DNA from: Alphaproteobacteria bacterium
GTDB taxonomy: Bacteria; Pseudomonadota; Alphaproteobacteria; UBA6615
Assembly: GCA_021774575.1 (NCBI GenBank)
Contig: JAJFIX010000006.1
Coordinates: 186,001-250,000, forward strand
DNA length: 64,000 nt
Direction: 5' to 3'
Part shown: positions 1 to 64,000 of the stretch, piece after piece
Layout: every line of letters starts with the position of its first letter
Numbering within the stretch: the first letter of the stretch is position 1
The notes under the pieces: generated by a model
Database searches by the model: none
What the model saw: the letters and a program-made list of their open reading frames with translations, nothing else
What the model was told of the DNA's origin: nothing
Made by a program: the position numbers and the translations under genes

Positions 1-1
1 T

Positions 2-844
2 ACTTGCGGTTTATTTGAAACTGATATCGCCAAAATTGCCGAACTTATTCACGCCTCGGGTGGATATGTCTATTGCGATGGGGCGAATTTGAACGCGATC
101 ATGGGCCGCGTTCGTCCGGGGGATTTGGGCATCGATTGTATGCATATCAATTTGCATAAAACGTTTTCAACCCCCCATGGCGGCGGCGGACCGGGAGCTG
201 GTCCGGTTGTTTTGAGTGCCGCCTTGGCTCCTTATGCGCCACTGCCGTGGGTGGTGAAAACCGGTGATGATAAATTTGACCTGATTGAACACGAGCCGGG
301 CGGTCCGGCCAAACCCTTTGGCCGCCTCAAGGGATTTCACGGTCAGACCGGCATGTTTATCCGGGCGCTGGCTTATATGATGAGCCATGGGCGCGACGGG
401 CTTCGTCAGGCCAGCGGGGATGCGGTCCTCAACGCTAATTATGTGCTGGCGAAACTCAAAGACGTGATGAGCCCGGCATTCCCCGAATACTGCAAACACG
501 AAGCGCTGTTTGACGACAGTTTTTTGGCTGGCACTGGGGTCAGCACGATGGATTTTGCCAAGGCGATGATTGACGAAGGCTTTCATCCAATGACGGTCTA
601 TTTCCCGTTGGTTGTACATGGGGCGATGCTGATCGAGCCAACAGAGACCGAATCAAAATTTGCCCTCGATGAATTTATTGGCGCCATGCGTGTTCTTGTT
701 GAGCGGGCAAGAACTGGTCCGGCGGAGAAATTTCACCAAGCGCCACGTCTTGCGCCGCGCCGTCGGATCGACGAAACAGAGGCGGCGCGCAATTTGCGCC
801 TTCGCTGGCTACCGGAAGAACCGACACGGGATGCGGCCGACTAG
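2..844 (+). CDS. gcvPB: Glycine dehydrogenase (decarboxylating) subunit 2, C-terminal part
   Basis: This is the P-protein half of the glycine cleavage system, which decarboxylates glycine on a pyridoxal-phosphate cofactor and passes the aminomethyl group to H-protein. The reading frame is open from base 2, so the gene starts before the window and 280 residues are visible. The stretch around the motif HKTFSTPHGGGGPG contains the expected Schiff-base lysine, encoded at 158-160. The upstream residues CGLFETDIAKIAE match the family's substrate-binding region. The C-terminal end is complete, with a TAG stop at 842-844. The length and the position of the lysine fit the split GcvPA/GcvPB form; gcvPA should lie just outside the window. 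Confidence 0.95.
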   Translation, partial: TCGLFETDIAKIAELIHASGGYVYCDGANLNAIMGRVRPGDLGIDCMHINLHKTFSTPHGGGGPGAGPVVLSAALAPYAPLPWVVKTGDDKFDLIEHEPGGPAKPFGRLKGFHGQTGMFIRALAYMMSHGRDGLRQASGDAVLNANYVLAKLKDVMSPAFPEYCKHEALFDDSFLAGTGVSTMDFAKAMIDEGFHPMTVYFPLVVHGAMLIEPTETESKFALDEFIGAMRVLVERARTGPAEKFHQAPRLAPRRRIDETEAARNLRLRWLPEEPTRDAAD

Positions 845-889
845 CCGGCGATATCTACACCGGCCGATAGATCGGGAGAAGGCACGCTC

Positions 890-1525
890 ATGTATCAGCT
901 ATATGGTCGACCGGGCTGGGGGTCGGTGCTTGTCGAGGCTCAATTGGCCTGGTACGGACTCGACTATAATTTGAATGTGGTTGGAGACCTGTTCGAAGAC
1001 GCGGCGGCGCGGGTATCTCTGGAAACCATCAATCCTCTGGGCCAAATCCCGACCCTGGTGACAGGAGACGGTGAGGTTTTGACCGAAAGTGCGGCCATCA
1101 CCCTGCTCCTGGCAGAGCAAAATCTTGAAAATTCTTTGGCGCCGCCGGTGGGTGATGCCGCGCGGGCCGCATTTTTGCGTTGGCTGATCTGGTTTGTTGC
1201 AAATCTATATCCAACTTTTACCTATGCCGATGATCCGGCGCGCTTTGTCGACCAAGTGGATGCCCAGCCAGGTTTCCTCGCGGCGGTTGATGCCTATGCG
1301 CTCAATCTATGGAACCAGGTCGAAGGCGCGGCAAATGGCCCCTGGTTTTTGGGCGATCGGTTCACGGCGCTGGATATATATATTGCTGTGATGACCCATT
1401 GGCGACCAAGGCGACCATGGTTCGCGGCCCACTGCCCAAAATTATATGATATCGCCGTGGCGGCCGATGCGGAACCGCGTCTCGGGGAAGTTTGGCGAAC
1501 AAATATCTTGGAGACACCTGAATGA
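890..1525 (+). CDS. Glutathione S-transferase family protein
   Basis: A 211-residue soluble protein with the GST layout. The N-terminal thioredoxin-like domain (about 1-78) has the cis-proline motif NPLGQIPTL and the glutathione-binding LTESAAI motif. An all-helical C-terminal domain follows, with the conserved WFLGDRFTALDIY segment near residue 150. It probably conjugates glutathione to, or reduces, an electrophilic or organic substrate in the cytoplasm; the substrate cannot be read from the sequence. The ATG at 890 follows a purine-rich GGGAGAAGG. Its stop overlaps the ATG of the next gene by 4 bases (ATGA), so the two are probably translated together. Confidence 0.9.
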   Translation: MYQLYGRPGWGSVLVEAQLAWYGLDYNLNVVGDLFEDAAARVSLETINPLGQIPTLVTGDGEVLTESAAITLLLAEQNLENSLAPPVGDAARAAFLRWLIWFVANLYPTFTYADDPARFVDQVDAQPGFLAAVDAYALNLWNQVEGAANGPWFLGDRFTALDIYIAVMTHWRPRRPWFAAHCPKLYDIAVAADAEPRLGEVWRTNILETPE

Positions 1526-2682
1526 CATTAATGCACCGGTACCCAGCTGTTTCCTATTTACGCGCGCCAGCGAAGCGACGCATACCGCATCTGGCCTGGG
1601 AGTTTCTAGATAGTGGAACCGGCAGCGATCGGTGTGTTGTCAGAAATGAAGCTGCCTTTGAGGCGGTGCGCCTGGTGCCCCGTTTTCTACGCGGCGATTT
1701 TGTGCCCGGAACCAAAACCGAGCTCTTCGGAATAAAATACGATGCGCCGTTCGGCATCGCGCCAATTGGCCAATCGGGGTTGATTTGGCCGGGGGCCGAA
1801 AAAATACTGGCGGCAACGGCAGCAAAATTCCGCATCCCCTACGGCCTGAGTACGGTTGCTGCTGAATCGATTGAGGCGGTTGGACCCATTGCCGGGGATA
1901 TGGGTTGGTTTCAACTATATCCGCCCAAGGATACCGATATTCGAGACGATATTCTCAACCGCGCCGCGACAGCGGGGTTTGAGGTCTGCATGTTGACCGT
2001 CGATATACCCATACCGAGCCGACGGGAACGGCAGTTTCGTGCGGGAATGAGCCTGCCGCCACGATTAACCCCGCGCATTTTTGCCCAGGCCCTGGCCAGG
2101 CCCCGGTGGTGCCTTGAGGTTCTGCGTGCAGGCGCACCGCGCTTTCGCACCCTCGATCGGTATATGGAGCGGATGGCCGATCAAGATGATGGCAAAAAGG
2201 ATATTGCGACATTTATGGCGCGCAATTTGGGTAATGTGCTCGATTGGGATTATGTCGCCCAGGTGCGTGATCGTTGGACCAAGCCGCTAATCATCAAGGG
2301 CATTCTCAGTCCCGCTGACGCGGTGAAAGCAGTAGAGCTGGGTATCGACGGCATTTTGGTTTCGAACCACGGTGGTCGCCAACTCGATGCGGCACCATCG
2401 TCATTGGAAATGCTTTCAGCAATTCGTGATGCCGTGGGTGGCCGGGTCAAAATCCTGCTCGATAGTGGCATACGAACCGGTGAAGATGTGCTGAAGGCCC
2501 GGGCTCTTGGCGCCGATTTTGTGCTGCTCGGCCGGGCGTTTCAATATGGCGTGGCCGCACTTGGTCGACGCGGCGGCGACCATGTCGCCGAGATTCTATT
2601 CGACGAGCTCAAAAACACAATGTCACAAATTGGCCTGCGTGACCTCACCGACGTAACGCGCGAATTTCTTCGGGCTGATTAG
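1522..2682 (+). CDS. FMN-dependent alpha-hydroxy acid dehydrogenase (L-lactate dehydrogenase/LldD family)
   Basis: A 386-residue flavoenzyme of the family that oxidises L-2-hydroxy acids such as lactate, glycolate or mandelate. The TIM barrel is complete. The N-terminal FMN-binding segment APFGIAPIGQSGL is present. The catalytic histidine and arginine lie in SNHGGRQLD (His283, Arg286). The phosphate-binding loop DSGIRTGEDVLKA and LLGRAFQYG follow. It overlaps the upstream GST gene by 4 bases, suggesting a two-gene unit, perhaps for a hydroxy acid or aromatic substrate. The exact substrate is not evident. The stop codon lies inside a short tandem repeat. Confidence 0.9.
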   Translation: MTLMHRYPAVSYLRAPAKRRIPHLAWEFLDSGTGSDRCVVRNEAAFEAVRLVPRFLRGDFVPGTKTELFGIKYDAPFGIAPIGQSGLIWPGAEKILAATAAKFRIPYGLSTVAAESIEAVGPIAGDMGWFQLYPPKDTDIRDDILNRAATAGFEVCMLTVDIPIPSRRERQFRAGMSLPPRLTPRIFAQALARPRWCLEVLRAGAPRFRTLDRYMERMADQDDGKKDIATFMARNLGNVLDWDYVAQVRDRWTKPLIIKGILSPADAVKAVELGIDGILVSNHGGRQLDAAPSSLEMLSAIRDAVGGRVKILLDSGIRTGEDVLKARALGADFVLLGRAFQYGVAALGRRGGDHVAEILFDELKNTMSQIGLRDLTDVTREFLRAD

Positions 2683-2713
2683 CACCGGGCTGATAGCACC
2701 GGGCTGATAGCAA
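2671..2713. repeat. Tandem repeat, three copies of about 14 bp, over the stop codon of the hydroxy acid dehydrogenase gene
   Basis: The unit CGGGCTGATAGCAC occurs at 2686-2699 and, with one change, at 2700-2713. A first copy with one extra T (CGGGCTGATTAGCAC) is at 2671-2685 and contains the TAG stop. The copies look like recent slippage duplications of the 3' end of the gene. Confidence 0.85.
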
Positions 2714-2723
2714 CGGGCAGAGT

Positions 2724-2915
2724 TCAACCTTGGCGCCAGGTTGCAGAACCCTTGCAGCGCTTGCACACACGTTCGCCGACCCACTCGCTGGCAAAGGGCC
2801 GGCTGCAAGTCAGGCAGTTACGCTTTTTTTCAACGATACTTGTTTCCGCCGGGTTCACTTTTTCTTTACCGGAGGTTTTCGCACGCTGACGCGTGTCTGA
2901 TACCATGCCGCTCAT
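2724..2915 (-). CDS. Small zinc-ribbon-like protein
   Basis: A 63-residue basic protein. The first 30 residues are charged and probably disordered. The C-terminal half holds two Cys pairs, CLTC and CKRC, spaced about 18 residues apart as in a zinc ribbon, followed by a short basic tail ending WRQG. I recall similar short proteins with an RNCLxC...ERxCKRCK pattern in alphaproteobacteria, but no function is known to me. It lies between convergent gene ends and looks free-standing. The Cys spacing makes chance unlikely. Confidence 0.65.
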   Translation of the reverse strand: MSGMVSDTRQRAKTSGKEKVNPAETSIVEKKRNCLTCSRPFASEWVGERVCKRCKGSATWRQG

Positions 2916-3123
2916 TGGTTACCTTCCGTTCTCTCGGACTAGCTGTCCTGCACGCAAACACGCCGTCCATGTCGCCAGGGTGTGTCGCCAGGCGGTCGGC
3001 GCAAACAGGTTTTCATATATGTATGCAGAGCGTACTTACCTGCCCGCTACTTCGGGCGGTAAGGGCCATTGCGCTCAATTCAAGACTGAATGTAGTACGA
3101 ATGAAGCTAATTTTCAAGTAAAG

Positions 3124-3552
3124 CTATTGATAGAGCTGCAATTCCGAGGCTTGAACCTTGGCGTGGGCGATTTTTAATTTTGCTTCGACGACAATGCGTG
3201 CGTCGTCGTCGGTGGCGTCCTGGAGGTCATCGTTTAAATCGCCGATTTCGCTCTCTACCGCCGAGACGTCGATGTCTTCCACGGCAATAGCGTCTTCTGC
3301 CAGGACGACACAGCGCTCTGGCGTTACCTCGGCAAATCCGCCGGCAACGAAGATCCGGGTTTGGACTTCGGCGTCGGCGAAAATGTGAATGACGCCGGGG
3401 CGAATGTTGGAAATGAGATGTGAATGACCGGCGAGCACGCCGAAATCACCGTCCTCGCCCGGCACAACGACCATCTCAACAGGTTCGGCCAGGAGTATTT
3501 TTTCTGGCGCGACCAGTTCAAATTCGACCTTATTATCCATCTCGTTGGCCAT
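3124..3552 (-). CDS. atpC: F1 ATP synthase epsilon subunit
   Basis: A 142-residue central-stalk subunit of F1 that couples rotation and inhibits ATP hydrolysis. The N-terminal beta-sandwich (KVEFELVAPEKILLAEPVEMV, then PGEDGDFGVLAGHSHLI) is typical, and a C-terminal helical pair follows from about residue 95. The ATG at 3552 has AAGGA eight bases upstream. It is the last gene of atpHAGDC, 22 bases after atpD. A weak hairpin without a T tract lies downstream near 3050-3066, so no clear terminator is seen. Confidence 0.95.
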   Translation of the reverse strand: MANEMDNKVEFELVAPEKILLAEPVEMVVVPGEDGDFGVLAGHSHLISNIRPGVIHIFADAEVQTRIFVAGGFAEVTPERCVVLAEDAIAVEDIDVSAVESEIGDLNDDLQDATDDDARIVVEAKLKIAHAKVQASELQLYQ

Positions 3553-3574
3553 TCAACAGATCCTTGGTTCGAAT

Positions 3575-5017
<1,443 letters not shown>

Positions 5018-5035
5018 CTAATCTCTGAATTCGAC

Positions 5036-5926
5036 CTACAGGGCCTCTGCCCCGGAAATGATCTCAATAAGCTCTTTGGTAATTTCAGCCTGGCGGGACC
5101 GGTTATATATCAGCGATAACCGGTCGATCATGTCGCCCGCATTGCGCGTTGCGCTATCCATGGCCGTCATTCGCGCACCTTGCTCTGATGCAAAACTCTC
5201 TAGGAGAGCGCGATACATTTGCACCGATAAATTGCGGGGCAGTAGTTGATCAAGGATTTCCGCCTCGTCGGGCTCAAAATCATATGAAACATCCGCGCCG
5301 TTACTTTCGTCGTCCGGCGCATCTTTATCTTCATCGACGGCGGCGAACGGTACGAGCTGGGCCGGCGTGACAACCTGGGTCAGGGCCGACTGGAATTTAT
5401 TATAAACTAACGCGCAAACATCGAATTCGCCCGCTGCAAACATTTCGGCGATACGGGTGCCAATTGATGCAGCGGCGTCGAACGTCGGTACCGGCTTGGA
5501 AATATCTTCCAGCGTGTCGACGATCATAGATCGATAGTCACGCCCGAGTAGCCCCAACCCTTTGCGCCCGACGATCAATAGTTTGACCTGCTTGCCGCTT
5601 TGGGTCAGCGTGTTGATGCGCTGGCGCGCCCATCGTGCAATGGCGCCGTTAAAGCCACCGCAGAGACCGCGGTCCGAGGTGATCAAGACCAGCAGATGCG
5701 TCTCGTCCGCGCCATTTCCGGCAAGCAATGCGGGTGCGCTGCCCGATGCACCGGCGGCGACGGCGCGCAGCATGCGCTCCATTGAATCGGCGTAAGGCCG
5801 CCCGGCCTCGGCCCGCTCCTGGGCCTTGGCGAGTTTTGCCCCGGCGACCATTTTCATCGCCGAGGTGATGCGCTGAGTTGACTTTACGCTGTCAATTCGG
5901 CTGCGAAGTTCTTTGAGAGACGCCAT
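5036..5926 (-). CDS. atpG: F1 ATP synthase gamma subunit
   Basis: A 296-residue rotor shaft of F1. Both ends form the expected coiled coil: N-terminal [19 protein letters not shown] with [10 protein letters not shown], and C-terminal [20 protein letters not shown] with [19 protein letters not shown]. The middle Rossmann-like domain contains [13 protein letters not shown]. It carries a moderately acidic insertion (about residues 195-215, [15 protein letters not shown]) typical of some alphaproteobacterial gamma subunits. It is 23 bases after atpA in the operon. Confidence 0.97.
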
Positions 5927-5949
5927 GGTCCTGCCTTACTGATCCCGGT

Positions 5950-7479
5950 TCACGCAAAGGATTTGGCAAAAGCTTCGAGAATCGATTTGAGCTTTTCTTC
6001 GGTCTCGTCGGAAATAGCACCCTCGCTCCGAATGGCCTCTAGCACCGGCGCGTGATCGGCCCGGATATGATCGAGCAATTGCTGCTCGAACCGCCCGATC
6101 TCAGATGTCTCAATGCTGTCGAGAAAACCCCGTACCCCGGCAAAAATCACCACGACCTGGTCTTCGACCGGCATTGGCACATATTGCGGCTGTTTCAAAA
6201 GTTCCGTCAAACGGGCGCCGCGCGCCAGCAACCGCTGGGTCGTGGCGTCAAGATCGGAGGCAAACTGCGAAAATGCCTCCATCTCGCGATACTGGGCGAG
6301 CTCAAGTTTGATCGAACCGGCGACTTGCTTCATTGCCTTAGTCTGGGCGGCCGAGCCAACGCGACTGACCGACAGACCAACATTAATCGCTGGCCGGACG
6401 CCTTTGTAGAAGAGGTCTGTTTCCAGAAATATCTGGCCGTCGGTGATCGAAATCACATTGGTCGGAATATAGGCCGACACATCGTTTGCCTGTGTTTCAA
6501 TGACCGGCAGTGCGGTCAAGGAACCGCCGCCCTCGCTGTCATTGAGTTTAGCGGCGCGCTCCAGCAAGCGAGAATGAAGGTAAAACACGTCACCAGGATA
6601 AGCTTCCCGACCCGGCGGACGGCGAAGCAGCAACGACATTTGCCGATAGGCGGTCGCCTGTTTCGACAGATCGTCATAGACGATGACGGCATGCATGCCG
6701 TTGTCGCGAAAAAATTCGCCCATGGCGCAGCCCGCATAAGGCGCGAGAAACTGCATGGGGGCCGGTTCCGACGCGGTGGCGGCGACAACGATGGTGTATT
6801 TGAGTGCGCCATAATCGGCGAGGGTCTTGACGACTTGCGCCACCGTCGAGCGTTTCTGACCGATGCACACATATATGCAATAGAGCTTTTTGCTCTCGTC
6901 ATTACTCTCGTTGTTGGCCTTTTGGTTGATAATTGTGTCGATCGCAACAGCGGTCTTGCCGGTCTGGCGGTCACCAATAATCAACTCTCGCTGTCCGCGC
7001 CCGACGGGCACCAGCGCATCAAGGGCCTTCAGCCCGGTTTGCATCGGCTCGTGAACCGATTTACGCGGGATAATGCCAGGGGCTTTGACGTCAACGAGGC
7101 GGCGCTCGCTGCCTTCGATTGGGCCCAGCCCATCGATCGGGTTTCCGAGGCCGTCAACCACCCGGCCGAGCAAGCCCTTGCCGACCGGCACGTCGACAAT
7201 AGCGCCCGTCCGCTTAACGGTGTCGCCCTCTTTAATGTCGCGGTCATTACCGAAAATAACGACGCCGACATTGTCGCTTTCAAGGTTGAGCGCCATGCCC
7301 TTGATGCCGCCGTCGAATTCGACCATTTCGCCGGCTTGGACATTATCCAGCCCATAAACCCGCGCAACGCCGTCGCCGACTGACAGTACCTGCCCAACCT
7401 CGGCAACATCTGCCGATACATCGAAATTGGCAATTTGATCTTTGAGGATCGCAGAAATTTCTGCGGCACCGATATCCAT
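5950..7479 (-). CDS. atpA: F1 ATP synthase alpha subunit
   Basis: A 509-residue non-catalytic nucleotide-binding subunit of F1. The Walker A motif GDRQTGKT is at residues 169-176. The beta-barrel domain precedes it and the C-terminal helical domain follows with the usual [12 protein letters not shown] segment. The N-terminal helix that binds delta ([16 protein letters not shown]) is present. Five bases separate it from the end of atpH. Confidence 0.98.
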
Positions 7480-7484
7480 AAGGT

Positions 7485-8042
7485 TCAGGCCCCTTTCATG
7501 GCCAGCTGCATCCGCTGCAGCTTAGATTTCAAAGACGAATCGATCATGCGTGAGCCAACTCGAACGACTAGACCGCCGATTAAGGTGGGATCGATTTCGA
7601 CATCCATGGTGACTTTATCGCCACCCATTTTGTGCAAAATTTCAGTGATTGCCTTTGTCTGGCCTTCGTTGAGCGGCCGCGCCGTGACGACGCTTGCCTT
7701 GACCTCGCCGCGCCGACGCGCCAGTTCCGCGAGATAAGCTTCGATGATACCCGACAGAGCAAATAACCGTCCATTACGGGCGACAACGGCGACAAAGCGG
7801 CTGACTAATTGGCTGGCACCGGCCTTTTCGAGGATCGCGCTCATCGCGCTTTGCTTATCTTTTGACGCGATCAGCGGGCTGCGCACGAGTTTCCGCAAAC
7901 TGTCATTTTCAGACATAAGGGTGCGCAGGCCGGTTAATTCCTCGGCAATTGCGTCGAGGGAATTCGCCTCGTCGGCCAGCTCATAGAGGGCCGTCGCATA
8001 ACGATTGGCGATGCCGCTGATGGCACTGAGTTCCGTCGCCAA
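7485..8042 (-). CDS. atpH: F1 ATP synthase delta subunit (TTG start)
   Basis: Peripheral-stalk subunit that links F1 to F0. The core begins with [18 protein letters not shown], as usual for the family, and ends with the conserved [22 protein letters not shown]. An ATG exists at 8132 but would add 30 poorly conserved residues. I chose the TTG at 8042 because GGAGGG lies at 8050-8055, seven bases upstream, and the resulting 185 residues match the usual family length. It is the first gene of atpHAGDC, so the promoter should lie upstream, between about 8050 and 8290. The F0 genes are not in this window, as is common in alphaproteobacteria. Confidence 0.92.
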
Positions 8043-8298
8043 TGAAAAGCCCTCCAGAGTGTCTTGCACCGCGTCCTGCAACGCGCTCACCGTTTCCTTG
8101 GGATCTTTTCCCGAAATGGTGCGAAGCAGCAAAAGTTAAGCTATTGATTTTAAATCAGAATTTTACGTCCAGCCCATCAGAAATACGATCATCCAATCCA
8201 GGCAGGCGCTTGGTAGCATGGGTGTCGCAAGGAGGCAAGGAAATGAGCGGGATTTCCGACACTGACCAAACGTCGCAGCCGAATTTAGTGCGCACGCC

Positions 8299-8901
8299 TC
8301 AATTCATCACAAATTCAGACCCGTTCCAGCTGATGGTTTCGAAATCGCTGCAATTCATGCAATGGGTCCATAAAATTCCATTCTGCGTCAGGCCCGCCGC
8401 GCTAAATTCCTGACCGTCGGCGCGAAAGAATATCTTGATGACCGTTCCTTGCTCACGCACGACGATGAAGGCGCCGCCGACATCGTCACTGCCGCTAAAA
8501 TATCCTGCCTCATAGGTTTCGCGCGGACCATTGCCGTTCAAATCCGCCTGTTGCAAAAAGGCGAATTCGGACCGTTCAAATTCAGCTAGGTCATAAGTCG
8601 GTATTTTCCCTAGCAAGTCTTCCAGTTGCAAATATTGGGCGGTCTGCCAACCTTGAAATTCGATGACATCAAGGGCGACACGGCCGTCCTTGCTGGCGTC
8701 GAAGGTCAAGCCATCCCACCAAATGGTTGGCTCCGGCACAGGTGGTGGCGGCGGCAGGCCGGCGCGGCGGATTACAAGTGGCTCCTTGCCCTCTCCCCTC
8801 GGCAAGCGAATTTCGCCGCAGCTGGCTAAAAGTGTGCCCATCACCAAAAGACAGATCGGTCCGGCTCGTTTGGCCAGCCCGGTAAGTGGCGCAATTTGCA
8901 T
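8299..8901 (-). CDS. Hypothetical lipoprotein
   Basis: A 200-residue protein with a lipoprotein signal peptide: a basic N-terminus (LAKRAG), a hydrophobic run and the lipobox LLASC near residue 28. A proline-rich linker (PPPPPVPEPTIWWDG) follows. The mature part has features of a small beta-rich domain (DLNGNGPRETYEAGYF, then VREQGTVIKIFFR) and two cysteines near the end in HCMNCSDF. It is probably periplasmic and anchored to the outer membrane. I do not recognise a family. It sits 59 bases downstream of priA on the same strand. Confidence 0.75.
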   Translation of the reverse strand: MQIAPLTGLAKRAGPICLLVMGTLLASCGEIRLPRGEGKEPLVIRRAGLPPPPPVPEPTIWWDGLTFDASKDGRVALDVIEFQGWQTAQYLQLEDLLGKIPTYDLAEFERSEFAFLQQADLNGNGPRETYEAGYFSGSDDVGGAFIVVREQGTVIKIFFRADGQEFSAAGLTQNGILWTHCMNCSDFETISWNGSEFVMN

Positions 8902-8960
8902 ATCCTAAATTCCCGATCTTGGTACTGGGGCAACAAAGTTGAGGTCACAATTACAAAAAC

Positions 8961-11213
8961 TTACAAAAAACTATAAGGGTCGATATCGATCCGCACCTGG
9001 ACATTGCCGGGAACGGATATTTGGCCGAGCCAGTGCCGTATTGCCGGCTGCAAATTTATGGCGCGGCCTGATTTGACCAATAGACGACGACGATGGCGGC
9101 CTCGCAGCACGGCGAACGGTGCCGGTGCGGGGCCGAGCACTTGTATATCATTCGTTCGCGGTGCCGTCCGCCCCAGATTTGCAGCAATTTTGTCCACAGC
9201 CTGGGGGTCGCGGCTCGACAATATGAGCGCGGCCAATCGGCCGAAGGGCGGCCATCCGCCAGCACGTCGTGCCTCGGATTCGGCGCGCATAAAGGCTTCG
9301 CGGTCGCCGTCCAAAAGGGCCGTCATGACCGGGTGCTCGGGCATATATGTTTGCAGCATCACCTGCCCGGCCAGGGTGCCGCGCCCGGCCCGCCCGGCGA
9401 CTTGGTGGAGTAGCTGGTAGGTCCGCTCCCCGGCCCGCAGATCACCCCCTGATAGGCCGAGATCCGCGTCGACGATGCCGACCAGCGTCAAGCGGGGGAA
9501 ATGGTGACCTTTGGCGACCATTTGGGTCCCGATCAAGATATCAACCTCGTGATCCTCAATGCGGCTGACGAGTTCGGCCGCTGCCGCTGGTCCGCGCACT
9601 GTATCACTGGTCATTTGCGTTTGGCGGGCGTCGGGCAGCAGGCGGGCAACCTCGTCGGCAATGCGCTCAACACCGGGCCCGCAGGTGACCAGCGCATCTT
9701 CGGTGGTGCATTCCGGGCAAGTCGACGGCACCGGACCCGAATAGCCGCAATGATGACATTGCAGACGGCGATGGAAACGATGCTCGACGAGCCAGGTGTC
9801 GCAATTGGGGCAGCCCATGCGATGACCGCATGTACGACAAAGGGTAAGGGGGGCGTAGCCACGACGATTGAGGTAGAGCAGAGCTTGTTCGCCCGCAGCG
9901 ACGGTGGCGGCAAGGGCCTGACTTAAGGGTGGGCTGAGAAAATTTGCGCCGCGTCCATTTGCCTGCCCGGGCAAATTTCGCGGTGGCGGATCGGTCCGCA
10001 TATCGATGATTTCGATGTGGGGCAATGTGGCACCGCCGTAACGCGAGCCGAGTTTTACTACGTCGTAGCGACCGCGTTCTACATTGGTCAACGTCTCCAG
10101 AGACGGCGTCGCCGACGCAAGTATGGCAGGAAAGTCGCCAAGTTTTGCCCGGACAATTGCCATGTCGCGGGCATGGTAATGGGCGCCGTCCTCTTGTTTG
10201 AATGCCGCCTCGTGCTCCTCGTCGACGACAATGAGGCCAAGCGTCGGATAGGGCAAAAATAGCGCTGACCGGGCGCCAACCACCACCCGGGCTTCGCCGC
10301 TGGCGATGGCCCGCCAGGTCCGGCGCCTGAGCGCTTGGCCAATATCGGAATGCCATACCGCTGGCGCAACCCCGAACCGGTCGGTAAATCGGCGCAACCA
10401 TTGTGCGGTGAGCGCGATCTCGGGAACGAGGACCAATACTTGGTCGCCCTTGGCAAGCGCCGCAGCAACCGCCTCGAAATAGACCTCGGTTTTGCCCGAG
10501 CCGGTTACGCCGTCAAGCAGGGTGACGGAGAATTCGCTGCCGCTATCGCCGGTGTCTTTGGAATCTACGGCGGATATGAGTTGGTTGGCAGCCGCGAGTT
10601 GGTCGCCGGTTAGCTCTGTCTTGGCATGATCTGTATCGGGAGCGGCAAAAGTGGCCGGTTGTGGCAATTCGACTTGCACGAGTGCACCAGCGTCGAGCAG
10701 ACCCTTAATCACTGCGGAGGAAACACCGGCCTCTTGGCAAAGTTCTGCGCGGGGTAGTGAGAGCAAATCGGCGAGCACATCTAAAACCCGGCGACGCGCC
10801 GGCGTCAGGCGCACCGTCGCATCAATGTCATTCTTGCTTCGCGCGTACGCAATAATTGGTTTGGGCGGCTCAAAATTGCCGCCAGCCGTCATTGCCATAC
10901 GCAAGATCGCGCCGGGCGGAGAAACCGTATAATCAGCGACCCAATTGATAAATCGGCGCGATACCTCGGGCAACGGTGTCGCGTCGCACTTGCCGACAAT
11001 TTCGCGAAGTTTTTTTGCGCTCACATCACCGCGCCCCTCGCCCCAAACAACGCCAATCAATTGGCGTTTGCCGAGGGGTACCGTAATAAAGTCGCCCGGT
11101 GCGACGGCGCTCTCGACCGGTGCCCAATAATCATAGGCTCCGCCAAGGGGTAGCGGCAGCATCACGCTGATCCGGGTTCGGGCGGTTAACAGGGGTGCAT
11201 CAATATCGACCAT
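8961..11213 (-). CDS. priA: Primosomal protein N' (replication restart helicase PriA)
   Basis: A 750-residue helicase that reloads the replisome at stalled forks. The N-terminal DNA-binding domain (about 1-110) recognises fork 3' ends. The helicase core has Walker A GVTGSGKT at 235-242 and a DEEH box near residue 330. The zinc-binding domain follows with paired cysteines (CRTC, CPNC, CHHC, CPEC), then QVAGRAGRG motif VI. The start ATG at 11213 precedes a normal PriA N-terminus. It is divergent from fsa, with about 160 bases between them for both promoters. Confidence 0.96.
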   Translation of the reverse strand: MVDIDAPLLTARTRISVMLPLPLGGAYDYWAPVESAVAPGDFITVPLGKRQLIGVVWGEGRGDVSAKKLREIVGKCDATPLPEVSRRFINWVADYTVSPPGAILRMAMTAGGNFEPPKPIIAYARSKNDIDATVRLTPARRRVLDVLADLLSLPRAELCQEAGVSSAVIKGLLDAGALVQVELPQPATFAAPDTDHAKTELTGDQLAAANQLISAVDSKDTGDSGSEFSVTLLDGVTGSGKTEVYFEAVAAALAKGDQVLVLVPEIALTAQWLRRFTDRFGVAPAVWHSDIGQALRRRTWRAIASGEARVVVGARSALFLPYPTLGLIVVDEEHEAAFKQEDGAHYHARDMAIVRAKLGDFPAILASATPSLETLTNVERGRYDVVKLGSRYGGATLPHIEIIDMRTDPPPRNLPGQANGRGANFLSPPLSQALAATVAAGEQALLYLNRRGYAPLTLCRTCGHRMGCPNCDTWLVEHRFHRRLQCHHCGYSGPVPSTCPECTTEDALVTCGPGVERIADEVARLLPDARQTQMTSDTVRGPAAAAELVSRIEDHEVDILIGTQMVAKGHHFPRLTLVGIVDADLGLSGGDLRAGERTYQLLHQVAGRAGRGTLAGQVMLQTYMPEHPVMTALLDGDREAFMRAESEARRAGGWPPFGRLAALILSSRDPQAVDKIAANLGRTAPRTNDIQVLGPAPAPFAVLRGRHRRRLLVKSGRAINLQPAIRHWLGQISVPGNVQVRIDIDPYSFL

Positions 11214-11373
11214 CGACTACACTGTAGCGACGCTAAACTTCCTGGCCAATCGATCACTTTGAATTCAGTTTCTAAATAACAAGACCGACCTACTGAGTGG
11301 CGAACGCGTCCGTTCAGCTGATATGAAAAAAAGAGACCTTGATTAAACATTTTGCGATAGAGGCATAGAGACG

Positions 11374-12063
11374 ATGAAATTTTTTATCGACACGGCCGAC
11401 CTTGACGAGATCCAAGCATTGGCGGCAACCGGCCTGGTCGACGGCGTGACGACCAACCCGTCATTGATCGCCAAACACGGCGCAGCGATGGCAGACCGGA
11501 TTGCCGACATATGCGCCGCCGTTCCAGGCCCGGTCAGCGCCGAGGTAACCGCAACCGACATCGAGGGCATGCTTGCCGAGGGTCGCGCACTTGCGGCTAT
11601 TGCCGACAATGTTGCGGTGAAAGTGCCGTTGACGGAATCCGGTTTGCGGGCCTGCAAGACGCTGTCGAATGAAGGGACCAAGGTCAATGTCACCCTGTGC
11701 TTTTCAGCAGCCCAGGCGATCCTAGCGGCGAAAGCCGGCGCATCGTTCATCTCGCCTTTCGTTGGTCGGCTCGATGATATCGGACAGAACGGCATGGAGC
11801 TAATCGCAGATATTGTTGAGATTTATGAGCAATATCCCGATTTTGAAACAGAGATATTGGTTGCCTCTGTACGCCACCCGGTTCACGTCGTGGAGGCCGC
11901 CCGGCTTGGGGCTGATGTTGTGACAGTGCCGCCGAAAATATTGAAGCAGTTGTTCCAGCATCCACTGACCGACAAAGGGTTGGCGGCTTTCCTGGCGGAT
12001 TGGGCGGCGTCGGGCCAAGCGCCGATCCTCGAGCAGTTGGAGAAGAAAAATGGCGCCGACTGA
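11374..12063 (+). CDS. fsa: Transaldolase-like fructose-6-phosphate aldolase
   Basis: A 229-residue class I aldolase of the small TalC/Fsa transaldolase group. It starts [13 protein letters not shown] and has the [11 protein letters not shown] motif. The Schiff-base lysine lies in VAVKVPLT (Lys83). It may act as a transaldolase in the pentose phosphate pathway or as an aldolase; the sequence alone does not settle which. Its 3' end overlaps the next gene by 14 bases, so fsa, the DUF484 gene and xerC appear to form one operon. Confidence 0.92.
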
Positions 12064-12871
12064 TGGGGCGGACATTGATCGGGTAAAAAAGGCGACGGCT
12101 TCCGATTCTGCTGAGCAATCGACCGACTCCGCGACCGAAAATTCGGCGGAAGATAAGATCACGGAATATCTATCGGCGCACCCGGACTTTTTCGTCGATC
12201 ACCCGGAATTACTGGCAACACTGCTGGCGACGATGGCGCCTCCTACGCGCGATTTTGGTCCGGCGGATACGTCCGAGACCGGGTCCTCGGAGACCGGGCA
12301 AATTGTGGATTTGCAGCAATATATGTTGCGTGAAACCAGGGCGCGGGCGGCGGACCTGGAAGGACAGCTCTCGGAAATTGTTGGTTTGGCGCGGGAAGGC
12401 CTGCACGGGCACGCTCGCATACAAGCCGCCGTCCTGGAAATAATTGCTGCCCAGAATTTAAACGAAGTCATTGAAGTCGTTACCCAAGATCTGATGACAA
12501 CCCTTGATCTTGACGTAGTCATTATTGCCGTCGAAGGTGGCGCCGCAGAGCGGGGCAAGGTGCCGCTTTTTTCGACCGACGGTGTGCGGGTAATGCCCGA
12601 AGGCTATATTGCCGAGGCCCTTGGGCAGGCCGATGTTATTTTACATGAAAATATTTCTGGTGATCGGCGGCTTTACGGCAGCGCGGCCGAGTTGGTCCGT
12701 AGTCAGGCGTTGATCCGCCTGGACGTCATTCCCGGAGAGCCAGCAGCATTGCTTGCCATGGGCGTGCGTCGACTGAACGAGTTTGGACCCCAGCAAGGCA
12801 CCGATCTAATGAGTTTTCTGGGTGAAGTATTGACCCTGTCCATTCGGGCCCGCCTCGGCCAACTTGATTGA
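12050..12871 (+). CDS. DUF484 family protein
   Basis: A 273-residue cytoplasmic protein. After a charged N-terminal leader it has the DUF484 signature [22 protein letters not shown] (residues about 37-58), then a coiled-coil segment around 90-120 and a C-terminal GAF-like domain (about 125-270). DUF484 genes are commonly found next to xerC, as here, but their role is unknown. The start overlaps fsa by 14 bases and the end overlaps the possible TTG start of xerC. Confidence 0.9.
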
Positions 12872-12872
12872 A

Positions 12873-13808
12873 ATGGCGATGGCGTCGAAAGGCGTGATCA
12901 TTAATCTGGCGACGGCGCATGGCGCCTGGTTGCAATGGCTCGAAACTGAAAAACGGGTGTCTCCCCATACGTTCGAGGCCTATCGGCGTGACCTCGATCA
13001 CTTCCTAGATTTTATGAGTGAGCATTTGGGTGGCCCGCCGACATTGAACGATTTGAGTGGGCTCAAAGCGATGGATTTTCGCGCCTGGCTGGCCTCGCGG
13101 GCGACCAATGATTATGCAAAAAGCTCGACGGCGCGGGCTCTGTCTACGGTCCGCAGCTTTTTCCATTTTCTGGACCGGCGGGGCGCGGCTCATAACGGTG
13201 TGGTAAAAACCTTGCGCGGACCGCGCCTGCCGAAGGTGCTGCCAAAGGCTCTGGGCGAACTTGAAGTGCGCGAAGTTCTTGAAAATACGCCGGAAAAAAA
13301 TGGTGCGATGAATTGGGTGGCGATCCGTGACACGGCTCTATTTACCCTTCTTTATGGATGTGGATTGCGGATCAACGAAGCCCTCTCGCTCGACTGGGCC
13401 GATCGACCGATTGGTGAGACACTGCGTATTCTCGGAAAGGGCGGCAAGGAACGCATCGTTCCGGTGTTGCCGGCGGTTGCCGACGCCGTTCGCGCTTATA
13501 CCGTCAACTGTCCTATTATCCTGGGTCCCGATGGCCCGTTATTTGTCGGCGTTCGAGGTAAGCGGATGGGAGCACGGGCGGCGCAGGAAGCAATGGCCAA
13601 GTTGCGTCCAAGGCTCGGATTGCCCGACAGTGCTACGCCCCATGCGCTACGCCACAGTTTCGCAACGCATCTCTTGTCGGGTGGGGGCGATCTGCGCGCA
13701 ATCCAGGAATTACTGGGTCACGCAAGTCTGAGTACGACGCAACGCTATACCGATGTCGACGCGGCCCAGCTTAAAGCCGTACATAAGGCGGCTCATCCGA
13801 GGCGCTAA
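12873..13808 (+). CDS. xerC: Tyrosine recombinase XerC
   Basis: A site-specific recombinase that, with XerD, resolves chromosome dimers at dif. The N-terminal SAM-like core-binding domain (about 15-105) is followed by the catalytic domain with the full set of residues: Arg166 in GCGLRINEAL, Lys189 in GKGGKER, His257 and Arg260 in HALRHSFATHLL, His283 in LLGHASL and Tyr292 in TQRYTDVD. I used the ATG at 12873; a TTG at 12864 in the same frame would add three residues. The operon context with DUF484 supports the chromosomal XerC rather than a phage integrase. Confidence 0.95.
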   Translation: MAMASKGVIINLATAHGAWLQWLETEKRVSPHTFEAYRRDLDHFLDFMSEHLGGPPTLNDLSGLKAMDFRAWLASRATNDYAKSSTARALSTVRSFFHFLDRRGAAHNGVVKTLRGPRLPKVLPKALGELEVREVLENTPEKNGAMNWVAIRDTALFTLLYGCGLRINEALSLDWADRPIGETLRILGKGGKERIVPVLPAVADAVRAYTVNCPIILGPDGPLFVGVRGKRMGARAAQEAMAKLRPRLGLPDSATPHALRHSFATHLLSGGGDLRAIQELLGHASLSTTQRYTDVDAAQLKAVHKAAHPRR

Positions 13809-13827
13809 GTCGAATGTAGAATTAGCG

Positions 13828-13851
13828 CCAAGCCTCACACCAAGCCTCACA
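13828..13851. repeat. Perfect 12-bp tandem duplication at the end of lpdA
   Basis: CCAAGCCTCACA occurs twice in a row (13828-13839 and 13840-13851), between the convergent ends of xerC and lpdA. The second copy covers the lpdA stop codon at 13847-13849. Confidence 0.9.
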
Positions 13852-15274
13852 TATGTATCGCCCGACCATCAACGGCGAGGGCGGCTTCCTTGACGCCCTC
13901 ATTAAGAGTTGGGTGACCGTGACAGGTACGGGCCAGGTCCTCGGCTGAACCGCCATATTCCATGGTGATCACTGCCTCATGGATAAGGGTGCCAGCGTCG
14001 GCACCGATAATGTGCGCGCCGAGTATCCGGTCGGTTTTTGCGTCGGCAAGAATTTTCACCCAGCCTTCGGTCTCGCCGATAGCCCGAGCACGGGAGTTCG
14101 CCATAAAGGGAAATTTCCCCGATGTATAATCAATGCCGGCGGCGGTGAGTTCTTCTTCAGTTTGCCCGGTGCAGGCGATTTCGGGGTGGGTGTAGACGAT
14201 GCTTGGGATGACATTGTAATTCACGTGAGGCTTGCCGCCGGCAATTGCCTCAACGCACGCGATGCCTTCTTCCTCTGCTTTGTGGGCGAGCATCGGGCCG
14301 GGCACGCAGTCGCCAATGGCGTAAATTCGGGCAACAGAGGTCGCAAAATTTTCACCGATTTCGATAAAGCCGCGCTCGTCGGTTGCAACACCGATCTCGG
14401 CCAGACCCAGGCCTTGGGTAAAGGGCCGTCGACCGACAGCGACCAAAACGGCATCGCACGAAATCGTTTCCGGGTCACCGCCGGCGACGGGCTCGGCTGT
14501 TATTTCGACCTTGGACTTATTCTTCGTTGCTCCAGTCACTTTGGTGCCGAGTTGAAATCCCAGGCCCTGGCGTTTGAGTGTACGCTGTGCCTGCTTGGCG
14601 AGTTCGCCATCCATGCCGGGCAAAATGCGGTCGAGGAATTCGATCACGGTTACTTTTGATCCGAGACGTTGCCAAACCGATCCCATTTCAAGGCCAATTG
14701 CACCTGCACCGATAACCACAAGATGGTCGGGCACTGCGGCAAGGGAGAGGGCGCCGGTCGAGGTCAAAATCTGCCTTTCGTCGATATCGAGACCGGGCAA
14801 ATCTGAACTGTCGGATCCGGTTGCGATAATGATGTGACTTGCAGTTAATTTTGCCATTTTGCCGTCGGGCCCGGTCACGGCGACGGCACCCTTTCCGGTA
14901 AGTTGCGCCGCGCCCTCTATCCGGGTCACTTTATTTTTCTTGAATAGATGTTCGATCCCACCGGTTAGTGTGGCGACGGTTTCGTCCTTTCGCGCCATCA
15001 TTGCGGCGAGGTCGAGTTTTACTTTTCCGGTGAGGACACCGTGGGACGCCAATCCTGCCTTTGCATCCACCGCCTCACTAAATTTTTCAGAAGAATGGAG
15101 CAGGGCTTTGGACGGAATGCAGCCGACATTGAGGCAGGTGCCGCCGAGGGTCGGGCGTTTGTCGATGCAGGCTGTGTTCAACCCTAGCTGGGCGGCGCGA
15201 ATGGCGGCGACATATCCGCCTGGCCCGGCGCCAATGACAATTAGGTCAAAGCTGGGTGTGGCCGCGTCGGTCAT
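13847..15274 (-). CDS. lpdA: Dihydrolipoyl dehydrogenase (E3)
   Basis: A 475-residue flavoprotein that reoxidises the lipoyl arms of 2-oxo acid dehydrogenases or the glycine cleavage H-protein, passing electrons to NAD. It has the FAD loop GAGPGG (residues 15-20), the redox disulfide Cys47-Cys52 in GGTCLNVGCIPSK, the NAD loop GAGAIGLEMGS, and the C-terminal His454/Glu459 pair in HGHPTLNEG that completes the partner's active site. No E1 or E2 genes are nearby; they may lie elsewhere, or the gene may be a stand-alone lpd. It converges on xerC. Confidence 0.95.
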   Translation of the reverse strand: MTDAATPSFDLIVIGAGPGGYVAAIRAAQLGLNTACIDKRPTLGGTCLNVGCIPSKALLHSSEKFSEAVDAKAGLASHGVLTGKVKLDLAAMMARKDETVATLTGGIEHLFKKNKVTRIEGAAQLTGKGAVAVTGPDGKMAKLTASHIIIATGSDSSDLPGLDIDERQILTSTGALSLAAVPDHLVVIGAGAIGLEMGSVWQRLGSKVTVIEFLDRILPGMDGELAKQAQRTLKRQGLGFQLGTKVTGATKNKSKVEITAEPVAGGDPETISCDAVLVAVGRRPFTQGLGLAEIGVATDERGFIEIGENFATSVARIYAIGDCVPGPMLAHKAEEEGIACVEAIAGGKPHVNYNVIPSIVYTHPEIACTGQTEEELTAAGIDYTSGKFPFMANSRARAIGETEGWVKILADAKTDRILGAHIIGADAGTLIHEAVITMEYGGSAEDLARTCHGHPTLNEGVKEAALAVDGRAIHM

Positions 15275-15377
15275 GGGTTTCGTCCTTTCGTTCCGGTACC
15301 GGTCGAATTTAGCGTTGGGCTTGCCGTTTTGTAGGGTTCAATGCCATGTTTTGCCAGCAAAATCCCAGAGGTGATGA

Positions 15378-15740
15378 ATGACGCCATTTGGCAAAAGAGT
15401 TCGCGAACTGCGCCAACAGCGCGGTCTCACGTTGAAAAAAATGGCCCAGGACCTGGAAATTTCCTCGGCCTATCTTTCGGCGCTTGAACATGGCTATCGT
15501 GGCCTTCCCAGCGCTGCCTTGTTCGTCCAAATCTGCGAATATTTTGGTCTGATATGGGACGATTTCGAAGCAATGCAGAAGCTGATCGACCTCTCCAATC
15601 CCCAGGCCAGCGTTGATACACGCGGCATGTCTGCGGGCCACACGGAACTCGCCAACGAATTTGCGCGAAATATCGGTGCGATGACTGCGGTCGAAGTTGG
15701 GGAATTATTGCAGGCCTTGCGGAAAAAAAAGAGGGCGTAG
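15378..15740 (+). CDS. XRE-family helix-turn-helix regulator
   Basis: A 120-residue DNA-binding protein. The N-terminal HTH spans residues 5-60 (RVRELRQQRGLTLKKMAQDL, then ISSAYLSALEHGYRGLPS). The C-terminal helical tail ends in the basic ALRKKKRA. No sensor domain is present. It is divergent from lpdA with about 100 bases between them, so it might control lpdA or itself; this is inference. Its last codons overlap a strong hairpin that appears to serve as a terminator for the opposite-strand gene. Confidence 0.85.
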   Translation: MTPFGKRVRELRQQRGLTLKKMAQDLEISSAYLSALEHGYRGLPSAALFVQICEYFGLIWDDFEAMQKLIDLSNPQASVDTRGMSAGHTELANEFARNIGAMTAVEVGELLQALRKKKRA

Positions 15741-15760
15741 CCGGAAACCCGGCCACGCCC
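15722..15760 (-). terminator. Intrinsic terminator for the outer-membrane-like gene, overlapping the XRE gene end
   Basis: Read on the minus strand, a hairpin with arms GGGCGTGGCCGG and CCGGCTACGCCC (one mismatch, loop of 3-4 bases; 15733-15760) is followed by a run of eight T (15722-15730 region). It lies 31 bases past the stop of the gene at 15792-16784. It covers the stop codon of the convergent XRE gene, so the two transcription units share this region. The plus strand has no T run here. Confidence 0.8.
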
Positions 15761-15791
15761 AAGGAAACGAATGACTGTCGTTCGTAAAAAA

Positions 15792-16784
15792 CTAAAGCCC
15801 AATCCGAACCTTGGCTGTGAGCGGTACCATCAGTCGACTGCCGTCGTCATTGGCTCCGCCCAGTGCGCTGCCGAATGTGGCGTCAAAACCGGTAAGGCCT
15901 TCGTCACTGTCTAGGTCGCCGCTATAGTGAATGCCTGTCTCGACACCGAGTGAAATAAAGGGGCGAACCCAGTACTGGACGCCGACGTCGAACCCGATAT
16001 TGTAGGTGAGGGTTGTGTCGAAATAATCAATATCGTTGAGTGCCCCAGCACTTAGACCCAATGCGACCGGGTCCAGATCAAGATCAATATCGCTGACCAA
16101 TTTAAATCCTGCGCGACCGCCGACATAGGGTGTAAACCCGCCCGGATCGTTGAAATAGTGGCGATAACCGAAATCCATCCCAAACTCGTGATAGTCCGAA
16201 AACTCACCGTTTAGGTGCGTAGCACCGCTGGCGTCAGCGGGCGAAATCGTCATGAAATTAAATCGCTGACTGTCGGCATAGGTATAATGGAAGCTGACAA
16301 AAGCCTCGCCACGCCGATGCAGCCCTTGGGCAACGTCAAAGCCAAATGTCACCGGTTGGTTATAGACTTCGCCAAAATCGCGCTCGTTGATTTCAAGGGT
16401 TTCGCCGGCGGGCCCACCACCGGTAAGCAGTCGCCGTTCGACGAAATCGCCAAAACCGGTAAAATTGGTGCCGCTATAACCGGTAATTGATAGGCGCCTC
16501 GCGAACCCATGAAGGTCGCCATCTTGATGTTTGTCGCTGACATCTTCGTCGTCGCCACCCAGGTAAAACCTGAAGCCATCGGGCCCTTCGTCTTCGGCAA
16601 TTACTTCTCGGTCCGATATATCTAGGTCCGGTGTATCTAGATCCGATGTTTCTTGAGAGCTTGTGTCATCATCCGCCGATTTTTCGGTGGAGGTGTTTTC
16701 GTCGCTTTGATGTTCGGCATAAGCCGGACCAGCGATAATCATTGCGGCAAATGCTGCCGACAATATGCCAGGGTAAAGTCGCAT
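15792..16784 (-). CDS. Acidic outer-membrane beta-barrel-like protein
   Basis: A 330-residue protein with a clear Sec signal peptide (MRLYPGILSAAFAAMIIAGPAYA, cleavage after residue 23). A strongly acidic, low-complexity segment (about 24-85) contains TSDLDTPDLDISDRE repeats. From about residue 95 alternating aromatic and polar strands suggest a beta barrel (RLSITGYSGTNF, FVSFHYTYADSQRFNFM, FTPYVGGRAGFKLV, NIGFDVGVQYWVRPFISLGV). The protein ends in a hydrophobic residue (VRIGL), as outer membrane proteins often do. No family recognised. It appears monocistronic with its own terminator. Confidence 0.75.
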   Translation of the reverse strand: MRLYPGILSAAFAAMIIAGPAYAEHQSDENTSTEKSADDDTSSQETSDLDTPDLDISDREVIAEDEGPDGFRFYLGGDDEDVSDKHQDGDLHGFARRLSITGYSGTNFTGFGDFVERRLLTGGGPAGETLEINERDFGEVYNQPVTFGFDVAQGLHRRGEAFVSFHYTYADSQRFNFMTISPADASGATHLNGEFSDYHEFGMDFGYRHYFNDPGGFTPYVGGRAGFKLVSDIDLDLDPVALGLSAGALNDIDYFDTTLTYNIGFDVGVQYWVRPFISLGVETGIHYSGDLDSDEGLTGFDATFGSALGGANDDGSRLMVPLTAKVRIGL

Positions 16785-17015
16785 GGGTTTCCCCCCATAA
16801 ACAGAATGTCGACAAAAGGGGAAGCGTCCGCAATACGGACATAGCTTTCGGCCCCCCGAGAGACGATATTCTTTAAGCCAAATCTAGTAACGCCAGTTTC
16901 TTTGCCAGTTTGTTGGCGTACACACTACAGAACCATCACCTGTAATCAAGCCCTAGCTTGGTTTGGTTCGTTTGATTACTGTTTTTTTGTGAGATTGATG
17001 CTTTTGGGCAACAGG

Positions 17016-18338
17016 TTATTTTCCGCGTCGCAAAACACTGCGTCCGATACGGGTCGGGTGTTCTACGGCGTTTTTCTTTTCCGGGCAGTCGGGTTCGGCG
17101 GTGATAAAGGCGCAGGCCAGCTTGCCGTACCAATTGACTGCAGGTGCTGCTGATAGTCCATGTGCAGCTATGCTTCCCATGACCGTGGTAACGATAACCG
17201 CCATGAATAGTTCAGGGTTTGCAATCACACCGCTCTGAACTGTTAATAGGGCAAACAAAATAGAGGCCAGCCCCCGTGGTCCGAACCACCCCAAGAATAG
17301 GATGCTTTGCGGCTTCAGCCGCTTGCCGGCAAGCGCGATCATGACCGGAACCATTCTGAGTACCGTCAAGCTGAGGCCAGCATATATTATGACGGCCCAC
17401 CGGTCGGGGCCGCGTAACGTGGCGATCGCGTCGGGGACCATGACTGCGCCAAAAATCATGAAGGTCAACAAGGTCAGTAGCTGCCCTTGGGTTTCGGCGA
17501 ATTCAAATAGATAACTGCATAGTGAGTGCTTTGTTGCCCCCATAACCAGGCCGGCGGTAAAAGCAGAAATGAACCCGTTGCCACCGATTAGTTCGGCGAT
17601 CGAATAGGCAACCAGGGCGAGGCCGAGGGCGCTCATGCCTTGAAATTCCAAGGTCATCCATTTCGCTTGGGCCGATTTATCAACGATGCGCCCGCCGAAT
17701 AAGCCGACACCGATACCGACGAGCGGTCCTAAAATGAGCTGGAGGCCAATAAATTTGATCCAAAACTCGACAGGCTGTCCGACCTCCTGGCCCGAGGCGG
17801 ACAAGCCAAATGCGATGAGTATCAAGACAATTGGTAAGACAAGACCGTCGTTTAGGCCGCTCTCCACGTTGAGGGCCTGGCGCACCCGCACAGGGACCCG
17901 TTCGGCAATCACCACAATCTGCCCAAGCGCGGCATCGGTCGGTGTTAAGACGACGGCAATCAAGGCGGCATCGATTAGCCCAATCTCGATGCCAAGGATC
18001 GGAAACAGAGTGAGGGCGGCAAATGTGCCCAAAAAAAATGTCAGAGGAAGGCCGATCGTCAGCAATCTGATCGGTAGGCTGTGGTCGCGCCGCAAATGAT
18101 TAATATCGATCCGGGCTGCGTCCGTAAAAAGAACCAATATCAATGTTAACTCGGCCAGAGTTTTGATGATTTCCGCGTCGAGATCGATGACTGCTATTTG
18201 GGCGCCAAATGGCCCGATTGCCAAGCCAAATAGAGCAAACACCATAGGCGGTGTCGCCACCGAGTTGGCCAAGCGCCCCGAAACGAGAGCGAAAGCAAGA
18301 ATGCCGAGGGCAATGACGGCGAAGTCGATGGTGCCCAT
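17016..18338 (-). CDS. CPA1-type cation:proton antiporter
   Basis: A 440-residue inner membrane protein with about 12 hydrophobic segments, of the Na+(K+)/H+ antiporter type. The ion-site region is visible: VVLTPTDAALGQIV near residue 130 and VESGLNDGLVLPIV near residue 157, where the Asp of the ND motif is expected to bind the ion. The charged C-terminal tail after about residue 400 is short, so no RCK/TrkA regulatory domain is present. Probable role in pH or sodium homeostasis; the ion is not determined. It follows the small gene at 18354-18584 on the same strand by 15 bases. Confidence 0.9.
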   Translation of the reverse strand: MGTIDFAVIALGILAFALVSGRLANSVATPPMVFALFGLAIGPFGAQIAVIDLDAEIIKTLAELTLILVLFTDAARIDINHLRRDHSLPIRLLTIGLPLTFFLGTFAALTLFPILGIEIGLIDAALIAVVLTPTDAALGQIVVIAERVPVRVRQALNVESGLNDGLVLPIVLILIAFGLSASGQEVGQPVEFWIKFIGLQLILGPLVGIGVGLFGGRIVDKSAQAKWMTLEFQGMSALGLALVAYSIAELIGGNGFISAFTAGLVMGATKHSLCSYLFEFAETQGQLLTLLTFMIFGAVMVPDAIATLRGPDRWAVIIYAGLSLTVLRMVPVMIALAGKRLKPQSILFLGWFGPRGLASILFALLTVQSGVIANPELFMAVIVTTVMGSIAAHGLSAAPAVNWYGKLACAFITAEPDCPEKKNAVEHPTRIGRSVLRRGK

Positions 18339-18353
18339 TTCAGCTCAGGCGTA

Positions 18354-18584
18354 TCAGCAATAGGGGTGTTTGCGGTGAAGGTGCAGTGCCTCCAACTCAG
18401 CCAGCGATTGGCGCTCTTCCAGGCTCATATTACCGTCGCCGTCGAGCTTGTCTTGTATATGGCGCTCGTGGGGAGGTACCCAACGTCTATCTTGGCTCCA
18501 GCCTTTCGAGCGAGCCAAAGCAACGGCAATAACCGCCATCCCAAGTAATGCCGCGAAACCAATCCAAAAAATATCCGCCATCAA
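18354..18584 (-). CDS. Small membrane-anchored hypothetical protein
   Basis: A 76-residue protein with one N-terminal transmembrane helix (IFWIGFAALLGMAVIAVALA) and a soluble tail containing ERHIQDKLDGDGNMSLEERQ, a possible calcium-loop-like DxDGxxS stretch followed by an amphipathic helix. It ends HRKHPYC. It ends 15 bases before the antiporter start on the same strand and may be co-transcribed. No family recognised. The clean domain order and tight spacing favour a real gene. Confidence 0.6.
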   Translation of the reverse strand: MMADIFWIGFAALLGMAVIAVALARSKGWSQDRRWVPPHERHIQDKLDGDGNMSLEERQSLAELEALHLHRKHPYC

Positions 18585-18696
18585 AACCCCTTTCCAAGGT
18601 TACAGGCTTCTGACAGATATCAATTATCGCCTTTTTATGGCGTCGCGCAAGGTTTCGAAAATATCCATCTGGGGCAATAAAAGGGGCCCTAATCAG

Positions 18697-19680
18697 TCAG
18701 CGATTTAGGCTGACACGCATTGTCATCGGCATGTGATCGGTATGGGCAAAACCTGTATCTGTGCCAAATACATTGTCGATAGTGACGTTGGGTGAAACAA
18801 TAAATCCGTCGATAATCGTGGTGTAATTCTCGTTGGCAACGTAGGGTTTATGAAGTGTACGCATAGTTGGCACGCTCGGGTCGACAGCGATTTTCCATGA
18901 TCTTGGCAGATAATTTGGTGGAAAATCGATCAGCCAAGACAGAAATCCTGGGTCTGTTGTGTTTGGAAAATTTGTATCGACCAGCCGCATGTTCCAATCA
19001 CCTCCTAGTATAACAAAATTGCCCTGAGCAAATTCGGCCGTGGCAAACTCGAACACCGCCTCGGCCTGTTGCCGGCGAATGTCGCCACCCTTATCAAATG
19101 CGGCAAGGTGCAGATTTGCAATGACCCATTCGGTCTTTTGCCCGGCAATAGGAAAGCGAGTTACTTGCAGGGCATAATTTCGTCGGACTAGACCTCTGTT
19201 CCAATTTGGCTCCAATGGGAGAGGAATTAGCTCCTTTTGCGCTGGGCGCGCGTTGGCAATAATGGCCGTCCCATGATCGATTTTGAATGGCCACGGTAGG
19301 CGCGGTGTGGTGATTTCGGTTCGGTAGTAAAAATGCCGTCCGGCAAAATGGTTCTCTAACCGGTTTCGAACCCTTACCCAATAGCTAATTGGACTCCGAA
19401 CCGAAACTTCCTGCAAAAAATAGACGTCGGATTTAATCCCTTCTAAGGTCGCCGTGATGCCTTCTAGATTGGACCTTACGGTCGCCCTGGATGGGGGAAA
19501 TCTTTTGCGACCTCCATCGAAAATAAAATCAGAGCTATGGCCAAGCCCGGCGTAGCCAAGATTCCATGTCGTTAACGATAGCGATGCTCCCAATTCATCG
19601 GGCACGGTTTTTGTTGGGAATGGGCGGCTGAGGGTTACCAATTTAGGGCTCAGTATTTGGGTTAGTTGGTCCAAAGTCAT
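18697..19680 (-). CDS. Endonuclease/exonuclease/phosphatase-fold protein
   Basis: A protein of about 327 residues with the EEP (DNase I-like) fold. Visible motifs are TTWNLGYAGLG, DVYFLQEVSV with the metal-binding Glu, WVIANLHLAAFDKGG, VILGGDWNMRL with the catalytic Asp/Asn, and the C-terminal FAHTDHMPMTM with the catalytic His. No signal peptide is seen, so it is probably cytoplasmic. It could be a nuclease or a lipid/phosphate ester hydrolase. I chose ATG at 19680; a TTG at 19725 would add 15 residues. It is divergent from manC. Confidence 0.8.
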   Translation of the reverse strand: MTLDQLTQILSPKLVTLSRPFPTKTVPDELGASLSLTTWNLGYAGLGHSSDFIFDGGRKRFPPSRATVRSNLEGITATLEGIKSDVYFLQEVSVRSPISYWVRVRNRLENHFAGRHFYYRTEITTPRLPWPFKIDHGTAIIANARPAQKELIPLPLEPNWNRGLVRRNYALQVTRFPIAGQKTEWVIANLHLAAFDKGGDIRRQQAEAVFEFATAEFAQGNFVILGGDWNMRLVDTNFPNTTDPGFLSWLIDFPPNYLPRSWKIAVDPSVPTMRTLHKPYVANENYTTIIDGFIVSPNVTIDNVFGTDTGFAHTDHMPMTMRVSLNR

Positions 19681-19814
19681 GCGGATTGGCTTTGAGTACT
19701 TGTCGCTGAATTTGAGCGCACCCAACCTGTCACGTCAATCGAGTTTGCGTCCGACAATAATTCCGGGCATAACAGCGACGCCCGTAATTATCGGCTAAAA
19801 ATGGAATATAGTTC

Positions 19815-21269
19815 ATGCCCGCAAATCTCGAAAAGATTACGCCCTTAATATTGTCCGGCGGAGCGGGAAGTAGGTTATGGCCGGTCTCACGTTCTAGCAT
19901 GCCCAAACAATTACTTGCGCTCGGATCGATCCAATCAATGATCGCGGAGACGGCAACCCGCGTCGGAGGAGATGGGTTTGCCGCGCCGATTGTGGTTTGT
20001 AATAAAGATCATGTATTTCTTATTTTCGATCAGTTGACCAAAGCAGGCATAGAGCCTCAAAAAATGGTGGCGGAGCCTGTAGGGCGCAATACGGCAGGCG
20101 CTATTGCGGCGGGCCTGCTGGCATCATCGTCAATTGACGATGCGAGCCTGATACTGGTCTTGCCGTCTGATCATGTAATTGGTGATTCCAATACCTTTCT
20201 TGACGCGATAGCGTCTGGCGCGATCGCGGCGCGGGCGGGCCATATTGTCGCCTTCGGTGTCGTGCCCGAGCGTCCCGAAACCGGTTATGGGTATATAGAG
20301 CATGGCGGTGCGATTTCCGGCGCGCCGGCTGCGCTTTCGATTAGCCGATTTGTTGAAAAACCTGATCTCGAAACTGCGACAAGTTATATGGCGGCAGGAA
20401 ATTACAGTTGGAATGCTGGCATATTCCTGTTTTCCGCTCGCACAATCATTGAGGCGTTTCAGCTGCATTCTCCGGCGATATTCTCCAGTGTGCAAAATGC
20501 GATTGACGGGGGAAACGTGGAAAATATTACTGTGGACCTTGGTGGGGTTTACGCAGAAGTTCCGGCCGAACCGTTCGACATCGCGATTATGGAGAAGACA
20601 GATCGGGGCGCGGTTGTGCCCGTTTCAATGGGATGGAGTGATATCGGATCTTGGCATTCATACTGGACTATGATGCCAAAAGACGAAGCGGGGAATGTCA
20701 CAATCGGTGACGCAACACTCATTGAGTGCAGCAATTCCTTGATTTGGAGTGGCGGCGATACGGTTACGGCAGCGGTCGGGGTGAGCGACCTGATTGTCAT
20801 CGTGACCGATGATGCAGTCCTTGTTCTCGACCAAGGCCGTTCCGAACACGTGAAAGAGATTGTCGATAAATTTCAGTCCGAAGGCCGGAACATTCAGGCC
20901 GTCGGGTCGACTGTATTTCGACCGTGGGGGAATTATCGGACCCTCGATACGGGGCCCGGATTTTTGGTCAAGCGCATTGTCGTCAATCCCGGCGCCAGCC
21001 TATCGCTGCAATACCATCATCATCGCGCAGAACATTGGACGGTTGCGGCGGGTGAAGCCAAGGTCACTGTTGGTGAACGAGTTTTCAATTTGGAAAAAAA
21101 CGGGTCGACGGATATCGCGATCGGCGAGGTCCATCGGCTGGAAAATACCGGAACCGAACCGCTACATCTGATCGAAGTGCAGACCGGTGATATTTTGCGC
21201 GAGGATGATATTGTTCGACTGGAAGATCGATACGGCAGAATTGAGGGCAAAGACAAAAACGAAAATTAG
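19815..21269 (+). CDS. manC: Mannose-1-phosphate guanylyltransferase / mannose-6-phosphate isomerase
   Basis: A 484-residue bifunctional enzyme that makes GDP-mannose. The nucleotidyltransferase domain (about 1-340) starts with the GTP loop SGGAGSRLWPVSRSSMPKQLL region and has VEPVGRNTAGAI-like and FVEKPDLETA motifs. The C-terminal cupin domain (about 365-475) carries the isomerase signature FRPWGNYR, the metal-site segment YHHHRAEHWTVAAGEA and GEVHRLENTGTEPLHLIEVQ. Its product is the substrate of the neighbouring gmd. It converges on fcl with a 4-base overlap at their 3' ends. Confidence 0.96.
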   Translation: MPANLEKITPLILSGGAGSRLWPVSRSSMPKQLLALGSIQSMIAETATRVGGDGFAAPIVVCNKDHVFLIFDQLTKAGIEPQKMVAEPVGRNTAGAIAAGLLASSSIDDASLILVLPSDHVIGDSNTFLDAIASGAIAARAGHIVAFGVVPERPETGYGYIEHGGAISGAPAALSISRFVEKPDLETATSYMAAGNYSWNAGIFLFSARTIIEAFQLHSPAIFSSVQNAIDGGNVENITVDLGGVYAEVPAEPFDIAIMEKTDRGAVVPVSMGWSDIGSWHSYWTMMPKDEAGNVTIGDATLIECSNSLIWSGGDTVTAAVGVSDLIVIVTDDAVLVLDQGRSEHVKEIVDKFQSEGRNIQAVGSTVFRPWGNYRTLDTGPGFLVKRIVVNPGASLSLQYHHHRAEHWTVAAGEAKVTVGERVFNLEKNGSTDIAIGEVHRLENTGTEPLHLIEVQTGDILREDDIVRLEDRYGRIEGKDKNEN

Positions 21270-22222
21270 GCGGCCTCTGCCTTACCGGAATTTAAATACC
21301 AGGCGTAAGTTGCCTCTAAGCCCGCACCCAGTTCTGTCTGAGCAGCCCAACCGGCCTTGGTCAGACGTCCGACATCGAGCAGTTTTTGTGGCGTCCCATC
21401 CGGTTTCGAATTGTCGAAACGAAGCCCGCCGTTAAACCCAACAACGTCACATATTTGGCGCGCGATTTCGGCAATCGTAACGTCTGCGCCGGTACCGATA
21501 TTGACAAAATCTTCGCCGGAATAATGCTTCATCAAATGAATAGCGGCGTCGGCAATATCATCCACATACATGAATTCGCGCCGCGCCTTTCCCGTACCCC
21601 AAACATCCATGAATTCCATTTTTCCGACCTTTGCCGAATGGGCCTTGGACATGAGTGCGGGTATGACATGGCTGGAGGCAAGATCGAAATTATCGCCGGG
21701 GCCATAGAGATTTGTCGGCATCGCCGAGATAAAGTCGCAGCCATATTGCCGACGATAGGCTTGGCATAATCTTATGCCGGCAATCTTGGCTATCGCGTAC
21801 CACTGATTGGTCGGTTCCAATTCTCCGGTAAGCAGCGCGTCTTCGCGCATAGGCTGGGCGGCGAATTTTGGGTAAATACAGCTCGATCCCAGAAAGAGAA
21901 GCTTTTTTACACCAGCTTTTCGGGCCGCTTCGATAATGGAGTTTTGGATTGCCAGGTTGTCATAAATAAATTCAGCTGGTCTGGTGTCGTTTGCCAAGAT
22001 GCCGCCGACTGTCGCCGCTGCAATGAAAATAGCGTCTGGCTTTTGGGCGTCGACCCATGTTTCGACATCTGCCTGGCGTGTCAGGTCCAAGGTGGAGCGC
22101 GGAACCGTCAGCAAGTCACAAGACTCGCTCTCCAGGCGCCTGCAAATGGCCGAACCAACCATACCGCGGTGTCCCGCAACCCAAACCCGTCTACCGTCTA
22201 ATGAAAACATGCGGTCAATCAT
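21266..22222 (-). CDS. fcl: GDP-L-fucose synthase
   Basis: A 318-residue extended short-chain dehydrogenase that epimerises and reduces GDP-4-keto-6-deoxymannose to GDP-L-fucose with NADPH. The nucleotide loop is [12 protein letters not shown] (residues about 14-25), the catalytic triad is in SSCIYP and [13 protein letters not shown] (Tyr/Lys), and [13 protein letters not shown] follows. The start overlaps gmd by 8 bases, so the two are translated as a unit. With manC this completes the path from mannose-1-phosphate to GDP-L-fucose. Confidence 0.96.
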
Positions 22223-23285
22223 CTCTGTTTACCCGGCCCTGCTCATTTTGGACGAGAGCAAGGTCGCTGCTTACCATTTCGGCTACTAGGTCGGCAAATT
22301 TTGTATTTGCTTCCCAGCCAAGTATTTCACGCGCTCTTGTTGGATCCCCGCATAGCAAATCGACTTCGGTCGGCCGAAAATATCGGGGGTCAATTTGGAC
22401 GAGAACATCACCGGTTTTACCGTCTATACCTGTTTCCTCTGCGCCTTCTCCGGTCCAATTAATATCCTGACCGACATGTGAAAAGGCGAGTTCGACGAAC
22501 TCACGAACCGTATGAGTTTCTCCGGTTGCTAAAACGAAATCGTCCGGCTCATCTTGTTGCAGGATCAACCATTGTCCTTCGACATAGTCGCGCGCATGCC
22601 CCCAGTCGCGTTTGGCATCAAGGTTTCCGAGATAGAGTTTCTTCTGCAATCCGAGTTCAATCGCCGCCACGGCGCGGGTAATTTTTCGAGTGACAAAAGT
22701 CTCGCCGCGCGTCGGGCCTTCATGGTTGAACAAGATGCCGTTGGACGCGTGCATGCCATAAGCCTCACGGTAATTGACCATTATCCAATAGGCGTAAAGT
22801 TTAGCCACAGCATATGGCGAACGCGGGTAAAAAAGGGTCTTCTCAGTTTGCGGTGTTTCTCTGGCCTTTCCGTATAATTCGGATGTCGAGGCTTGATAAA
22901 TTCGAGTGGCGTTTTCCAAGCCCAAAATTCGGATGGCTTCGAGCAACCGAAGCGCGCCCATTCCGTCGGCGTTGGCCGTATACTCTGGGGATTCAAAACT
23001 CACCGCCACATGGCTCTGCGCCGCTAGATTGTATATTTCAGTCGGTTGAATCTTCTGGACCAGACGAATGAGATTCGAAGAATCCGTCATATCACCGTAA
23101 TGCAGAATGAAGTCGACATCCATTTCATGCAGGTCCTGGTAGAGATGATCCACTCGGGACGTATTAAAGGACGATGAGCGCCGCTTTAACCCGTGAACTT
23201 CGTATCCTTTGGAGAGCAGCAGCTCGGCCAAATATGCGCCATCTTGGCCGGTTACACCTGTTATGAAGGCAATTTTTTTGCTCAT
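22215..23285 (-). CDS. gmd: GDP-mannose 4,6-dehydratase
   Basis: A 356-residue extended short-chain dehydrogenase. It has the NADP loop [15 protein letters not shown] (residues 10-24), [31 protein letters not shown], and the catalytic [14 protein letters not shown] (Tyr/Lys). It converts GDP-mannose to GDP-4-keto-6-deoxymannose, the substrate of the next gene. The N-terminus follows directly on the ATG at 23285. About 245 bases separate it from the divergent asnB, enough for two promoters. Confidence 0.97.
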
Positions 23286-23530
23286 TTAGAATATTCCAGT
23301 ACTGTCCAGTTTACTCAGGTTTCAAAATTGCCGACGGGTGTTGTCACAATATGTTATCCACTCTGTCAGCACCGCCACAAATTAATACTGTTCGCTTCAC
23401 GCAAAGGCCGTCGCATTTGATAACAATCTGGTGCCGATCGTTATGAAACCCTTCCAAAAATGGCTGTCTGGAACTAATACCGTGGGTGCCTTTGCGATGA
23501 TCACGGCCGACTAAAAGAGGGAAAGGCCAT

Positions 23531-25474
23531 ATGTGCGGATTTGCCGGTTTTATTGACCTCCAGCCTAAGCGCGACGCCGAGACATTGAGCGGAATTGCCC
23601 GCGCGATGAATGATCGGATAAGGTGGCGTGGGCCCGACGATGAGGGCACCTGGGTGGACGAGCGCAATGGTGTAGCACTTGGCCACCGGCGGCTGTCGGT
23701 GATTGATCTCTCGCCGAATGGCCACCAGCCAATGGTTTCCTCCTGTGGGCGCTATGTTATTATTTATAATGGGGAAGTCTATAATTTTCGGGAACTGCGT
23801 GCCGAGCTCGCGGCAGGGGGAAAAAGATTTAACGGCCATTCCGACACCGAGGTGATAGTTGAAGCCTGCGCGGCATGGGGGGTGGTGGCGACGGTCAAGA
23901 GACTGATTGGAATGTTTGCGTTTGCTCTGTGGGACCGGGAAACGCGCACGGTGACTCTGGTGCGCGACAGGCTTGGCGTCAAACCTCTATATTGGGGACA
24001 TCAGGCGAGCACCATTTTCTTTGCGTCACAGTTGGGGCCGTTTGAGGTACATCCAGATATCGATTTGGAAATCGACCGTAACGCGTTGTCTTCTTATATG
24101 CGTCATTCTTATGTGCCGGCGCCGCACAGCATTTACCAGGGCATTTCTAAATTGGAACCGGGGCACATAATTACGGTCCCCTTGGATGGCGCGGCGCAAT
24201 CTTCCTGTTATTGGGATATGCGTTCGGTTGCCAAGACCGGCAGAGGTAATCGCGTTGAAATGAGCGACGACGAAGCGGTAGGAGCTTTGGATGCTCTGTT
24301 GCGCGATGCCGTAAAACAACGCATGATTGCCGATGTGCCATTGGGGGCATTTTTGTCGGGCGGGATCGACAGCTCTAGCGTTGTTGCTTTGATGCAAGCG
24401 CAAAGCGACCGACCGATAAAAACTTTCTCTATTGGCTTTCATGAAGACGGATATGATGAAGCGCAGCATGCTAAAGCCGTTGCAACGCATATTGGTACGG
24501 ATCATACCGAACTTTATGTCGATCCTCGTCACGCCCTGGACGTCTTGCCCGGTATATCGCGCTGGTATGACGAACCGTTTGCCGATAGCTCGCAGATACC
24601 GACTTACCTTGTTTCTGAAATGACCCGCAAACATGTTACGGTGGCATTGTCTGGGGATGGTGGGGATGAATTATTTGCGGGTTATAACCGATACCCATGG
24701 GGTGAAGCCCTTTGGAACCGATTTGGCCGTTGGCCCAAAGGTTTGCGCAAGGCCGCTGCCGGGTTTCTTCGGTCGGTTCCATCCGAAAGATGGGATCATG
24801 TTTTGCGTTTGCTTCCCAATAAGATACGACCGTCTCAGGCGGGCGACAAAGTTCACAAAATTGCGCAAATCCTACCCGTCGACGGGCAGGATTCCCTTTA
24901 TCGGCGATTGGTATCCCAATGGGAGGATCCGGCCCAGCTAGTCTTGCGCGCGCAAGAGTATAAAGGCATCCTTTGGGACGATACCGTTCGAGAAGATTTT
25001 CCCGATTTTGTTGATCGCATGCAATTCTTGGATGCCCAGACTTATTTGCCCGACGATATTTTAACCAAGGTCGACCGGGCCTCCATGGCCGTATCTTTGG
25101 AGGCACGGGTGCCGCTATTGGATCATCGGATTGCGGAATTTGCCTGGCGTCTGCCCAGACATATGAAAATTAGGGATGGTCAGGGCAAGTGGTTGTTGCG
25201 CCAGGTTCTATATAAATACGTGCCCAAGAAGCTAATTGAACGTCCTAAAATGGGTTTTGGCGTTCCTATAGATCGCTGGTTACGGGAAGATTTGCGTGAA
25301 TGGGGGGAAGACCTGCTAGATCCAACCCGGTTGCGCGATGAGGGAAATTTTAACGTAAAACTAGTCCGGCAGGCGTGGGACGAACACCAAAAGGGGACGC
25401 GCAATTGGCAGCATCCCTTGTGGACGGTCCTGATGTTTCAGTCATGGAGATATGAACGTAGTTTCCAAGGCTAA
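23531..25474 (+). CDS. asnB: Asparagine synthase (glutamine-hydrolysing)
   Basis: A 647-residue class B enzyme. Cys2 of MCGFAGF is the nucleophile of the glutaminase domain, with RRLSVIDLSPNGHQPM and YNGEVYNFRELR following. The synthetase domain has the ATP loop SGGIDSSSV (residues 276-284) and the LSGDGGDELFAGY motif. In many bacteria asnB-like genes next to nucleotide-sugar genes amidate sugars or act in polysaccharide clusters, so free asparagine may not be the only product; that is inference from the neighbours. A GAGGGAAAGG sequence precedes the ATG. Confidence 0.93.
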   Translation: MCGFAGFIDLQPKRDAETLSGIARAMNDRIRWRGPDDEGTWVDERNGVALGHRRLSVIDLSPNGHQPMVSSCGRYVIIYNGEVYNFRELRAELAAGGKRFNGHSDTEVIVEACAAWGVVATVKRLIGMFAFALWDRETRTVTLVRDRLGVKPLYWGHQASTIFFASQLGPFEVHPDIDLEIDRNALSSYMRHSYVPAPHSIYQGISKLEPGHIITVPLDGAAQSSCYWDMRSVAKTGRGNRVEMSDDEAVGALDALLRDAVKQRMIADVPLGAFLSGGIDSSSVVALMQAQSDRPIKTFSIGFHEDGYDEAQHAKAVATHIGTDHTELYVDPRHALDVLPGISRWYDEPFADSSQIPTYLVSEMTRKHVTVALSGDGGDELFAGYNRYPWGEALWNRFGRWPKGLRKAAAGFLRSVPSERWDHVLRLLPNKIRPSQAGDKVHKIAQILPVDGQDSLYRRLVSQWEDPAQLVLRAQEYKGILWDDTVREDFPDFVDRMQFLDAQTYLPDDILTKVDRASMAVSLEARVPLLDHRIAEFAWRLPRHMKIRDGQGKWLLRQVLYKYVPKKLIERPKMGFGVPIDRWLREDLREWGEDLLDPTRLRDEGNFNVKLVRQAWDEHQKGTRNWQHPLWTVLMFQSWRYERSFQG

Positions 25475-25502
25475 TATTATATTTCTCATTTTAGCGTCCT
25501 GT

Positions 25503-25529
25503 CCCACACATCGTCTGACGATATGTGGG
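25503..25529. terminator. Hairpin downstream of asnB; the rest of the 25475-25797 gap has no gene
   Basis: An inverted repeat (CCCACACATCGT / ACGATATGTGGG, three-base loop, one mismatch) starts 28 bases past the asnB stop. It is strong enough to stop transcription, but no T run follows on either strand, so it is only a candidate terminator. The remaining gap up to the MFS gene shows a TATACT hexamer at 25756-25761 that could be a -10 element, with no convincing -35, and no credible ORF. Confidence 0.45.
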
Positions 25530-25797
25530 TTGCGCGAATTTATCGGCGGAGCGCAATCCGAGCACAGCCGTGCGCCGAATACCAGGTGGTCCACACACTT
25601 TCGCTTACCTTCTACAAAAATATGGAGATATATTGATACCCAAGGCTGGCTGCCATCCTGGTGCGACCCACCTATTGGTTGGTTCTTCGCCCGAGAGCTA
25701 AACTGATCTGTCCGTATCGTTTTATGTCCCGCTGTATGCATCGCGACGGGCTAACTATACTCCCGCTCGCGGGCGCATCAATAACGGGGCTACTCCT

Positions 25798-26970
25798 GTG
25801 GAATCAAAACGTTGGCTCATACTTGGCGTGCTTTTTCTGGCGCGTACGGCGATGGGATTCCAGTTTCAGTCAGTTGTCGGCGTATCGCCCTTTCTTCGTG
25901 CCGATCTTGGCATCGGCCTCGGTGAACTCGGCTTGTTGGTTGGCGCTTATATGCTTCCCGGTATCGTCGTCGCGCTACCAGGCGGTTCTCTGGGTGACAG
26001 GTTTGGGCAAAAACAAGTTGCCATCGTCGGGCTTCTGCTGATGGCGGTCGGAGGTGCCCTGACGGCGATAGCTGGTGGATTGGCTGTGGCAACGCTTGGC
26101 CGGGTTATTTCCGGGATCGGTGCCGTCGTGCTTAATGTGCTGCTGACGGGAATGGTCGCCGAATGGTTCGCTCGAGATCGTCTGGTTACAGCGATGGCGA
26201 TTTTGGTGACTAGCTGGCCCGTCGGTATTGGCATTGCACTGGTGATCGGTCCATTTATCGGCGCTTCATTGGGGTGGTCGGCAATGATGTGGATTTCGGC
26301 GGCTGCCAGTCTCGCGACGTGCGCATTGGTCGCCCTCGTTTACCAGCGCCCCGTTAGCCAGATAGAGGGTGCTGCGAATATAGTGCAGGCCAAACTTACC
26401 TCCCGCGACTTTTGGCTGGCGACCTGGTCGGGCCAAGTCTGGGCTTTTTTTAACGTCGGCTACATTGTCGTCGTTAGCTTTATGCCCGCATTGTTGCTTG
26501 CTGACGGCGCGTCTCCGACGGCAGCTGGTCTGGTTACCAGCTTTGCAACTTGGAGTTTGATTATCACCATACCGCTGGGTGGCCTGCTGATAGACCGTAT
26601 CGGCCATAGTGTTGTGATCATGTATTCGTGTTTTGCCGTCTTGTCCGTGGCGATTGCGGTGACTGGCATATTGCCGGCAACGGCCCTGACTGTCGTTATT
26701 ATTGTTGGTATATTTTCCGGCCCGCCGGCGGGTGCAATTATGGCGCTGCCCGCCGGTTCCCTACGTGCCGCTGTACGTACAACGGGCATGGGTATCTATT
26801 TTACCTGGTATTATGTCGCGATGGCGGTACTCCCGCCATTTGCTGGGTGGTTGGGCGATTTGACCGGAGCGGCCTCGACACCACTGCTATTTGGCGCGGT
26901 GGTAATGGTGGCAACAATGCTTAGTCTTTTTGTTTTTCTGCGCTATTCGGAACGCACCGACACGAGATGA
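25798..26970 (+). CDS. Major facilitator superfamily transporter
   Basis: A 390-residue inner membrane protein with 12 predicted helices. It has the MFS loop 2-3 motif GGSLGDRFGQK (near residue 61) and the loop 8-9 counterpart GGLLIDRIGH. The start is a GTG at 25798. The substrate is not evident; the overall look (LGELGLLVGAYMLPGI) resembles the anion/cyanate-type MFS proteins, but this is weak. It converges on the GH3 gene, whose stop lies 28 bases beyond its own, so it is a separate transcription unit. Confidence 0.85.
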   Translation: MESKRWLILGVLFLARTAMGFQFQSVVGVSPFLRADLGIGLGELGLLVGAYMLPGIVVALPGGSLGDRFGQKQVAIVGLLLMAVGGALTAIAGGLAVATLGRVISGIGAVVLNVLLTGMVAEWFARDRLVTAMAILVTSWPVGIGIALVIGPFIGASLGWSAMMWISAAASLATCALVALVYQRPVSQIEGAANIVQAKLTSRDFWLATWSGQVWAFFNVGYIVVVSFMPALLLADGASPTAAGLVTSFATWSLIITIPLGGLLIDRIGHSVVIMYSCFAVLSVAIAVTGILPATALTVVIIVGIFSGPPAGAIMALPAGSLRAAVRTTGMGIYFTWYYVAMAVLPPFAGWLGDLTGAASTPLLFGAVVMVATMLSLFVFLRYSERTDTR

Positions 26971-26998
26971 AAATATCCGCCGCATTATAGACCGGCCG

Positions 26999-29263
26999 CT
27001 AAATCTGGTCCGGTTTATGGTTTTGGGCAGGGGAATCGTTCAAACGAAACTCAGACAAGACTTCGAATTTTGCCGAGAGCGTCAAATCCCGCGGTCGGGA
27101 CGAGGGGCCCACATAAATTGTGAATGTGCCCGCCTCCACAATGCCGTGCCCATTCGGGTGCCAGATCGCCATTTCCTCAGGGGCAATGTTAAGGCTAACC
27201 GTCCGGTTTTCCCCAGGTGCTAAGAAAACGCGTTGCCAGGCACATAGTTTTCGGGCCGCACGAGTTCGACTGCCGACTTCGTCACAAATGTAGACTTGCG
27301 CCGTCTCAGTGGCCGGGCGGTCGCCGATATTGCGCAGGCAAAAAGTTACCGTTGCAGCATCTCCGTCGACCAGTTCCTTGTGGCTCATCTGCAAGGAATG
27401 GTATTCAAATCGGCCATAAGTCAGGCCTTCGCCGAACGCGAAAACAGGAACGGCCAGAGCCTCAGGTAAATCACAATATTGGTCGTCAAAATGCCATCCA
27501 GGGCGCTGATCATAGCGCACCGGTGTTGCTCCACCATGGCGGGGGAAGGTTACGGTCAGACGGCCGGATGGCGAAATGTCTCCAAAAAGCAACTGCGGCA
27601 ATGCATCCCCGCCGCGCTCACCAGGATTCCAAATACACAAAAAGGCGTCAGCCAACTCGGCGACCGCATCGATAATGAGCGGCCTATTTGCCATGTAAAC
27701 GACAATGAGGGGTCGCCCGGTGTTCTTGAGTTCCTCAATCAGTTCGTCTTGGCGACCCGCTAAGTGAAGCGATGCACGGTCGTGCTGCTCGCCGGCCATC
27801 TCGCGACAATCGCCGACCACGGCGATAATCACATCGGCCTGGCCACCGATTTCGGTCGCCACGGATACGTCCGACCGGTCATTGTCAGTGAGCTCACACC
27901 CATAATGACTAACGACGTCAATGCCGCGCGCTTGGCAGTAGTCTTTCATGCCCTGCAGCAGGGTCACGCAGCGTTGCGGCCCCTCCTCAACGTTTCGCGA
28001 TAACCAGCCATCGCGCCCCACCAAGCCAAGGGACCAATCGCCAAGTTGCTCGACAACGGAATCGATCGCCGGACCAATAAGTGCAATTTTTCCATTTTTC
28101 GAGGCTGAAAGCGGTAACAATTTGTCGTTCTTTAAAAGTATTGCAGATTGAAGTGCTGCCTCCAGCGCCAGCGACTTGGCGGCCTCGGTGTCCGCGATAT
28201 TTCTCCCCCTCGAAAGACGGTTTGGCTCTTCCGTTTCCAATAACCCGAGCTTTTCCTTCATCTCCAGCACGCGCAGACAGGCCGTGTCGATATGGTCCTG
28301 ACCGACTTTTCCGTGTTCGAAGGCAGATTTCAGCGCCGCAGGAAAGTTCGGTGTCCCCATTACGATGTCGGTTCCATTGGCGACGGCAATCGCTGCGGCA
28401 CTCTCCAGGTCCGGTGCCACCCGGTGAAGGTCGACCAATCGATCGACATTTTGCCAGTCGGTCAGGACCAACCCGTTGAACCCCATTTGGTCGCGCAGTA
28501 GGTCTTGCAGCAATGCGCCGTTGGCAGTGCAGGGAATGCCGTCGACAGCATGATAGCCAGCCATCACCGACGCCGGCCGAGCCTTCAAAGCGTGCCGCCA
28601 TGGCGAGAGCGTCTCGGCCTGCAAGGTCTGGCTACTCGCCGCATATTCGGTCGAATCTCGACCGCCAAGGCCTTCAGAATATCCTGCGAAATGCTTGGCG
28701 CAGGCCAGAACAGATGTCGACCTGTCCGCACCGCAACCTTGAAAACCTCGGATACTGGCTGCCCCCATCAGCCCGGCGAGATAACCGTCTTCCCCGGCGG
28801 TTTCACCAATGCGTCCGAACCGCGGATCACGTGCGGTATCCATGACCGGCGCCAATGCCCAATGAATATTTGTCGCGATCATTTGGAGCGCTGTGGCTTC
28901 GCCGATAAGTTCGAAAAGTTCGAGGTCCCATGAGCTTGATAGGGCGATCCGTGTCGGAAATGTCGTGCCCTCGTTCCAGAACGAATGCCCGTTGATGCAA
29001 TCCATGGCAAACAGCGGCGGTATGGAAAGCCGATGTCGTGCTGTCAAATGGGATTGGAGGACCGATGCGATTTCGCCTTGAACATTGATTATCGACCCGG
29101 TGTGAACCGCCGCCATATGCTGTACGGATTGATGATTGGGAATATCACCAAGATAAAGTTTCCGTCCATCAAGCATGCACAGCTGCCCAATTTTTTCGTC
29201 AAAACTCATCTCGCGGAGGATGGCATCGGGCCGTGCGTATGACTGGGGCTGCTGTTTGCTCAT
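26999..29263 (-). CDS. Glycoside hydrolase family 3 beta-glycosidase
   Basis: A 754-residue GH3 enzyme that removes terminal beta-linked sugars such as glucose or xylose. The TIM barrel carries HWALAPVMDTARDPRFGR, CAKHFAGYSEGLGGRD and the nucleophile Asp269 in GLVLTDWQNVD. The alpha/beta sandwich domain follows, and the C-terminal fibronectin III-like domain begins near residue 640. No signal peptide, so it acts in the cytoplasm on imported oligosaccharide. It is the last gene of the lacI operon, 39 bases after the GH63-like gene. Confidence 0.93.
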   Translation of the reverse strand: MSKQQPQSYARPDAILREMSFDEKIGQLCMLDGRKLYLGDIPNHQSVQHMAAVHTGSIINVQGEIASVLQSHLTARHRLSIPPLFAMDCINGHSFWNEGTTFPTRIALSSSWDLELFELIGEATALQMIATNIHWALAPVMDTARDPRFGRIGETAGEDGYLAGLMGAASIRGFQGCGADRSTSVLACAKHFAGYSEGLGGRDSTEYAASSQTLQAETLSPWRHALKARPASVMAGYHAVDGIPCTANGALLQDLLRDQMGFNGLVLTDWQNVDRLVDLHRVAPDLESAAAIAVANGTDIVMGTPNFPAALKSAFEHGKVGQDHIDTACLRVLEMKEKLGLLETEEPNRLSRGRNIADTEAAKSLALEAALQSAILLKNDKLLPLSASKNGKIALIGPAIDSVVEQLGDWSLGLVGRDGWLSRNVEEGPQRCVTLLQGMKDYCQARGIDVVSHYGCELTDNDRSDVSVATEIGGQADVIIAVVGDCREMAGEQHDRASLHLAGRQDELIEELKNTGRPLIVVYMANRPLIIDAVAELADAFLCIWNPGERGGDALPQLLFGDISPSGRLTVTFPRHGGATPVRYDQRPGWHFDDQYCDLPEALAVPVFAFGEGLTYGRFEYHSLQMSHKELVDGDAATVTFCLRNIGDRPATETAQVYICDEVGSRTRAARKLCAWQRVFLAPGENRTVSLNIAPEEMAIWHPNGHGIVEAGTFTIYVGPSSRPRDLTLSAKFEVLSEFRLNDSPAQNHKPDQI

Positions 29264-29302
29264 GCCGCTATGTCACCAAAGAGGAGGCCGTGCATTCTTC
29301 TT

Positions 29303-30619
29303 TTAGTCCGCCTCTACAGGTTGGGCCGAAAGCCATGTCAGGCGCATTGCGGCTGTCCAGGAAAAACAATCCCCCCCCAACCCCTGACCGTTTTCCGGGT
29401 CGAAATATTCCCGAAATCCACTTTGGTCGATCAAGGCCCTCGTGTCGTCGGCAATAATTTTTGCCAGATCTCCATGACCCGCCGCAGTCAAACCGTCGGA
29501 AATCATCCAATTGATAATTGCCCAAACCGGGCCGCGCCAATAACGTTTCGAATCAAACCTCGGGTCGGTCGGATCGAAGCTCGGCACGAGGTAGCGTGTA
29601 TGGTCGCGCCAGGACCATAGGCGTTTGACCAAGGCTTGCGTTTGCGCGGGCTCTGTTGCGTGAGCGAACAAAGGTAAGAATGTTGAGGCCGAAATCGACG
29701 TGATCGATTGATCGGCCGCGTAATCATAGGGTTGGAAGCTTTGCTGTGGCTCGCTCCATAATGATTGCAGGCCCATTTTTCCCTTTTTTACCCAACCGTC
29801 GACTTCTTCGGTTAGATGGGAGGCCCCCACGTATTCGACCAACCATTGCAGATCAATATTGCTCCGCTGCAGGAGGGAGTTAACAAAAAGATCGGCCACT
29901 CGAAACGGTGCGACGGGCGCAATTTCCGATTGTTTCCATCCTAGATTGCTATAACGATGAACCAATGTCAGATATTTATCATAATCGGAATTGGTCGGGC
30001 GATGCTCCGCCACACTGTGTTCGGTGTCACGGCGTTCGTAAGGGGGGATCTCATCGACCGGCACGTTCGCCAATGATGCATCCCAGTCGACGCTGTTATC
30101 TGCGCCGGATTCCCACGGATGGATTGAAACGACCAATCCGCTATTATTGAGTTCGCGCGCTGCATAGAACCATCGATGCCAAGCGGCAATTTTTGGGACG
30201 AGACGGGCGCCAAATTCAAGTGCCGTCTCCTTGTCGCGTGCCGTCTCGATTAATTGGCGCACACAGGTTGCGGCAACCGGCGGCTGGGTAATGCCCGATG
30301 TTGCCGGCGATTTTCCGGTCGCCCAGACATCCGGCCCGGGGAAATAGCCGGTATCTTCTTTGTGAAAGACAATGTGCGGCACCATGCCGTCGTCCCACTG
30401 GGCTGAAAAAAGTGTTTCGATTTCGGTCCAAGCGCGGCCCTCATCGAAGGTCGCCCACCCCAATGCCGTTAGGCAAGAATCCCAATTCCATTGAAATGGA
30501 TAGAGTCCTCGCGCCGGTATCGTATAGGTGCCGCGGTCATTCTGACGCAGTATTTTCCTGGCCTGATCGAGTTTTTCTTCAACCAAGTCGGTCGGCGTCG
30601 TGCCGTTCTCAGCTACCAT
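29303..30619 (-). CDS. GH63-like (alpha/alpha)6 glycosidase, mannosylglycerate/glucosylglycerate hydrolase type
   Basis: A 438-residue cytoplasmic enzyme with the (alpha/alpha)6-barrel signature of GH63/trehalase-like hydrolases: GLYPFQWNWDSCLTALGWA near residue 41, QWDDGMVPHIVFH, SIHPWESGADNSVDWD and YWRGPVWAIINWM. The acids in WDS and ESGADNS are probable catalytic or binding residues. The size and motifs fit the bacterial mannosylglycerate or glucosylglycerate hydrolase group. This suggests that the operon takes up an osmolyte-type glycoside, but other alpha-glucosides are possible. Confidence 0.8.
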   Translation of the reverse strand: MVAENGTTPTDLVEEKLDQARKILRQNDRGTYTIPARGLYPFQWNWDSCLTALGWATFDEGRAWTEIETLFSAQWDDGMVPHIVFHKEDTGYFPGPDVWATGKSPATSGITQPPVAATCVRQLIETARDKETALEFGARLVPKIAAWHRWFYAARELNNSGLVVSIHPWESGADNSVDWDASLANVPVDEIPPYERRDTEHSVAEHRPTNSDYDKYLTLVHRYSNLGWKQSEIAPVAPFRVADLFVNSLLQRSNIDLQWLVEYVGASHLTEEVDGWVKKGKMGLQSLWSEPQQSFQPYDYAADQSITSISASTFLPLFAHATEPAQTQALVKRLWSWRDHTRYLVPSFDPTDPRFDSKRYWRGPVWAIINWMISDGLTAAGHGDLAKIIADDTRALIDQSGFREYFDPENGQGLGGDCFSWTAAMRLTWLSAQPVEAD

Positions 30620-30643
30620 GTCGCTTTCGTCTCCAATATTGCG

Positions 30644-31888
30644 TCATCCCTTGACGCTTCCTGCGGTAAGGCCGGCGACCATAAAGCGCTCAAGCCAAAG
30701 AAAAATGATCATGACCGGCAGCGTAACAATGACGGCGCCGGCCATCAGAAATTGTCTCGGTACTTCCGAACTATTGAGCGAGACGATACCCCGCGAAAGG
30801 GTGAAAATTTCCGGGTTGTCGAGAAACATGAAAGCGAAGAGAAATTCGTTCCAGGCGATCATGAATGTATAAATGGAAACGGAGGCCAGCGCGGGAACGC
30901 TTAATGGCAATGTGATACGCCATATTATGCCGACCCGGGAGCAGCCGTCGATAAGTCCTGCCTCTTCGAGTTCGCTTGGAATACTGCGAAAATAGCCTTG
31001 CAGCATGTAAAGGGTGACCGGCAGCGTTGCCGCCGGATAGACAATCAGGAGGCCAACCAACGTGTCGCGCAGGCCCAGTTGGCTGAATACGCTATAGAGC
31101 GGGATCACCAGAACGATTGCCGGGAACATGTAGATCAATAATATCGAATTTGACATCAGCACCCGACCGGGAAATCGCAGACGCGAAACGGCGTAGGCAC
31201 CTGGCACGGCGAGCAACAGAGTGACTATTACAGTTGTTAGTGAAACGAAACCACTGGTCAGAATGTAGCGGCCAAAGTTGAAGTTAACGATGACCTCCCA
31301 ATAGCCGACAAATAGAGACTGGAAGCCTTGGGAAAAATTGAGACTGAGATCAAGCGGATCAATCAGCAGTTCAGCCCGTTTCTTGAAGCTTGAAACGATC
31401 ATGTAATAGAAAGGTGCGGCAACAATGACGATAAAAAAGGCAAACCCGTAGAGGCGCAATGTACGAAGAAAAAGCAGCTCAGTGTCGTCGCGGGTGAACT
31501 TGCCAATTGCCAACCCGTCGAGCGACGACCGGACGATGAATTCCACACCGATAAATGAAATGAGTGCGCCCCCGCCCCCCCAAAACAGGCCGGCGTTCTC
31601 GAGGGGCAAACCGAAAGGCATGCCTCGCGATAGGGCCAAAAAAACGGTTACGCCGGTGGCGGTTGAAATTAGCGCCCTCAGGTTTTTTCTAATCTGCAAG
31701 CTGGTCAAGACACTGTAGGCAACACCGTGACCCAATCCAGCCGCACAAGCGATAGCGACCGGTAAAATATTGGGTTGAAGGCCAATCACTGTCGCCAGAA
31801 TTCCCCAAATCGGAATAATCAATAGCGCCGCAAGCAATCCGGCGAGTGCTGCCGCGATGGCACCGCTAACAGATATTTTATCGGTCAC
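30644..31888 (-). CDS. Sugar ABC transporter permease (MalG type) with N-terminal membrane extension
   Basis: A 414-residue inner membrane protein. Residues from about 145 form a standard MalG-type permease with six helices and the EAA loop EEAGLIDGCSRVGIIWRI that docks the ATPase. The first 140 residues are additional and hydrophobic, with about four further helices (around 8-35, 40-62, 72-88 and 103-119). MalG proteins are usually near 280 residues, so this is a fusion or an unusual extension. The start overlaps the end of the MalF-type gene by 4 bases. No ATPase gene is present in the operon. Confidence 0.9.
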   Translation of the reverse strand: MTDKISVSGAIAAALAGLLAALLIIPIWGILATVIGLQPNILPVAIACAAGLGHGVAYSVLTSLQIRKNLRALISTATGVTVFLALSRGMPFGLPLENAGLFWGGGGALISFIGVEFIVRSSLDGLAIGKFTRDDTELLFLRTLRLYGFAFFIVIVAAPFYYMIVSSFKKRAELLIDPLDLSLNFSQGFQSLFVGYWEVIVNFNFGRYILTSGFVSLTTVIVTLLLAVPGAYAVSRLRFPGRVLMSNSILLIYMFPAIVLVIPLYSVFSQLGLRDTLVGLLIVYPAATLPVTLYMLQGYFRSIPSELEEAGLIDGCSRVGIIWRITLPLSVPALASVSIYTFMIAWNEFLFAFMFLDNPEIFTLSRGIVSLNSSEVPRQFLMAGAVIVTLPVMIIFLWLERFMVAGLTAGSVKG

Positions 31889-33147
31889 AGCATTTCACCC
31901 TTCGGCATGAAGATGAAATAAAACACCATGAAAATCGCCAGCATGAAAAAGATAACAACGGAAACAGCTGCGCCGGCGCCAAGATTTGACAGGGCAAATG
32001 CCTGGTCATAAACGCCAACCGTCAATGTGCGTGTCCCGGCATTACCCCCGGTCATCAGAAATATGTCATCGAATTTATTGAACGTCCAAATGAAGCGCAG
32101 CATGAACAATATCGAAAGGATTCCAACCAGTTGAGGCATTGTTACGAAGCGAAATTTTTGGATGGGACTCGCCCCATCGATATCGGCGGCTTCATAGATA
32201 TCGCTTGGTAGAGCCTGCAGGCGGGCTAAAATAAATAGGAACGAAAGCGGAAAATACCGCCACGCTTCGAAGGCAATAACGGTCGCCAGCGCGACTGGGA
32301 ACTGCACTACAAAGCCAAATAATTCGATGGGCATGACGCGGGTGCCAAGAAAATTAATCGGCGCTTCGACCAACTCATACCGCACCAATAGCATGTTGAG
32401 AACGCCGCTGAAGGGATCGAGGAAAAACACCCAGGTAAATGCGACAGCGATGACCGGCGCGACAAATGGGAATAGGAGCAGCCCCCGAATGACCGCTCGG
32501 CCCCTGAAACTGGTATTCATCAGTAAGGCGGCAAACAGGCCCAGGGCGATTGCACCAATCGTTCCAAATACTGTGTAAATGACAGTGATCCGGACGGATT
32601 TCCAAAATTCGCGCTGACTAAAAACTTTGCGGAAATTGTCGAGGGTGAAATTGAAGTCCAGTAGTGCATTCACCGAGTGTCCGGTGGTCGTAGTTTCGCT
32701 GTCGCGCGGATTGATCCCGCTGGCAAAAAACTCCGGAGTGGCATCAAATAAAATTGAAATATCTTCCCGAAACCGCGGTGGCCATATTTCGTAGGAGCAT
32801 GTAATGGCGTCCTCATCAATCTCGCAAAATTGAGGTACGTCCCTTGCCGACAAGCCTGCTGGAACGGTGTCGCGAAGAACAATGTCCTCGACGGCACCTC
32901 TGCTGGAGCGATTTCGTAAACGATATAAAACGGTAACTGTGCCGTTCTGGGGGTCCTCACTCACGCGCTCACTCACGCTGGGTGTGGGCGCGCGCAAATC
33001 GGCAAGTTGGATATCCTTAAAACTGATCCAAATATCGGCTAAAACCGGAAAAAGCACAATCAAGAAAACGATCGTTACCGGCGGTATCAGCATGCCATAG
33101 GCAAGCATTACCTCCTTTTGCCGCATAGTCATTTTTTTCAACGACAT
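31885..33147 (-). CDS. Sugar ABC transporter permease (MalF type) with DUF11-like periplasmic insert
   Basis: A 420-residue inner membrane permease. Helix 1 spans about 17-37. Instead of a short loop, residues about 55-145 form a periplasmic domain with alternating beta strands (TVTVLYRLRNRSS, VEDIVLRDTVPAGLSA) and cysteines at 108 and 117 that could form a disulfide. This resembles the DUF11 Ig-like repeat of surface proteins. The remaining helices and the EAA loop EAADIDGASPIQKFRFV are normal. It pairs with the MalG-type protein. A substrate- or wall-binding role for the insert is inference. Confidence 0.88.
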   Translation of the reverse strand: MSLKKMTMRQKEVMLAYGMLIPPVTIVFLIVLFPVLADIWISFKDIQLADLRAPTPSVSERVSEDPQNGTVTVLYRLRNRSSRGAVEDIVLRDTVPAGLSARDVPQFCEIDEDAITCSYEIWPPRFREDISILFDATPEFFASGINPRDSETTTTGHSVNALLDFNFTLDNFRKVFSQREFWKSVRITVIYTVFGTIGAIALGLFAALLMNTSFRGRAVIRGLLLFPFVAPVIAVAFTWVFFLDPFSGVLNMLLVRYELVEAPINFLGTRVMPIELFGFVVQFPVALATVIAFEAWRYFPLSFLFILARLQALPSDIYEAADIDGASPIQKFRFVTMPQLVGILSILFMLRFIWTFNKFDDIFLMTGGNAGTRTLTVGVYDQAFALSNLGAGAAVSVVIFFMLAIFMVFYFIFMPKGEML

Positions 33148-33259
33148 TAACGCCCGCCTTTTCCGCTGCTGGAAAATGACTAATGATAATTCCTAGGGCT
33201 GGTAGAAAGCGGATAGTGGGGCACAAAGACAGGCTTCGCACCCCACCATCCTGGGAGTA

Positions 33260-34609
33260 TTAGATATTCGTAAGTTCAATAACAAGCGCGTCATACGTGC
33301 TTTCCACTGACCGTTCTCCGTCAATGAATTCGCGGACCAAACGGTTCAGAACGCGGCTATTGATGAACTTGGATGCCTGGACCAATTGGCCTTCGGCTAC
33401 ACCCCAACGATCGGCTGTATCGAGACCGGAAACGATCTCCTGGATCACCGATGCGGGATACAGGCTGGCAAGCGATGCCTTACGATCAACGCCGACATCA
33501 AGTGTAGACCAGAGGTCGATAAAGGCGCTTGGATCGTCCTGGGTACCACGACGGACCGGAAATTTGCCCTCGGGGGCAATGCCCAAAATCTGGCCATAGC
33601 CTTCGGAAAGGGCGAACTCGACAAAGGCGGTCGCGGCATCGGTATCGGCATCGGTCGTAATGCCGAGATAGGTGACGCTGCCCCACGAGGCACCAGCAGC
33701 ATTACTCGGCCCGGCAAGTGTCGTGACCACGCCCGTCACTTCGGCGAGTGCACTGGATGTCGGGTCGCTGTTAAAGGTCGGCGGAGCGGAATCGCGCAGC
33801 CCGGCCAGCTCGTCCAAAATAAACGGTGACCAAATGATCATCGCCGCTTGACCGGCAAGGTAGAGTTCACGCGACTGCTGCCAAAAGAGCTCGCCCTCGG
33901 GGCTGGCGTCGGCGAGGGATTTATAGAAATTGAGCGCCTCAATTGTCCGTCCCCGATCAAGATTGAGCTGTCCATTTGGGGCGACCAGCCGAATGCCATT
34001 GGCCAGGAATACATGCTCGAGCAACTGCTCCATGTAAGATTCGTCAACCTTGGTCGCGGCGACAAACCCAAATACACTCGGCGGATTATGTAGCGCGGCA
34101 AGTGCTGCCTGGATATCGGCGTAGGAATCGGGTGCTGCGAGACCGGCTGCATCGAAAAGATCGGTCCGGTAAAGGATCATTTGCGTCCAACCATCGGTCG
34201 GAACACTGGTAATCGTGCCTCCAACCCGCGCCATATCCAACGCACCTGGTGCAAATGTTTGTTGGCCTAGGGCGGCAATGACGTCGCCGGCCGCGTCATC
34301 ATCCAGAATACCGGCATCGGCCCAAGAGCCAAGAACGGTCAGCGGATGCTGCACAATGTCGGGCAAGTCGCCCGCGCTAAACGCTGCCGTGACACGCGTG
34401 TTGAGGTCGCTTTCCTCAATCGGCACCAAATCAATGGATACACCGGTCGCGGCTTCATATTGAGCGATCAACGCTTCTTGCCGGGCAATACGGACTGGCT
34501 GGTTTTCTGTCGTCCACCACTCCAAATTCTGGGCGCTCGCCGGCACGATCGCCGCCGTCGACGCAAGCAACGCCGCGCCCAATACTGAACGTGTTAATAT
34601 GTTTCGCAT
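33260..34609 (-). CDS. Extracellular sugar-binding protein of an ABC transporter
   Basis: A 449-residue periplasmic binding protein of the MalE-like family 1 type. The signal peptide is MRNILTRSVLGAALLASTAA with cleavage after ASA-Q near residue 27. The mature protein begins NLEWWTTENQPVRIARQEAL. I chose the ATG at 34609 because GGGAGG lies five bases upstream; the longer frame to 34660 has no such site and would spoil the signal peptide. It is the first transport gene after lacI on the same strand and is followed by two permeases. Confidence 0.9.
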   Translation of the reverse strand: MRNILTRSVLGAALLASTAAIVPASAQNLEWWTTENQPVRIARQEALIAQYEAATGVSIDLVPIEESDLNTRVTAAFSAGDLPDIVQHPLTVLGSWADAGILDDDAAGDVIAALGQQTFAPGALDMARVGGTITSVPTDGWTQMILYRTDLFDAAGLAAPDSYADIQAALAALHNPPSVFGFVAATKVDESYMEQLLEHVFLANGIRLVAPNGQLNLDRGRTIEALNFYKSLADASPEGELFWQQSRELYLAGQAAMIIWSPFILDELAGLRDSAPPTFNSDPTSSALAEVTGVVTTLAGPSNAAGASWGSVTYLGITTDADTDAATAFVEFALSEGYGQILGIAPEGKFPVRRGTQDDPSAFIDLWSTLDVGVDRKASLASLYPASVIQEIVSGLDTADRWGVAEGQLVQASKFINSRVLNRLVREFIDGERSVESTYDALVIELTNI

Positions 34610-34697
34610 AACATCCTCCCTTTTCTTCAGTTGGTTAGAGTTTCGTTCGCTTGGTCTCACTTTGCTTAGAATCTCAGTTTCCTCTTTTCTCAGACCC

Positions 34698-35714
34698 TTA
34701 CTTCGAATGACAAATGCCGTCGGATTCTCTGACGATCAGACGCGGTTGCCACAAATCCTGTAAGTCCTCGATCGTGGATCCCGATATTCGTGACAGCAGC
34801 ATTTCCGCGACATGCGCGCCGGCTGGACGAATTGGTTGATGTAGGGTGGTGAGCGGTGGCTCGGTATATTTGGCGAATGGCAGGTCGTCATATCCGATTA
34901 TTGAAACGTCGGTCCCGACAGTTCGACCGCATTCTTTGACCGCGCGCATGGCGCCCAATGCCATTGCGTCACTTGCACAAAGTAAGGCCGTTGGCGGTCG
35001 ATCCAGACCCAGTAACCGTTCAGCCAGCCGGTGTCCGTCGACTTCGCCCCGGTCGCCTTCAACGATCAATTCGGGATCGCATTCCAGACCGGCGTCGCGC
35101 AGCGCCCGTTCGTAGCCGTGGCGCCGCAACAGCGCGAAGTGTAGATCCTCCGGCGCGTTGATAAGGGCAATCCGACTATGACCAAAATCGATCAGCCGTT
35201 CGGTGACTTGGATGAAACCGGCCTCATTGTCCATATCGAGAAAAGCGTGCTGGGCGCTCTCTCCGGATCGGCCGAAAGTGACAAATGGAAAATTCCGCTC
35301 CAGCAGATAATTGATGCGTGGATCCTTGGTCCGTGTACGCGCGACGATCAGACCGTCAACGCGCCGACCTTCTACCATTCGGCGATATGCGCTGAGCTCT
35401 TCTTCGCCGGTCGGTGCCGCGACGACCAGGAGATCCATATCTGCCTGGTGAAAAACCTCGGCCACACCGGCAAGAAATTCCGAATAGAAAGGATCGCCAA
35501 AATTACCAACCCCGACCGACATGATGACGCCGACCGCCTCCAGGCGGCCCTTGGCCAAACGCCGCGCGAGCGGATTGGGTGAATACCCCACTTCGCGTGC
35601 CGCGTTCGTCACGCGTTCGCGTGTTGCGGCACTCACATCCGGGTAGCCGTTTAGCGCCCGCGATACGGTGGTCTGTGATAAGCCGAGATGCTTTGATAGC
35701 CGTTTTAGATCCAT
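34698..35714 (-). CDS. LacI-family transcriptional regulator
   Basis: A 338-residue repressor. The N-terminal HTH is LKRLSKHLGLSQTTVSRALNG, followed by the hinge helix NPLARRLAKGRLEAVGVI. The periplasmic-binding-protein-like sensor domain follows (VTFGRSGESAQHAFLDMDNE, CASDAMALGAMRAVKE, IGYDDLPFAKY). The first gene of the minus-strand sugar operon. Two perfect AAAGCGCTTT palindromes lie just upstream of its start, so it probably represses the whole operon and itself until a sugar ligand binds. Confidence 0.93.
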   Translation of the reverse strand: MDLKRLSKHLGLSQTTVSRALNGYPDVSAATRERVTNAAREVGYSPNPLARRLAKGRLEAVGVIMSVGVGNFGDPFYSEFLAGVAEVFHQADMDLLVVAAPTGEEELSAYRRMVEGRRVDGLIVARTRTKDPRINYLLERNFPFVTFGRSGESAQHAFLDMDNEAGFIQVTERLIDFGHSRIALINAPEDLHFALLRRHGYERALRDAGLECDPELIVEGDRGEVDGHRLAERLLGLDRPPTALLCASDAMALGAMRAVKECGRTVGTDVSIIGYDDLPFAKYTEPPLTTLHQPIRPAGAHVAEMLLSRISGSTIEDLQDLWQPRLIVRESDGICHSK

Positions 35715-35724
35715 TTTTACTTCT

Positions 35725-35736
35725 CAAAGCGCTTTG
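35725..35736. promoter_or_regulatory. LacI-family operator, proximal
   Basis: The perfect palindrome CAAAGCGCTTTG, centred about 16 bases upstream of the lacI start codon. It has the central CG step typical of LacI/GalR operators. Its position between start codon and the likely promoter suits repression. Confidence 0.85.
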
Positions 35737-35757
35737 GGTCGCTAACACTAGATACCA

Positions 35758-35767
35758 AAAGCGCTTT
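35758..35767. promoter_or_regulatory. LacI-family operator, distal
   Basis: A second copy of the palindrome AAAGCGCTTT, its centre 32 bases (about three helical turns) from the first. The pair is on the same face of the helix, allowing cooperative binding or occlusion of a promoter lying between or across them. Confidence 0.85.
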
Positions 35768-35969
35768 GGATGTCAAATTATTGGATTTTAGAGTTCAAAC
35801 ATTCCCAAAATATGATGGAACCCTATTGCGGGAGAGCCCGGCACTCAGTGACGTCAAGTCAATACTGTTGAATTTGAATTCTTCCCTGAATCGCAGCTAA
35901 AACGGGTAATTCTGCCTCTCGTTTTCCGGCGAATTTTCCTAACCTTGCGGGTTGTTCGGTGAAATAGAA

Positions 35970-36940
35970 ATGGCCCAGCGAGAATTGATATTGGCGCATA
36001 AGATGCAGGACGAAACCGAGGCAAGGGCAGTACTTAATCAGGTCAGCGATTTTAAAACCGCTGAATTTCCTGACAAACCGATCGCCCAAGTACGCCAGGA
36101 ATTTGCAACGATCTTCGGGTCATTGTGCTTGGCGACACCGCCTCATATAGATCACGCTTCGGATCACAGAATTGGCGTCGGGGATGGCGTCGATATCGGC
36201 CTGCGCCTTTACCGTCCGGACAGCGAAAAACCCCTTCCTGTCCTGCTTTTTTTCATGCTGGCGGCTATATCATGGGCGATTTGGATCTGACGGACAATTT
36301 CTGCCGAATGGCGGCTCAGGGGTCCGGATGCGCGGTGGTCCCCGTCGATTACCGCCTGGCGCCCGAATGCAAGTTTCCGGGGCCGCTGGAAGACGGATAT
36401 GCGGCTCTTAATTGGATTGCCGATACTGGAGACGAACACGGGTTAGATGGATCCCGCATTGCCCTGGCTGGCGAATCATCTGGGGGACGCTGGCACTCGG
36501 GGTTGCCAGATTGGCGCGGGAGCGCAAAGGACCGGATGTCGAAAAAATATTTTTTGTGGTATCCGGGCACGGGGAGCTTGGGCGAAACCAAATCTTCGCG
36601 TCTCTACGAAGGATATGTCATCGATACACCCCTCATGCGGATGTCGATTATGTCTTACGTGAATGACCAAAGCGAGATACCAAACTCTTTGGTCCAGCCT
36701 ATTCGAGCCACGGATTTAAGCGAGATGCCGCCGGTCCATTTGATGTCGGCTGGGCTCGATCCGCGCCATGACGATAACGAGTTATATGCCGACATGCTTG
36801 CCAAGGCCGGGGTCGACATTGAATATCACAGCGTCGATGGTGCCTTGCACGGGTTTTTGTTCATGCTCCAAGATCACCCGATCGGTTTGTCGCCCGCCCG
36901 CCGATCGATCAGCGCACTTGGCAGCTGGGCCGGGGGTTGA
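35970..36940 (+). pseudogene. Broken alpha/beta-hydrolase (hormone-sensitive lipase/esterase family)
   Basis: The conceptual protein is an HSL-type esterase of about 320 residues. The oxyanion segment HAGGYIMGD, the nucleophile loop GESSGG, the acid in GLDPRHDDNELYA and the histidine in GALHGFLF are all recognisable. The frame changes three times, each at a homopolymer: one T short at 36247-36253 (7 T), one G short at 36482-36486 (5 G) and one T extra at 36550-36555 (6 T). Restoring these gives an unbroken family member, including LALGVARLARERKGPDVEK between the second and third changes. Either a recently inactivated gene or sequencing errors; adjacent genes are intact, which favours a real pseudogene. 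Confidence 0.8.
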
Positions 36941-36941
36941 T

Positions 36942-37166
36942 TTAGTTTGGTACGAACATCGTGCTGGGCAGATACATGCTGATCGCGGGAAACGACACCA
37001 GAATGGCTAGGCAAACAATCATCGCAAACCAAAATGGTAAGACACCGATAAATATTTGACTCATTGGCACGTTTGGCCCGGCCACACCCTTGACAACAAA
37101 GACGTTGAGGCCAACCGGAGGCGTGATCATGCCCATTTCCACGACGATCACTACCAGCACTCTATC
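36942..37166 (-). pseudogene. C-terminal remnant of a TRAP transporter large permease (DctM)
   Basis: About 73 codons on the minus strand match the last helices of DctM: VLVVIVVEMGMITPPVGLNV, then FVVKGVAGPNVPMSQIFIGV and LPFWFAM. The match stops abruptly near 37166, and no upstream part, small permease or binding protein is present. It is a truncated relic in the decayed zone that also holds the broken esterase. Confidence 0.75.
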
Positions 37167-37477
37167 GCAACAGCAAGCAATCGCCAGGCAACCCCGAGGA
37201 CTAGCGTTGATCGCCCCGGGACTGAAACACGGGGCACTCCGGCGCCATCTAGGTAATGTGCACGCAGCTCGAAAACCCGTTACCTATTCCGTTATTTTCA
37301 AATTGGGAAATAAAGCCGATGATGGGGTGACGGCATATTACTCAGTATTTTCAATGAAACAAATGGTGCGCCGGAGGTGATGAAAATGAGGACTGGCTGT
37401 TAATTGTGACGATCGAAGCAGGAAAACCGTAGGGAACAGGGATTGCTACGGTAGGAAATTGCAACTCTCAATACCTT
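37167..37477. other. Gap without recognised gene
   Basis: About 310 bases between the TRAP relic and the NYN-domain gene. Short open frames exist on both strands but none has a ribosome binding site or a recognisable motif. The region is probably leftover sequence from the deletion that removed the rest of the TRAP genes. Confidence 0.5.
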
Positions 37478-38245
37478 TTATTTGGACTTTGCTTTCGCCT
37501 TCGACTGAACGGGTCTTAGACGAAGTTGAATTCCGCCGCTAGGGATACGCTTAGTAACAAACGCGCCGGTTTTCAGGACCAAATCGCTCAGTTTTACTTG
37601 GCCATACGTGCGTGGATCGAAATCTGTAGCCAAATTTGATAGTTGTTTTCCCACCATGGAGAGCGATACCCAACCGTTGTCGTCATCCAATTGCGCAATC
37701 GCCTTTCGGATCAAGGGTGTCGCGGCACTCGGCGGTTTCAACGCCTTGGCCTGTGGGGCCTTAGATTGTTCGTGTTGGGCCAGGTTCGGTGCCTCGGGGA
37801 GCAAATTTTCCGTGTATATAAAACGCCGACATGCCTGACGGAAACTCTCCGGCGTCTTCTGTTCGCCAAAGCCGTAAACATCGGTTCCTTGTTCGCGGAT
37901 CCGGGCTGCCAAGCGTGTGAAATCGCTGTCGGATGATACCAGGCAGAAGGCCTCAAAGCGGCCGCTGTGCAACAAATCCATTGCATCAATTACCAGCGCA
38001 ATGTCCGACGCATTCTTTCCTGACGTGTATGCAAAATTCTGATGCGGCATAATCGCATGTATCGACATGACGTCCGACCAGCCTTTGAGACGAGTTCCTG
38101 AAAAGTCACCATAAATACGTCGGACACTAGCCTCACCGATTTTTGCGATTTCTTCAAATAGACCTGTCGCGATACGCGCCGACGCATTGTCGGCATCGAT
38201 AAGAACAGCAAGGCGCGGCGCACGAGGTTCAATATTCATCGCCAA
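37478..38245 (-). CDS. NYN-domain RNase-like protein with C-terminal OST-HTH/LOTUS-type domain
   Basis: A 255-residue protein. The N-terminal NYN (PIN-like) domain has the acidic residues that hold metal: LIDADNAS (residues about 16-22), KNASDIALVIDAMDLL and SSDSDFTRL. A linker rich in lysine and glutamine follows, then a C-terminal winged-helix domain (about 170-245, IRKAIAQLDDDNGWVSLSMVG) of the OST-HTH/LOTUS type found with NYN domains. Probable RNA-directed nuclease or RNA-binding protein in the cytoplasm. It stands alone in the decayed zone but is intact. Confidence 0.85.
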   Translation of the reverse strand: MAMNIEPRAPRLAVLIDADNASARIATGLFEEIAKIGEASVRRIYGDFSGTRLKGWSDVMSIHAIMPHQNFAYTSGKNASDIALVIDAMDLLHSGRFEAFCLVSSDSDFTRLAARIREQGTDVYGFGEQKTPESFRQACRRFIYTENLLPEAPNLAQHEQSKAPQAKALKPPSAATPLIRKAIAQLDDDNGWVSLSMVGKQLSNLATDFDPRTYGQVKLSDLVLKTGAFVTKRIPSGGIQLRLRPVQSKAKAKSK

Positions 38246-38455
38246 GTCATGCCCTATTTCCGCTCGGAACGCTACTACTGACGCCTGCCGTTGATTGTTT
38301 AAATCAAGGATTCAGTGATAGCCGCAAGCCAAGGTAGCACGAGCGAAATGCAGCGGTGCTCGATATCATATTTTCACCATCAGAAAGCGTAGGGTTATCA
38401 TACGCCACAGGAATTATCTGAAAACGACCTCATTCCTCAGTCGCCAAATTGCCTC

Positions 38456-38481
38456 GTAGCGATTCTGGGTAGCGATTCTGG
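38456..38481. repeat. Perfect 13-bp tandem duplication
   Basis: GTAGCGATTCTGG is repeated exactly, at 38456-38468 and 38469-38481, in non-coding sequence. Confidence 0.9.
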
Positions 38482-38561
38482 AAAATGGAGAGCGGTCCAA
38501 ACCTGCCTTGTCTCCAACGTACTCATGCGCGTCCCAATGTACGAATTACTTATCCTAAAGA

Positions 38562-38684
38562 TCATGAGTTTGGCCGAATAGGAGCGATTTTTGTGCAGTT
38601 CGAGGAGAAGTCCAAATAGTTTCTCCGAAAATGCTTCCCCGCCTCCCTCTTGAGCTCATCCGTAAACCGACTACGACCTGACAT
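38562..38684 (-). pseudogene. Possible N-terminal relic of an IS3-type transposase OrfA
   Basis: A 40-codon minus-strand frame begins MSGRSRFTDELKREA, which resembles the start of IS3-family OrfA helix-turn-helix proteins, and has GGGGGA upstream of its ATG. The similarity ends after about 15 residues and the frame stops at 38562. The rest of such an element is not visible here. Evidence is weak; it could be a chance match. Confidence 0.35.
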
Positions 38685-38842
38685 GCAAAGTTCCCCCTTG
38701 GTTCCAAAATTAACAAGCAAAGCGTCTATAAATCCAGGGCACCTCAAACTGTGGAGAATAGAAGAGGGTAACGATTTAATGGAGTTAGGTCGGGGAAGAT
38801 GTCCCGGTTGGCGAATGGGCTCTCCCCATTGCTAGGGCTTGT

Positions 38843-39928
38843 TCAGTCTGACAACGTTTTCAGGTTGCCCTCCGGGAAGAAAGCGCTGAAGGCAAACGCA
38901 AATGTCGTGTCATGAGCAACATCGACCAATGTGTTGTCCAAGCGACGCTGCACAGTGACATTGCCCAGGTCGCGGCCTTCGGAGATCAGCGGCGTGTCTA
39001 GCACCGAATTGCGCCCAGGTGTCCATTCGAGGATTAGACCGTCATCGGTGACAATGCGTCCACGTGCCCGCAGCAGATCAAGAGTCCAGGCCTGATCGTC
39101 GACAGCCACCACATAAGATAAGGGCGGTGGGACCGCATTCGTTTGACCGACGAACAGGGGCGGCCGATCGCGGCTTTCATATCCTGCGTAGGGATTGCTG
39201 TTATAATCGAGCTCGGAATTAGCGGGTATCCGCATCACTTGGCCTTGCGGGAAACGATCTCGGAACCGGTCGAAGGATTCGATGCGAACGGGAAGGATTT
39301 CAAGCTGGGCGCCGGTCATGGTGCCGACAATCCCTTCTCCGGTGAATTGCTGCCACCAGCTTTCCGTCTGCCTGTCGTACATAATGAGATCGGAGTGGAT
39401 CAAATTTCCAGTGACGCCGAAGTCGAGCACCTCTCCGTTGACCGAGCGATTGAAAACCACGGACGAATTGCAGAGCGGGCAGAATGTCACCGCCACCGGC
39501 ACATCGCCGACGACGTCATTGACGATCTCATGTACCAGCAATATCGACAGGGGATAGGCCTTGGCCTCGCCACCGATTGCAACGGTGATTACGGGCTCGG
39601 TCCCCGCTAGAGACTCCGCAGCGTCGGCGACCGTGCCGAAGAGCGGATTGTCGATTGCCGGGATGCGGTCTTTTCCGCCCGAAAACCCGAAAGCCGAGAG
39701 GATGTCCTCGCACAACACCGAAGAACGGGTGAAATCAGTGTATTGCCATTCCAGTTCCCAATATTCCGGCTCGGCATGCGCTGGCGAGAAAGAGGCCGCA
39801 ATAAGCGTCGCGGCGGCGACAAAACTCGGCCAAGCCCAAGTGACCCGTTTGCTTCGGTTCCACGCAGACACGGCTGCCCTCTGTGCTCCCGAATCACCCA
39901 TGCCAGCACTCACTGGTCTACGCAGCAA
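38843..39928 (-). CDS. DUF3179 domain-containing exported protein
   Basis: A protein of about 361 residues from the ATG at 39928. A hydrophobic signal segment (WPSFVAAATLIAASFSPAHA) ends near residue 52. The DUF3179 domain follows with VTFCPLCNSSVVFNRSVNGE (a CxxC pair), GVTGNLIHSDLIMYDRQTES and WWQQFTGEGIVG. The function of DUF3179 is unknown to me; the cysteine pair could bind metal or heme. The start is uncertain: a TTG at 40012 gives a longer frame, and ATG at 39901 is also possible. No operon partner is close. Confidence 0.85.
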   Translation of the reverse strand: MLRRPVSAGMGDSGAQRAAVSAWNRSKRVTWAWPSFVAAATLIAASFSPAHAEPEYWELEWQYTDFTRSSVLCEDILSAFGFSGGKDRIPAIDNPLFGTVADAAESLAGTEPVITVAIGGEAKAYPLSILLVHEIVNDVVGDVPVAVTFCPLCNSSVVFNRSVNGEVLDFGVTGNLIHSDLIMYDRQTESWWQQFTGEGIVGTMTGAQLEILPVRIESFDRFRDRFPQGQVMRIPANSELDYNSNPYAGYESRDRPPLFVGQTNAVPPPLSYVVAVDDQAWTLDLLRARGRIVTDDGLILEWTPGRNSVLDTPLISEGRDLGNVTVQRRLDNTLVDVAHDTTFAFAFSAFFPEGNLKTLSD

Positions 39929-40075
39929 CATATTTGGCTCAAAAGAATATTGTCCGAGATTTCCAATATAGCCTTCATTTCGGATCAAATTATAGTTATT
40001 GCCCGCTACCAACGGAAGAAATTTTCGGCCCAGCTATACGACGATTCGCCCTTCGTCAAAAAAGCAGGTCGACTC

Positions 40076-40127
40076 TGGCGCGCCCGGAGAGACTCGAACT
40101 CCCAGCCTCCTGATTCCTAGGCAGATG
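40076..40127 (-). repeat. Partial copy of the tRNA-Arg 3' half (candidate attachment site)
   Basis: On the minus strand this reads as the anticodon arm, variable loop, T arm, acceptor 3' strand and CCA of a tRNA-Arg, but the 5' half is missing. Over 52 bases it matches 46 of the corresponding bases of the intact tRNA-Arg at 49541-49592, in the same orientation. The anticodon loop and stem are altered, so it is not functional. This is the expected product of an element integrating into the tRNA 3' end, then drifting. Confidence 0.75.
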
Positions 40128-40287
40128 TATTTGAGACGGAGAGACTGTGGGGGATAAAGTAGGGCAATGTTTTTAACGGGTTAGGTTGAATCGAATGTCT
40201 TGGCATATCGCTCACTATCCAAGGTGTTCCCCGCCAAGTGCACCATGAGTGCACCATAGAGACCGTATCATTTGACGAATTTCTATT

Positions 40288-40752
40288 TTAGGTTTGAGAC
40301 GTCAGAACGGTCCACTTACCGCCTTGGCGGCAGCAGGCTGCGCCCTGTTGTATTTTTTCTAAAGCCGAGGATATTGTTGTTACCGTTAATTCGCTGCAAA
40401 ACCTGGCACCGGCGCTGCGAAATCTATTCTTCGGCGTGACCGCTCCAAAGGCACCTGTCAGTGGATTGGACCAGGCCAAACTGTCGCCGCCGGTCGTTTT
40501 TTCCAAGGCAATTTCTATCGTTTCTTGACGCAGCGATCGCTCCATGTCCTGCATCGCTAGATGTTCGTCGATCTTGCCATTGGTGTCTTGCGTGCCAAAC
40601 CAATAGGCGAATACGGAAGCAATAACTGCAGTCTCGATCGAAGCAGCGAGCGCGCTTCCGATAGAATTTCTGGCCCAGGTTGGCTGCGGATTTTGACGCT
40701 TGAATAATCGCCTTTTTGAGTTCAAGACGCTCGTGGGTTGGTAGCCTTCCAT
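40288..40752 (-). CDS. Degenerate RT0821/Lpp0805-like surface protein
   Basis: A 154-residue frame. The C-terminal 75 residues match the surface-antigen pattern of this family (LAWSNPLTGAFGAVTPKNRF, SAGARFCSELTVTT, ACCRQGGKWTVL). The N-terminal half should be a signal peptide plus a glycine zipper; instead it is charged and only IGSALAASIETAVIASVFA recalls it. It directly follows the transposase relic, which may have replaced its real start. I regard it as a decayed gene that may not be expressed. Confidence 0.4.
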   Translation of the reverse strand: MEGYQPTSVLNSKRRLFKRQNPQPTWARNSIGSALAASIETAVIASVFAYWFGTQDTNGKIDEHLAMQDMERSLRQETIEIALEKTTGGDSLAWSNPLTGAFGAVTPKNRFRSAGARFCSELTVTTISSALEKIQQGAACCRQGGKWTVLTSQT

Positions 40753-40895
40753 CGACCAGCCCCATAGGTGCAGACGCTGAAATTTAGCTCATCGCTAATT
40801 CCTTATTTAAGCTCGCCTTTAATTGGAAGCCAGGTCGAGTTCTACGATAGGCAAAAGAATCTCTCTCGCTCGCCTTCATCCCCGATCATGCCTTT

Positions 40896-41221
40896 TTATT
40901 GAGCAACCGGTTCTCTAGAATTTATTCCGCCAGCGCTGCCCTTCTCCTGGCACAGGTTTTTCACCTCGGGTGAGCTTGCGTGCTGCGCGGTGTTACCAGC
41001 CATACGCAGATTGTCTGCCGCGAGAAACTCCTTCGACCAGCTGTAATACAGGCTTTGGGCTTTCCCCCCATGTCGGCACAGCTCGCCAATCGAATACCCA
41101 TCGCGCAAACTCTCCAGAACAATGCGGATCCCCCTTCCGCCGAATATTGCTTACGCGTCGCGCGGCGGATATTGGCAATATCCTGTTCGGCCGTTCCACG
41201 CGGCCCAGGCCTCTGCCTCAT
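40896..41221 (-). pseudogene. Relic of an IS3-family transposase OrfA with a frameshift
   Basis: Two minus-strand frames join into one OrfA-like protein. The first (from 41221) reads MRQRPGPRGTAEQDIANIRR then ATRKQYSAE; the second continues IVLESLRDGYSIGELCRHGG and KAQSLYYSWSKEFLAADNLR with SSPEVKNL. The shift falls at a GGGGG run near 41130. Past 40896 the expected leucine-zipper segment (ILENRLLNKK) appears in another frame, and OrfB is not recognisable. Terminal inverted repeats were not found. Confidence 0.75.
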
Positions 41222-41493
41222 CTTCGCTCCCGTCAAGGGCTACGATAAGTCAAAATCCTTCCGTAGCAAAATCCCCAATCGGTCTCATGCTTGCTGACGG
41301 GGTGCAGGCCTAAATGCAATCCCGTGTAGATTGTTTGGTATTTGGAACACTATCACAACACGAAATTATCAGATGCAACGGCCTCTATAATCCGCCCAAA
41401 CGTCCGCCCAGCTTTGGGGGGAAACACATTGGCCTTCGAATAAATGGCAGCTTAAATGGCTAACGGACACGGAATCAAAGCGGGACATGACCA

Positions 41494-42285
41494 TCATGCC
41501 GTGGTTAGTTTTGTTTCCGGGTGCCAGACAAGCAACCTGCGACGCATATATTCGAGAGACTTGATAAGAATGGCCCCAGCCAGCGCTATTTCAACAATGC
41601 TGGCAAATACGCCCGGCGAATTAATGCGCCGTTGAGCGAACAAGAGCTTGCCACCAATTCCTTCTCCGCCCATCAAAAACTCAGCGACAATAGAAACGAT
41701 CAGAGCTAGCGGTACGGCGATTTGCATTCCCGTAATAATTTGCGGCAGGGCGGCCGGTAAAATAATCTGGCGCAGCAGGTCACGCTCGCTCGCGCCCAAG
41801 CTGCGCGCCGACCAGATCAATTGTTTATCGACGCTCAGCGTGCCGCCGATTGCCGCGATAACCATCGGATAGAAAACCAATAATATCACTGAGGCGATTT
41901 TCGACACGTCGCCTAGGCCGAACCAAATCATGAAAATCGGTAAAAAAGCCACTTTTGGCACTGGGTTGGTGATCGAGATGACAGGATCGAAAAACCAACG
42001 AAAAAACCTAAACCGGCCGATCATAATACCAAGGGGTATGGCGATAACCGCACCGATAAAAAAGCCTGTCATGGCACGATAAAAAGTCAAACCAAGTTGC
42101 CTAAAGAGATCACCGCCCATGATATCGGCATAGACATGCGCCAAAACGGTACTCAGGGCAGGTAGCAAATAGGGGATGACGACGCCGGCGCGGGCAAATA
42201 ATTCCCAGACGGTCAAGAATACTAAAATTGAGGCGAACGGTATGAACCGCCGGCCAATTGCCTTCAGCTTGCCTACCCCATCCAT
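41494..42285 (-). CDS. ABC transporter permease, NitT/TauT (SsuC-like) type, second copy
   Basis: A 263-residue inner membrane permease with six hydrophobic helices. The EAA-like loop IIWSARSLGASERDLLRQIILP (about 158-178) couples to the ATPase. Its N-terminus overlaps the preceding permease gene by 13 bases. With the other permease it probably forms a heterodimer. The substrate class (sulfonate, taurine, nitrate, pyrimidine or another small anion or heterocycle) cannot be told from the permease. Confidence 0.92.
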   Translation of the reverse strand: MDGVGKLKAIGRRFIPFASILVFLTVWELFARAGVVIPYLLPALSTVLAHVYADIMGGDLFRQLGLTFYRAMTGFFIGAVIAIPLGIMIGRFRFFRWFFDPVISITNPVPKVAFLPIFMIWFGLGDVSKIASVILLVFYPMVIAAIGGTLSVDKQLIWSARSLGASERDLLRQIILPAALPQIITGMQIAVPLALIVSIVAEFLMGGEGIGGKLLFAQRRINSPGVFASIVEIALAGAILIKSLEYMRRRLLVWHPETKLTTA

Positions 42286-43037
42286 GCTAGAGTCCTTCCC
42301 CGGAGCAGCAGATACAGTCGGTCGGCGCCATATCCGATCAAGGCAAAAATCAGGATGACCGCAAACATTCTCGTATTATCGCCAATTTCATTATAATTGC
42401 CGATGAGGAAACCGAGCCCATGGCGCGAAATCAACAACTCAGCACTGACCAGCAACGCAAAACAAAGTGCCAACGCCGTTCGCGCGCCATTTAATATTTC
42501 CGGCATCGCCGACGGCAGAAGGATTCTCCAAATCATTTCGAAATCACCGGTGCCCATCGAACGCGCCGACCATATAGTCTCGCGATCTACCCCTCGCGCA
42601 CCGTTAAAAGTGCCCACGACCATCGGCAGCATGCAGCCCAAAAAAACCAATACGATCTTCGATGCATCGCCAATACCGAACCAAATAATGACCACGGGTA
42701 TGAGCGCTGATTTCGGCATCGGATAAAACATCTGTATAAGCGGGTTTAAGACAATTCGCACAGGCATAAACCAGGCCATAGTAACACCGGCGGTAATGCC
42801 GAATACCATCGCTAATCCCAGCCCAGTGAAGGCGCGAAACAGCGAGACGCGCATATGTTCAAGAATTGTACCGCTTGCAAAAAGATCGATGAGGGCGACG
42901 GCAATGGCCAATATGCTGGGAAGAATGTCTGGAGAAACAATGCCCAATGCAGGCAATAGCTCCCAAATGGCAATCAAAATCACCAGCGGAAAATATTTGA
43001 CGGCGAATGTATGAATACGCTGGAGGCCGATATTCAT
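42273..43037 (-). CDS. ABC transporter permease, NitT/TauT (SsuC-like) type, first copy
   Basis: A 254-residue inner membrane permease of the same family as the gene at 41494-42285 and clearly related to it (both have the TIWSARS/LIWSARS loop and a WFGIGD or WFGLGD stretch). Six helices are predicted. The loop ETIWSARSMGTGDFEMIWRI contacts the ATPase. It lies 8 bases after the ATPase gene. The two copies probably arose by duplication. Confidence 0.92.
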   Translation of the reverse strand: MNIGLQRIHTFAVKYFPLVILIAIWELLPALGIVSPDILPSILAIAVALIDLFASGTILEHMRVSLFRAFTGLGLAMVFGITAGVTMAWFMPVRIVLNPLIQMFYPMPKSALIPVVIIWFGIGDASKIVLVFLGCMLPMVVGTFNGARGVDRETIWSARSMGTGDFEMIWRILLPSAMPEILNGARTALALCFALLVSAELLISRHGLGFLIGNYNEIGDNTRMFAVILIFALIGYGADRLYLLLRGRTLAWMG

Positions 43038-43045
43038 CGTCTCGC

Positions 43046-43831
43046 CTATCGTCCTTGACCGGCAGCTAGAGCTTCTTTACGAACGCCGTCCCATAAATGG
43101 TCGACCATTTCCGCAAATTCCGGCGATTTCACATCTTTGGGTCCACCGCCCAATTCAATATCGGCAATCTCATTAATTTTTCCCGGACGCGCCGACATGA
43201 CGGCAACCCGATCGGCCAACAAAACCGCCTCATGCACATCATGTGTAACAAAGACGACGGTCTTGGGTGTTTTTTCAAGGATCGCCAGAAGCTCGGCCTG
43301 CATGAACATGCGCGTCTGAGCGTCGAGGGCGCCAAACGGCTCATCCATCAGCAAAATTGCCGGGTCCATGGCCAGGGTGCGGGCGATCGCGGCCCGCTGT
43401 TTCATGCCGCCGGAAAGTTGCGACGGGAAACTGTCCTCAAATCCGTGGAGCTGAACCAGATCGATATAATAGCGTGCCCGCTCGTCGCGCTCGGATTTGG
43501 CAAGATTCATTTTATCTAGGCCAAACCGAATATTTTGGATGACTGTTTTCCAGGGAAACAATGCAAAATGCTGGAAGACGATGCCGCGATCACGGCTCGG
43601 TTCAGTCACCGGTGTTTCGTTGACCCGGATCTGCCCATCTTGAATATCGAGGAATCCGCCCATCAGGTAAAGCAATGTGCTCTTGCCGCAACCGCTCGGC
43701 CCTAATAGGGCAATAAACTCCTTGTCCTTGACGCTCAACGTAATACCGTCGAGAGCGAGAACCGGTTTTCCTTTTGGCGGCATATATGTGTGGGAAAGAT
43801 TTTCGACGGTAATATTCGTCTGTTCCGCCAT
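43046..43831 (-). CDS. ABC transporter ATPase, NitT/TauT (SsuB-like) type
   Basis: A 261-residue nucleotide-binding subunit. It has Walker [10 protein letters not shown] (residues 44-52), the Q loop [15 protein letters not shown], the signature [13 protein letters not shown], Walker [12 protein letters not shown] and the switch THDVHEA. It powers uptake by the two adjacent permeases. About 90 bases separate it from the binding-protein gene upstream on the same strand. Confidence 0.95.
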
Positions 43832-43924
43832 ATTTATTCACTGCCCTTAAACATCGGTGCCAAAATAGGCCCACACCGATCTGCAGATCCAGATCGATAT
43901 GGGCCGTTGCTTGGTTCAGGTCAT

Positions 43925-44944
43925 TTATTGTCGGCCGGTTCGGTCCAAAGCTTCGTTGACGATGGACAGATCGACATAATCCGGCTCGATCGAGATGCCC
44001 GCAGGCAAGACACCGGCATCAACCGCCAAATCAATGGTTTTCTGAAAGTTCACCAAACTAGGTGTGCCATTGATATTGCGTTGAAAGTCGTCGTCGGTCA
44101 GCACATAGCCAAAGCGCCCTGCATCCGATTCGGTGACTTCAGCGATTACCGCATGAAATGCGTCGGCGTTGGCCGGATCTGCCGCCCAGCGAATACCGGT
44201 AATCCAGTCTTCCATCAGGTCGACCAAAATGGCCCGGTTTTCCTCAATATAGTCGGCCCGCGCAACCAGCACGAGAGACTGGGTCTCACCAATGGCGTCA
44301 GCCATAGTAAAGAGCGTCTTAAAACCGCCCGCCGCCTGCATGGCCAGCAATGGCCCAGGTAATGCCATTGCCATATCAACTTCGCCCGCACTCAATAAAT
44401 TGGTGTGGTTGCGTAGCCCCGCCTCGACCGTGGTCACATCGGAATCTTCCAAACCGTTTTGGCGGAGCATGATCCGCATAGCGGTATCACCCGCCGAACC
44501 GATGGCATTGACCGCCAGCGTTTTACCCCGAAGATCGGCAACGGTATTTATACCGGAATCCTCGGCAACCAAAAAGGTCAGCGAATACTGGCCAGTGCCA
44601 CCGTCTCGAAGTAAATCACCGATAATCCGCAAGTCAAGCCCGGCATTATTGATCGCGCCAGTGAGCGCTGACCCTGATAGCGCACCAATATTGATATCTC
44701 CGCTGGCCAACGCAGCGATTTGCGGTGGCGACCCACGGAAACGAATGGACTCGACTTCGTACGAATTACCGTGATTTTTTAGAATATCGGGAATGGCGAA
44801 CAGAACCGGTGTGATGTGCGTCGGTGCGGCGGCAAAGCCGATCCGAACTGTTTCTTGTGCATTTGCGCTCGATTGCGCACCCGAAAACGCGAGTGCGCCG
44901 ATTGCCACAACACTGGCAACAGCGGTTATCAACTGCCTCTTCAT
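43925..44944 (-). CDS. Periplasmic substrate-binding protein of the NitT/TauT-like ABC transporter
   Basis: A 339-residue binding protein of the NMT1/SsuA-like type. The signal peptide MKRQLITAVASVVAIGALAF ends at SANA-QE near residue 30. Typical motifs follow: VRIGFAAAPTHITPVLFAIP, FRGSPPQIAALASGDINIGA and TVADLRGKTLAVNAIGSAGD. I chose the second in-frame ATG at 44944 because GGGAGG lies seven bases upstream; the ATG at 44959 contains that site itself. The ligand is unknown. It follows the GTPase gene at 45039-46097 by about 95 bases. Confidence 0.92.
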   Translation of the reverse strand: MKRQLITAVASVVAIGALAFSGAQSSANAQETVRIGFAAAPTHITPVLFAIPDILKNHGNSYEVESIRFRGSPPQIAALASGDINIGALSGSALTGAINNAGLDLRIIGDLLRDGGTGQYSLTFLVAEDSGINTVADLRGKTLAVNAIGSAGDTAMRIMLRQNGLEDSDVTTVEAGLRNHTNLLSAGEVDMAMALPGPLLAMQAAGGFKTLFTMADAIGETQSLVLVARADYIEENRAILVDLMEDWITGIRWAADPANADAFHAVIAEVTESDAGRFGYVLTDDDFQRNINGTPSLVNFQKTIDLAVDAGVLPAGISIEPDYVDLSIVNEALDRTGRQ

Positions 44945-45038
44945 TTGGTTTCCTCCCATTGGACGTCAAATTTATTTGCCACGCTGATAGTTAGAGTAGC
45001 CTACAATCTAAAAATCCGATTGTCTAATACCGCAACCG

Positions 45039-46097
45039 TCAAGACTGTGAGCGATGGCGGGCGATGAAAGCATCCAGGGTATTCTCCATTGCAGCCCGGT
45101 CGATTAACCGGGCGATAAACACGAGCCGCGTTCGCCTGTCATCGTCGGGCCAAGTGGCGAGCTCGGTCGGCGGATGAAACACATGCTGAACACCGTGAAT
45201 AACCACCGGCCTCGGTCGCCCCACGACATTGACCAGGCCCTTGATGCGGAGCAAATCGGCGCCGCGCAACGACACTACAGATTCCAGCCAACCCGTGATG
45301 ACCGGCCAAGGTAACGGGTCGTCACGCACTATCGAGAACGCGCTAATACCGTCATGGCGGTGCCGATGGGGGTTGCCACCCTCAATATTCCTCAATTCGT
45401 CTAGCAAATCCCTCGGCAACTCAGGGTGAACAGCCGAATTGGCGGCAAATATGTGGTCCGGCTCTATCGCCCCGTGGGCCACCGGCGTGATCGGTGCGAT
45501 AGGGTTTAGTGTGACCAGACGCGTTTTCAGTGTCACCACGCCGTCTGTGGATACCAAGTCCGCCTTCGTCAAAAACAACTCATCGGCGATTGAGGCCTGT
45601 TTGACTGCCTCGGGGAATTCATCGAGCTGACTGGCGCCATTGACTGCGTCGATTGTGGCGACGACACGGTGCAACGTAAATTTGCCCGCCAACCGGGGGT
45701 CCGACATCAGTGTTTGCAAAACCGGTGCCGGGTCGGCGAGCCCCGTCGTTTCGACGGCGGCACGGGCAAAAGAAGGAATGTCACCTTTTTCCACCTGGCG
45801 CAGGAGTGAAAGCAATGTATCCACCAAATCGCCGCGGATAGAGCAACACACGCAGCCGTTTTCCAGCAACACCGTGTCTTCTATCGCCTGCTCTATCAAT
45901 AAATGATCAAAACCGATTTCGCCGAATTCATTGACGATCACCGCCGTGTCAGCCATTTTGGGATGACTGAGAAGATGGTTTAGAAGCGTCGTCTTACCGC
46001 TGCCTAAAAAACCCGAAATGACGGAAATTGGGATCGGTATTGCGGTTTCAGCTGTCACGTCTTTTTTACATCCGGCCTTTTTTTCATAATAGAACAA
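45039..46097 (-). CDS. CobW/COG0523-family GTPase (metal-cofactor chaperone type)
   Basis: A 352-residue protein of the G3E group. It has Walker A GFLGSGKTT (residues 29-37), the switch segment VIVNEFGEIGFDHLL, the metal-binding motif Cys82-x-Cys84-Cys85 in ENGCVCCSIRGDL, FLTKADLV (TKxD) and a histidine-rich linker NPHRHRHDG before the C-terminal CobW_C domain. Members insert metals such as cobalt, zinc, iron or nickel into enzymes. It is co-directional with the ABC genes downstream and divergent from the LVIVD gene, so its client may be encoded in or near this cluster. Confidence 0.93.
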   Translation of the reverse strand: MFYYEKKAGCKKDVTAETAIPIPISVISGFLGSGKTTLLNHLLSHPKMADTAVIVNEFGEIGFDHLLIEQAIEDTVLLENGCVCCSIRGDLVDTLLSLLRQVEKGDIPSFARAAVETTGLADPAPVLQTLMSDPRLAGKFTLHRVVATIDAVNGASQLDEFPEAVKQASIADELFLTKADLVSTDGVVTLKTRLVTLNPIAPITPVAHGAIEPDHIFAANSAVHPELPRDLLDELRNIEGGNPHRHRHDGISAFSIVRDDPLPWPVITGWLESVVSLRGADLLRIKGLVNVVGRPRPVVIHGVQHVFHPPTELATWPDDDRRTRLVFIARLIDRAAMENTLDAFIARHRSQS

Positions 46098-46124
46098 TAC
46101 GGCAAAATTCCATCAGGAGCAAAA

Positions 46125-47336
46125 ATGAGCGGTGAACTTGCAAATAATATGCGGCTGATTGCCCACGAACCGCTGAACGGTCATGGCAATGGCGGCGAGG
46201 GTATATCGATGCAGGTGGCTGGTGATGGTCGGCGCATTATTTGGATCGCTCATGAGAGTGCGCCAATTAATTTCACCGGAGTAGATGTCAGCGACCCTCG
46301 CGCGCCCAAAATCATTTGCCAAACCGAGCTCCCCCACAATCGGGTACGATCAAATTCTCTCGAAGTCTGCGGTGATATCATGGCCGTCGCCTATCAAGTG
46401 CTTGAACCGGGTGAGCAGCCAGCTGGCATCGAGCTTTTTGATATTTCAAATCCCGAAGCACCGAAATCTGTTTCATTCCTCGACAGGTCCGGTCCCCATT
46501 CGCGTGGCGTTCATCAGCTTTGGTTCGTCGACGGCGAATTCATCCATTGCGCCAGCGGCGCGGCGGATTTTCACCCGATCAACCAGCTCGACGACCAACC
46601 TTATATGATGATCGATGTCCGTGATCCGGCCAAACCGCGCGAGGCAGGCCGTTGGTGGTTTCCCGGTACTGTTGAGGGGGATAGAGCCGCTCCACCGCCC
46701 CGTCATCCGACGTTCGATTCCGGTTTTCGCGCCCATAATACAAATGTTTATCCAATCCGGCCCGACCGTGCCTATCTGGGGTTCCTCGACGGCGGCGTAA
46801 TAATATTGGATATCGCCGACAAGGCCAACCCAAAGTTGATTTCAAACTGGAATCCCCACCCGCCATACCCCGGTTTCTGCCACACCGCAATGCCGCTTTT
46901 CAGCCGCGACCTGATCGTCGTCACTGACGAATGTGTGATGGATGGCGGTGAAGATTGGCCGAAGCTGACTTGGATGCTGGACGCTAGAATTGAGGAAAAC
47001 CCGATCAATATTGCCACTTTCCCGCTACCCCCAGTCGAGGAGTTTGGCGGCCGCGGCGGGCGTTATGGGTCGCATAATTTACACGAAAACCGGCCGGGAC
47101 CGGCCTTTCGTTCCGACACCATCATTTTTGGCACCTATTTCAATGCGGGTATTCGCGTGTTCGATACCTCCAACCCCTATCGCCCCGATGAAATTGCCCA
47201 CTTTGTTCCCGCAACGCCTAATGGCGCCCCGTCTGGCGCAATTCAGATCAATGACATCTATGTTGATGAAAACGCCATCGTTTATGCCATCGACCGCTGG
47301 GTTGGCGGATTATATATTTTGGAGGTCGATCTCTAG
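46125..47336 (+). CDS. LVIVD-repeat (beta-propeller-like) protein
   Basis: A 403-residue protein without signal peptide. At least five repeats of the LVIVD type are visible: GVDVSDPRAPKII, GIELFDISNPEAPK, MIDVRDPAKPREAG, GVIILDIADKANPK and GIRVFDTSNPYRPDE. Many histidines and acidic residues (GRYGSHNLHENRPGPAF, YPGFCHTAM) sit between the strands and could bind metal. AGGAGC precedes the ATG. The role of LVIVD proteins is poorly known. It is divergent from the GTPase by only 27 bases, so both probably share a regulatory region. Confidence 0.85.
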   Translation: MSGELANNMRLIAHEPLNGHGNGGEGISMQVAGDGRRIIWIAHESAPINFTGVDVSDPRAPKIICQTELPHNRVRSNSLEVCGDIMAVAYQVLEPGEQPAGIELFDISNPEAPKSVSFLDRSGPHSRGVHQLWFVDGEFIHCASGAADFHPINQLDDQPYMMIDVRDPAKPREAGRWWFPGTVEGDRAAPPPRHPTFDSGFRAHNTNVYPIRPDRAYLGFLDGGVIILDIADKANPKLISNWNPHPPYPGFCHTAMPLFSRDLIVVTDECVMDGGEDWPKLTWMLDARIEENPINIATFPLPPVEEFGGRGGRYGSHNLHENRPGPAFRSDTIIFGTYFNAGIRVFDTSNPYRPDEIAHFVPATPNGAPSGAIQINDIYVDENAIVYAIDRWVGGLYILEVDL

Positions 47337-48076
47337 AGGCTGGACGGGGGGAGGATCTCACCCAGGGTGACCCCTCTGAACGGGCTCGACGGCAAATGCT
47401 CGGTGCGCCAAAAATTGGAAAACAATCCCGGTAGGACGGCAGCAAGATCCGTATCGGGCGCAATAGTTATTATTTCAGCGCCGGTACCGGCCAGCCGTTC
47501 CTGTTTGCGTTGCGCTGTCTTTGTCGGCGATTGACCGTCATCCAGCGAAATTGCAAGGCAATGCCCCTCGACAATAAAGGCAAAATCCGCGGCCGCATAT
47601 TCGGCACCGTCATTATGCGGTAACTGCGCGCGCGGCAGCGGCCGGGGGGCAGAAAGCATCCAGTCGCGATAATCATAAATCCCGCCATATGGTGCCAAGC
47701 GATCTTTTAGAGGCTCGCGCTGAGTTTCGATTTTATCTGCTACGAATTTGAAATAATTATCCAGAAAGAACCTCTGTGATTTCGCAAAAAGATCACAAAA
47801 CGACATTAAATGATTGCATAGATACGCCATTTGTACGGCGGCACCGGTCATGGCACGGAGGTCGGGCGGTTTGGGGAAACGATACTGATCACCGTTCAAA
47901 CGCAAGCTTTCCGGCAGTCCATTTTCAAAGGCGATAAACGGCGACGGGCACGTCACCTGCAGCCCATCCGTTTGCCGTCGGACAGCCACCGCACCATCGG
48001 TTATGGCGCCCGTACCGTAGGGAATAACTGTCGCCACCCCTGCCGTAACCCCTGTCGCCACCCCTGCGGATCCCAT
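47333..48076 (-). CDS. Hypothetical protein with a possible nuclease-like C-terminal half
   Basis: A 247-residue protein I do not recognise. The first 20 residues are low complexity (GVATGVTAGVATV) and come from a 12-bp tandem repeat. The middle (about 75-150) is helical and rich in aromatic residues. The segment AAADFAFIVEGHCLAISLDD near residue 170, followed by a polar helix and AEIITIAPDTDL, recalls the core of restriction-nuclease-like folds. Some expected residues differ, so this is only a resemblance. It begins 5 bases after the oxidoreductase gene and overlaps the LVIVD gene end by 4 bases on the opposite strand. Confidence 0.55.
   Translation of the reverse strand: MGSAGVATGVTAGVATVIPYGTGAITDGAVAVRRQTDGLQVTCPSPFIAFENGLPESLRLNGDQYRFPKPPDLRAMTGAAVQMAYLCNHLMSFCDLFAKSQRFFLDNYFKFVADKIETQREPLKDRLAPYGGIYDYRDWMLSAPRPLPRAQLPHNDGAEYAAADFAFIVEGHCLAISLDDGQSPTKTAQRKQERLAGTGAEIITIAPDTDLAAVLPGLFSNFWRTEHLPSSPFRGVTLGEILPPSSL
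48029..48064. repeat. 12-bp repeats at the start of the hypothetical gene
   Basis: TGTCGCCACCCC occurs at 48029-48040 and 48053-48064, with the related TGCCGTAACCCC between them at 48041-48052. The array encodes the GVATGVTAGVAT stretch of the gene at 47333-48076 and is likely to be prone to slippage. Confidence 0.85.
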
Positions 48077-48081
48077 TCGCG

Positions 48082-49059
48082 CTAGTTTCGGATAGTTACG
48101 GCTTCGCCAAGTTTGGCCGACTGCTCAATGGCCTCCAAGGCGGCTACGCCTTGAACGACCTCCTGGGGATCGACGGCATATGGTTTACCACCGGCAACTG
48201 CATCGGCGAATGCTTCGAGGCTGGCCCGTTCGATATCCATCGGCTCAAAATTATAAACCATCTGCTTGCCATCCAGATCACTGCAAATAAGCTCGCCGGG
48301 ACCGCGGAGTTCAATCCATCCGCGATTGCCCAATATCTGAATACGAAAATATTCCCCGGTAACCATGATTGTCGAAAGATATCCCGTAGCCCCCCTGGCA
48401 AAACGCAATAAGACCGATGTCGTATCATCGATATCCCCCGGCGCATGGCGCCGCTCGCTATCGGCAAAAACCGTTTCGACTGGGCCAAGAACATCGATCA
48501 TCGCGTCCAAAACATGAATCCCGCGCGCCACCATCCCCCCCGCCGGATTATCGGCTCGATTTGCCCGCCAACTATTCTTGGGAGTGCGGAGGGCGGTCGC
48601 ACCGGAAAATTGGCATTCCATATGAACAATATCGCCAATCTGCCCATTACGCACCCGCGCCTTCATGTCCTGAATGGCATTTAGGTAGCGCCGGTTGAAA
48701 CCGACAGCGAGGACGATCCGCGCGTCGCGCGCCGCATCGACCGCTAACTTTGCCTCGTCCAGAGAAAGGGTGAACGGTTTTTCAACATAGACGGGCTTGC
48801 CGGCACCCGCCGCCGCAATTATCTGCTCAGAATGCAACCAGGGCGGGCTCGCCAATATGACCGCATCGATTCCAGGGTCGGCCAAAACATTTGCAAAACT
48901 GTCGGTTACCGACAAACCCATCTCACGCCCATAGGTTTCATGAATGTCTGGCGAACGCGAAACTCCGGTAACAAATCTGATCTTCTCGCTTTTCCCATGC
49001 ACTGAATTGACGAGCACTTTGCCCCATCGGCCAAGGCCGTAGATCGCTGCATTTATCAT
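48082..49059 (-). CDS. Gfo/Idh/MocA-family oxidoreductase
   Basis: A 325-residue NAD(P)-dependent dehydrogenase. The N-terminal Rossmann loop is AIYGLGRWGKVL, the EKP motif appears in YVEKPFTLSLDEA, and the C-terminal half is the usual antiparallel sheet domain with GGMVARGIHVLDAMIDVLG. Substrates in this family are sugars, inositols or related cyclic polyols; this one cannot be assigned. The next gene on the same strand begins 5 bases after its stop. Confidence 0.9.
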   Translation of the reverse strand: MINAAIYGLGRWGKVLVNSVHGKSEKIRFVTGVSRSPDIHETYGREMGLSVTDSFANVLADPGIDAVILASPPWLHSEQIIAAAGAGKPVYVEKPFTLSLDEAKLAVDAARDARIVLAVGFNRRYLNAIQDMKARVRNGQIGDIVHMECQFSGATALRTPKNSWRANRADNPAGGMVARGIHVLDAMIDVLGPVETVFADSERRHAPGDIDDTTSVLLRFARGATGYLSTIMVTGEYFRIQILGNRGWIELRGPGELICSDLDGKQMVYNFEPMDIERASLEAFADAVAGGKPYAVDPQEVVQGVAALEAIEQSAKLGEAVTIRN

Positions 49060-49180
49060 TTAGAGCGTCCGGAATTATCCAAAATATTCTCACAAAATCC
49101 GGCACTATCACATATTCGCGGTCGATCGCCTTACTTTTCTTCGTCTTTGGCACGTCGGTAGGTAATTCCCCCAGAAATTA

Positions 49181-49390
49181 GTGGGGTGTTGCCAGAGGAA
49201 AGTGGGCGTTACAGCAAATCATGGAGCGCCTGTGGTTTCAGGCCGGAATCTGACGTCGCTCGGCAAGGATAGCCATTTCAACATCGACAAAGGCTATTAC
49301 ACGGGCTTTACCGGCGTCACTTTTGATGCCGGTAGTCGCGCCGATAACAACGCGACGTCCTTTACCGTCTCAACCCTGATGGCGTTCTGA
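49181..49390 (+). pseudogene. Possible outer-membrane barrel tail in the 49060-49540 gap
   Basis: The 480 bases between the oxidoreductase gene and tRNA-Arg contain one suggestive frame of 69 codons. Its last 30 residues (GFTGVTFDAGSRADNN, then ATSFTVSTLMAF) alternate like a membrane strand and end in Phe, as outer membrane proteins do. The upstream half has no signal peptide. It may be a leftover of a lost gene, or chance. Nothing else was seen in the gap. Confidence 0.25.
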
Positions 49391-49540
49391 GGCTCACTAC
49401 AGCCATCCACTACGCTTCATAGATAAGTGCGATTTGGTCTGGTCGAGATCACCCATTTAAACTCGACGATTCTTGTGACCTCATTCGTGGCCTCCAAACG
49501 AAAAACGACCCAGCCATTCCCAGCTAAGTCGTTGAAATTA

Positions 49541-49617
49541 TGGCGCGCCCGGGAAGACTCGAACTCCCAACCTCCTGATTCGTAGTCAGACGCTCTATCC
49601 AATTGAGCTACGGGCGC
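49541..49617 (-). tRNA. tRNA-Arg (anticodon ACG), CCA encoded
   Basis: Read on the minus strand: acceptor GCGCCCG paired with CGGGCGC, D arm GCTC...GAGC, anticodon stem TCTGA/TCAGG with loop CTACGAA (anticodon ACG), T arm GGGAG-TTCGAGT-CTTCC, discriminator G and encoded CCA. The cloverleaf is complete at 77 bases. ACG (read as ICG) is the major arginine tRNA in bacteria. Its 3' half is copied at 40076-40127. Confidence 0.95.
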
Positions 49618-49797
49618 ACTATATGAGGCGGGCGGAACCTAGGCTAAAAACAAATTGTTTACAAGTGGTGCTTGAAGCCGAATTGAGGGGGGTGGATAAG
49701 GCGTAGGATTGAGAGTGTCTTGGCGCTTAATATTGCGGGGGTGCGGCCAATGAACTACCATTTTACGGATCAAAATCTTTAGGATACGGGACATATA

Positions 49798-50316
49798 ATG
49801 ACTAGCGAAATGAAGGGCCGGTATTGGCATAATTTTGTCGCCGGCATTGGTTTGACTTTTTTGCTCACGGGCTGTGCTGTTGTTGATCGGATGGCTGAGC
49901 CCTTTATGTCATTGCTGACTGGCGAGGAGCTCGCCGATATTTCAACGGATCCGCAATATGCCGGAACTTTGGAGGAAGAGGAGCCTAGCGTTGCGCAATA
50001 TGTGACCGGTTACGGCGAACCCCTGGCGGTCATTCGTTATGAGGCACCGCCCGAGAGTTATGATCAGGCGCTAGGAATGGCGGTTGGCCGTACTTTGGCC
50101 GTCCGACCATCGGCGTTATTTGAAATTGTTGCGTTGACGCCACCCGCGCCACCGGGAATATCGTCGGTCGAGCATACAGATATTGCTGTTGCCCGTGCGA
50201 CCGCAGTGATGGAAAGTCTAATGCGTCATGGTGTTGCTTCGGCCAATATCGACATGAATGCTGTGACCAATGCGGCGATAATTGAGCCCGGCGAGATCCA
50301 TATTTACGTGCAGTAA
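49798..50316 (+). CDS. Hypothetical lipoprotein
   Basis: A 172-residue protein with a lipoprotein signal: basic MKGRYWHN, hydrophobic run and lipobox LLTGC near residue 26. The mature part has an acidic segment (TLEEEEPSVAQY) and a domain with repeated hydrophobic strands (LGMAVGRTLAVRPSALFEIV). The C-terminal half, with DIAVARATAVMESLMRHG and NIDMNAVTNAAI, looks like the SPOR/OmpA-like periplasmic type, but I cannot name it. It is followed after 15 bases by the DUF4864 gene and is probably co-transcribed. Confidence 0.75.
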   Translation: MTSEMKGRYWHNFVAGIGLTFLLTGCAVVDRMAEPFMSLLTGEELADISTDPQYAGTLEEEEPSVAQYVTGYGEPLAVIRYEAPPESYDQALGMAVGRTLAVRPSALFEIVALTPPAPPGISSVEHTDIAVARATAVMESLMRHGVASANIDMNAVTNAAIIEPGEIHIYVQ

Positions 50317-50331
50317 TTTATGAGGACGACG

Positions 50332-50826
50332 ATGCAAAACCCAATCCCCGCCCTGCTAAGGTATTTGTTCCTTCTGGCGATGCTTGGATTTGCCGCCGGG
50401 CTAGTGCCTGCGGCGTCGGTCTTGGCCATGGACCCGGAGCCGGCATCGGCCGAAGTCGAAGCGGCAATTCATCGCTCAATTATCGGCCAGATTAACGCAT
50501 TTCAAGTGGACGATGGCGCCCTTGCGCTCAGTTTTGCCGTGCCCCAAGCATCGCAATTATACGAAACGCCAGCGGCCTTCATGGAAATGGTGCGCAACGG
50601 CTATCAGCAGATCTATCGGCCTGGGGCTTTTTCCTTTGTTGCGACAGTCAGGGACGGCGATGTCGCCAATCAGGTGCTAAGAGTGACCGGCGAGAACGGA
50701 AAAACCGTGCTCGCCCTCTATCAGATGCACCTACAAGACGATGGGAGTTGGCTCATCGGCGGCGTTCAGACATTGCGCGTCGACGACAAAGAGAATGAAG
50801 GCGAAGCTGAAGAAGACGCGCTCTAA
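50332..50826 (+). CDS. DUF4864 domain-containing exported protein
   Basis: A 164-residue protein with a signal peptide (ALLRYLFLLAMLGFAAGLVP, cleavage near residue 33). The rest is a cone-shaped alpha+beta domain of the SnoaL/NTF2-like type: HRSIIGQINAFQVDDGALAL, FMEMVRNGYQQIYRPGAFSF, QMHLQDDGSWLIGGVQTLRV. Function unknown; likely periplasmic. I chose ATG at 50332 because GAGG lies six bases upstream; an ATG at 50320 gives four more residues. The acidic tail NEGEAEEDAL is short. Confidence 0.85.
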   Translation: MQNPIPALLRYLFLLAMLGFAAGLVPAASVLAMDPEPASAEVEAAIHRSIIGQINAFQVDDGALALSFAVPQASQLYETPAAFMEMVRNGYQQIYRPGAFSFVATVRDGDVANQVLRVTGENGKTVLALYQMHLQDDGSWLIGGVQTLRVDDKENEGEAEEDAL

Positions 50827-50845
50827 ATTGGCGAAGTAAGCGGCT

Positions 50846-52204
50846 CTAAAATGCGTATTCCTCAAATGCCCGGTCAATATTCTGCTCCCACCGGCCGTGA
50901 TACGCTTCCAGTTTTTGCTCGGCCGGGGTAAGTCCCGCGTCTGCGGTTTGCTCCAGGGTAGCAAGATACTTTGCTTCGTTCTCACCCCAATCATCAGTAC
51001 GCCCGCGGGCCTCTAGTCCGGCCCGTGAGATCTTCAGAGATTCGCGGGCGATATCCAAGAACTCGACGCCGCCTCGCTTTGCGGAGAGGCCGTATTTTCC
51101 GGCATCAACGCGCATTTCGGTGACCTCCTGCGCACTCCAGTCCTTGATGAGATCCCATGCAGCATCGAGGGCTGTGCTGTCGTAGAGCAGGCCAACCCAA
51201 TAGGCGGGGAGGGCGCAAATGCGACGCCACGGTCCACTATCTGCGCCACGCATCTCCAAAAACTGTTTTAGTCTAACGTCGGGAAAAGCCGTAGAGATAT
51301 GGTCGATCCAGTCGCCCATATGGGGGCGCTCACCGGGCAGGGCGGGCAATTTTCCCGCCATGAAATCGCGAAATGACTGGCCCGAGGCATCGATATGTTT
51401 GCCGTCCCGGTAGACAAAATACATTGGCACATCGAGGGCGTAGTCCGTATAGGCCTCGTAGCCAAATCCTTGGTCAAAAACAAAGGCAAGGTTGCCTGTG
51501 CGGTTAGGGTCGGTGTCGGTCCAAATATGTGACCGATAGCTCATATAGCCCGACGGCGCCCCTTCGATGAACGGCGAGTTGGCAAATAGCGCCGTTGCCA
51601 CTGGTTGCAAAGCGAGGCCGACGCGGAATTTCTTGGCCATATCCGCTTCGTTCGCGTAATCGAGATTGACCTGTACCGTGCTTGTGCGCAGCATCATATC
51701 GAGGCCCAATGACCCGACTTTGGGCATGTAGTTGCGCATAATTTCATAGCGCCCCTTGGGCATCCAAGGAACTTCGTCGCGGGTCCAGCTAGGATGAAAA
51801 CCGATGCCGAGCATACCGATTTCCAAATCTTTACCGATTTCGCGCATTTGGCGGAGATGCTCGTTTACCTCGCCGCATGTTTGGTGAAGTGTCTCCAGTG
51901 GCGCCCCGGAAAGTTCCAATTGACCACCCGGCTCCAGGGAAATTGAGGCCCCGACGTCGTTGGTTAAGGCGATAACGTTATTGTCTTCGAGTACTGGCTG
52001 CCACCCGTACCCCTCCAAACCCTTTAATATGTCGCGCACACCCGGGTTGCCGACATAGGGCAGCGGCGAATAGTCGTCGCAGCGGAACACAAACTTTTCA
52101 TGTTCTGTGCCGATACGCCAATCGGCCTTTTCTTTCCCGCCGTCTTCAAAATAGTTAACGAGCTGCGCGCGACTTTCAATCGGCTGGTGGTTTGTTTCGG
52201 TCAC
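50846..52204 (-). CDS. gshA: Glutamate-cysteine ligase (GTG start)
   Basis: A 452-residue enzyme that makes gamma-glutamylcysteine, the first step of glutathione synthesis. It has the alphaproteobacterial/plant-type pattern: IGTEHEKFVFR, GASISLEPGGQLELSGAP, LGIGFHPSWTRDEVPWMPKG and RYEIMRNYMPKVGSLGLDM. I chose GTG at 52204 because GAGGG lies seven bases upstream and the codon overlaps the rsmE stop as GTGA; the ATG at 52228 would run further into rsmE. The overlap suggests coupled translation with rsmE. Confidence 0.93.
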   Translation of the reverse strand: MTETNHQPIESRAQLVNYFEDGGKEKADWRIGTEHEKFVFRCDDYSPLPYVGNPGVRDILKGLEGYGWQPVLEDNNVIALTNDVGASISLEPGGQLELSGAPLETLHQTCGEVNEHLRQMREIGKDLEIGMLGIGFHPSWTRDEVPWMPKGRYEIMRNYMPKVGSLGLDMMLRTSTVQVNLDYANEADMAKKFRVGLALQPVATALFANSPFIEGAPSGYMSYRSHIWTDTDPNRTGNLAFVFDQGFGYEAYTDYALDVPMYFVYRDGKHIDASGQSFRDFMAGKLPALPGERPHMGDWIDHISTAFPDVRLKQFLEMRGADSGPWRRICALPAYWVGLLYDSTALDAAWDLIKDWSAQEVTEMRVDAGKYGLSAKRGGVEFLDIARESLKISRAGLEARGRTDDWGENEAKYLATLEQTADAGLTPAEQKLEAYHGRWEQNIDRAFEEYAF

Positions 52205-52965
52205 GTCCGGTCCCTCGATAATCGCCAATTGCCTCCAAGACTCTGCAGTATTGCAAGCCCGGCAATTGCCGCGGTCTCGGCACGTAGAATACGCGGCCCG
52301 AGATCGACTTTTATGAGATTGGAGTTTTGCGCGGCGGCGTCAAGTTCCAATTTTGTAAAACCACCTTCGGGACCAACGAAGAGACAATATGCCGCCACTC
52401 CGTCGACAATTTCGGCGAGCGGCCTGCCGGCCCCGGTTTCGTCGGCCATTAGCAAAATTCGGCCGGCATTTTCCTGCCGGCTCCATGTTGCAAGAAAATC
52501 ATCATATGTTTGCTCTGCTGCGATATCGGGCACGGTCACCCGGCCAGATTGTTCGGCGGCGCCGATGGCAATCGTTTCCAGCCTCTCCAAATTTGGTTTG
52601 CCTGGCCGCGATCGCGCCGTATTTATCGGCAGAATTTGCCCCACACCAAGCTCCGTCGCCTTTTGAACCATCATCTCAGCCGCCCCTCGTTTGGCACCGG
52701 CGTAGGCGAGCCACGGACAATCGGCCGGCTCGGGCTGGGCCCGCAGGTTTTTCTCAAGGACAATGGTGGCGGTTCGGGATTTAATGGTCTCGATTCGGCC
52801 AAGCCATTCGCCGTCGCGACCGTTAAATAGCAGTAGCTCTTCTCCCGCGCGCGCGCGCAGTACCGACGTCAAGTAGCGGCTCTGGTCGCTGCCCAGATCC
52901 ACCTTGCGCCCGGGGTCGAGGTTTTGGTCGATATACAGACGTGTCGCTCCGTGTTGGCGCGCCAT
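52201..52965 (-). CDS. rsmE: 16S rRNA (uracil-1498-N3)-methyltransferase
   Basis: A 254-residue SPOUT-class methyltransferase that modifies U1498 of 16S rRNA. The N-terminal PUA-like domain carries RLYIDQNLD and LRARAGEELLLFNGRDGEWL. The knotted C-terminal domain has KRGAAEMMVQKATELGVGQI, AEQSGR and the SAM site FVGPEGGFTKLE. It is the first gene of the rsmE-gshA pair and divergent from ubiA, with about 45 bases between the starts. Confidence 0.95.
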   Translation of the reverse strand: MARQHGATRLYIDQNLDPGRKVDLGSDQSRYLTSVLRARAGEELLLFNGRDGEWLGRIETIKSRTATIVLEKNLRAQPEPADCPWLAYAGAKRGAAEMMVQKATELGVGQILPINTARSRPGKPNLERLETIAIGAAEQSGRVTVPDIAAEQTYDDFLATWSRQENAGRILLMADETGAGRPLAEIVDGVAAYCLFVGPEGGFTKLELDAAAQNSNLIKVDLGPRILRAETAAIAGLAILQSLGGNWRLSRDRT

Positions 52966-52999
52966 TATTGGGGCCTTCGCTTGAGGGTTGGAAACGGCC

Positions 53000-53005
53000 T
53001 ATAAT
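53000..53005 (+). promoter_or_regulatory. Candidate -10 element for a near-leaderless ubiA transcript
   Basis: TATAAT lies 6 bases before the ATG at 53012. A transcript from it would start at or just before the start codon, and no ribosome binding site is seen. The -35 region is weak (TTGAGG only 13 bases upstream), so this is a candidate only. Confidence 0.4.
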
Positions 53006-53011
53006 CTCCTT

Positions 53012-54010
53012 ATGTCCGACCCGCCCGCTACTCGCAACATTTCCCGATCTGGTACCGGTGCAAATAGTACGCCGAAAAGTGATCCCAAAAGTGATATTGT
53101 CGAGATCCACTGGATGGCTCGGCTATTACCCAAGGGGGCCCGGCCTTACAGCGAATTGATGCGTCTCGACCGGCCAATCGGCACATGGTTGCTGTTGCTC
53201 CCCGGATGGTGGGCCCTTGCCCTGGCGGCTGGCAGTGGCGTTCCCAGTACGCGCCTGAATTGGTGGTATTTTGCGCTGTTCGGTTTGGGCGCGATCGTCA
53301 TGCGCGGGGCTGGTTGTGTCGTTAACGACATTGTCGACCGGAAATTTGACGCTGCCGTGGCCCGCACTGCGGCGCGGCCGATCCCCTCGGGGCGCGTGTC
53401 GGTTTTTCGGGCGCTGCTGTTCTTGGCCATTTTGGCCGGTATCGGTTTGACCATTTTGCTGCAATTTAATCGGACAGCAATTATCGTCGGTGCGGCGTCG
53501 CTGCTGCTTGTCGCAACCTATCCCTTTATGAAACGAGTGACATATTGGCCGCAAGCGGTACTGGGCCTTACCTTCAATTGGGGTGCTCTATTGGGCTGGG
53601 CTGTCGTGCATGGACGTATTGATCCACCGGCGATCGCTCTTTATGCCGCTGGGTTTTTTTGGACCCTTGGTTACGATACTATTTACGCCCATCAAGACAA
53701 GGAAGACGATGCCCTAATCGGGGTTCGGTCAACGGCGTTGCTCCTTGCTGGCAATAGTCGCATTTGGATTGCTGGCTTTTACGCCGCCGCTATTCTTTTG
53801 CTCGCCGTCGCCGGTTGGCTCACCTATACCGAATTTGCCGCTGCCTGGCCTTACTGGACTGCTTTAGGGCTTGGGGCGCTGCATTTATCGATGCAACTAA
53901 TGAGGGTAAATTTTGATAGCCCGGTAGATTGTTTGCGTAAATTCAAGGCAAATAGAGACTTCGGTATAATCCTGTTGATAGGCATGGTAGGCGCTTCCAC
54001 CTTGGCATAG
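53012..54010 (+). CDS. ubiA: 4-hydroxybenzoate polyprenyltransferase
   Basis: A 332-residue inner membrane enzyme that prenylates 4-hydroxybenzoate in ubiquinone synthesis. It has the two Asp motifs: NDIVDRKFD (DxxxD, near residue 108) and DKEDD (near residue 230). About eight helices are predicted. The first 50 residues are an extra, disordered extension rich in Ser, Thr and Pro (TRNISRSGTGANSTPKSDPK), not found in most UbiA proteins. I chose ATG at 53012; a TTG at 52988 would add eight residues. Confidence 0.94.
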   Translation: MSDPPATRNISRSGTGANSTPKSDPKSDIVEIHWMARLLPKGARPYSELMRLDRPIGTWLLLLPGWWALALAAGSGVPSTRLNWWYFALFGLGAIVMRGAGCVVNDIVDRKFDAAVARTAARPIPSGRVSVFRALLFLAILAGIGLTILLQFNRTAIIVGAASLLLVATYPFMKRVTYWPQAVLGLTFNWGALLGWAVVHGRIDPPAIALYAAGFFWTLGYDTIYAHQDKEDDALIGVRSTALLLAGNSRIWIAGFYAAAILLLAVAGWLTYTEFAAAWPYWTALGLGALHLSMQLMRVNFDSPVDCLRKFKANRDFGIILLIGMVGASTLA

Positions 54011-54167
54011 CGCCAAAAATCGACCTCTCCATATCCTCTGATTTAAGTTGTTTATACGTAAATATACGCATTGACCTATGGGGGAATAATTTGCGGTTAT
54101 GCTCTCGTTATAGGAGATAACCTTGGTTGCCCCGCCGGTGCGCATAATTATCCAGGAAAGAGGTAAT

Positions 54168-54590
54168 ATGAATACTCGATCAGTAGACAGCCTGCAAAAT
54201 TCGCCAACAAAATATAGCTGCACACGTTCACAACCCTATTTCCTCTCGGCGGCAACAGCCGCCGCACAGGCTCGATATGCTTTTGAGCAAGATGCTCTAG
54301 GCTTTCAAAACGGGCGGCATGACTGCAGTTATCATTACGATATGCCCGGCAGTGGTGGGCGGTCAGTTGTTTGCGCCTTGGGCGCGGCTTTGCCCAGGGA
54401 CGTCGTCATTGAAGGACTGGATATCGGCGCCCTTATTGCGCTCGACCTTGTCGCCACAGATGACATCCAAGCCCTGAAATTGCTCCAATCTCTCCATGAC
54501 TGCGCTTGCGTCTCGGGTAAAGCCGAAGACATTCAGACCTTCGCCCAGTTGCTCAATACTTTCGACCGGGAATTGCCGCTAGCTGCCTGA
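54168..54590 (+). CDS. Hypothetical cytoplasmic protein
   Basis: A 140-residue protein I do not recognise. It is mostly helical. It contains cysteines in YSCTRS, HDCSYHYDM, VVCALG and HDCACVSG, some of which could bind a metal. No membrane segment or signal peptide. The ATG at 54168 has AGAGG just upstream, and the frame is clean to the TGA. It is 157 bases downstream of ubiA and converges on the VOC gene. Confidence 0.65.
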   Translation: MNTRSVDSLQNSPTKYSCTRSQPYFLSAATAAAQARYAFEQDALGFQNGRHDCSYHYDMPGSGGRSVVCALGAALPRDVVIEGLDIGALIALDLVATDDIQALKLLQSLHDCACVSGKAEDIQTFAQLLNTFDRELPLAA

Positions 54591-54601
54591 ACGTAGCCTA
54601 A

Positions 54602-54985
54602 TCAGCCTTCCTCAAAAAAACGAATGATCGAAATCACCGCGCCGGTGGGGTCTTTGATAACGGCAATGCGACCCACCGTCGGCACATCAAATGGCGGGCC
54701 GAGAATCTCGGCACCCGCCGTCTTTGCCGCGTCAACATGCTTGTCGACATCCTCGACGGAAATATAGGCCATCCAATGGGCGGGCACATTTTCAAATTGC
54801 GGCCCGTCCATGGCCATCATACCAGCGACATGTTCGTCACCATTTTTAAAGACCGTGTAGGTGCCGCCGTTCGGCATGTCCATCGATTCCGACGTCCAGC
54901 CGAGCAGGTTCTCGTAAAATGCGCGGGCCGTTTTGGTGTCGCGGGTAAGTAACTCGTTCCATGCAAATTTCCCGAAAGCCGCCAT
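54602..54985 (-). CDS. VOC (glyoxalase/bleomycin-resistance fold) protein
   Basis: A 127-residue protein with a single pair of beta-alpha-beta-beta-beta modules: FAWNELLTRDTKTARAFYEN and LLGWTSESMDMPNGGTYTVF, then HWMAYISVEDVDKHVDAAKT and AGAEILGPPFDVPTVGRIAV with DPTGAVISI. Proteins of this pattern bind a metal and act on small molecules or sequester drugs; the function here is unassigned. About 140 bases separate it from the divergent ubiD-like gene. Confidence 0.88.
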   Translation of the reverse strand: MAAFGKFAWNELLTRDTKTARAFYENLLGWTSESMDMPNGGTYTVFKNGDEHVAGMMAMDGPQFENVPAHWMAYISVEDVDKHVDAAKTAGAEILGPPFDVPTVGRIAVIKDPTGAVISIIRFFEEG

Positions 54986-55125
54986 GACGAAATTCCCCTT
55001 CCAAATTGACCATGTGAGCTGGCAACTTTAATCGGAAAACCCAGCTGAGCAAAACATTGATTGCGCCCTGGGCTGTTTCCAATAAAGTACCGCTACCATC
55101 CGCCGATAAGAAGAGTTTGCACACG

Positions 55126-56640
55126 ATGCCCTATGATTCATTGAGGGATTTCATTGATCTACTCGAAACACGGGGCGATTTGATCCGTGTTTCCCATCCG
55201 GTATCGCCGGTGCTGGAAATGACGGAAATCCAAACCCGACTACTGGCCGAGGGCGGCCCAGCGGTGCTGTTTGAAAATGTCGTGGGCGCAGATGGTGCCG
55301 CTTATGACATGCCGGTTCTGGTCAATCTATTTGGCACGGTTGGGCGCGTCGCGCTCGGTATGGAGCGTCAGCAAAACGATCTGCGTGGGTTGGGTGAAAC
55401 ACTGGCGATGTTACGCCAACCCAAGCCGCCGCGCGGTCTGCGCGAGGCTTGGGAGGCGCTTCCCCTGGTCAAATCGGCGATGGCGATGCGCCCTAAATCC
55501 GTCAAATCCGGCCCGGTACATGAAGTCATTTTGACCGGCGATGAGATCGACTTGGCCAGGCTGCCGGTGCAAACATGTTGGCCCGGCGAGCCGGCGCCAC
55601 TGATTACCTGGCCACTGGTGGTGACCCGGGGCCCGGACCCAGACGGCGACGCCCAGGATAATTTTAACCTCGGCATATACCGCATGCAGGTCACTGGCAA
55701 AAATACAACCCTGATGCGCTGGCTAAAACATCGCGGTGGCGCCCAGCATCATGCCCGCTGGAAACGTCAACATTCGGAGCCATTGCCTGCCGCCGTTGTC
55801 ATTGGCGCAGATCCGGGAACGATAATTGCAGCGGTGACGCCGGTCCCTGAAACCCTGAGCGAGTATCAATTCGCCGGTCTGCTCAGGGGCAAAGGCGTCG
55901 ACCTCGTCGATTGCAAGACGGTGCCGCTAAAGGTGCCGGCAAGTGCGGAAATCGTGCTCGAGGGCCATGTCTCGCTCGCCGAGCACGGTGCCGAAGGACC
56001 CTATGGCGACCATACCGGTTATTATAATGCCGTTGAGCCATTCCCGGTTTTTACGGTATCGGCGGTGACAATGCGCCGATACCCGATTTATCTCTCGACC
56101 TTCACCGGCCGACCGCCCGACGAACCCTCGGTTCTTGGCCTCGCCTTAAACGATGTCTTTGTGCCGTTGTTGCAGCAACAATTTCCCGAAATCGTCGATT
56201 TTTATTTGCCGCCGGAAGCCTGCTCATACCGGGTTGCCGTGGTGTCGATTAAGAAAGCCTATCCCGGTCACGCCAAGCGTGTGATGATGGCGGTTTGGTC
56301 TTATTTGCGCCAATTCATGTACACAAAATTCGTCATTATTGTTGACGAAGATATTGATGCCCGCAATTGGGACGACGTGATTTGGGCGATATCGACCCGG
56401 ATGGACCCGGCCCGCGATATGACTTTTATCGAAAATACACCGATTGACTATCTCGACTTTGCATCGCCCGAAGAAGGGCTCGGCAGTAAAGTCGGCTTTG
56501 ATGCGACAAATAAATGGCCCCCGGAAACCCATCGCGACTGGGGTACGGAAATTCGCATGAGCGACAATATTATCGACAAGGTCGACACCATGTGGGCCGA
56601 GCTCGGCCTGCCGGGCTCGGGCAAATCTATTTGGAAATAG
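55126..56640 (+). CDS. UbiD-family prenylated-FMN decarboxylase
   Basis: A 504-residue decarboxylase that uses prenylated FMN. It has the UbiD patterns: [16 protein letters not shown] at the N-terminus, [20 protein letters not shown] (cofactor site) and [20 protein letters not shown] (the catalytic Glu region). The substrate may be the ubiquinone precursor 3-polyprenyl-4-hydroxybenzoate, supported by ubiA about 1 kb away, but this family also handles other acids. ATG at 55126 is preferred over the upstream in-frame start at 55057, which gives an atypical leader. It is 4 bases from the MazG-like gene. Confidence 0.92.
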
Positions 56641-56644
56641 CAAC

Positions 56645-56962
56645 ATGCCAACTCTTCTGCCGAAGCCAATTTTAGCCGACCTCCAAACCTATGTTTCGGC
56701 ATTGGAAAAGGAGCGTGGCTTTGCCGATCAAACGGTCATTGAGAAATGCCTGCTGCTCGGCGAAGAGGTTGGCGAGTTATTTAAAGCCATCAGAAAGGCC
56801 GAAGGCGTCGCCACGGAAACCGGTGTGGTGACCGGCGAAGTCGGCGAAGAGCTGGCCGATGTTTTGATCATGCTCCTCTCGGTGGCAAATCATACAGATA
56901 TTGATCTGGAGCTCGCGCTCCGGGCAAAAGAAGAAAAGAACAAGACACGTTCTTGGTCGTGA
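56645..56962 (+). CDS. MazG-like nucleotide pyrophosphohydrolase
   Basis: A 105-residue all-alpha protein. The metal-binding motifs of the MazG superfamily are EEVGELFKAIRK (ExxE, near residue 41) and EVGEELADVLIMLLSVANHTD (ExxD, near residue 68). Such proteins hydrolyse nucleoside triphosphates or dNTPs to monophosphates and may remove damaged nucleotides. It follows the UbiD-like gene by 4 bases and is probably co-transcribed, though a shared function is not obvious. Confidence 0.85.
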   Translation: MPTLLPKPILADLQTYVSALEKERGFADQTVIEKCLLLGEEVGELFKAIRKAEGVATETGVVTGEVGEELADVLIMLLSVANHTDIDLELALRAKEEKNKTRSWS

Positions 56963-56973
56963 TCCGAACCCTG

Positions 56974-57624
56974 TTATCCGACCGACGGTCGGCGGCGCAT
57001 CAGCACTCGAGTGAGCTGAAACAGCACTATGGCGTTCAAAACATGCCAGAGAAAATGCGTGCCCAGCGGAAATAAGCTGCACAACGGCTCATCGGCAATT
57101 CGGCACGTCAGCGAGAGAATTAGGATCACGGCGGCCAGGAACAGGCCACGTGAAATCTCCGGGTCACGCCGCGTGGTTAGTCCAGCAAATATCAAAATGG
57201 TAAATAACGCTGGCAAATAGGCGGCCGAAGACCCGATTAAGGGTGCCGAAAAAAATACAATGATCGGCGTCACCGGAAGGTAGAGTACCGTTACTAGCCC
57301 GCAAACCCACCAAGGTAGTTTTAGATAACGCCGTGCCGAGAAGAACAAAGTTATCAAGATGAAAGTGAGAATTGGTAGGGTGTCGGCGAGTGCTGCCCCG
57401 CGCGTTGCCAGGGTGTGAAAAATATAGGAACCAACGCCGATGGCCGCCAAATTGACGATCAAGACCAATGCCGGACCGTCCTTTTCTTGCGCTCGCTGCC
57501 AGGCCCTGAATAGAACCAAGGCCGCGACCGCAAAGGCGATGTTGGTGATCGCGTTTAACGGTTCCGACCAGTAGGACGGATCGATCCGCTCGCAATAATG
57601 ATCAACCGGCTGGGTCAAGTTCAC
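56974..57624 (-). CDS. Ceramidase-family (CREST superfamily) membrane protein, GTG start
   Basis: A 216-residue inner membrane protein with seven predicted helices. The family's metal and active-site residues are visible: HYCERIDPSYWSEPLNAITN near the N-terminus, the SYIFHTLAT histidine, and HFLWHVLNA near the end. Related enzymes hydrolyse ceramides or other N-acyl lipids. I chose the GTG at 57624, with AAGGAAG just upstream; the ATG at 57807 would add 61 residues that run into the neighbouring gene's territory and match nothing. It converges on the MazG-like gene. Confidence 0.78.
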   Translation of the reverse strand: MNLTQPVDHYCERIDPSYWSEPLNAITNIAFAVAALVLFRAWQRAQEKDGPALVLIVNLAAIGVGSYIFHTLATRGAALADTLPILTFILITLFFSARRYLKLPWWVCGLVTVLYLPVTPIIVFFSAPLIGSSAAYLPALFTILIFAGLTTRRDPEISRGLFLAAVILILSLTCRIADEPLCSLFPLGTHFLWHVLNAIVLFQLTRVLMRRRPSVG

Positions 57625-57646
57625 TGCGCTTCCTTCGCCTTTTTGC

Positions 57647-58138
57647 CTATTCGAGTTCCTTCTCCCAAAAAATGGCGCTGCCCATGGTCGGGTCCAACTG
57701 GTAGTCGGTAAAGCCGAAGCGCTCATACGCACTGCGCGCCAATGTATTGCCTGCCAGAACTTCAAGGGTAATTTTGCAGCAGCCGCGTTGCCGGGCGATA
57801 TCTTCAATCCGTGCCAGCATTTTCTGGCTGAGGCCTTGGCCGCGATAATTTGGTGTTACCGCTAAATCGTGGATGTTGATGAGTGGTTTACATTTAAAGG
57901 TCGAAAACGCTTCGAAGCAATTCGCTAGCCCGGCAGGATCGCCGTCAACAAAACAAAGAATGCTGAAGGCGTGGGGTATTTTTGAAAGCTCGGTGGCTAA
58001 ATTCTTCTTGATGAATTCGTCCAGTGGCGCGCCGCCGCCCATCGGGTCGGCGGCGTAACTATCCAACAGCGAACCGAGTGCCGTCGCGTGGTCCGGGTCC
58101 AGATAGTCGGCGATAATGGTTTCGACGTTTGGTGTCAT
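57647..58138 (-). CDS. GNAT-family N-acetyltransferase
   Basis: A 163-residue acetyltransferase. The acetyl-CoA loop is NYRGQGLSQKMLARIEDIAR (near residue 98), with VTPN before it and the ITLEVLAGNTLARSAYERFG region after it, as in RimI-like enzymes. The N-terminal 60 residues contain a DPMGGGAPLDE insert of unclear role. The acceptor is unknown. Its stop lies 22 bases before the ceramidase-like GTG, so the two may be co-transcribed, and gpmA lies 18 bases upstream. Confidence 0.88.
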   Translation of the reverse strand: MTPNVETIIADYLDPDHATALGSLLDSYAADPMGGGAPLDEFIKKNLATELSKIPHAFSILCFVDGDPAGLANCFEAFSTFKCKPLINIHDLAVTPNYRGQGLSQKMLARIEDIARQRGCCKITLEVLAGNTLARSAYERFGFTDYQLDPTMGSAIFWEKELE

Positions 58139-58156
58139 AGTTTAATTGCCTTCTCT

Positions 58157-58888
58157 CTATCGTCCGGGAATTGGTGCCGCCCGGTCTTGATCGAGATAGG
58201 CGACATCTTTAACGCTCAAACCACTTTCCAACTCGAAAACCAACGGGTTTCCCGTTGGTATCTCCAGATTCGGAATGTCGGCGTCGCTAATGTTGAGTAA
58301 GTGCTTGGCCAGGGCCCTCAGGGAGTTTCCATGGGCGGCAATGACGACATTTTCACCCGATTCAAGCGCCGGGGCAATGTGCGCGCTCCAATAGGGCAGC
58401 GCCCGCTCCAAAGTCATCTTCAGGCTTTCGGCACCGGGCAGGCTTGCCGGATCGACATGGGCGTAGCGGGGGTCATGCTTTGGATGGCGGGGGTCGTCTT
58501 CGTCGAGGGATGGCGGCGGCGTATCGTAACTTCGCCGCCAAATATGCACCTGCTCAGGGCTGTGCTTTTCCGCCGTCTCGGCCTTGTTCAAGCCTTGCAG
58601 GGCACCGTAGCTGCGCTCGTTTAATTGCCAGGCCGTGGTTTGCGGCAGCCACATTAAATCCATCTCATCGAGCACAATCCATAGGGTGCGGATTGCGCGG
58701 GTCTGCACCGACGTATAGGCCCGGTCAAAGGTCACCCCGCGCGCCTTCAAAAGCGCGCCGGATTTTTTTGCTTCGGCCCGACCCTGGTCGGTCAGGTCGA
58801 CATCGGTCCAGCCGGTGAAGCGGTTGGCAAGGTTCCACTCACTTTGGCCGTGACGGATCATGGCCAGGGTTGGCCCAAGGGTCGGCAT
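58157..58888 (-). CDS. gpmA: 2,3-bisphosphoglycerate-dependent phosphoglycerate mutase
   Basis: A 243-residue glycolytic enzyme. The RHG motif [17 protein letters not shown] holds the phospho-accepting His (about residue 12), with [16 protein letters not shown] and the second catalytic His in [17 protein letters not shown]. It interconverts 3- and 2-phosphoglycerate. It is followed closely by the GNAT gene and preceded by xthA on the same strand; the group appears to be a mixed housekeeping operon. Confidence 0.95.
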
Positions 58889-58903
58889 GGCGCATAATCC
58901 TTC

Positions 58904-59710
58904 CTAAATCGAAAGCTCAAGTGCAATCGGGCAATGGTCGGACGGCTTGGTCCAGTCTCTGGTTTGGTCGAGAATTTCAATGCCGGATAGATGTTCGGTC
59001 AATGACGGCGTGACCCATATGTGATCAAGCCGCCGACCGCGATTTGACGCGCGCCAATCGCGATTTCGATAACTCCACCAGCTAAATGCTTTCTCATCCT
59101 CGGGAATAAAGTGGCGAACCGCATCAACCCAGTCCTGGGTGGTACGTACCTTTTCCAGATGGTCAGTTTCAACCGGCGTGTGAGAAACGATTTTTAGCAG
59201 TTGTTTGTGTGACCAGACGTCGGCTTCCAATGGCGCAACATTAAAATCGCCGACCATGATCCGGCGCGCCTTGGGGCTGATCGTTTTTTTGCCCCAGCGG
59301 GCCATTTCTTTCATGAATTTAAGTTTATGGGCGAATTTCTCATTGATCTCCGGGTCGGGCTCATCGCCACCGGCAGGAATATAGAAATTATGAACCTCTA
59401 TTTTTCCGGCCTTGCCGGCTTCGACGGTGGCCGAGATATGGCGTGCATCGTCCTTGCCGCACCATTGAAGGCGGCTCTCTTCAATTATCGGCAGTTTGGA
59501 GAGAATGGCGACGCCGTTATAGGCCTTCATGCCCTTGACCGCCCGATAGGGGAATAGTTCCTTCAATCCGTCGTGGGGAAACAGATCGTCGATAACCTTA
59601 ATTTCCTGCAAACATAAAATGTCAGCCTTGGCGAGCTTGGCCAATTCGTTCACCTGCGCCAGGCGCAGCCGTACCGAGTTGATATTCCAGGTAACAATTT
59701 TAAGGCTCAT
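58904..59710 (-). CDS. xthA: Exodeoxyribonuclease III
   Basis: A 268-residue base-excision-repair nuclease of the EEP fold. Motifs seen are VTWNINSVRLRLAQV, ILCLQEIKVIDD (metal-binding Glu), VHNFYIPAGGDEPDPEINEK, MVGDFNVAPLEADVW, RRLDHIWVTP and KPSDHCPIALEL. It cuts at abasic sites and removes 3' blocking groups. It lies 15 bases upstream of gpmA on the same strand. Confidence 0.95.
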   Translation of the reverse strand: MSLKIVTWNINSVRLRLAQVNELAKLAKADILCLQEIKVIDDLFPHDGLKELFPYRAVKGMKAYNGVAILSKLPIIEESRLQWCGKDDARHISATVEAGKAGKIEVHNFYIPAGGDEPDPEINEKFAHKLKFMKEMARWGKKTISPKARRIMVGDFNVAPLEADVWSHKQLLKIVSHTPVETDHLEKVRTTQDWVDAVRHFIPEDEKAFSWWSYRNRDWRASNRGRRLDHIWVTPSLTEHLSGIEILDQTRDWTKPSDHCPIALELSI

Positions 59711-59842
59711 GGCTGGCCGACGCTCCCCAATCTTTAGTTGCGGCGGGGACTATAAAGCGGACATCCACTTAAGCCAAACGCGAACAGCGGCAGGTATAAA
59801 ATCACCACAGCAGGGCGACGCCAATTTCCAGCAGTTGCCAAC

Positions 59843-60538
59843 TTACCGAGGCGGTAGCGGTGGTAAAACGTCGACCTTGGGATCGATAATTCGGAAGATT
59901 TCATCATCAAGAGCAACGCCATAGCGCGGGCCAACGAGGGATATATTTATCTCTTCACCCGTTGGATCGATGACCTTCCAGCCGACAAAACGCAACGGGT
60001 TGGCTTCGAAAACCAAGGTTATGGCGCCTTCATCGGGGCTTTCTTCTTGCACTAAAGTGACCCGGCGAAAAGACCCGCGACGCTCAAAATCGACGATCAC
60101 CACCCCGTCAGTCATTTGCAGATTATCGCGCATGATGAAGGCGGCGGGTGTCCGGCTGACCGGCAGAAAAGTCGTCTGCTCCAATTGCCGGTCGTGATAC
60201 ATGATCGCGTTGCCCTTGCCGATTAGGATGTGGGGCGCGGGGTCTAGATACTCCATGCGCAGCCCATCGGGTCGCGATAACAGGATACGACCCTGGCTAA
60301 GCTCATTTTCCGAGGTCTGGACGAATTCGGCGTCAATCGTGCGGAAGCTGTTGAACACATCTTCCATCGCCTGGACGTCGGCCGCTTCGGCCGCGCTGAG
60401 TTCATAGGGGGTCACCTCACCGCCGCCGCCAAAAAATGGGAGCCGCAGTTGGGCCTGGGCCGGAAGGGCAGCCGTGACGCCAACTGCCACCAGACCGCCG
60501 AGCGCGAACAAGCGCGCGAACAAATGTTTGTTAATCAT
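59843..60538 (-). CDS. lolA: Outer membrane lipoprotein carrier protein LolA
   Basis: A protein of about 231 residues that carries lipoproteins across the periplasm. The signal peptide (FARLFALGGLVAVGVTAALP, cleavage at AQAQ) is clear. Mature motifs are FNSFRTIDAEFVQTSENELS, GRILLSRPDGLRMEYLDPAP and GWKVIDPTGEEINISLVGPR. I placed the start at the third ATG (60538); the first is at 60556. It is 130 bases upstream of xthA and may be transcribed separately. Confidence 0.9.
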   Translation of the reverse strand: MINKHLFARLFALGGLVAVGVTAALPAQAQLRLPFFGGGGEVTPYELSAAEAADVQAMEDVFNSFRTIDAEFVQTSENELSQGRILLSRPDGLRMEYLDPAPHILIGKGNAIMYHDRQLEQTTFLPVSRTPAAFIMRDNLQMTDGVVIVDFERRGSFRRVTLVQEESPDEGAITLVFEANPLRFVGWKVIDPTGEEINISLVGPRYGVALDDEIFRIIDPKVDVLPPLPPR

Positions 60539-60597
60539 GTGCCTAAACATAGGCACCCAATTTCGACATTTCCATGGCGTCGCCCAATTTTCTTTTC

Positions 60598-62916
60598 TCA
60601 GGTCTTTGCAGCGTTAATTGCCGCGATCACTTTTGCCGGGGTAGCGGGCATATCTAGATGACCCACACCCAATGGCGCCAGCGCATCTTGAATTGCGTGC
60701 ATGATGGCGGCGGGCGATCCGGTCGTACCGCCTTCGCCAACACCTTTGACCCCCAACGGATTGCTTGCCGTCGGCACGTCATGTTCTTCGAGCTCGAAAT
60801 AGGGCATATCGTCTGCCCGGGGCATGCAATAATCGAGGAAACTTGCCGACAGCATCTGTCCGTCATCGGCGGAAAACACGATATCTTCCAGCAACGCCTG
60901 GCCGATGCCTTGGGCGATGCCGCCATGCACTTGGCCTTCTAGCAACAGCGGGTTTATGACCCGCCCGACATCGTCCACCGCGGTGAATTTGGCGATTTCG
61001 ACCTTCCCTGTTTCCGGGTCCAGCTCGATCTCGCAAATATGGCAGCCATTGGGATAGTTCGGGCCCGGCGATTCGAAGGCGCCGACCGCTTCCAGCCCCA
61101 CACCGAGCTGCGGCGGTACGCCCATTGGCGCGTATGAAAACTTTGCGATATCGACGATGCCCAGTTTTTTGTCCGTTCCGGCGACCGAGAAAGTCCCGTC
61201 GTCGAAAGTGATATCTTGCGCAGAGGCTTCCATCATGTGCGCGGCAAACTGCTTGCCGCGCTCGATGATTATGTCGGCGGCCTGGCGCAGCGCACCGGTG
61301 CCAACGGCGCTTGATCGCGAACCAAATGTCCCCCGGCCAAAACTCACCTGGTCTGTATCGCCTTGGACAAATCCGATCGAGCTGAACGGCACCCCGAGCC
61401 AGTCGGAGACGACTTGCGCAAACGCCGTCTGATGGCCTTGCCCGTGGGAATGCAGGCCAGAAACGATGGTCACGGAACCGCCCGGTGCAAACCTGATTTC
61501 CATGCGTTCGTTAAAGATGCTGGCGGTTTCCAAAAAGTATGAATAGCCGATGCCGCGCAATTTACCCGCTGCCTCGGTCTCAGCCTTGCGGGCGTCGAAC
61601 CCAGGAATATCGGCATGGGCGATACATTTATCCATCACCACTTCAAATTCGCCGCAATCATAAATGGGGCCGCATTTGGTATTATATGGCATTTGCTCGG
61701 GCTTGATGAAATTGCGCCGCCGCATTTCGATTGAATCGATCCCCATCTCCTGGGCGGCACGCTCGATCAAACGCTCAACGGCGTAGGCGGCTTCGGGCCG
61801 GCCGGCACCCCGATAGGGGGCGAGCATCGGGGTATTGGTGAAGACACCGCGCGAGGTCAGGGCAATCTGCGGGATCACATATGTTCCCGAGACCAGCTGG
61901 GCAAAGGACAAGGCCGGAATGACCGCCGCACCGTTGAGGTAGGCGCCGACATTATAATCTGAGACGACTTTGAGCGCCTGGGCTTTGCCCTCGGCATCAA
62001 GCCCCAAGGTCAGGGTGCAAATCTGGTCGCGCCCATGAGCGTCGGAAATAAAGCTCTCAGCACGCTCGGCGGCCCAACGCACCGGCTTGCCCAATTTTCG
62101 GGCCGCCCAGGTGACCAAAACGTCTTCGGGATAGACCCCGCCCTTCATGCCAAATCCACCGCCGACGTCCCCGGCGACAACCCGTAATTCGGGCTCGGGC
62201 ACCTTAAAAACGGTGTTGGCCAGTACCTCGCGCACAGAATGGGGCATTTGTGATGAGGTATAAATGGTCGTCCGGCCTTCATGGGAGCGATGTTCGGCAA
62301 AGGACGTTCTTGGCTCCATCGAATTGGCCGAAACTCTATTCTGCACCAAATCGAGTGTGGTCACATGCGCGCTGGCCGCGAGAGCGGTCTCGACGGCGGC
62401 CATGTCCCCCATCGCAATGTTAAAACTCTCATTTTCCTTGCCGCCGTCCCATATCTGGATATCGGCGCTGCGGGCGCTGGCCAAATTCGGCACCACGGCC
62501 AACGGTTCATAGTCAATTTCGATCAGCTCGGCGGCATCCTTCGCCTGGCCAAGAGTTTCGGCGACGACAAATGCCACCGGGTCGCCGACATAACGCACCC
62601 GTTTTTGCTGCAGGGCGGGTTGGGCCGAGACCGTCGGCGGGTTGGCGAGGAGTGGCACCGGCATAATTTTGACAGTCAAGGGTCCAAGACCGTCGGCTTC
62701 ATGGTCGGCACCAGTCAAGATCAGGGCGACCCCCGGCATGGCGCGGGCCGCGTCAACATTGATCGACACGATATCGGCATGGGCGTGAGGGCTGCGCACG
62801 ACAAACCCGTGGAGCTCTCCCGGCAGCGAGAGATCGTCCGTATATTGGCCTTGGCCGGTTAAAAACTTCGGATCTTCAGTCCGTGGAACCGCTTGACCAA
62901 TACCAAATTCACCCAT
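60598..62916 (-). CDS. Molybdenum hydroxylase large subunit (xanthine dehydrogenase / CoxL family), orphan
   Basis: A protein of about 772 residues that binds the molybdopterin cofactor. Cofactor-site motifs are DVGGGFGMKGGVYPEDVL, PYRGAGRPEAAYAVERLIE, GQGHQTAFAQVVSDWLG and GVGEGGTTGSPAAIMHAI (active-site Glu). The loop reads PYRGAGR, as in form II and other hydroxylases, not the AYxCSFR of true CO dehydrogenase, so the substrate is probably not CO. No FAD or iron-sulfur subunit genes lie next to it in this window. I chose ATG at 62916 to match the usual MGEFGIGQ start; ATG at 62931 is possible. Confidence 0.9.
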   Translation of the reverse strand: MGEFGIGQAVPRTEDPKFLTGQGQYTDDLSLPGELHGFVVRSPHAHADIVSINVDAARAMPGVALILTGADHEADGLGPLTVKIMPVPLLANPPTVSAQPALQQKRVRYVGDPVAFVVAETLGQAKDAAELIEIDYEPLAVVPNLASARSADIQIWDGGKENESFNIAMGDMAAVETALAASAHVTTLDLVQNRVSANSMEPRTSFAEHRSHEGRTTIYTSSQMPHSVREVLANTVFKVPEPELRVVAGDVGGGFGMKGGVYPEDVLVTWAARKLGKPVRWAAERAESFISDAHGRDQICTLTLGLDAEGKAQALKVVSDYNVGAYLNGAAVIPALSFAQLVSGTYVIPQIALTSRGVFTNTPMLAPYRGAGRPEAAYAVERLIERAAQEMGIDSIEMRRRNFIKPEQMPYNTKCGPIYDCGEFEVVMDKCIAHADIPGFDARKAETEAAGKLRGIGYSYFLETASIFNERMEIRFAPGGSVTIVSGLHSHGQGHQTAFAQVVSDWLGVPFSSIGFVQGDTDQVSFGRGTFGSRSSAVGTGALRQAADIIIERGKQFAAHMMEASAQDITFDDGTFSVAGTDKKLGIVDIAKFSYAPMGVPPQLGVGLEAVGAFESPGPNYPNGCHICEIELDPETGKVEIAKFTAVDDVGRVINPLLLEGQVHGGIAQGIGQALLEDIVFSADDGQMLSASFLDYCMPRADDMPYFELEEHDVPTASNPLGVKGVGEGGTTGSPAAIMHAIQDALAPLGVGHLDMPATPAKVIAAINAAKT

Positions 62917-63139
62917 CTGTCCTATTCCCATTTTATGTTCAGCCGCGCCAGTATAAGAGGCGGCACGCATTCAACGCCACAAGTGATAGCCAAAAGCTGC
63001 CAATAGGCATCTTGACTTAAACAACCCGGCCTCCTAGGTTCCCCTCCGACTCCGAGAAATTTTTGTGACCTAAGGAGCCACGCCTGTCCGCGAGTTTCGC
63101 GCACAGGCGCAATTTGCGTTGAGAAGGATTTGGAACCGG

Positions 63140-64000
63140 ATGTTCGATAATCTGACCGATAAGCTTGGCGGCATATTTGACCGGCTGACGGCGCGTGGCG
63201 CGCTCAGTGAGAGCGATATTGCCGAGGCTATGCGCGAAGTGCGCGTTGCTTTGCTCGAAGCCGATGTTGCCCTTTCGGTGGTCAAAGATTTTATTGACCG
63301 GGTGAGTGTTGCGGCTAAAGGGGAGGATGTCGTCAAAAGCATCACTCCTGGTCAGCTGGTGATCAAAATCGTGCATGACGAACTCGTTGCGGCCCTCGGC
63401 GCGACCTCGCAAGGTTTGTCGCTGAGCGCTCGGCCTCCGGTTGGAATCATGATGACCGGCCTGCAGGGGTCGGGTAAGACCACGTCGACGGCAAAACTCG
63501 GCAAGTATCTGACCGCGAAGGAAAAGAAAAAAGTCCTGATGGCATCGCTGGATGTCCGTCGTCCGGCGGCACAGGAGCAATTGCAGATTCTCGGCGATCA
63601 GGCGCTTATTCAAACGCTCAGTATTCAATTTGGTGAGCCGCCGGTGGCGATAGCCAAACGGGCGATGAAAGAAGCCAAGCTTGGCGGCTTTGACGTGGTT
63701 CTTCTCGATACGGCGGGCCGCCTGTCGATCGACCAGGAATTGATGGATGAGGCAGTGGCGATTCGCGATGCCGCCGGTCCGGCTGAAATATTACTGGTTG
63801 CCGATGCAATGACTGGTCAGGACGCGGTAAATACCGCCGAGGCCTTTCACGACCGACTTGGCTTGACCGGTATTATGCTGACCCGGGTTGACGGTGATGC
63901 CCGTGGCGGCGCGGCTTTGTCCATGCGGTCGGTGACCGGTTGCCCGATTAAAATGCTCGGCACCGGCGAGGGTCTTGACGAATTAGAGCTGTTCCATCCG
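63140..64000 (+). CDS. ffh: Signal recognition particle protein Ffh, N-terminal part
   Basis: The first 287 codons of the SRP GTPase run off the window end. The N domain starts MFDNLTDKLGGIFDRLTARG with the ALLEADVALSVVKDF element. The G domain has GLQGSGKTT (residues 107-115), DVRRPAAQEQL, DTAGR, and the G4 segment TRVDGDARGGAALS, whose Arg in place of Lys is the form I associate with alphaproteobacteria. Ffh binds signal sequences and targets ribosomes to FtsY at the membrane. It is divergent from the molybdenum hydroxylase gene. Confidence 0.97.
   Translation, partial: MFDNLTDKLGGIFDRLTARGALSESDIAEAMREVRVALLEADVALSVVKDFIDRVSVAAKGEDVVKSITPGQLVIKIVHDELVAALGATSQGLSLSARPPVGIMMTGLQGSGKTTSTAKLGKYLTAKEKKKVLMASLDVRRPAAQEQLQILGDQALIQTLSIQFGEPPVAIAKRAMKEAKLGGFDVVLLDTAGRLSIDQELMDEAVAIRDAAGPAEILLVADAMTGQDAVNTAEAFHDRLGLTGIMLTRVDGDARGGAALSMRSVTGCPIKMLGTGEGLDELELFHP

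Follow-up and report, generated by a model that had tools for sequence, protein, structure and literature searches.

An ABC permease of the MalF type, from an alphaproteobacterium, carries in its first periplasmic loop one immunoglobulin-like domain that sequence comparison and structure prediction support as a true relative of DUF11 (CLIPPER). The importer itself is of a known kind; the Ig-like periplasmic domain appears to have been recruited to it independently. We consider it fairly probable that the domain was inserted once and that it acts, much as the P2 domain of E. coli MalF does, as a dock for the soluble binding protein of a mannosyl/glucosylglycerate-type importer, and the docking is a testable hypothesis. 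A search of the literature found no paper on DUF11 in permeases or on Ig-like domains on ABC importers. With this protein DUF11/CLIPPER moves from the context of adhesins onto an inner-membrane importer, the likely substrates of which, mannosyl- and glucosylglycerate, are compatible solutes.

The permease (P0001, 420 amino acids) is encoded on the minus strand of the window, that is, of the whole 64,000-nucleotide stretch of DNA that was analysed, at positions 31885–33147 with its ATG at 33147; these are exactly the coordinates given in a preliminary description of this DNA, and the plus strand of the same interval is non-coding, with stops throughout. All coordinates given below for parts of this gene and for its operon refer likewise to the minus strand. 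The permease has a MalF/UgpA-like core (BPD_transp_1 match over residues 199–412, E 1e-11), an EAA loop, a paired MalG and a binding protein, as is characteristic of type I ABC importer permeases of the MalF type. Its first transmembrane helix spans residues 8–42 (33022–33126) in the AF2 model, with a hydropathy peak at residues 19–37, and the core with the EAA motif occupies residues 167–415 (31903–32649). The extra periplasmic domain follows helix 1 and precedes the core helix that lies near residue 179. Its presence there, as noted in the preliminary description, holds up, and it is kept in 80 orthologues; its length, put at ~90 residues, does not, as the insert comprises ~110 (residues ~53–163; 32659–32991). 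These limits can be drawn because sister permeases mark the edges sharply. At the same junction a loopless relative from Nonomuraea reads ...FQSVRLINIRRTGVFGQYTLENF..., while the window permease reads ...FKDIQLADLR-(about 110 aa)-FNFTLDNF....

The window's own loop, taken alone, has no Pfam DUF11 match, and an NCBIfam scan likewise gave nothing useful, so that relatives are needed to see the relation. When 37 orthologous loops were scanned singly, PF01345 (DUF11) was listed at E ≤ 10 for 32 of them, with a best E value of 8.9e-7, and the related DUF7933 for 29. Whole orthologues score 22–24 bits against DUF11 (23.8, 22.8 and 22.1; E 6e-5 to 2e-4), mostly just below the Pfam cut-off of 24.6 bits, and the domain is therefore mostly missed by routine annotation; plasmid records of the protein name it only “sugar ABC transporter permease.” In a reverse search, the loop profile picks up proteins with tandem DUF11 repeats (G430/G424) at E 5e-7 to 8e-10, the DUF11 assignment of which is confirmed by Pfam, and it also matches, at a marginal E of 0.02, a 3449-aa DUF11 protein of the same genome. 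Profile–profile comparison by hhalign of the loop family with 19 DUF11 repeats gives a probability of 97.2% (E 3.6e-11, 76 columns). A sequence search of the PDB with the loop profile returned no meaningful match. The 3449-aa open reading frame, which lies outside the window (G000:C16:24838-31170), contains at least 13 tandem DUF11 repeats and is probably a surface protein.

Structure prediction points in the same direction. Folded alone by AlphaFold, the loop forms a confident beta-sandwich (pLDDT 92.3, pTM 0.82) of eight strands, within the seven to nine of a CnaA-like Ig beta-sandwich, and this model aligns over 102 residues with the solved CLIPPER domain 9IFR (Z 10.2, rmsd 2.4). In the full-length AF2 model a seven-strand sandwich core is seen at residues 56–136 (32740–32982; pLDDT about 85–93). 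The membrane core of that model is poor (mean pLDDT 67.5), because the alignment contains close relatives only, and the loop part alone was used, together with the separately folded loop. Against the loop model, 9IFR scores no higher than AP2 mu and other E-set Ig folds; the fold alone is thus unspecific, and specificity for DUF11 comes from sequence. The matches to AP2 mu, CBM2, alpha-2-macroglobulin and integrin were judged to reflect generic Ig/E-set resemblance. Two of the best three Foldseek matches are the Cellulomonas fimi cellulose-binding domain (6QFS), as might be expected if the domain itself bound carbohydrate or a cell-wall polymer in the manner of CBM2, so as either to raise the local concentration of substrate or to tether the importer to the wall. 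We regard such a role as quite improbable: the likeness is one of fold only, E-set Ig folds resembling CBMs, clathrin adaptors and integrins alike; the sole conserved aromatic position of the insert is Y75; and sequence homology indicates DUF11. Profile HMMs, the reverse profile search, profile–profile alignment and structure comparison all agree on the DUF11-like identity first proposed from the raw sequence, and the AlphaFold and profile–profile checks show a fold that is not unrelated to DUF11.

The insert contains the VLRDTVPAGLS motif and the two cysteines reported for it earlier, and it shares with DUF11 repeats N79, the D93-x-x-P-x-G motif and the cysteine pair. Among the 81 sequences, Y75, R78, N79, D93, P96, G98 and E60 are kept in 78–80, while Cys108 (32824–32826) and Cys117 (32797–32799) are invariant (81/81), the two lying opposite each other across a predicted hairpin of strands 108–111 and 114–122. 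A Lys-Asp-Asn isopeptide bond is frequent, though not universal, in the family that has been renamed from DUF11 to CLIPPER (PMC12617251). Here, Asp93 is kept in 79 of 81 sequences, but the alignment places Glu60 (32968–32970; 80/81) at the position of the lysine, so this bond is impossible. Given their facing positions in the hairpin, Cys108 and Cys117 probably form a disulfide that takes the place of the isopeptide bond. The insert differs from canonical DUF11 domains in other respects as well: these are found in tandem in secreted surface proteins, whereas the insert is a single copy within a polytopic membrane protein, and it has conserved charged positions of its own (E60, R63, R76, R78, and R127), which are not apparent in the DUF11 repeats used for the alignment. 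Overall, mean identity to the window protein is 32% for the insert versus 66% for the core, making the insert about twice as divergent.

A scan of 84,980 species genomes yielded 209 relatives, the best 80 of which were used as orthologues (81 sequences with that of the window). All of these best 80 of 209 match over their full length, insert included; 79 are alphaproteobacterial (some by inferred assignment) and one is a Deinococci MAG. Further MalF-type permeases with the same insertion were thus found in these 80 orthologues, with the binding protein matched in 79 loci. The carriers are (mostly marine) alphaproteobacteria: the full-length loop occurs in 8 of the 289 genomes of a class sample and, in the class and phylum samples together, in alphaproteobacteria only, the non-alphaproteobacterial matches in the phylum sample (349 genomes) being DUF11 repeats and none of them permeases. 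Beyond Pseudomonadota, the view consists of the one Deinococci MAG and a plasmid collection. In a tree of permease cores, a single branch (89/92; 91% of bootstrap trees) sets all the loop carriers apart, and loopless permeases from Nonomuraea and Haladaptatus are among their nearest relatives. Among the proteins compared, all with a core identity of at least 56% have the loop and none at 48% or below does; the loopless sister permeases, at 44–48%, have a linker of roughly 10–20 residues at the insert site. The most divergent loop-bearing permease found (L116, G243:C43), at 56% core identity, comes from an alphaproteobacterial genome of 1.0 Mb that is 79% complete. As judged from these sequences, the DUF11 domain was probably gained once, in an ancestor of the alphaproteobacterial importer, since a single insertion, independent of P2, fits one clade of carriers with loopless near relatives.

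The comparison with P2 bears directly on this last point. In E. coli MalF, P2 comprises residues 91–271 and touches MalE (PMC3150292), and large P2 loops have been described in the eight-helix MalF proteins of enteric bacteria and Thermotogales (PMC2246101). The window permease resembles these proteins in bearing a large periplasmic domain before the same core helix, the position also expected of a MalF_P2 (PF14785) domain; position 169 of the family profile aligns with MalF 260, near the end of P2, and the topological slot is thus the same. One could imagine, then, that the insert is a divergent P2 inherited from an ancestor shared with enteric MalF, both occupying one slot between equivalent helices and both being beta-rich. 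Such descent is very improbable in our estimation. An hhalign comparison of the insert with three P2 sequences gives a probability of just 0.07%, the MalF_P2 Pfam family is listed neither for the window permease nor for any of the 37 orthologous loops, close sister permeases have no domain at this site at all, with the carriers forming one clade among them, and the insert-bearing permease has six TM-like hydrophobic segments, not eight. P2 is also longer (about 180 residues vs. about 110), unrelated in sequence, and found in another lineage, on proteins with two additional N-terminal helices that the window permease lacks. That MalF chains are not among the fold matches listed carries no weight either way. 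The shared slot, the hhalign result and the domainless close sisters together bear out the earlier suggestion that the loop arose independently of E. coli P2; at the level of sequence it falls outside the MalF_P2 family. The closest solved permease core is that of SugA (7CAD; an LpqY-SugABC type trehalose importer; E 4e-31), which has about 8 residues at the site where the window permease has about 110.

Since an unrelated domain fills the slot of P2, it was probably acquired independently as a docking site for the binding protein, a role that is plausible by analogy with P2. In the mechanism that we propose, one DUF11/CLIPPER Ig-like domain would have entered the first periplasmic loop once, in an ancestral alphaproteobacterial importer. 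It would rise from the membrane on the permease, performing a P2-like function without P2 homology, and would be locked by the Cys108–Cys117 disulfide where stalk DUF11 domains use an isopeptide bond. The conserved face made up of E60, R63, R76, R78, and R127 may be the landing site for the soluble binding protein which, once docked, would pass its substrate to the MalF/MalG pore; a cytoplasmic GH63 enzyme would then free glycerate and hexose.

Patterns of co-divergence are consistent with the docking proposal. Distances among loops correlate with those among binding proteins given core, MalG, GH63 and LacI (partial correlation 0.25, permutation p 0.002), the highest value of the four partners; MalG follows with 0.16 (p 0.03), LacI with 0.15 (p 0.03) and GH63 with −0.09. 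As LacI is unable to touch the loop, its 0.15 sets the background of this test, and the excess for the binding protein is weak. The lipobox pattern is found in 0 of 79 related binding proteins, some with start sites not resolved, whereas in both loopless sisters that were looked at the binding protein is a lipoprotein. This contrast, a hint from two cases, would suit a domain that captures binding protein as it diffuses freely. On the other hand, sequence change is much faster in the loop than in the core, which would not be expected of a rigid, specific interface, though the binding protein could co-vary with the loop, and many Gram-negative sugar permeases, presumably served by soluble binding proteins, lack any such domain.

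A purely structural role is the main competitor. Since DUF11 domains elsewhere are stalk or spacer modules (PMC12617251), a disulfide-locked Ig module might merely steady MalF/MalG or aid membrane insertion, leaving the binding protein untouched. The MalG partner (414 aa; 30644–31888) offers a possible packing surface in an extra lineage-specific N-terminal membrane region (residues 1–140; 31469–31888) of about 140 residues with 3–4 TM-like segments, in which Pfam finds no domain; the region is kept in the relatives L019, L023 and L138 and is missing from the MalGs of the same loopless sister systems (283 and 299 aa). The correlation of loop with MalG just described is in keeping with this role as well, but it is weaker than that of loop with binding protein, and the loopless sisters manage without the domain; we hold assembly or stabilization alone to be unlikely, if clearly less so than carbohydrate binding. 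Returning to docking, we would give an even chance to a broader proposition: that a binding-protein dock on MalF has arisen convergently at least twice from unrelated material, once as P2 and once as DUF11 accompanied by the extra MalG membrane region. Why MalF should have a P2 domain at all, given that most sugar permeases do without one, is a question for which a second, independent case is the best guide. This family supplies such a case: its sister permeases are natural loopless controls, and the insert is delimited well enough that it could be removed or transplanted.

The substrate assignment rests on the surrounding operon. Upstream of the permease gene lie a solute-binding protein with an ordinary signal peptide and no lipobox (33260–34660; likely start near 34609) and a LacI-family regulator (34698–35714); downstream of MalG follow a GH63 enzyme resembling mannosyl/glucosylglycerate hydrolases (29303–30619) and a GH3 glycosidase, apparently co-transcribed in the window (26999–29263). 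Matches to this gene set in the 80 related loci number 80 for MalF, 79 for the binding protein, 78 for MalG, 76 for GH63 and 70 for LacI, while GH3 has no match in any of them. Related operons usually continue with a MalK-type ATPase; that of the window has none, with the GH3 gene in its place, and its importer probably relies on a MalK-type ATPase encoded at another place in the genome.

The closest solved relative of the GH63 enzyme is TTHA0978 (4WVA), a Thermus mannosylglycerate hydrolase (E 3e-125), followed by the glucosylglycerate hydrolase of M. hassiacum (MhGgH, 6G3N). All 15 of the 15 MhGgH active-site residues checked are kept, a count that excludes Gln434 for want of a clean mapping; they include the catalytic pair Asp182/Glu419 and the glycerate contacts Tyr36, Trp40, Tyr88, Arg216, and Tyr375. 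Against the NCBIfam glucosylglycerate hydrolase model the enzyme scores 362 bits, below the cut-off of 550. A MOFRL-type glycerate kinase is encoded upstream on the same strand at L138:918-2195 and in 13 of the 80 loci, and Limimaricola has one upstream too, which matches the release of glycerate predicted for GH63; the window genome has a relative elsewhere. Because of the GH63 active-site residues and the glycerate kinase neighbors, the importer's substrate is likely to be mannosylglycerate and/or glucosylglycerate. Near the operon, at 21266–25474 of the window, are, as read from the sequence, sugar-nucleotide epimerase/dehydratase-like and asparagine synthase-like genes, possibly a surface polysaccharide locus.

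Follow-up and report, generated by a model that had tools for sequence, protein, structure and literature searches.

The carboxylesterase gene at positions 35970-36940 (plus strand) of the window (the whole 64,000-nucleotide stretch of DNA that was analysed) is probably, with about three chances in four, a genuine, recently inactivated and quite ordinary pseudogene lying beside the truncated remnant of a DctM transporter gene; it is open only by way of three changes of frame. The host is represented by a draft genome of 3.50 Mb in 46 contigs (96.93% complete), and the window lies within its 488-kb contig C42. Among the genomes searched, no other belongs to the same genus, and 24, this one included, belong to the family.

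To judge from its sequence, the gene is that of a hormone-sensitive-lipase-type (family IV) carboxylesterase (PF07859, Abhydrolase_3): its 271-aa open frame matches the profile over positions 3-209 of 210 with 167.9 bits (cut-off 25), and its best solved relative is Est8 (PDB 4ypv; E 1.8e-47). Likeness to family IV enzymes such as Est8 and EST2 (1qz3) extends beyond the PF07859 match to the Ser-Asp-His triad, which is found in the expected motifs, and to length: the pieces of the gene sum to 316 residues, and the homologues have a median of 315 aa. What sets it apart from these enzymes is the three frame breaks and the replacement of HGGG by HAGG. The first-pass annotation had stated that all catalytic elements survive. 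That is correct for the triad, which is retained as Ser in GESSG, Asp in DPR and His in LHGF (the corresponding columns of 64 homologues hold Ser in 64, Asp in 64 and His in 63); it is not correct for the first Gly of HGGG, which has become Ala at a position occupied by Gly in all 63 homologues that cover it (the 64th, the G008 fragment described below, ends before that column). The oxyanion-hole residues of LipN are Gly144 and Gly145, according to the part of PMC10099132 drawn on here; by our own count from Trp146 these would be the last two glycines of HGGGW, both of which are kept in the window gene. On the same count the Ala of HAGG is the residue preceding the oxyanion-hole glycines, and its effect is uncertain.

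The three breaks were located by frame-tolerant alignment of the unaltered DNA to 14 intact homologues, the best among 43 that had been collected. Break 1 is placed at 36229-36250 by 13 of the 14 (L046 shows none), break 2 at 36486-36506 by all 14 (exactly at 36486 by 12 of them), and break 3 at 36526-36547, again by all 14. A fourth break, at 36863 near the C-terminus, appeared with L048 alone, and with L053, L055 and L056 the step size differed at one site or two; both kinds of deviation are taken as alignment noise. With the remaining homologues, breaks 1 and 2 shift the frame in the same direction and break 3 shifts it in the opposite one, so that breaks 2 and 3 cancel each other and break 1 stays uncancelled. 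The first 93 codons, starting from the ATG at 35970, are in another frame, which runs into a stop at 36290, and the 271-aa ORF carries approximately 23 out-of-frame residues from break 2 to break 3 (Table 1). A family IV esterase is expected to have a single functional reading frame; here three breaks interrupt it, and the frame is disrupted relative to intact homologues, as it is in pseudogenes. The alignment thus bears out two statements of the first-pass annotation, that there are three frame breaks and that their shifts cancel in part. Its assignment of the breaks to runs of 7 T (36247-36253), 5 G (36482-36486) and 6 T (36550-36555) needs one amendment: the runs lie exactly there, but break 3 is not assignable to the 6-T run, since it could equally well belong to a run of 6 A at 36542-36547.

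Table 1. The broken esterase gene, its pieces and breaks, and adjoining genes (window positions).
Feature	Positions	Strand	Remarks
LacI-type regulator gene	34698-35714	-	
Esterase, N-terminal piece	35970-36248	+	cap/lid part; first frame, which stops at 36290
Longest open frame	36125-36940	+	271 aa, GTG start; wrong frame ahead of break 1 and from break 2 to break 3
Frame break 1	36241-36254	+	overlaps the 7-T run 36247-36253; 13 of 14 homologues
Esterase, second piece	36254-36484	+	HAGG motif (HGGG in homologues) to nucleophile elbow GESSG
Frame break 2	36482-36486	+	5-G run; shifts the frame as break 1 does; 14 of 14 homologues
Esterase, short third piece	36487-36540	+	third frame; first part of the helix that follows the nucleophile
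Frame break 3	36541-36556	+	opposite direction; spans the 6-A and 6-T runs; 14 of 14 homologues
Esterase, C-terminal piece	36554-36940	+	catalytic Asp (DPR) and His (LHGF), stop codon
3' remnant of TRAP-transporter large permease gene DctM	36942-37166	-	PF06808 positions 356-413 of 413

How old is the damage? The inactivation, if real, is young. No nonsense codon occurs in the 316 codons of the in-frame pieces (105 of the 2,844 possible single-base changes, or 3.7%, would create one), and it is on this account that the loss is judged recent; indels outnumber the other visible damage. Third-position GC content (GC3) of the four pieces is 0.55, 0.60, 0.67 and 0.66, as compared with 0.60 +/- 0.04 for other genes; the longer pieces, at 0.55-0.66, fall within about 1.5 s.d. 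of those genes, which does not indicate a long decay. Changes at conserved positions were considered as a further sign of decay and largely discarded. Of 43 columns with 90% conservation, nine are changed in the window copy, among the highest counts in 43 sequences and matching its low mean identity, and several of the changed residues are shared with an intact relative, G008:C160, and are subfamily traits; the HAGG change alone was retained.

At E <= 1e-20, homologues of the esterase are found in 23 of the 24 genomes of the family (this one counted), as many as five to a genome; at E <= 1e-40 they are found in 16 of 385 genomes of the class (this one counted), with at most 43% identity apart from the gene itself. 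None of the matches listed in these family and class searches has an inner stop. The genome itself contains no match at 1e-20 other than the broken esterase, plus one partial PF07859 match on contig C45. A search of a genome collection with the raw 271-aa frame, whose query words come partly from out-of-frame parts, returned no relatives; with the in-frame pieces joined, it returned two distant homologues (37% and 34%). A DNA search of this genome together with 39 relatives, 40 in all, revealed no near copy of the esterase: the longer matches in that search lie in the DctM tail, and the six within the esterase are short (35-141 bases, 68-89%).

The nearest relative found, G008:C160 (L067, 5213-5770), is an open frame of 185 aa at the end of a contig, 42% identical to the window esterase over 178 aligned residues. 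The two have in common LWYPG, DPRxDDN and HGFLFML, motifs that distinguish the window gene from the other homologues: G008:C160 is the sole one of 64 to have any of the three patterns. It is an intact member of the same esterase subfamily. It runs in one open frame across sites 2 and 3, and its longest base run is 4; site 1 lies past the contig end. A search of viral contigs with this fragment gave no match.

The first-pass annotation called the rest of the window's genes intact, which does not hold for the gene next door. Convergent with the esterase, stop to stop, lies what is left of a DctM gene: 74 codons matching the last ~58 positions of PF06808 with 41.8 bits. The C-terminal 58 profile positions are kept, and the first ~355 are absent beside them; no DctM-like sequence is seen upstream of the remnant, and two stops lie in frame before 37430. 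The open frame of the remnant is 113 aa, while the nine other DctM matches in the genome have open frames of 439-776 aa (one of them with a TAA inside the matched stretch). Truncation, not a run error, has thus broken this neighbour as well. The convergent esterase/DctM pair is not demonstrably an old neighbourhood, since none of the 17 DctM loci examined in relatives (3.1-14.4 kb each, the window's own excluded) has an esterase next to its DctM gene.

The probably decaying stretch is small, and is flanked by the LacI-type regulator gene and by a gene (37478-38245) whose protein carries both an NYN nuclease and an OST-HTH/LOTUS domain. Directly ahead of the regulator gene (34698-35714, minus strand) are two adjacent AAAGCGCTTTGG-like palindromes (35725-35774), which we take to be putative operators of the LacI-type regulator itself. 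The regulator belongs to an apparent sugar-use cluster (26999-35714) with a GH3 glycosidase, an MGH1-like glycoside hydrolase, a solute-binding protein, and two ABC permeases of unusual length (414 and 420 aa). On the other side, a stretch of 48 bases (37362-37409) has an 83% match on contig C32, where it follows a tRNA-Ser(gct) gene at a distance of about 25 bases, and a partial one on C40. A segment of ~110 bases (38639-38755) has five further copies in the genome at 77-90% identity, two of the five shorter; one copy (L061) continues into a reading frame that we recognise as the start of an IS3-type OrfA. The segment seems to be a remnant of an insertion sequence of which only the end is left, 1.7 kb from the esterase. 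A 21-base inverted repeat (36487-36507 against 37187-37207) has an exact core of 12 bases, which is, by our own estimate, about what chance would provide in 3.3 kb.

The first-pass annotation left three options standing: a very young pseudogene, a gene controlled by slippage, and errors of assembly. The last of these is the main rival to a pseudogene. Could the gene be intact in the organism, and the contig carry three errors in base runs, owing perhaps to low local coverage? Each of the three breaks lies within or beside a base run, the catalytic triad is kept, and the genome is a draft in 46 contigs; three indels in pieces that have no nonsense codon fit sequencing error also, which is why this explanation, although unlikely, is kept as a real minority chance. 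The part of PMC3711429 drawn on here points the same way in expecting sequencing error to account for isolated, BLASTp-validated frame breaks more often than real indels do; that prior runs against the pseudogene and has already been counted in the confidence stated at the outset. A general homopolymer error across the assembly is unlikely, because the breaks sit in one gene. Scanning 53 other ORFs of the window against Pfam left 43 judged to be whole genes in one frame (the other 10, with no Pfam match or a weak or partial one, were excluded from the count), and these 43, with 172 runs of at least 5 in 47,573 bases, are unbroken; the esterase has seven such runs. The chance that three random run errors all strike the esterase is 3.7e-5, or 9.5e-4 given the first, both being post hoc figures that assume unclustered errors. 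All 73 ABC-ATPase domains genome-wide, in frames of 213-643 aa, are likewise free of inner stops (~66 genes, with seven domain pairs counted as one gene each, in a comparison that is blind to breaks far from the ABC domain), and no breaks of this kind appear in the nine DctM genes. Two features of the locus, moreover, are not of a kind that run errors produce: the truncation of the adjoining DctM gene, and the Gly-to-Ala change in HGGG, which is a substitution.

Regulated expression stands on much shakier ground. A phase-variable or slippage-controlled gene, with its full product made through transcriptional or replicational slippage, would agree with the position of the breaks, which lie in runs of 5-7 A, T or G, but it would need three events together. 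As far as the part of PMC1088944 drawn on here goes, A/T runs are selected against, in a large proportion of genomes, at nine nucleotides, a length that the runs in the esterase do not reach, although shorter runs may slip in some bacteria. Programmed frameshifting, according to the corresponding part of PMC3711429, requires a conserved break site, isolated validated breaks being likely sequencing errors or recent indels; here the site is not conserved, G008:C160 being unbroken over sites 2 and 3 with no run longer than 4, and the homologues listed in the family and class searches are all in one frame. Slippage control is accordingly very improbable. Marginally more improbable still is that the frame 36125-36940 is a live, remodelled hydrolase that has shed its cap and in which breaks 2 and 3 compensate at the price of ~23 replaced residues. 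That frame is indeed open from its GTG to the natural stop and covers nearly all of PF07859, but it is without the N-terminal part found in homologues, what has been replaced is the helix that follows the catalytic Ser, and the same arrangement was seen in no relative found in the genome-collection, family and class searches. Even taken jointly, regulated slippage and a remodelled live gene are highly improbable. The young pseudogene remains the best supported of the options, because a second broken gene adjoins it and no break was seen in the other genes that were tested, in the window and across the genome.

As a pseudogene, the esterase would have lost selection and then acquired its frame changes by replication slippage in short base runs. 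Its product would probably have no function, because a translation that begins at the original start codon runs only to codon 107, and because in the 271-aa frame the N-terminal part is missing and the helix behind the nucleophile has been replaced. It resembles other bacterial frameshift pseudogenes in its single-step indels in short runs and its intact homologues elsewhere, as well as in being isolated, in having break sites that are not conserved, and in having a neighbour that has decayed too; no feature distinguishes it from them.

What the finding means is correspondingly circumscribed, with nothing wider following from it than these two points: 1) In annotation, neither an active esterase nor, on the strength of the 271-aa frame, a short novel hydrolase should be called here. 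2) The locus offers a small example of adjoining genes decaying together.
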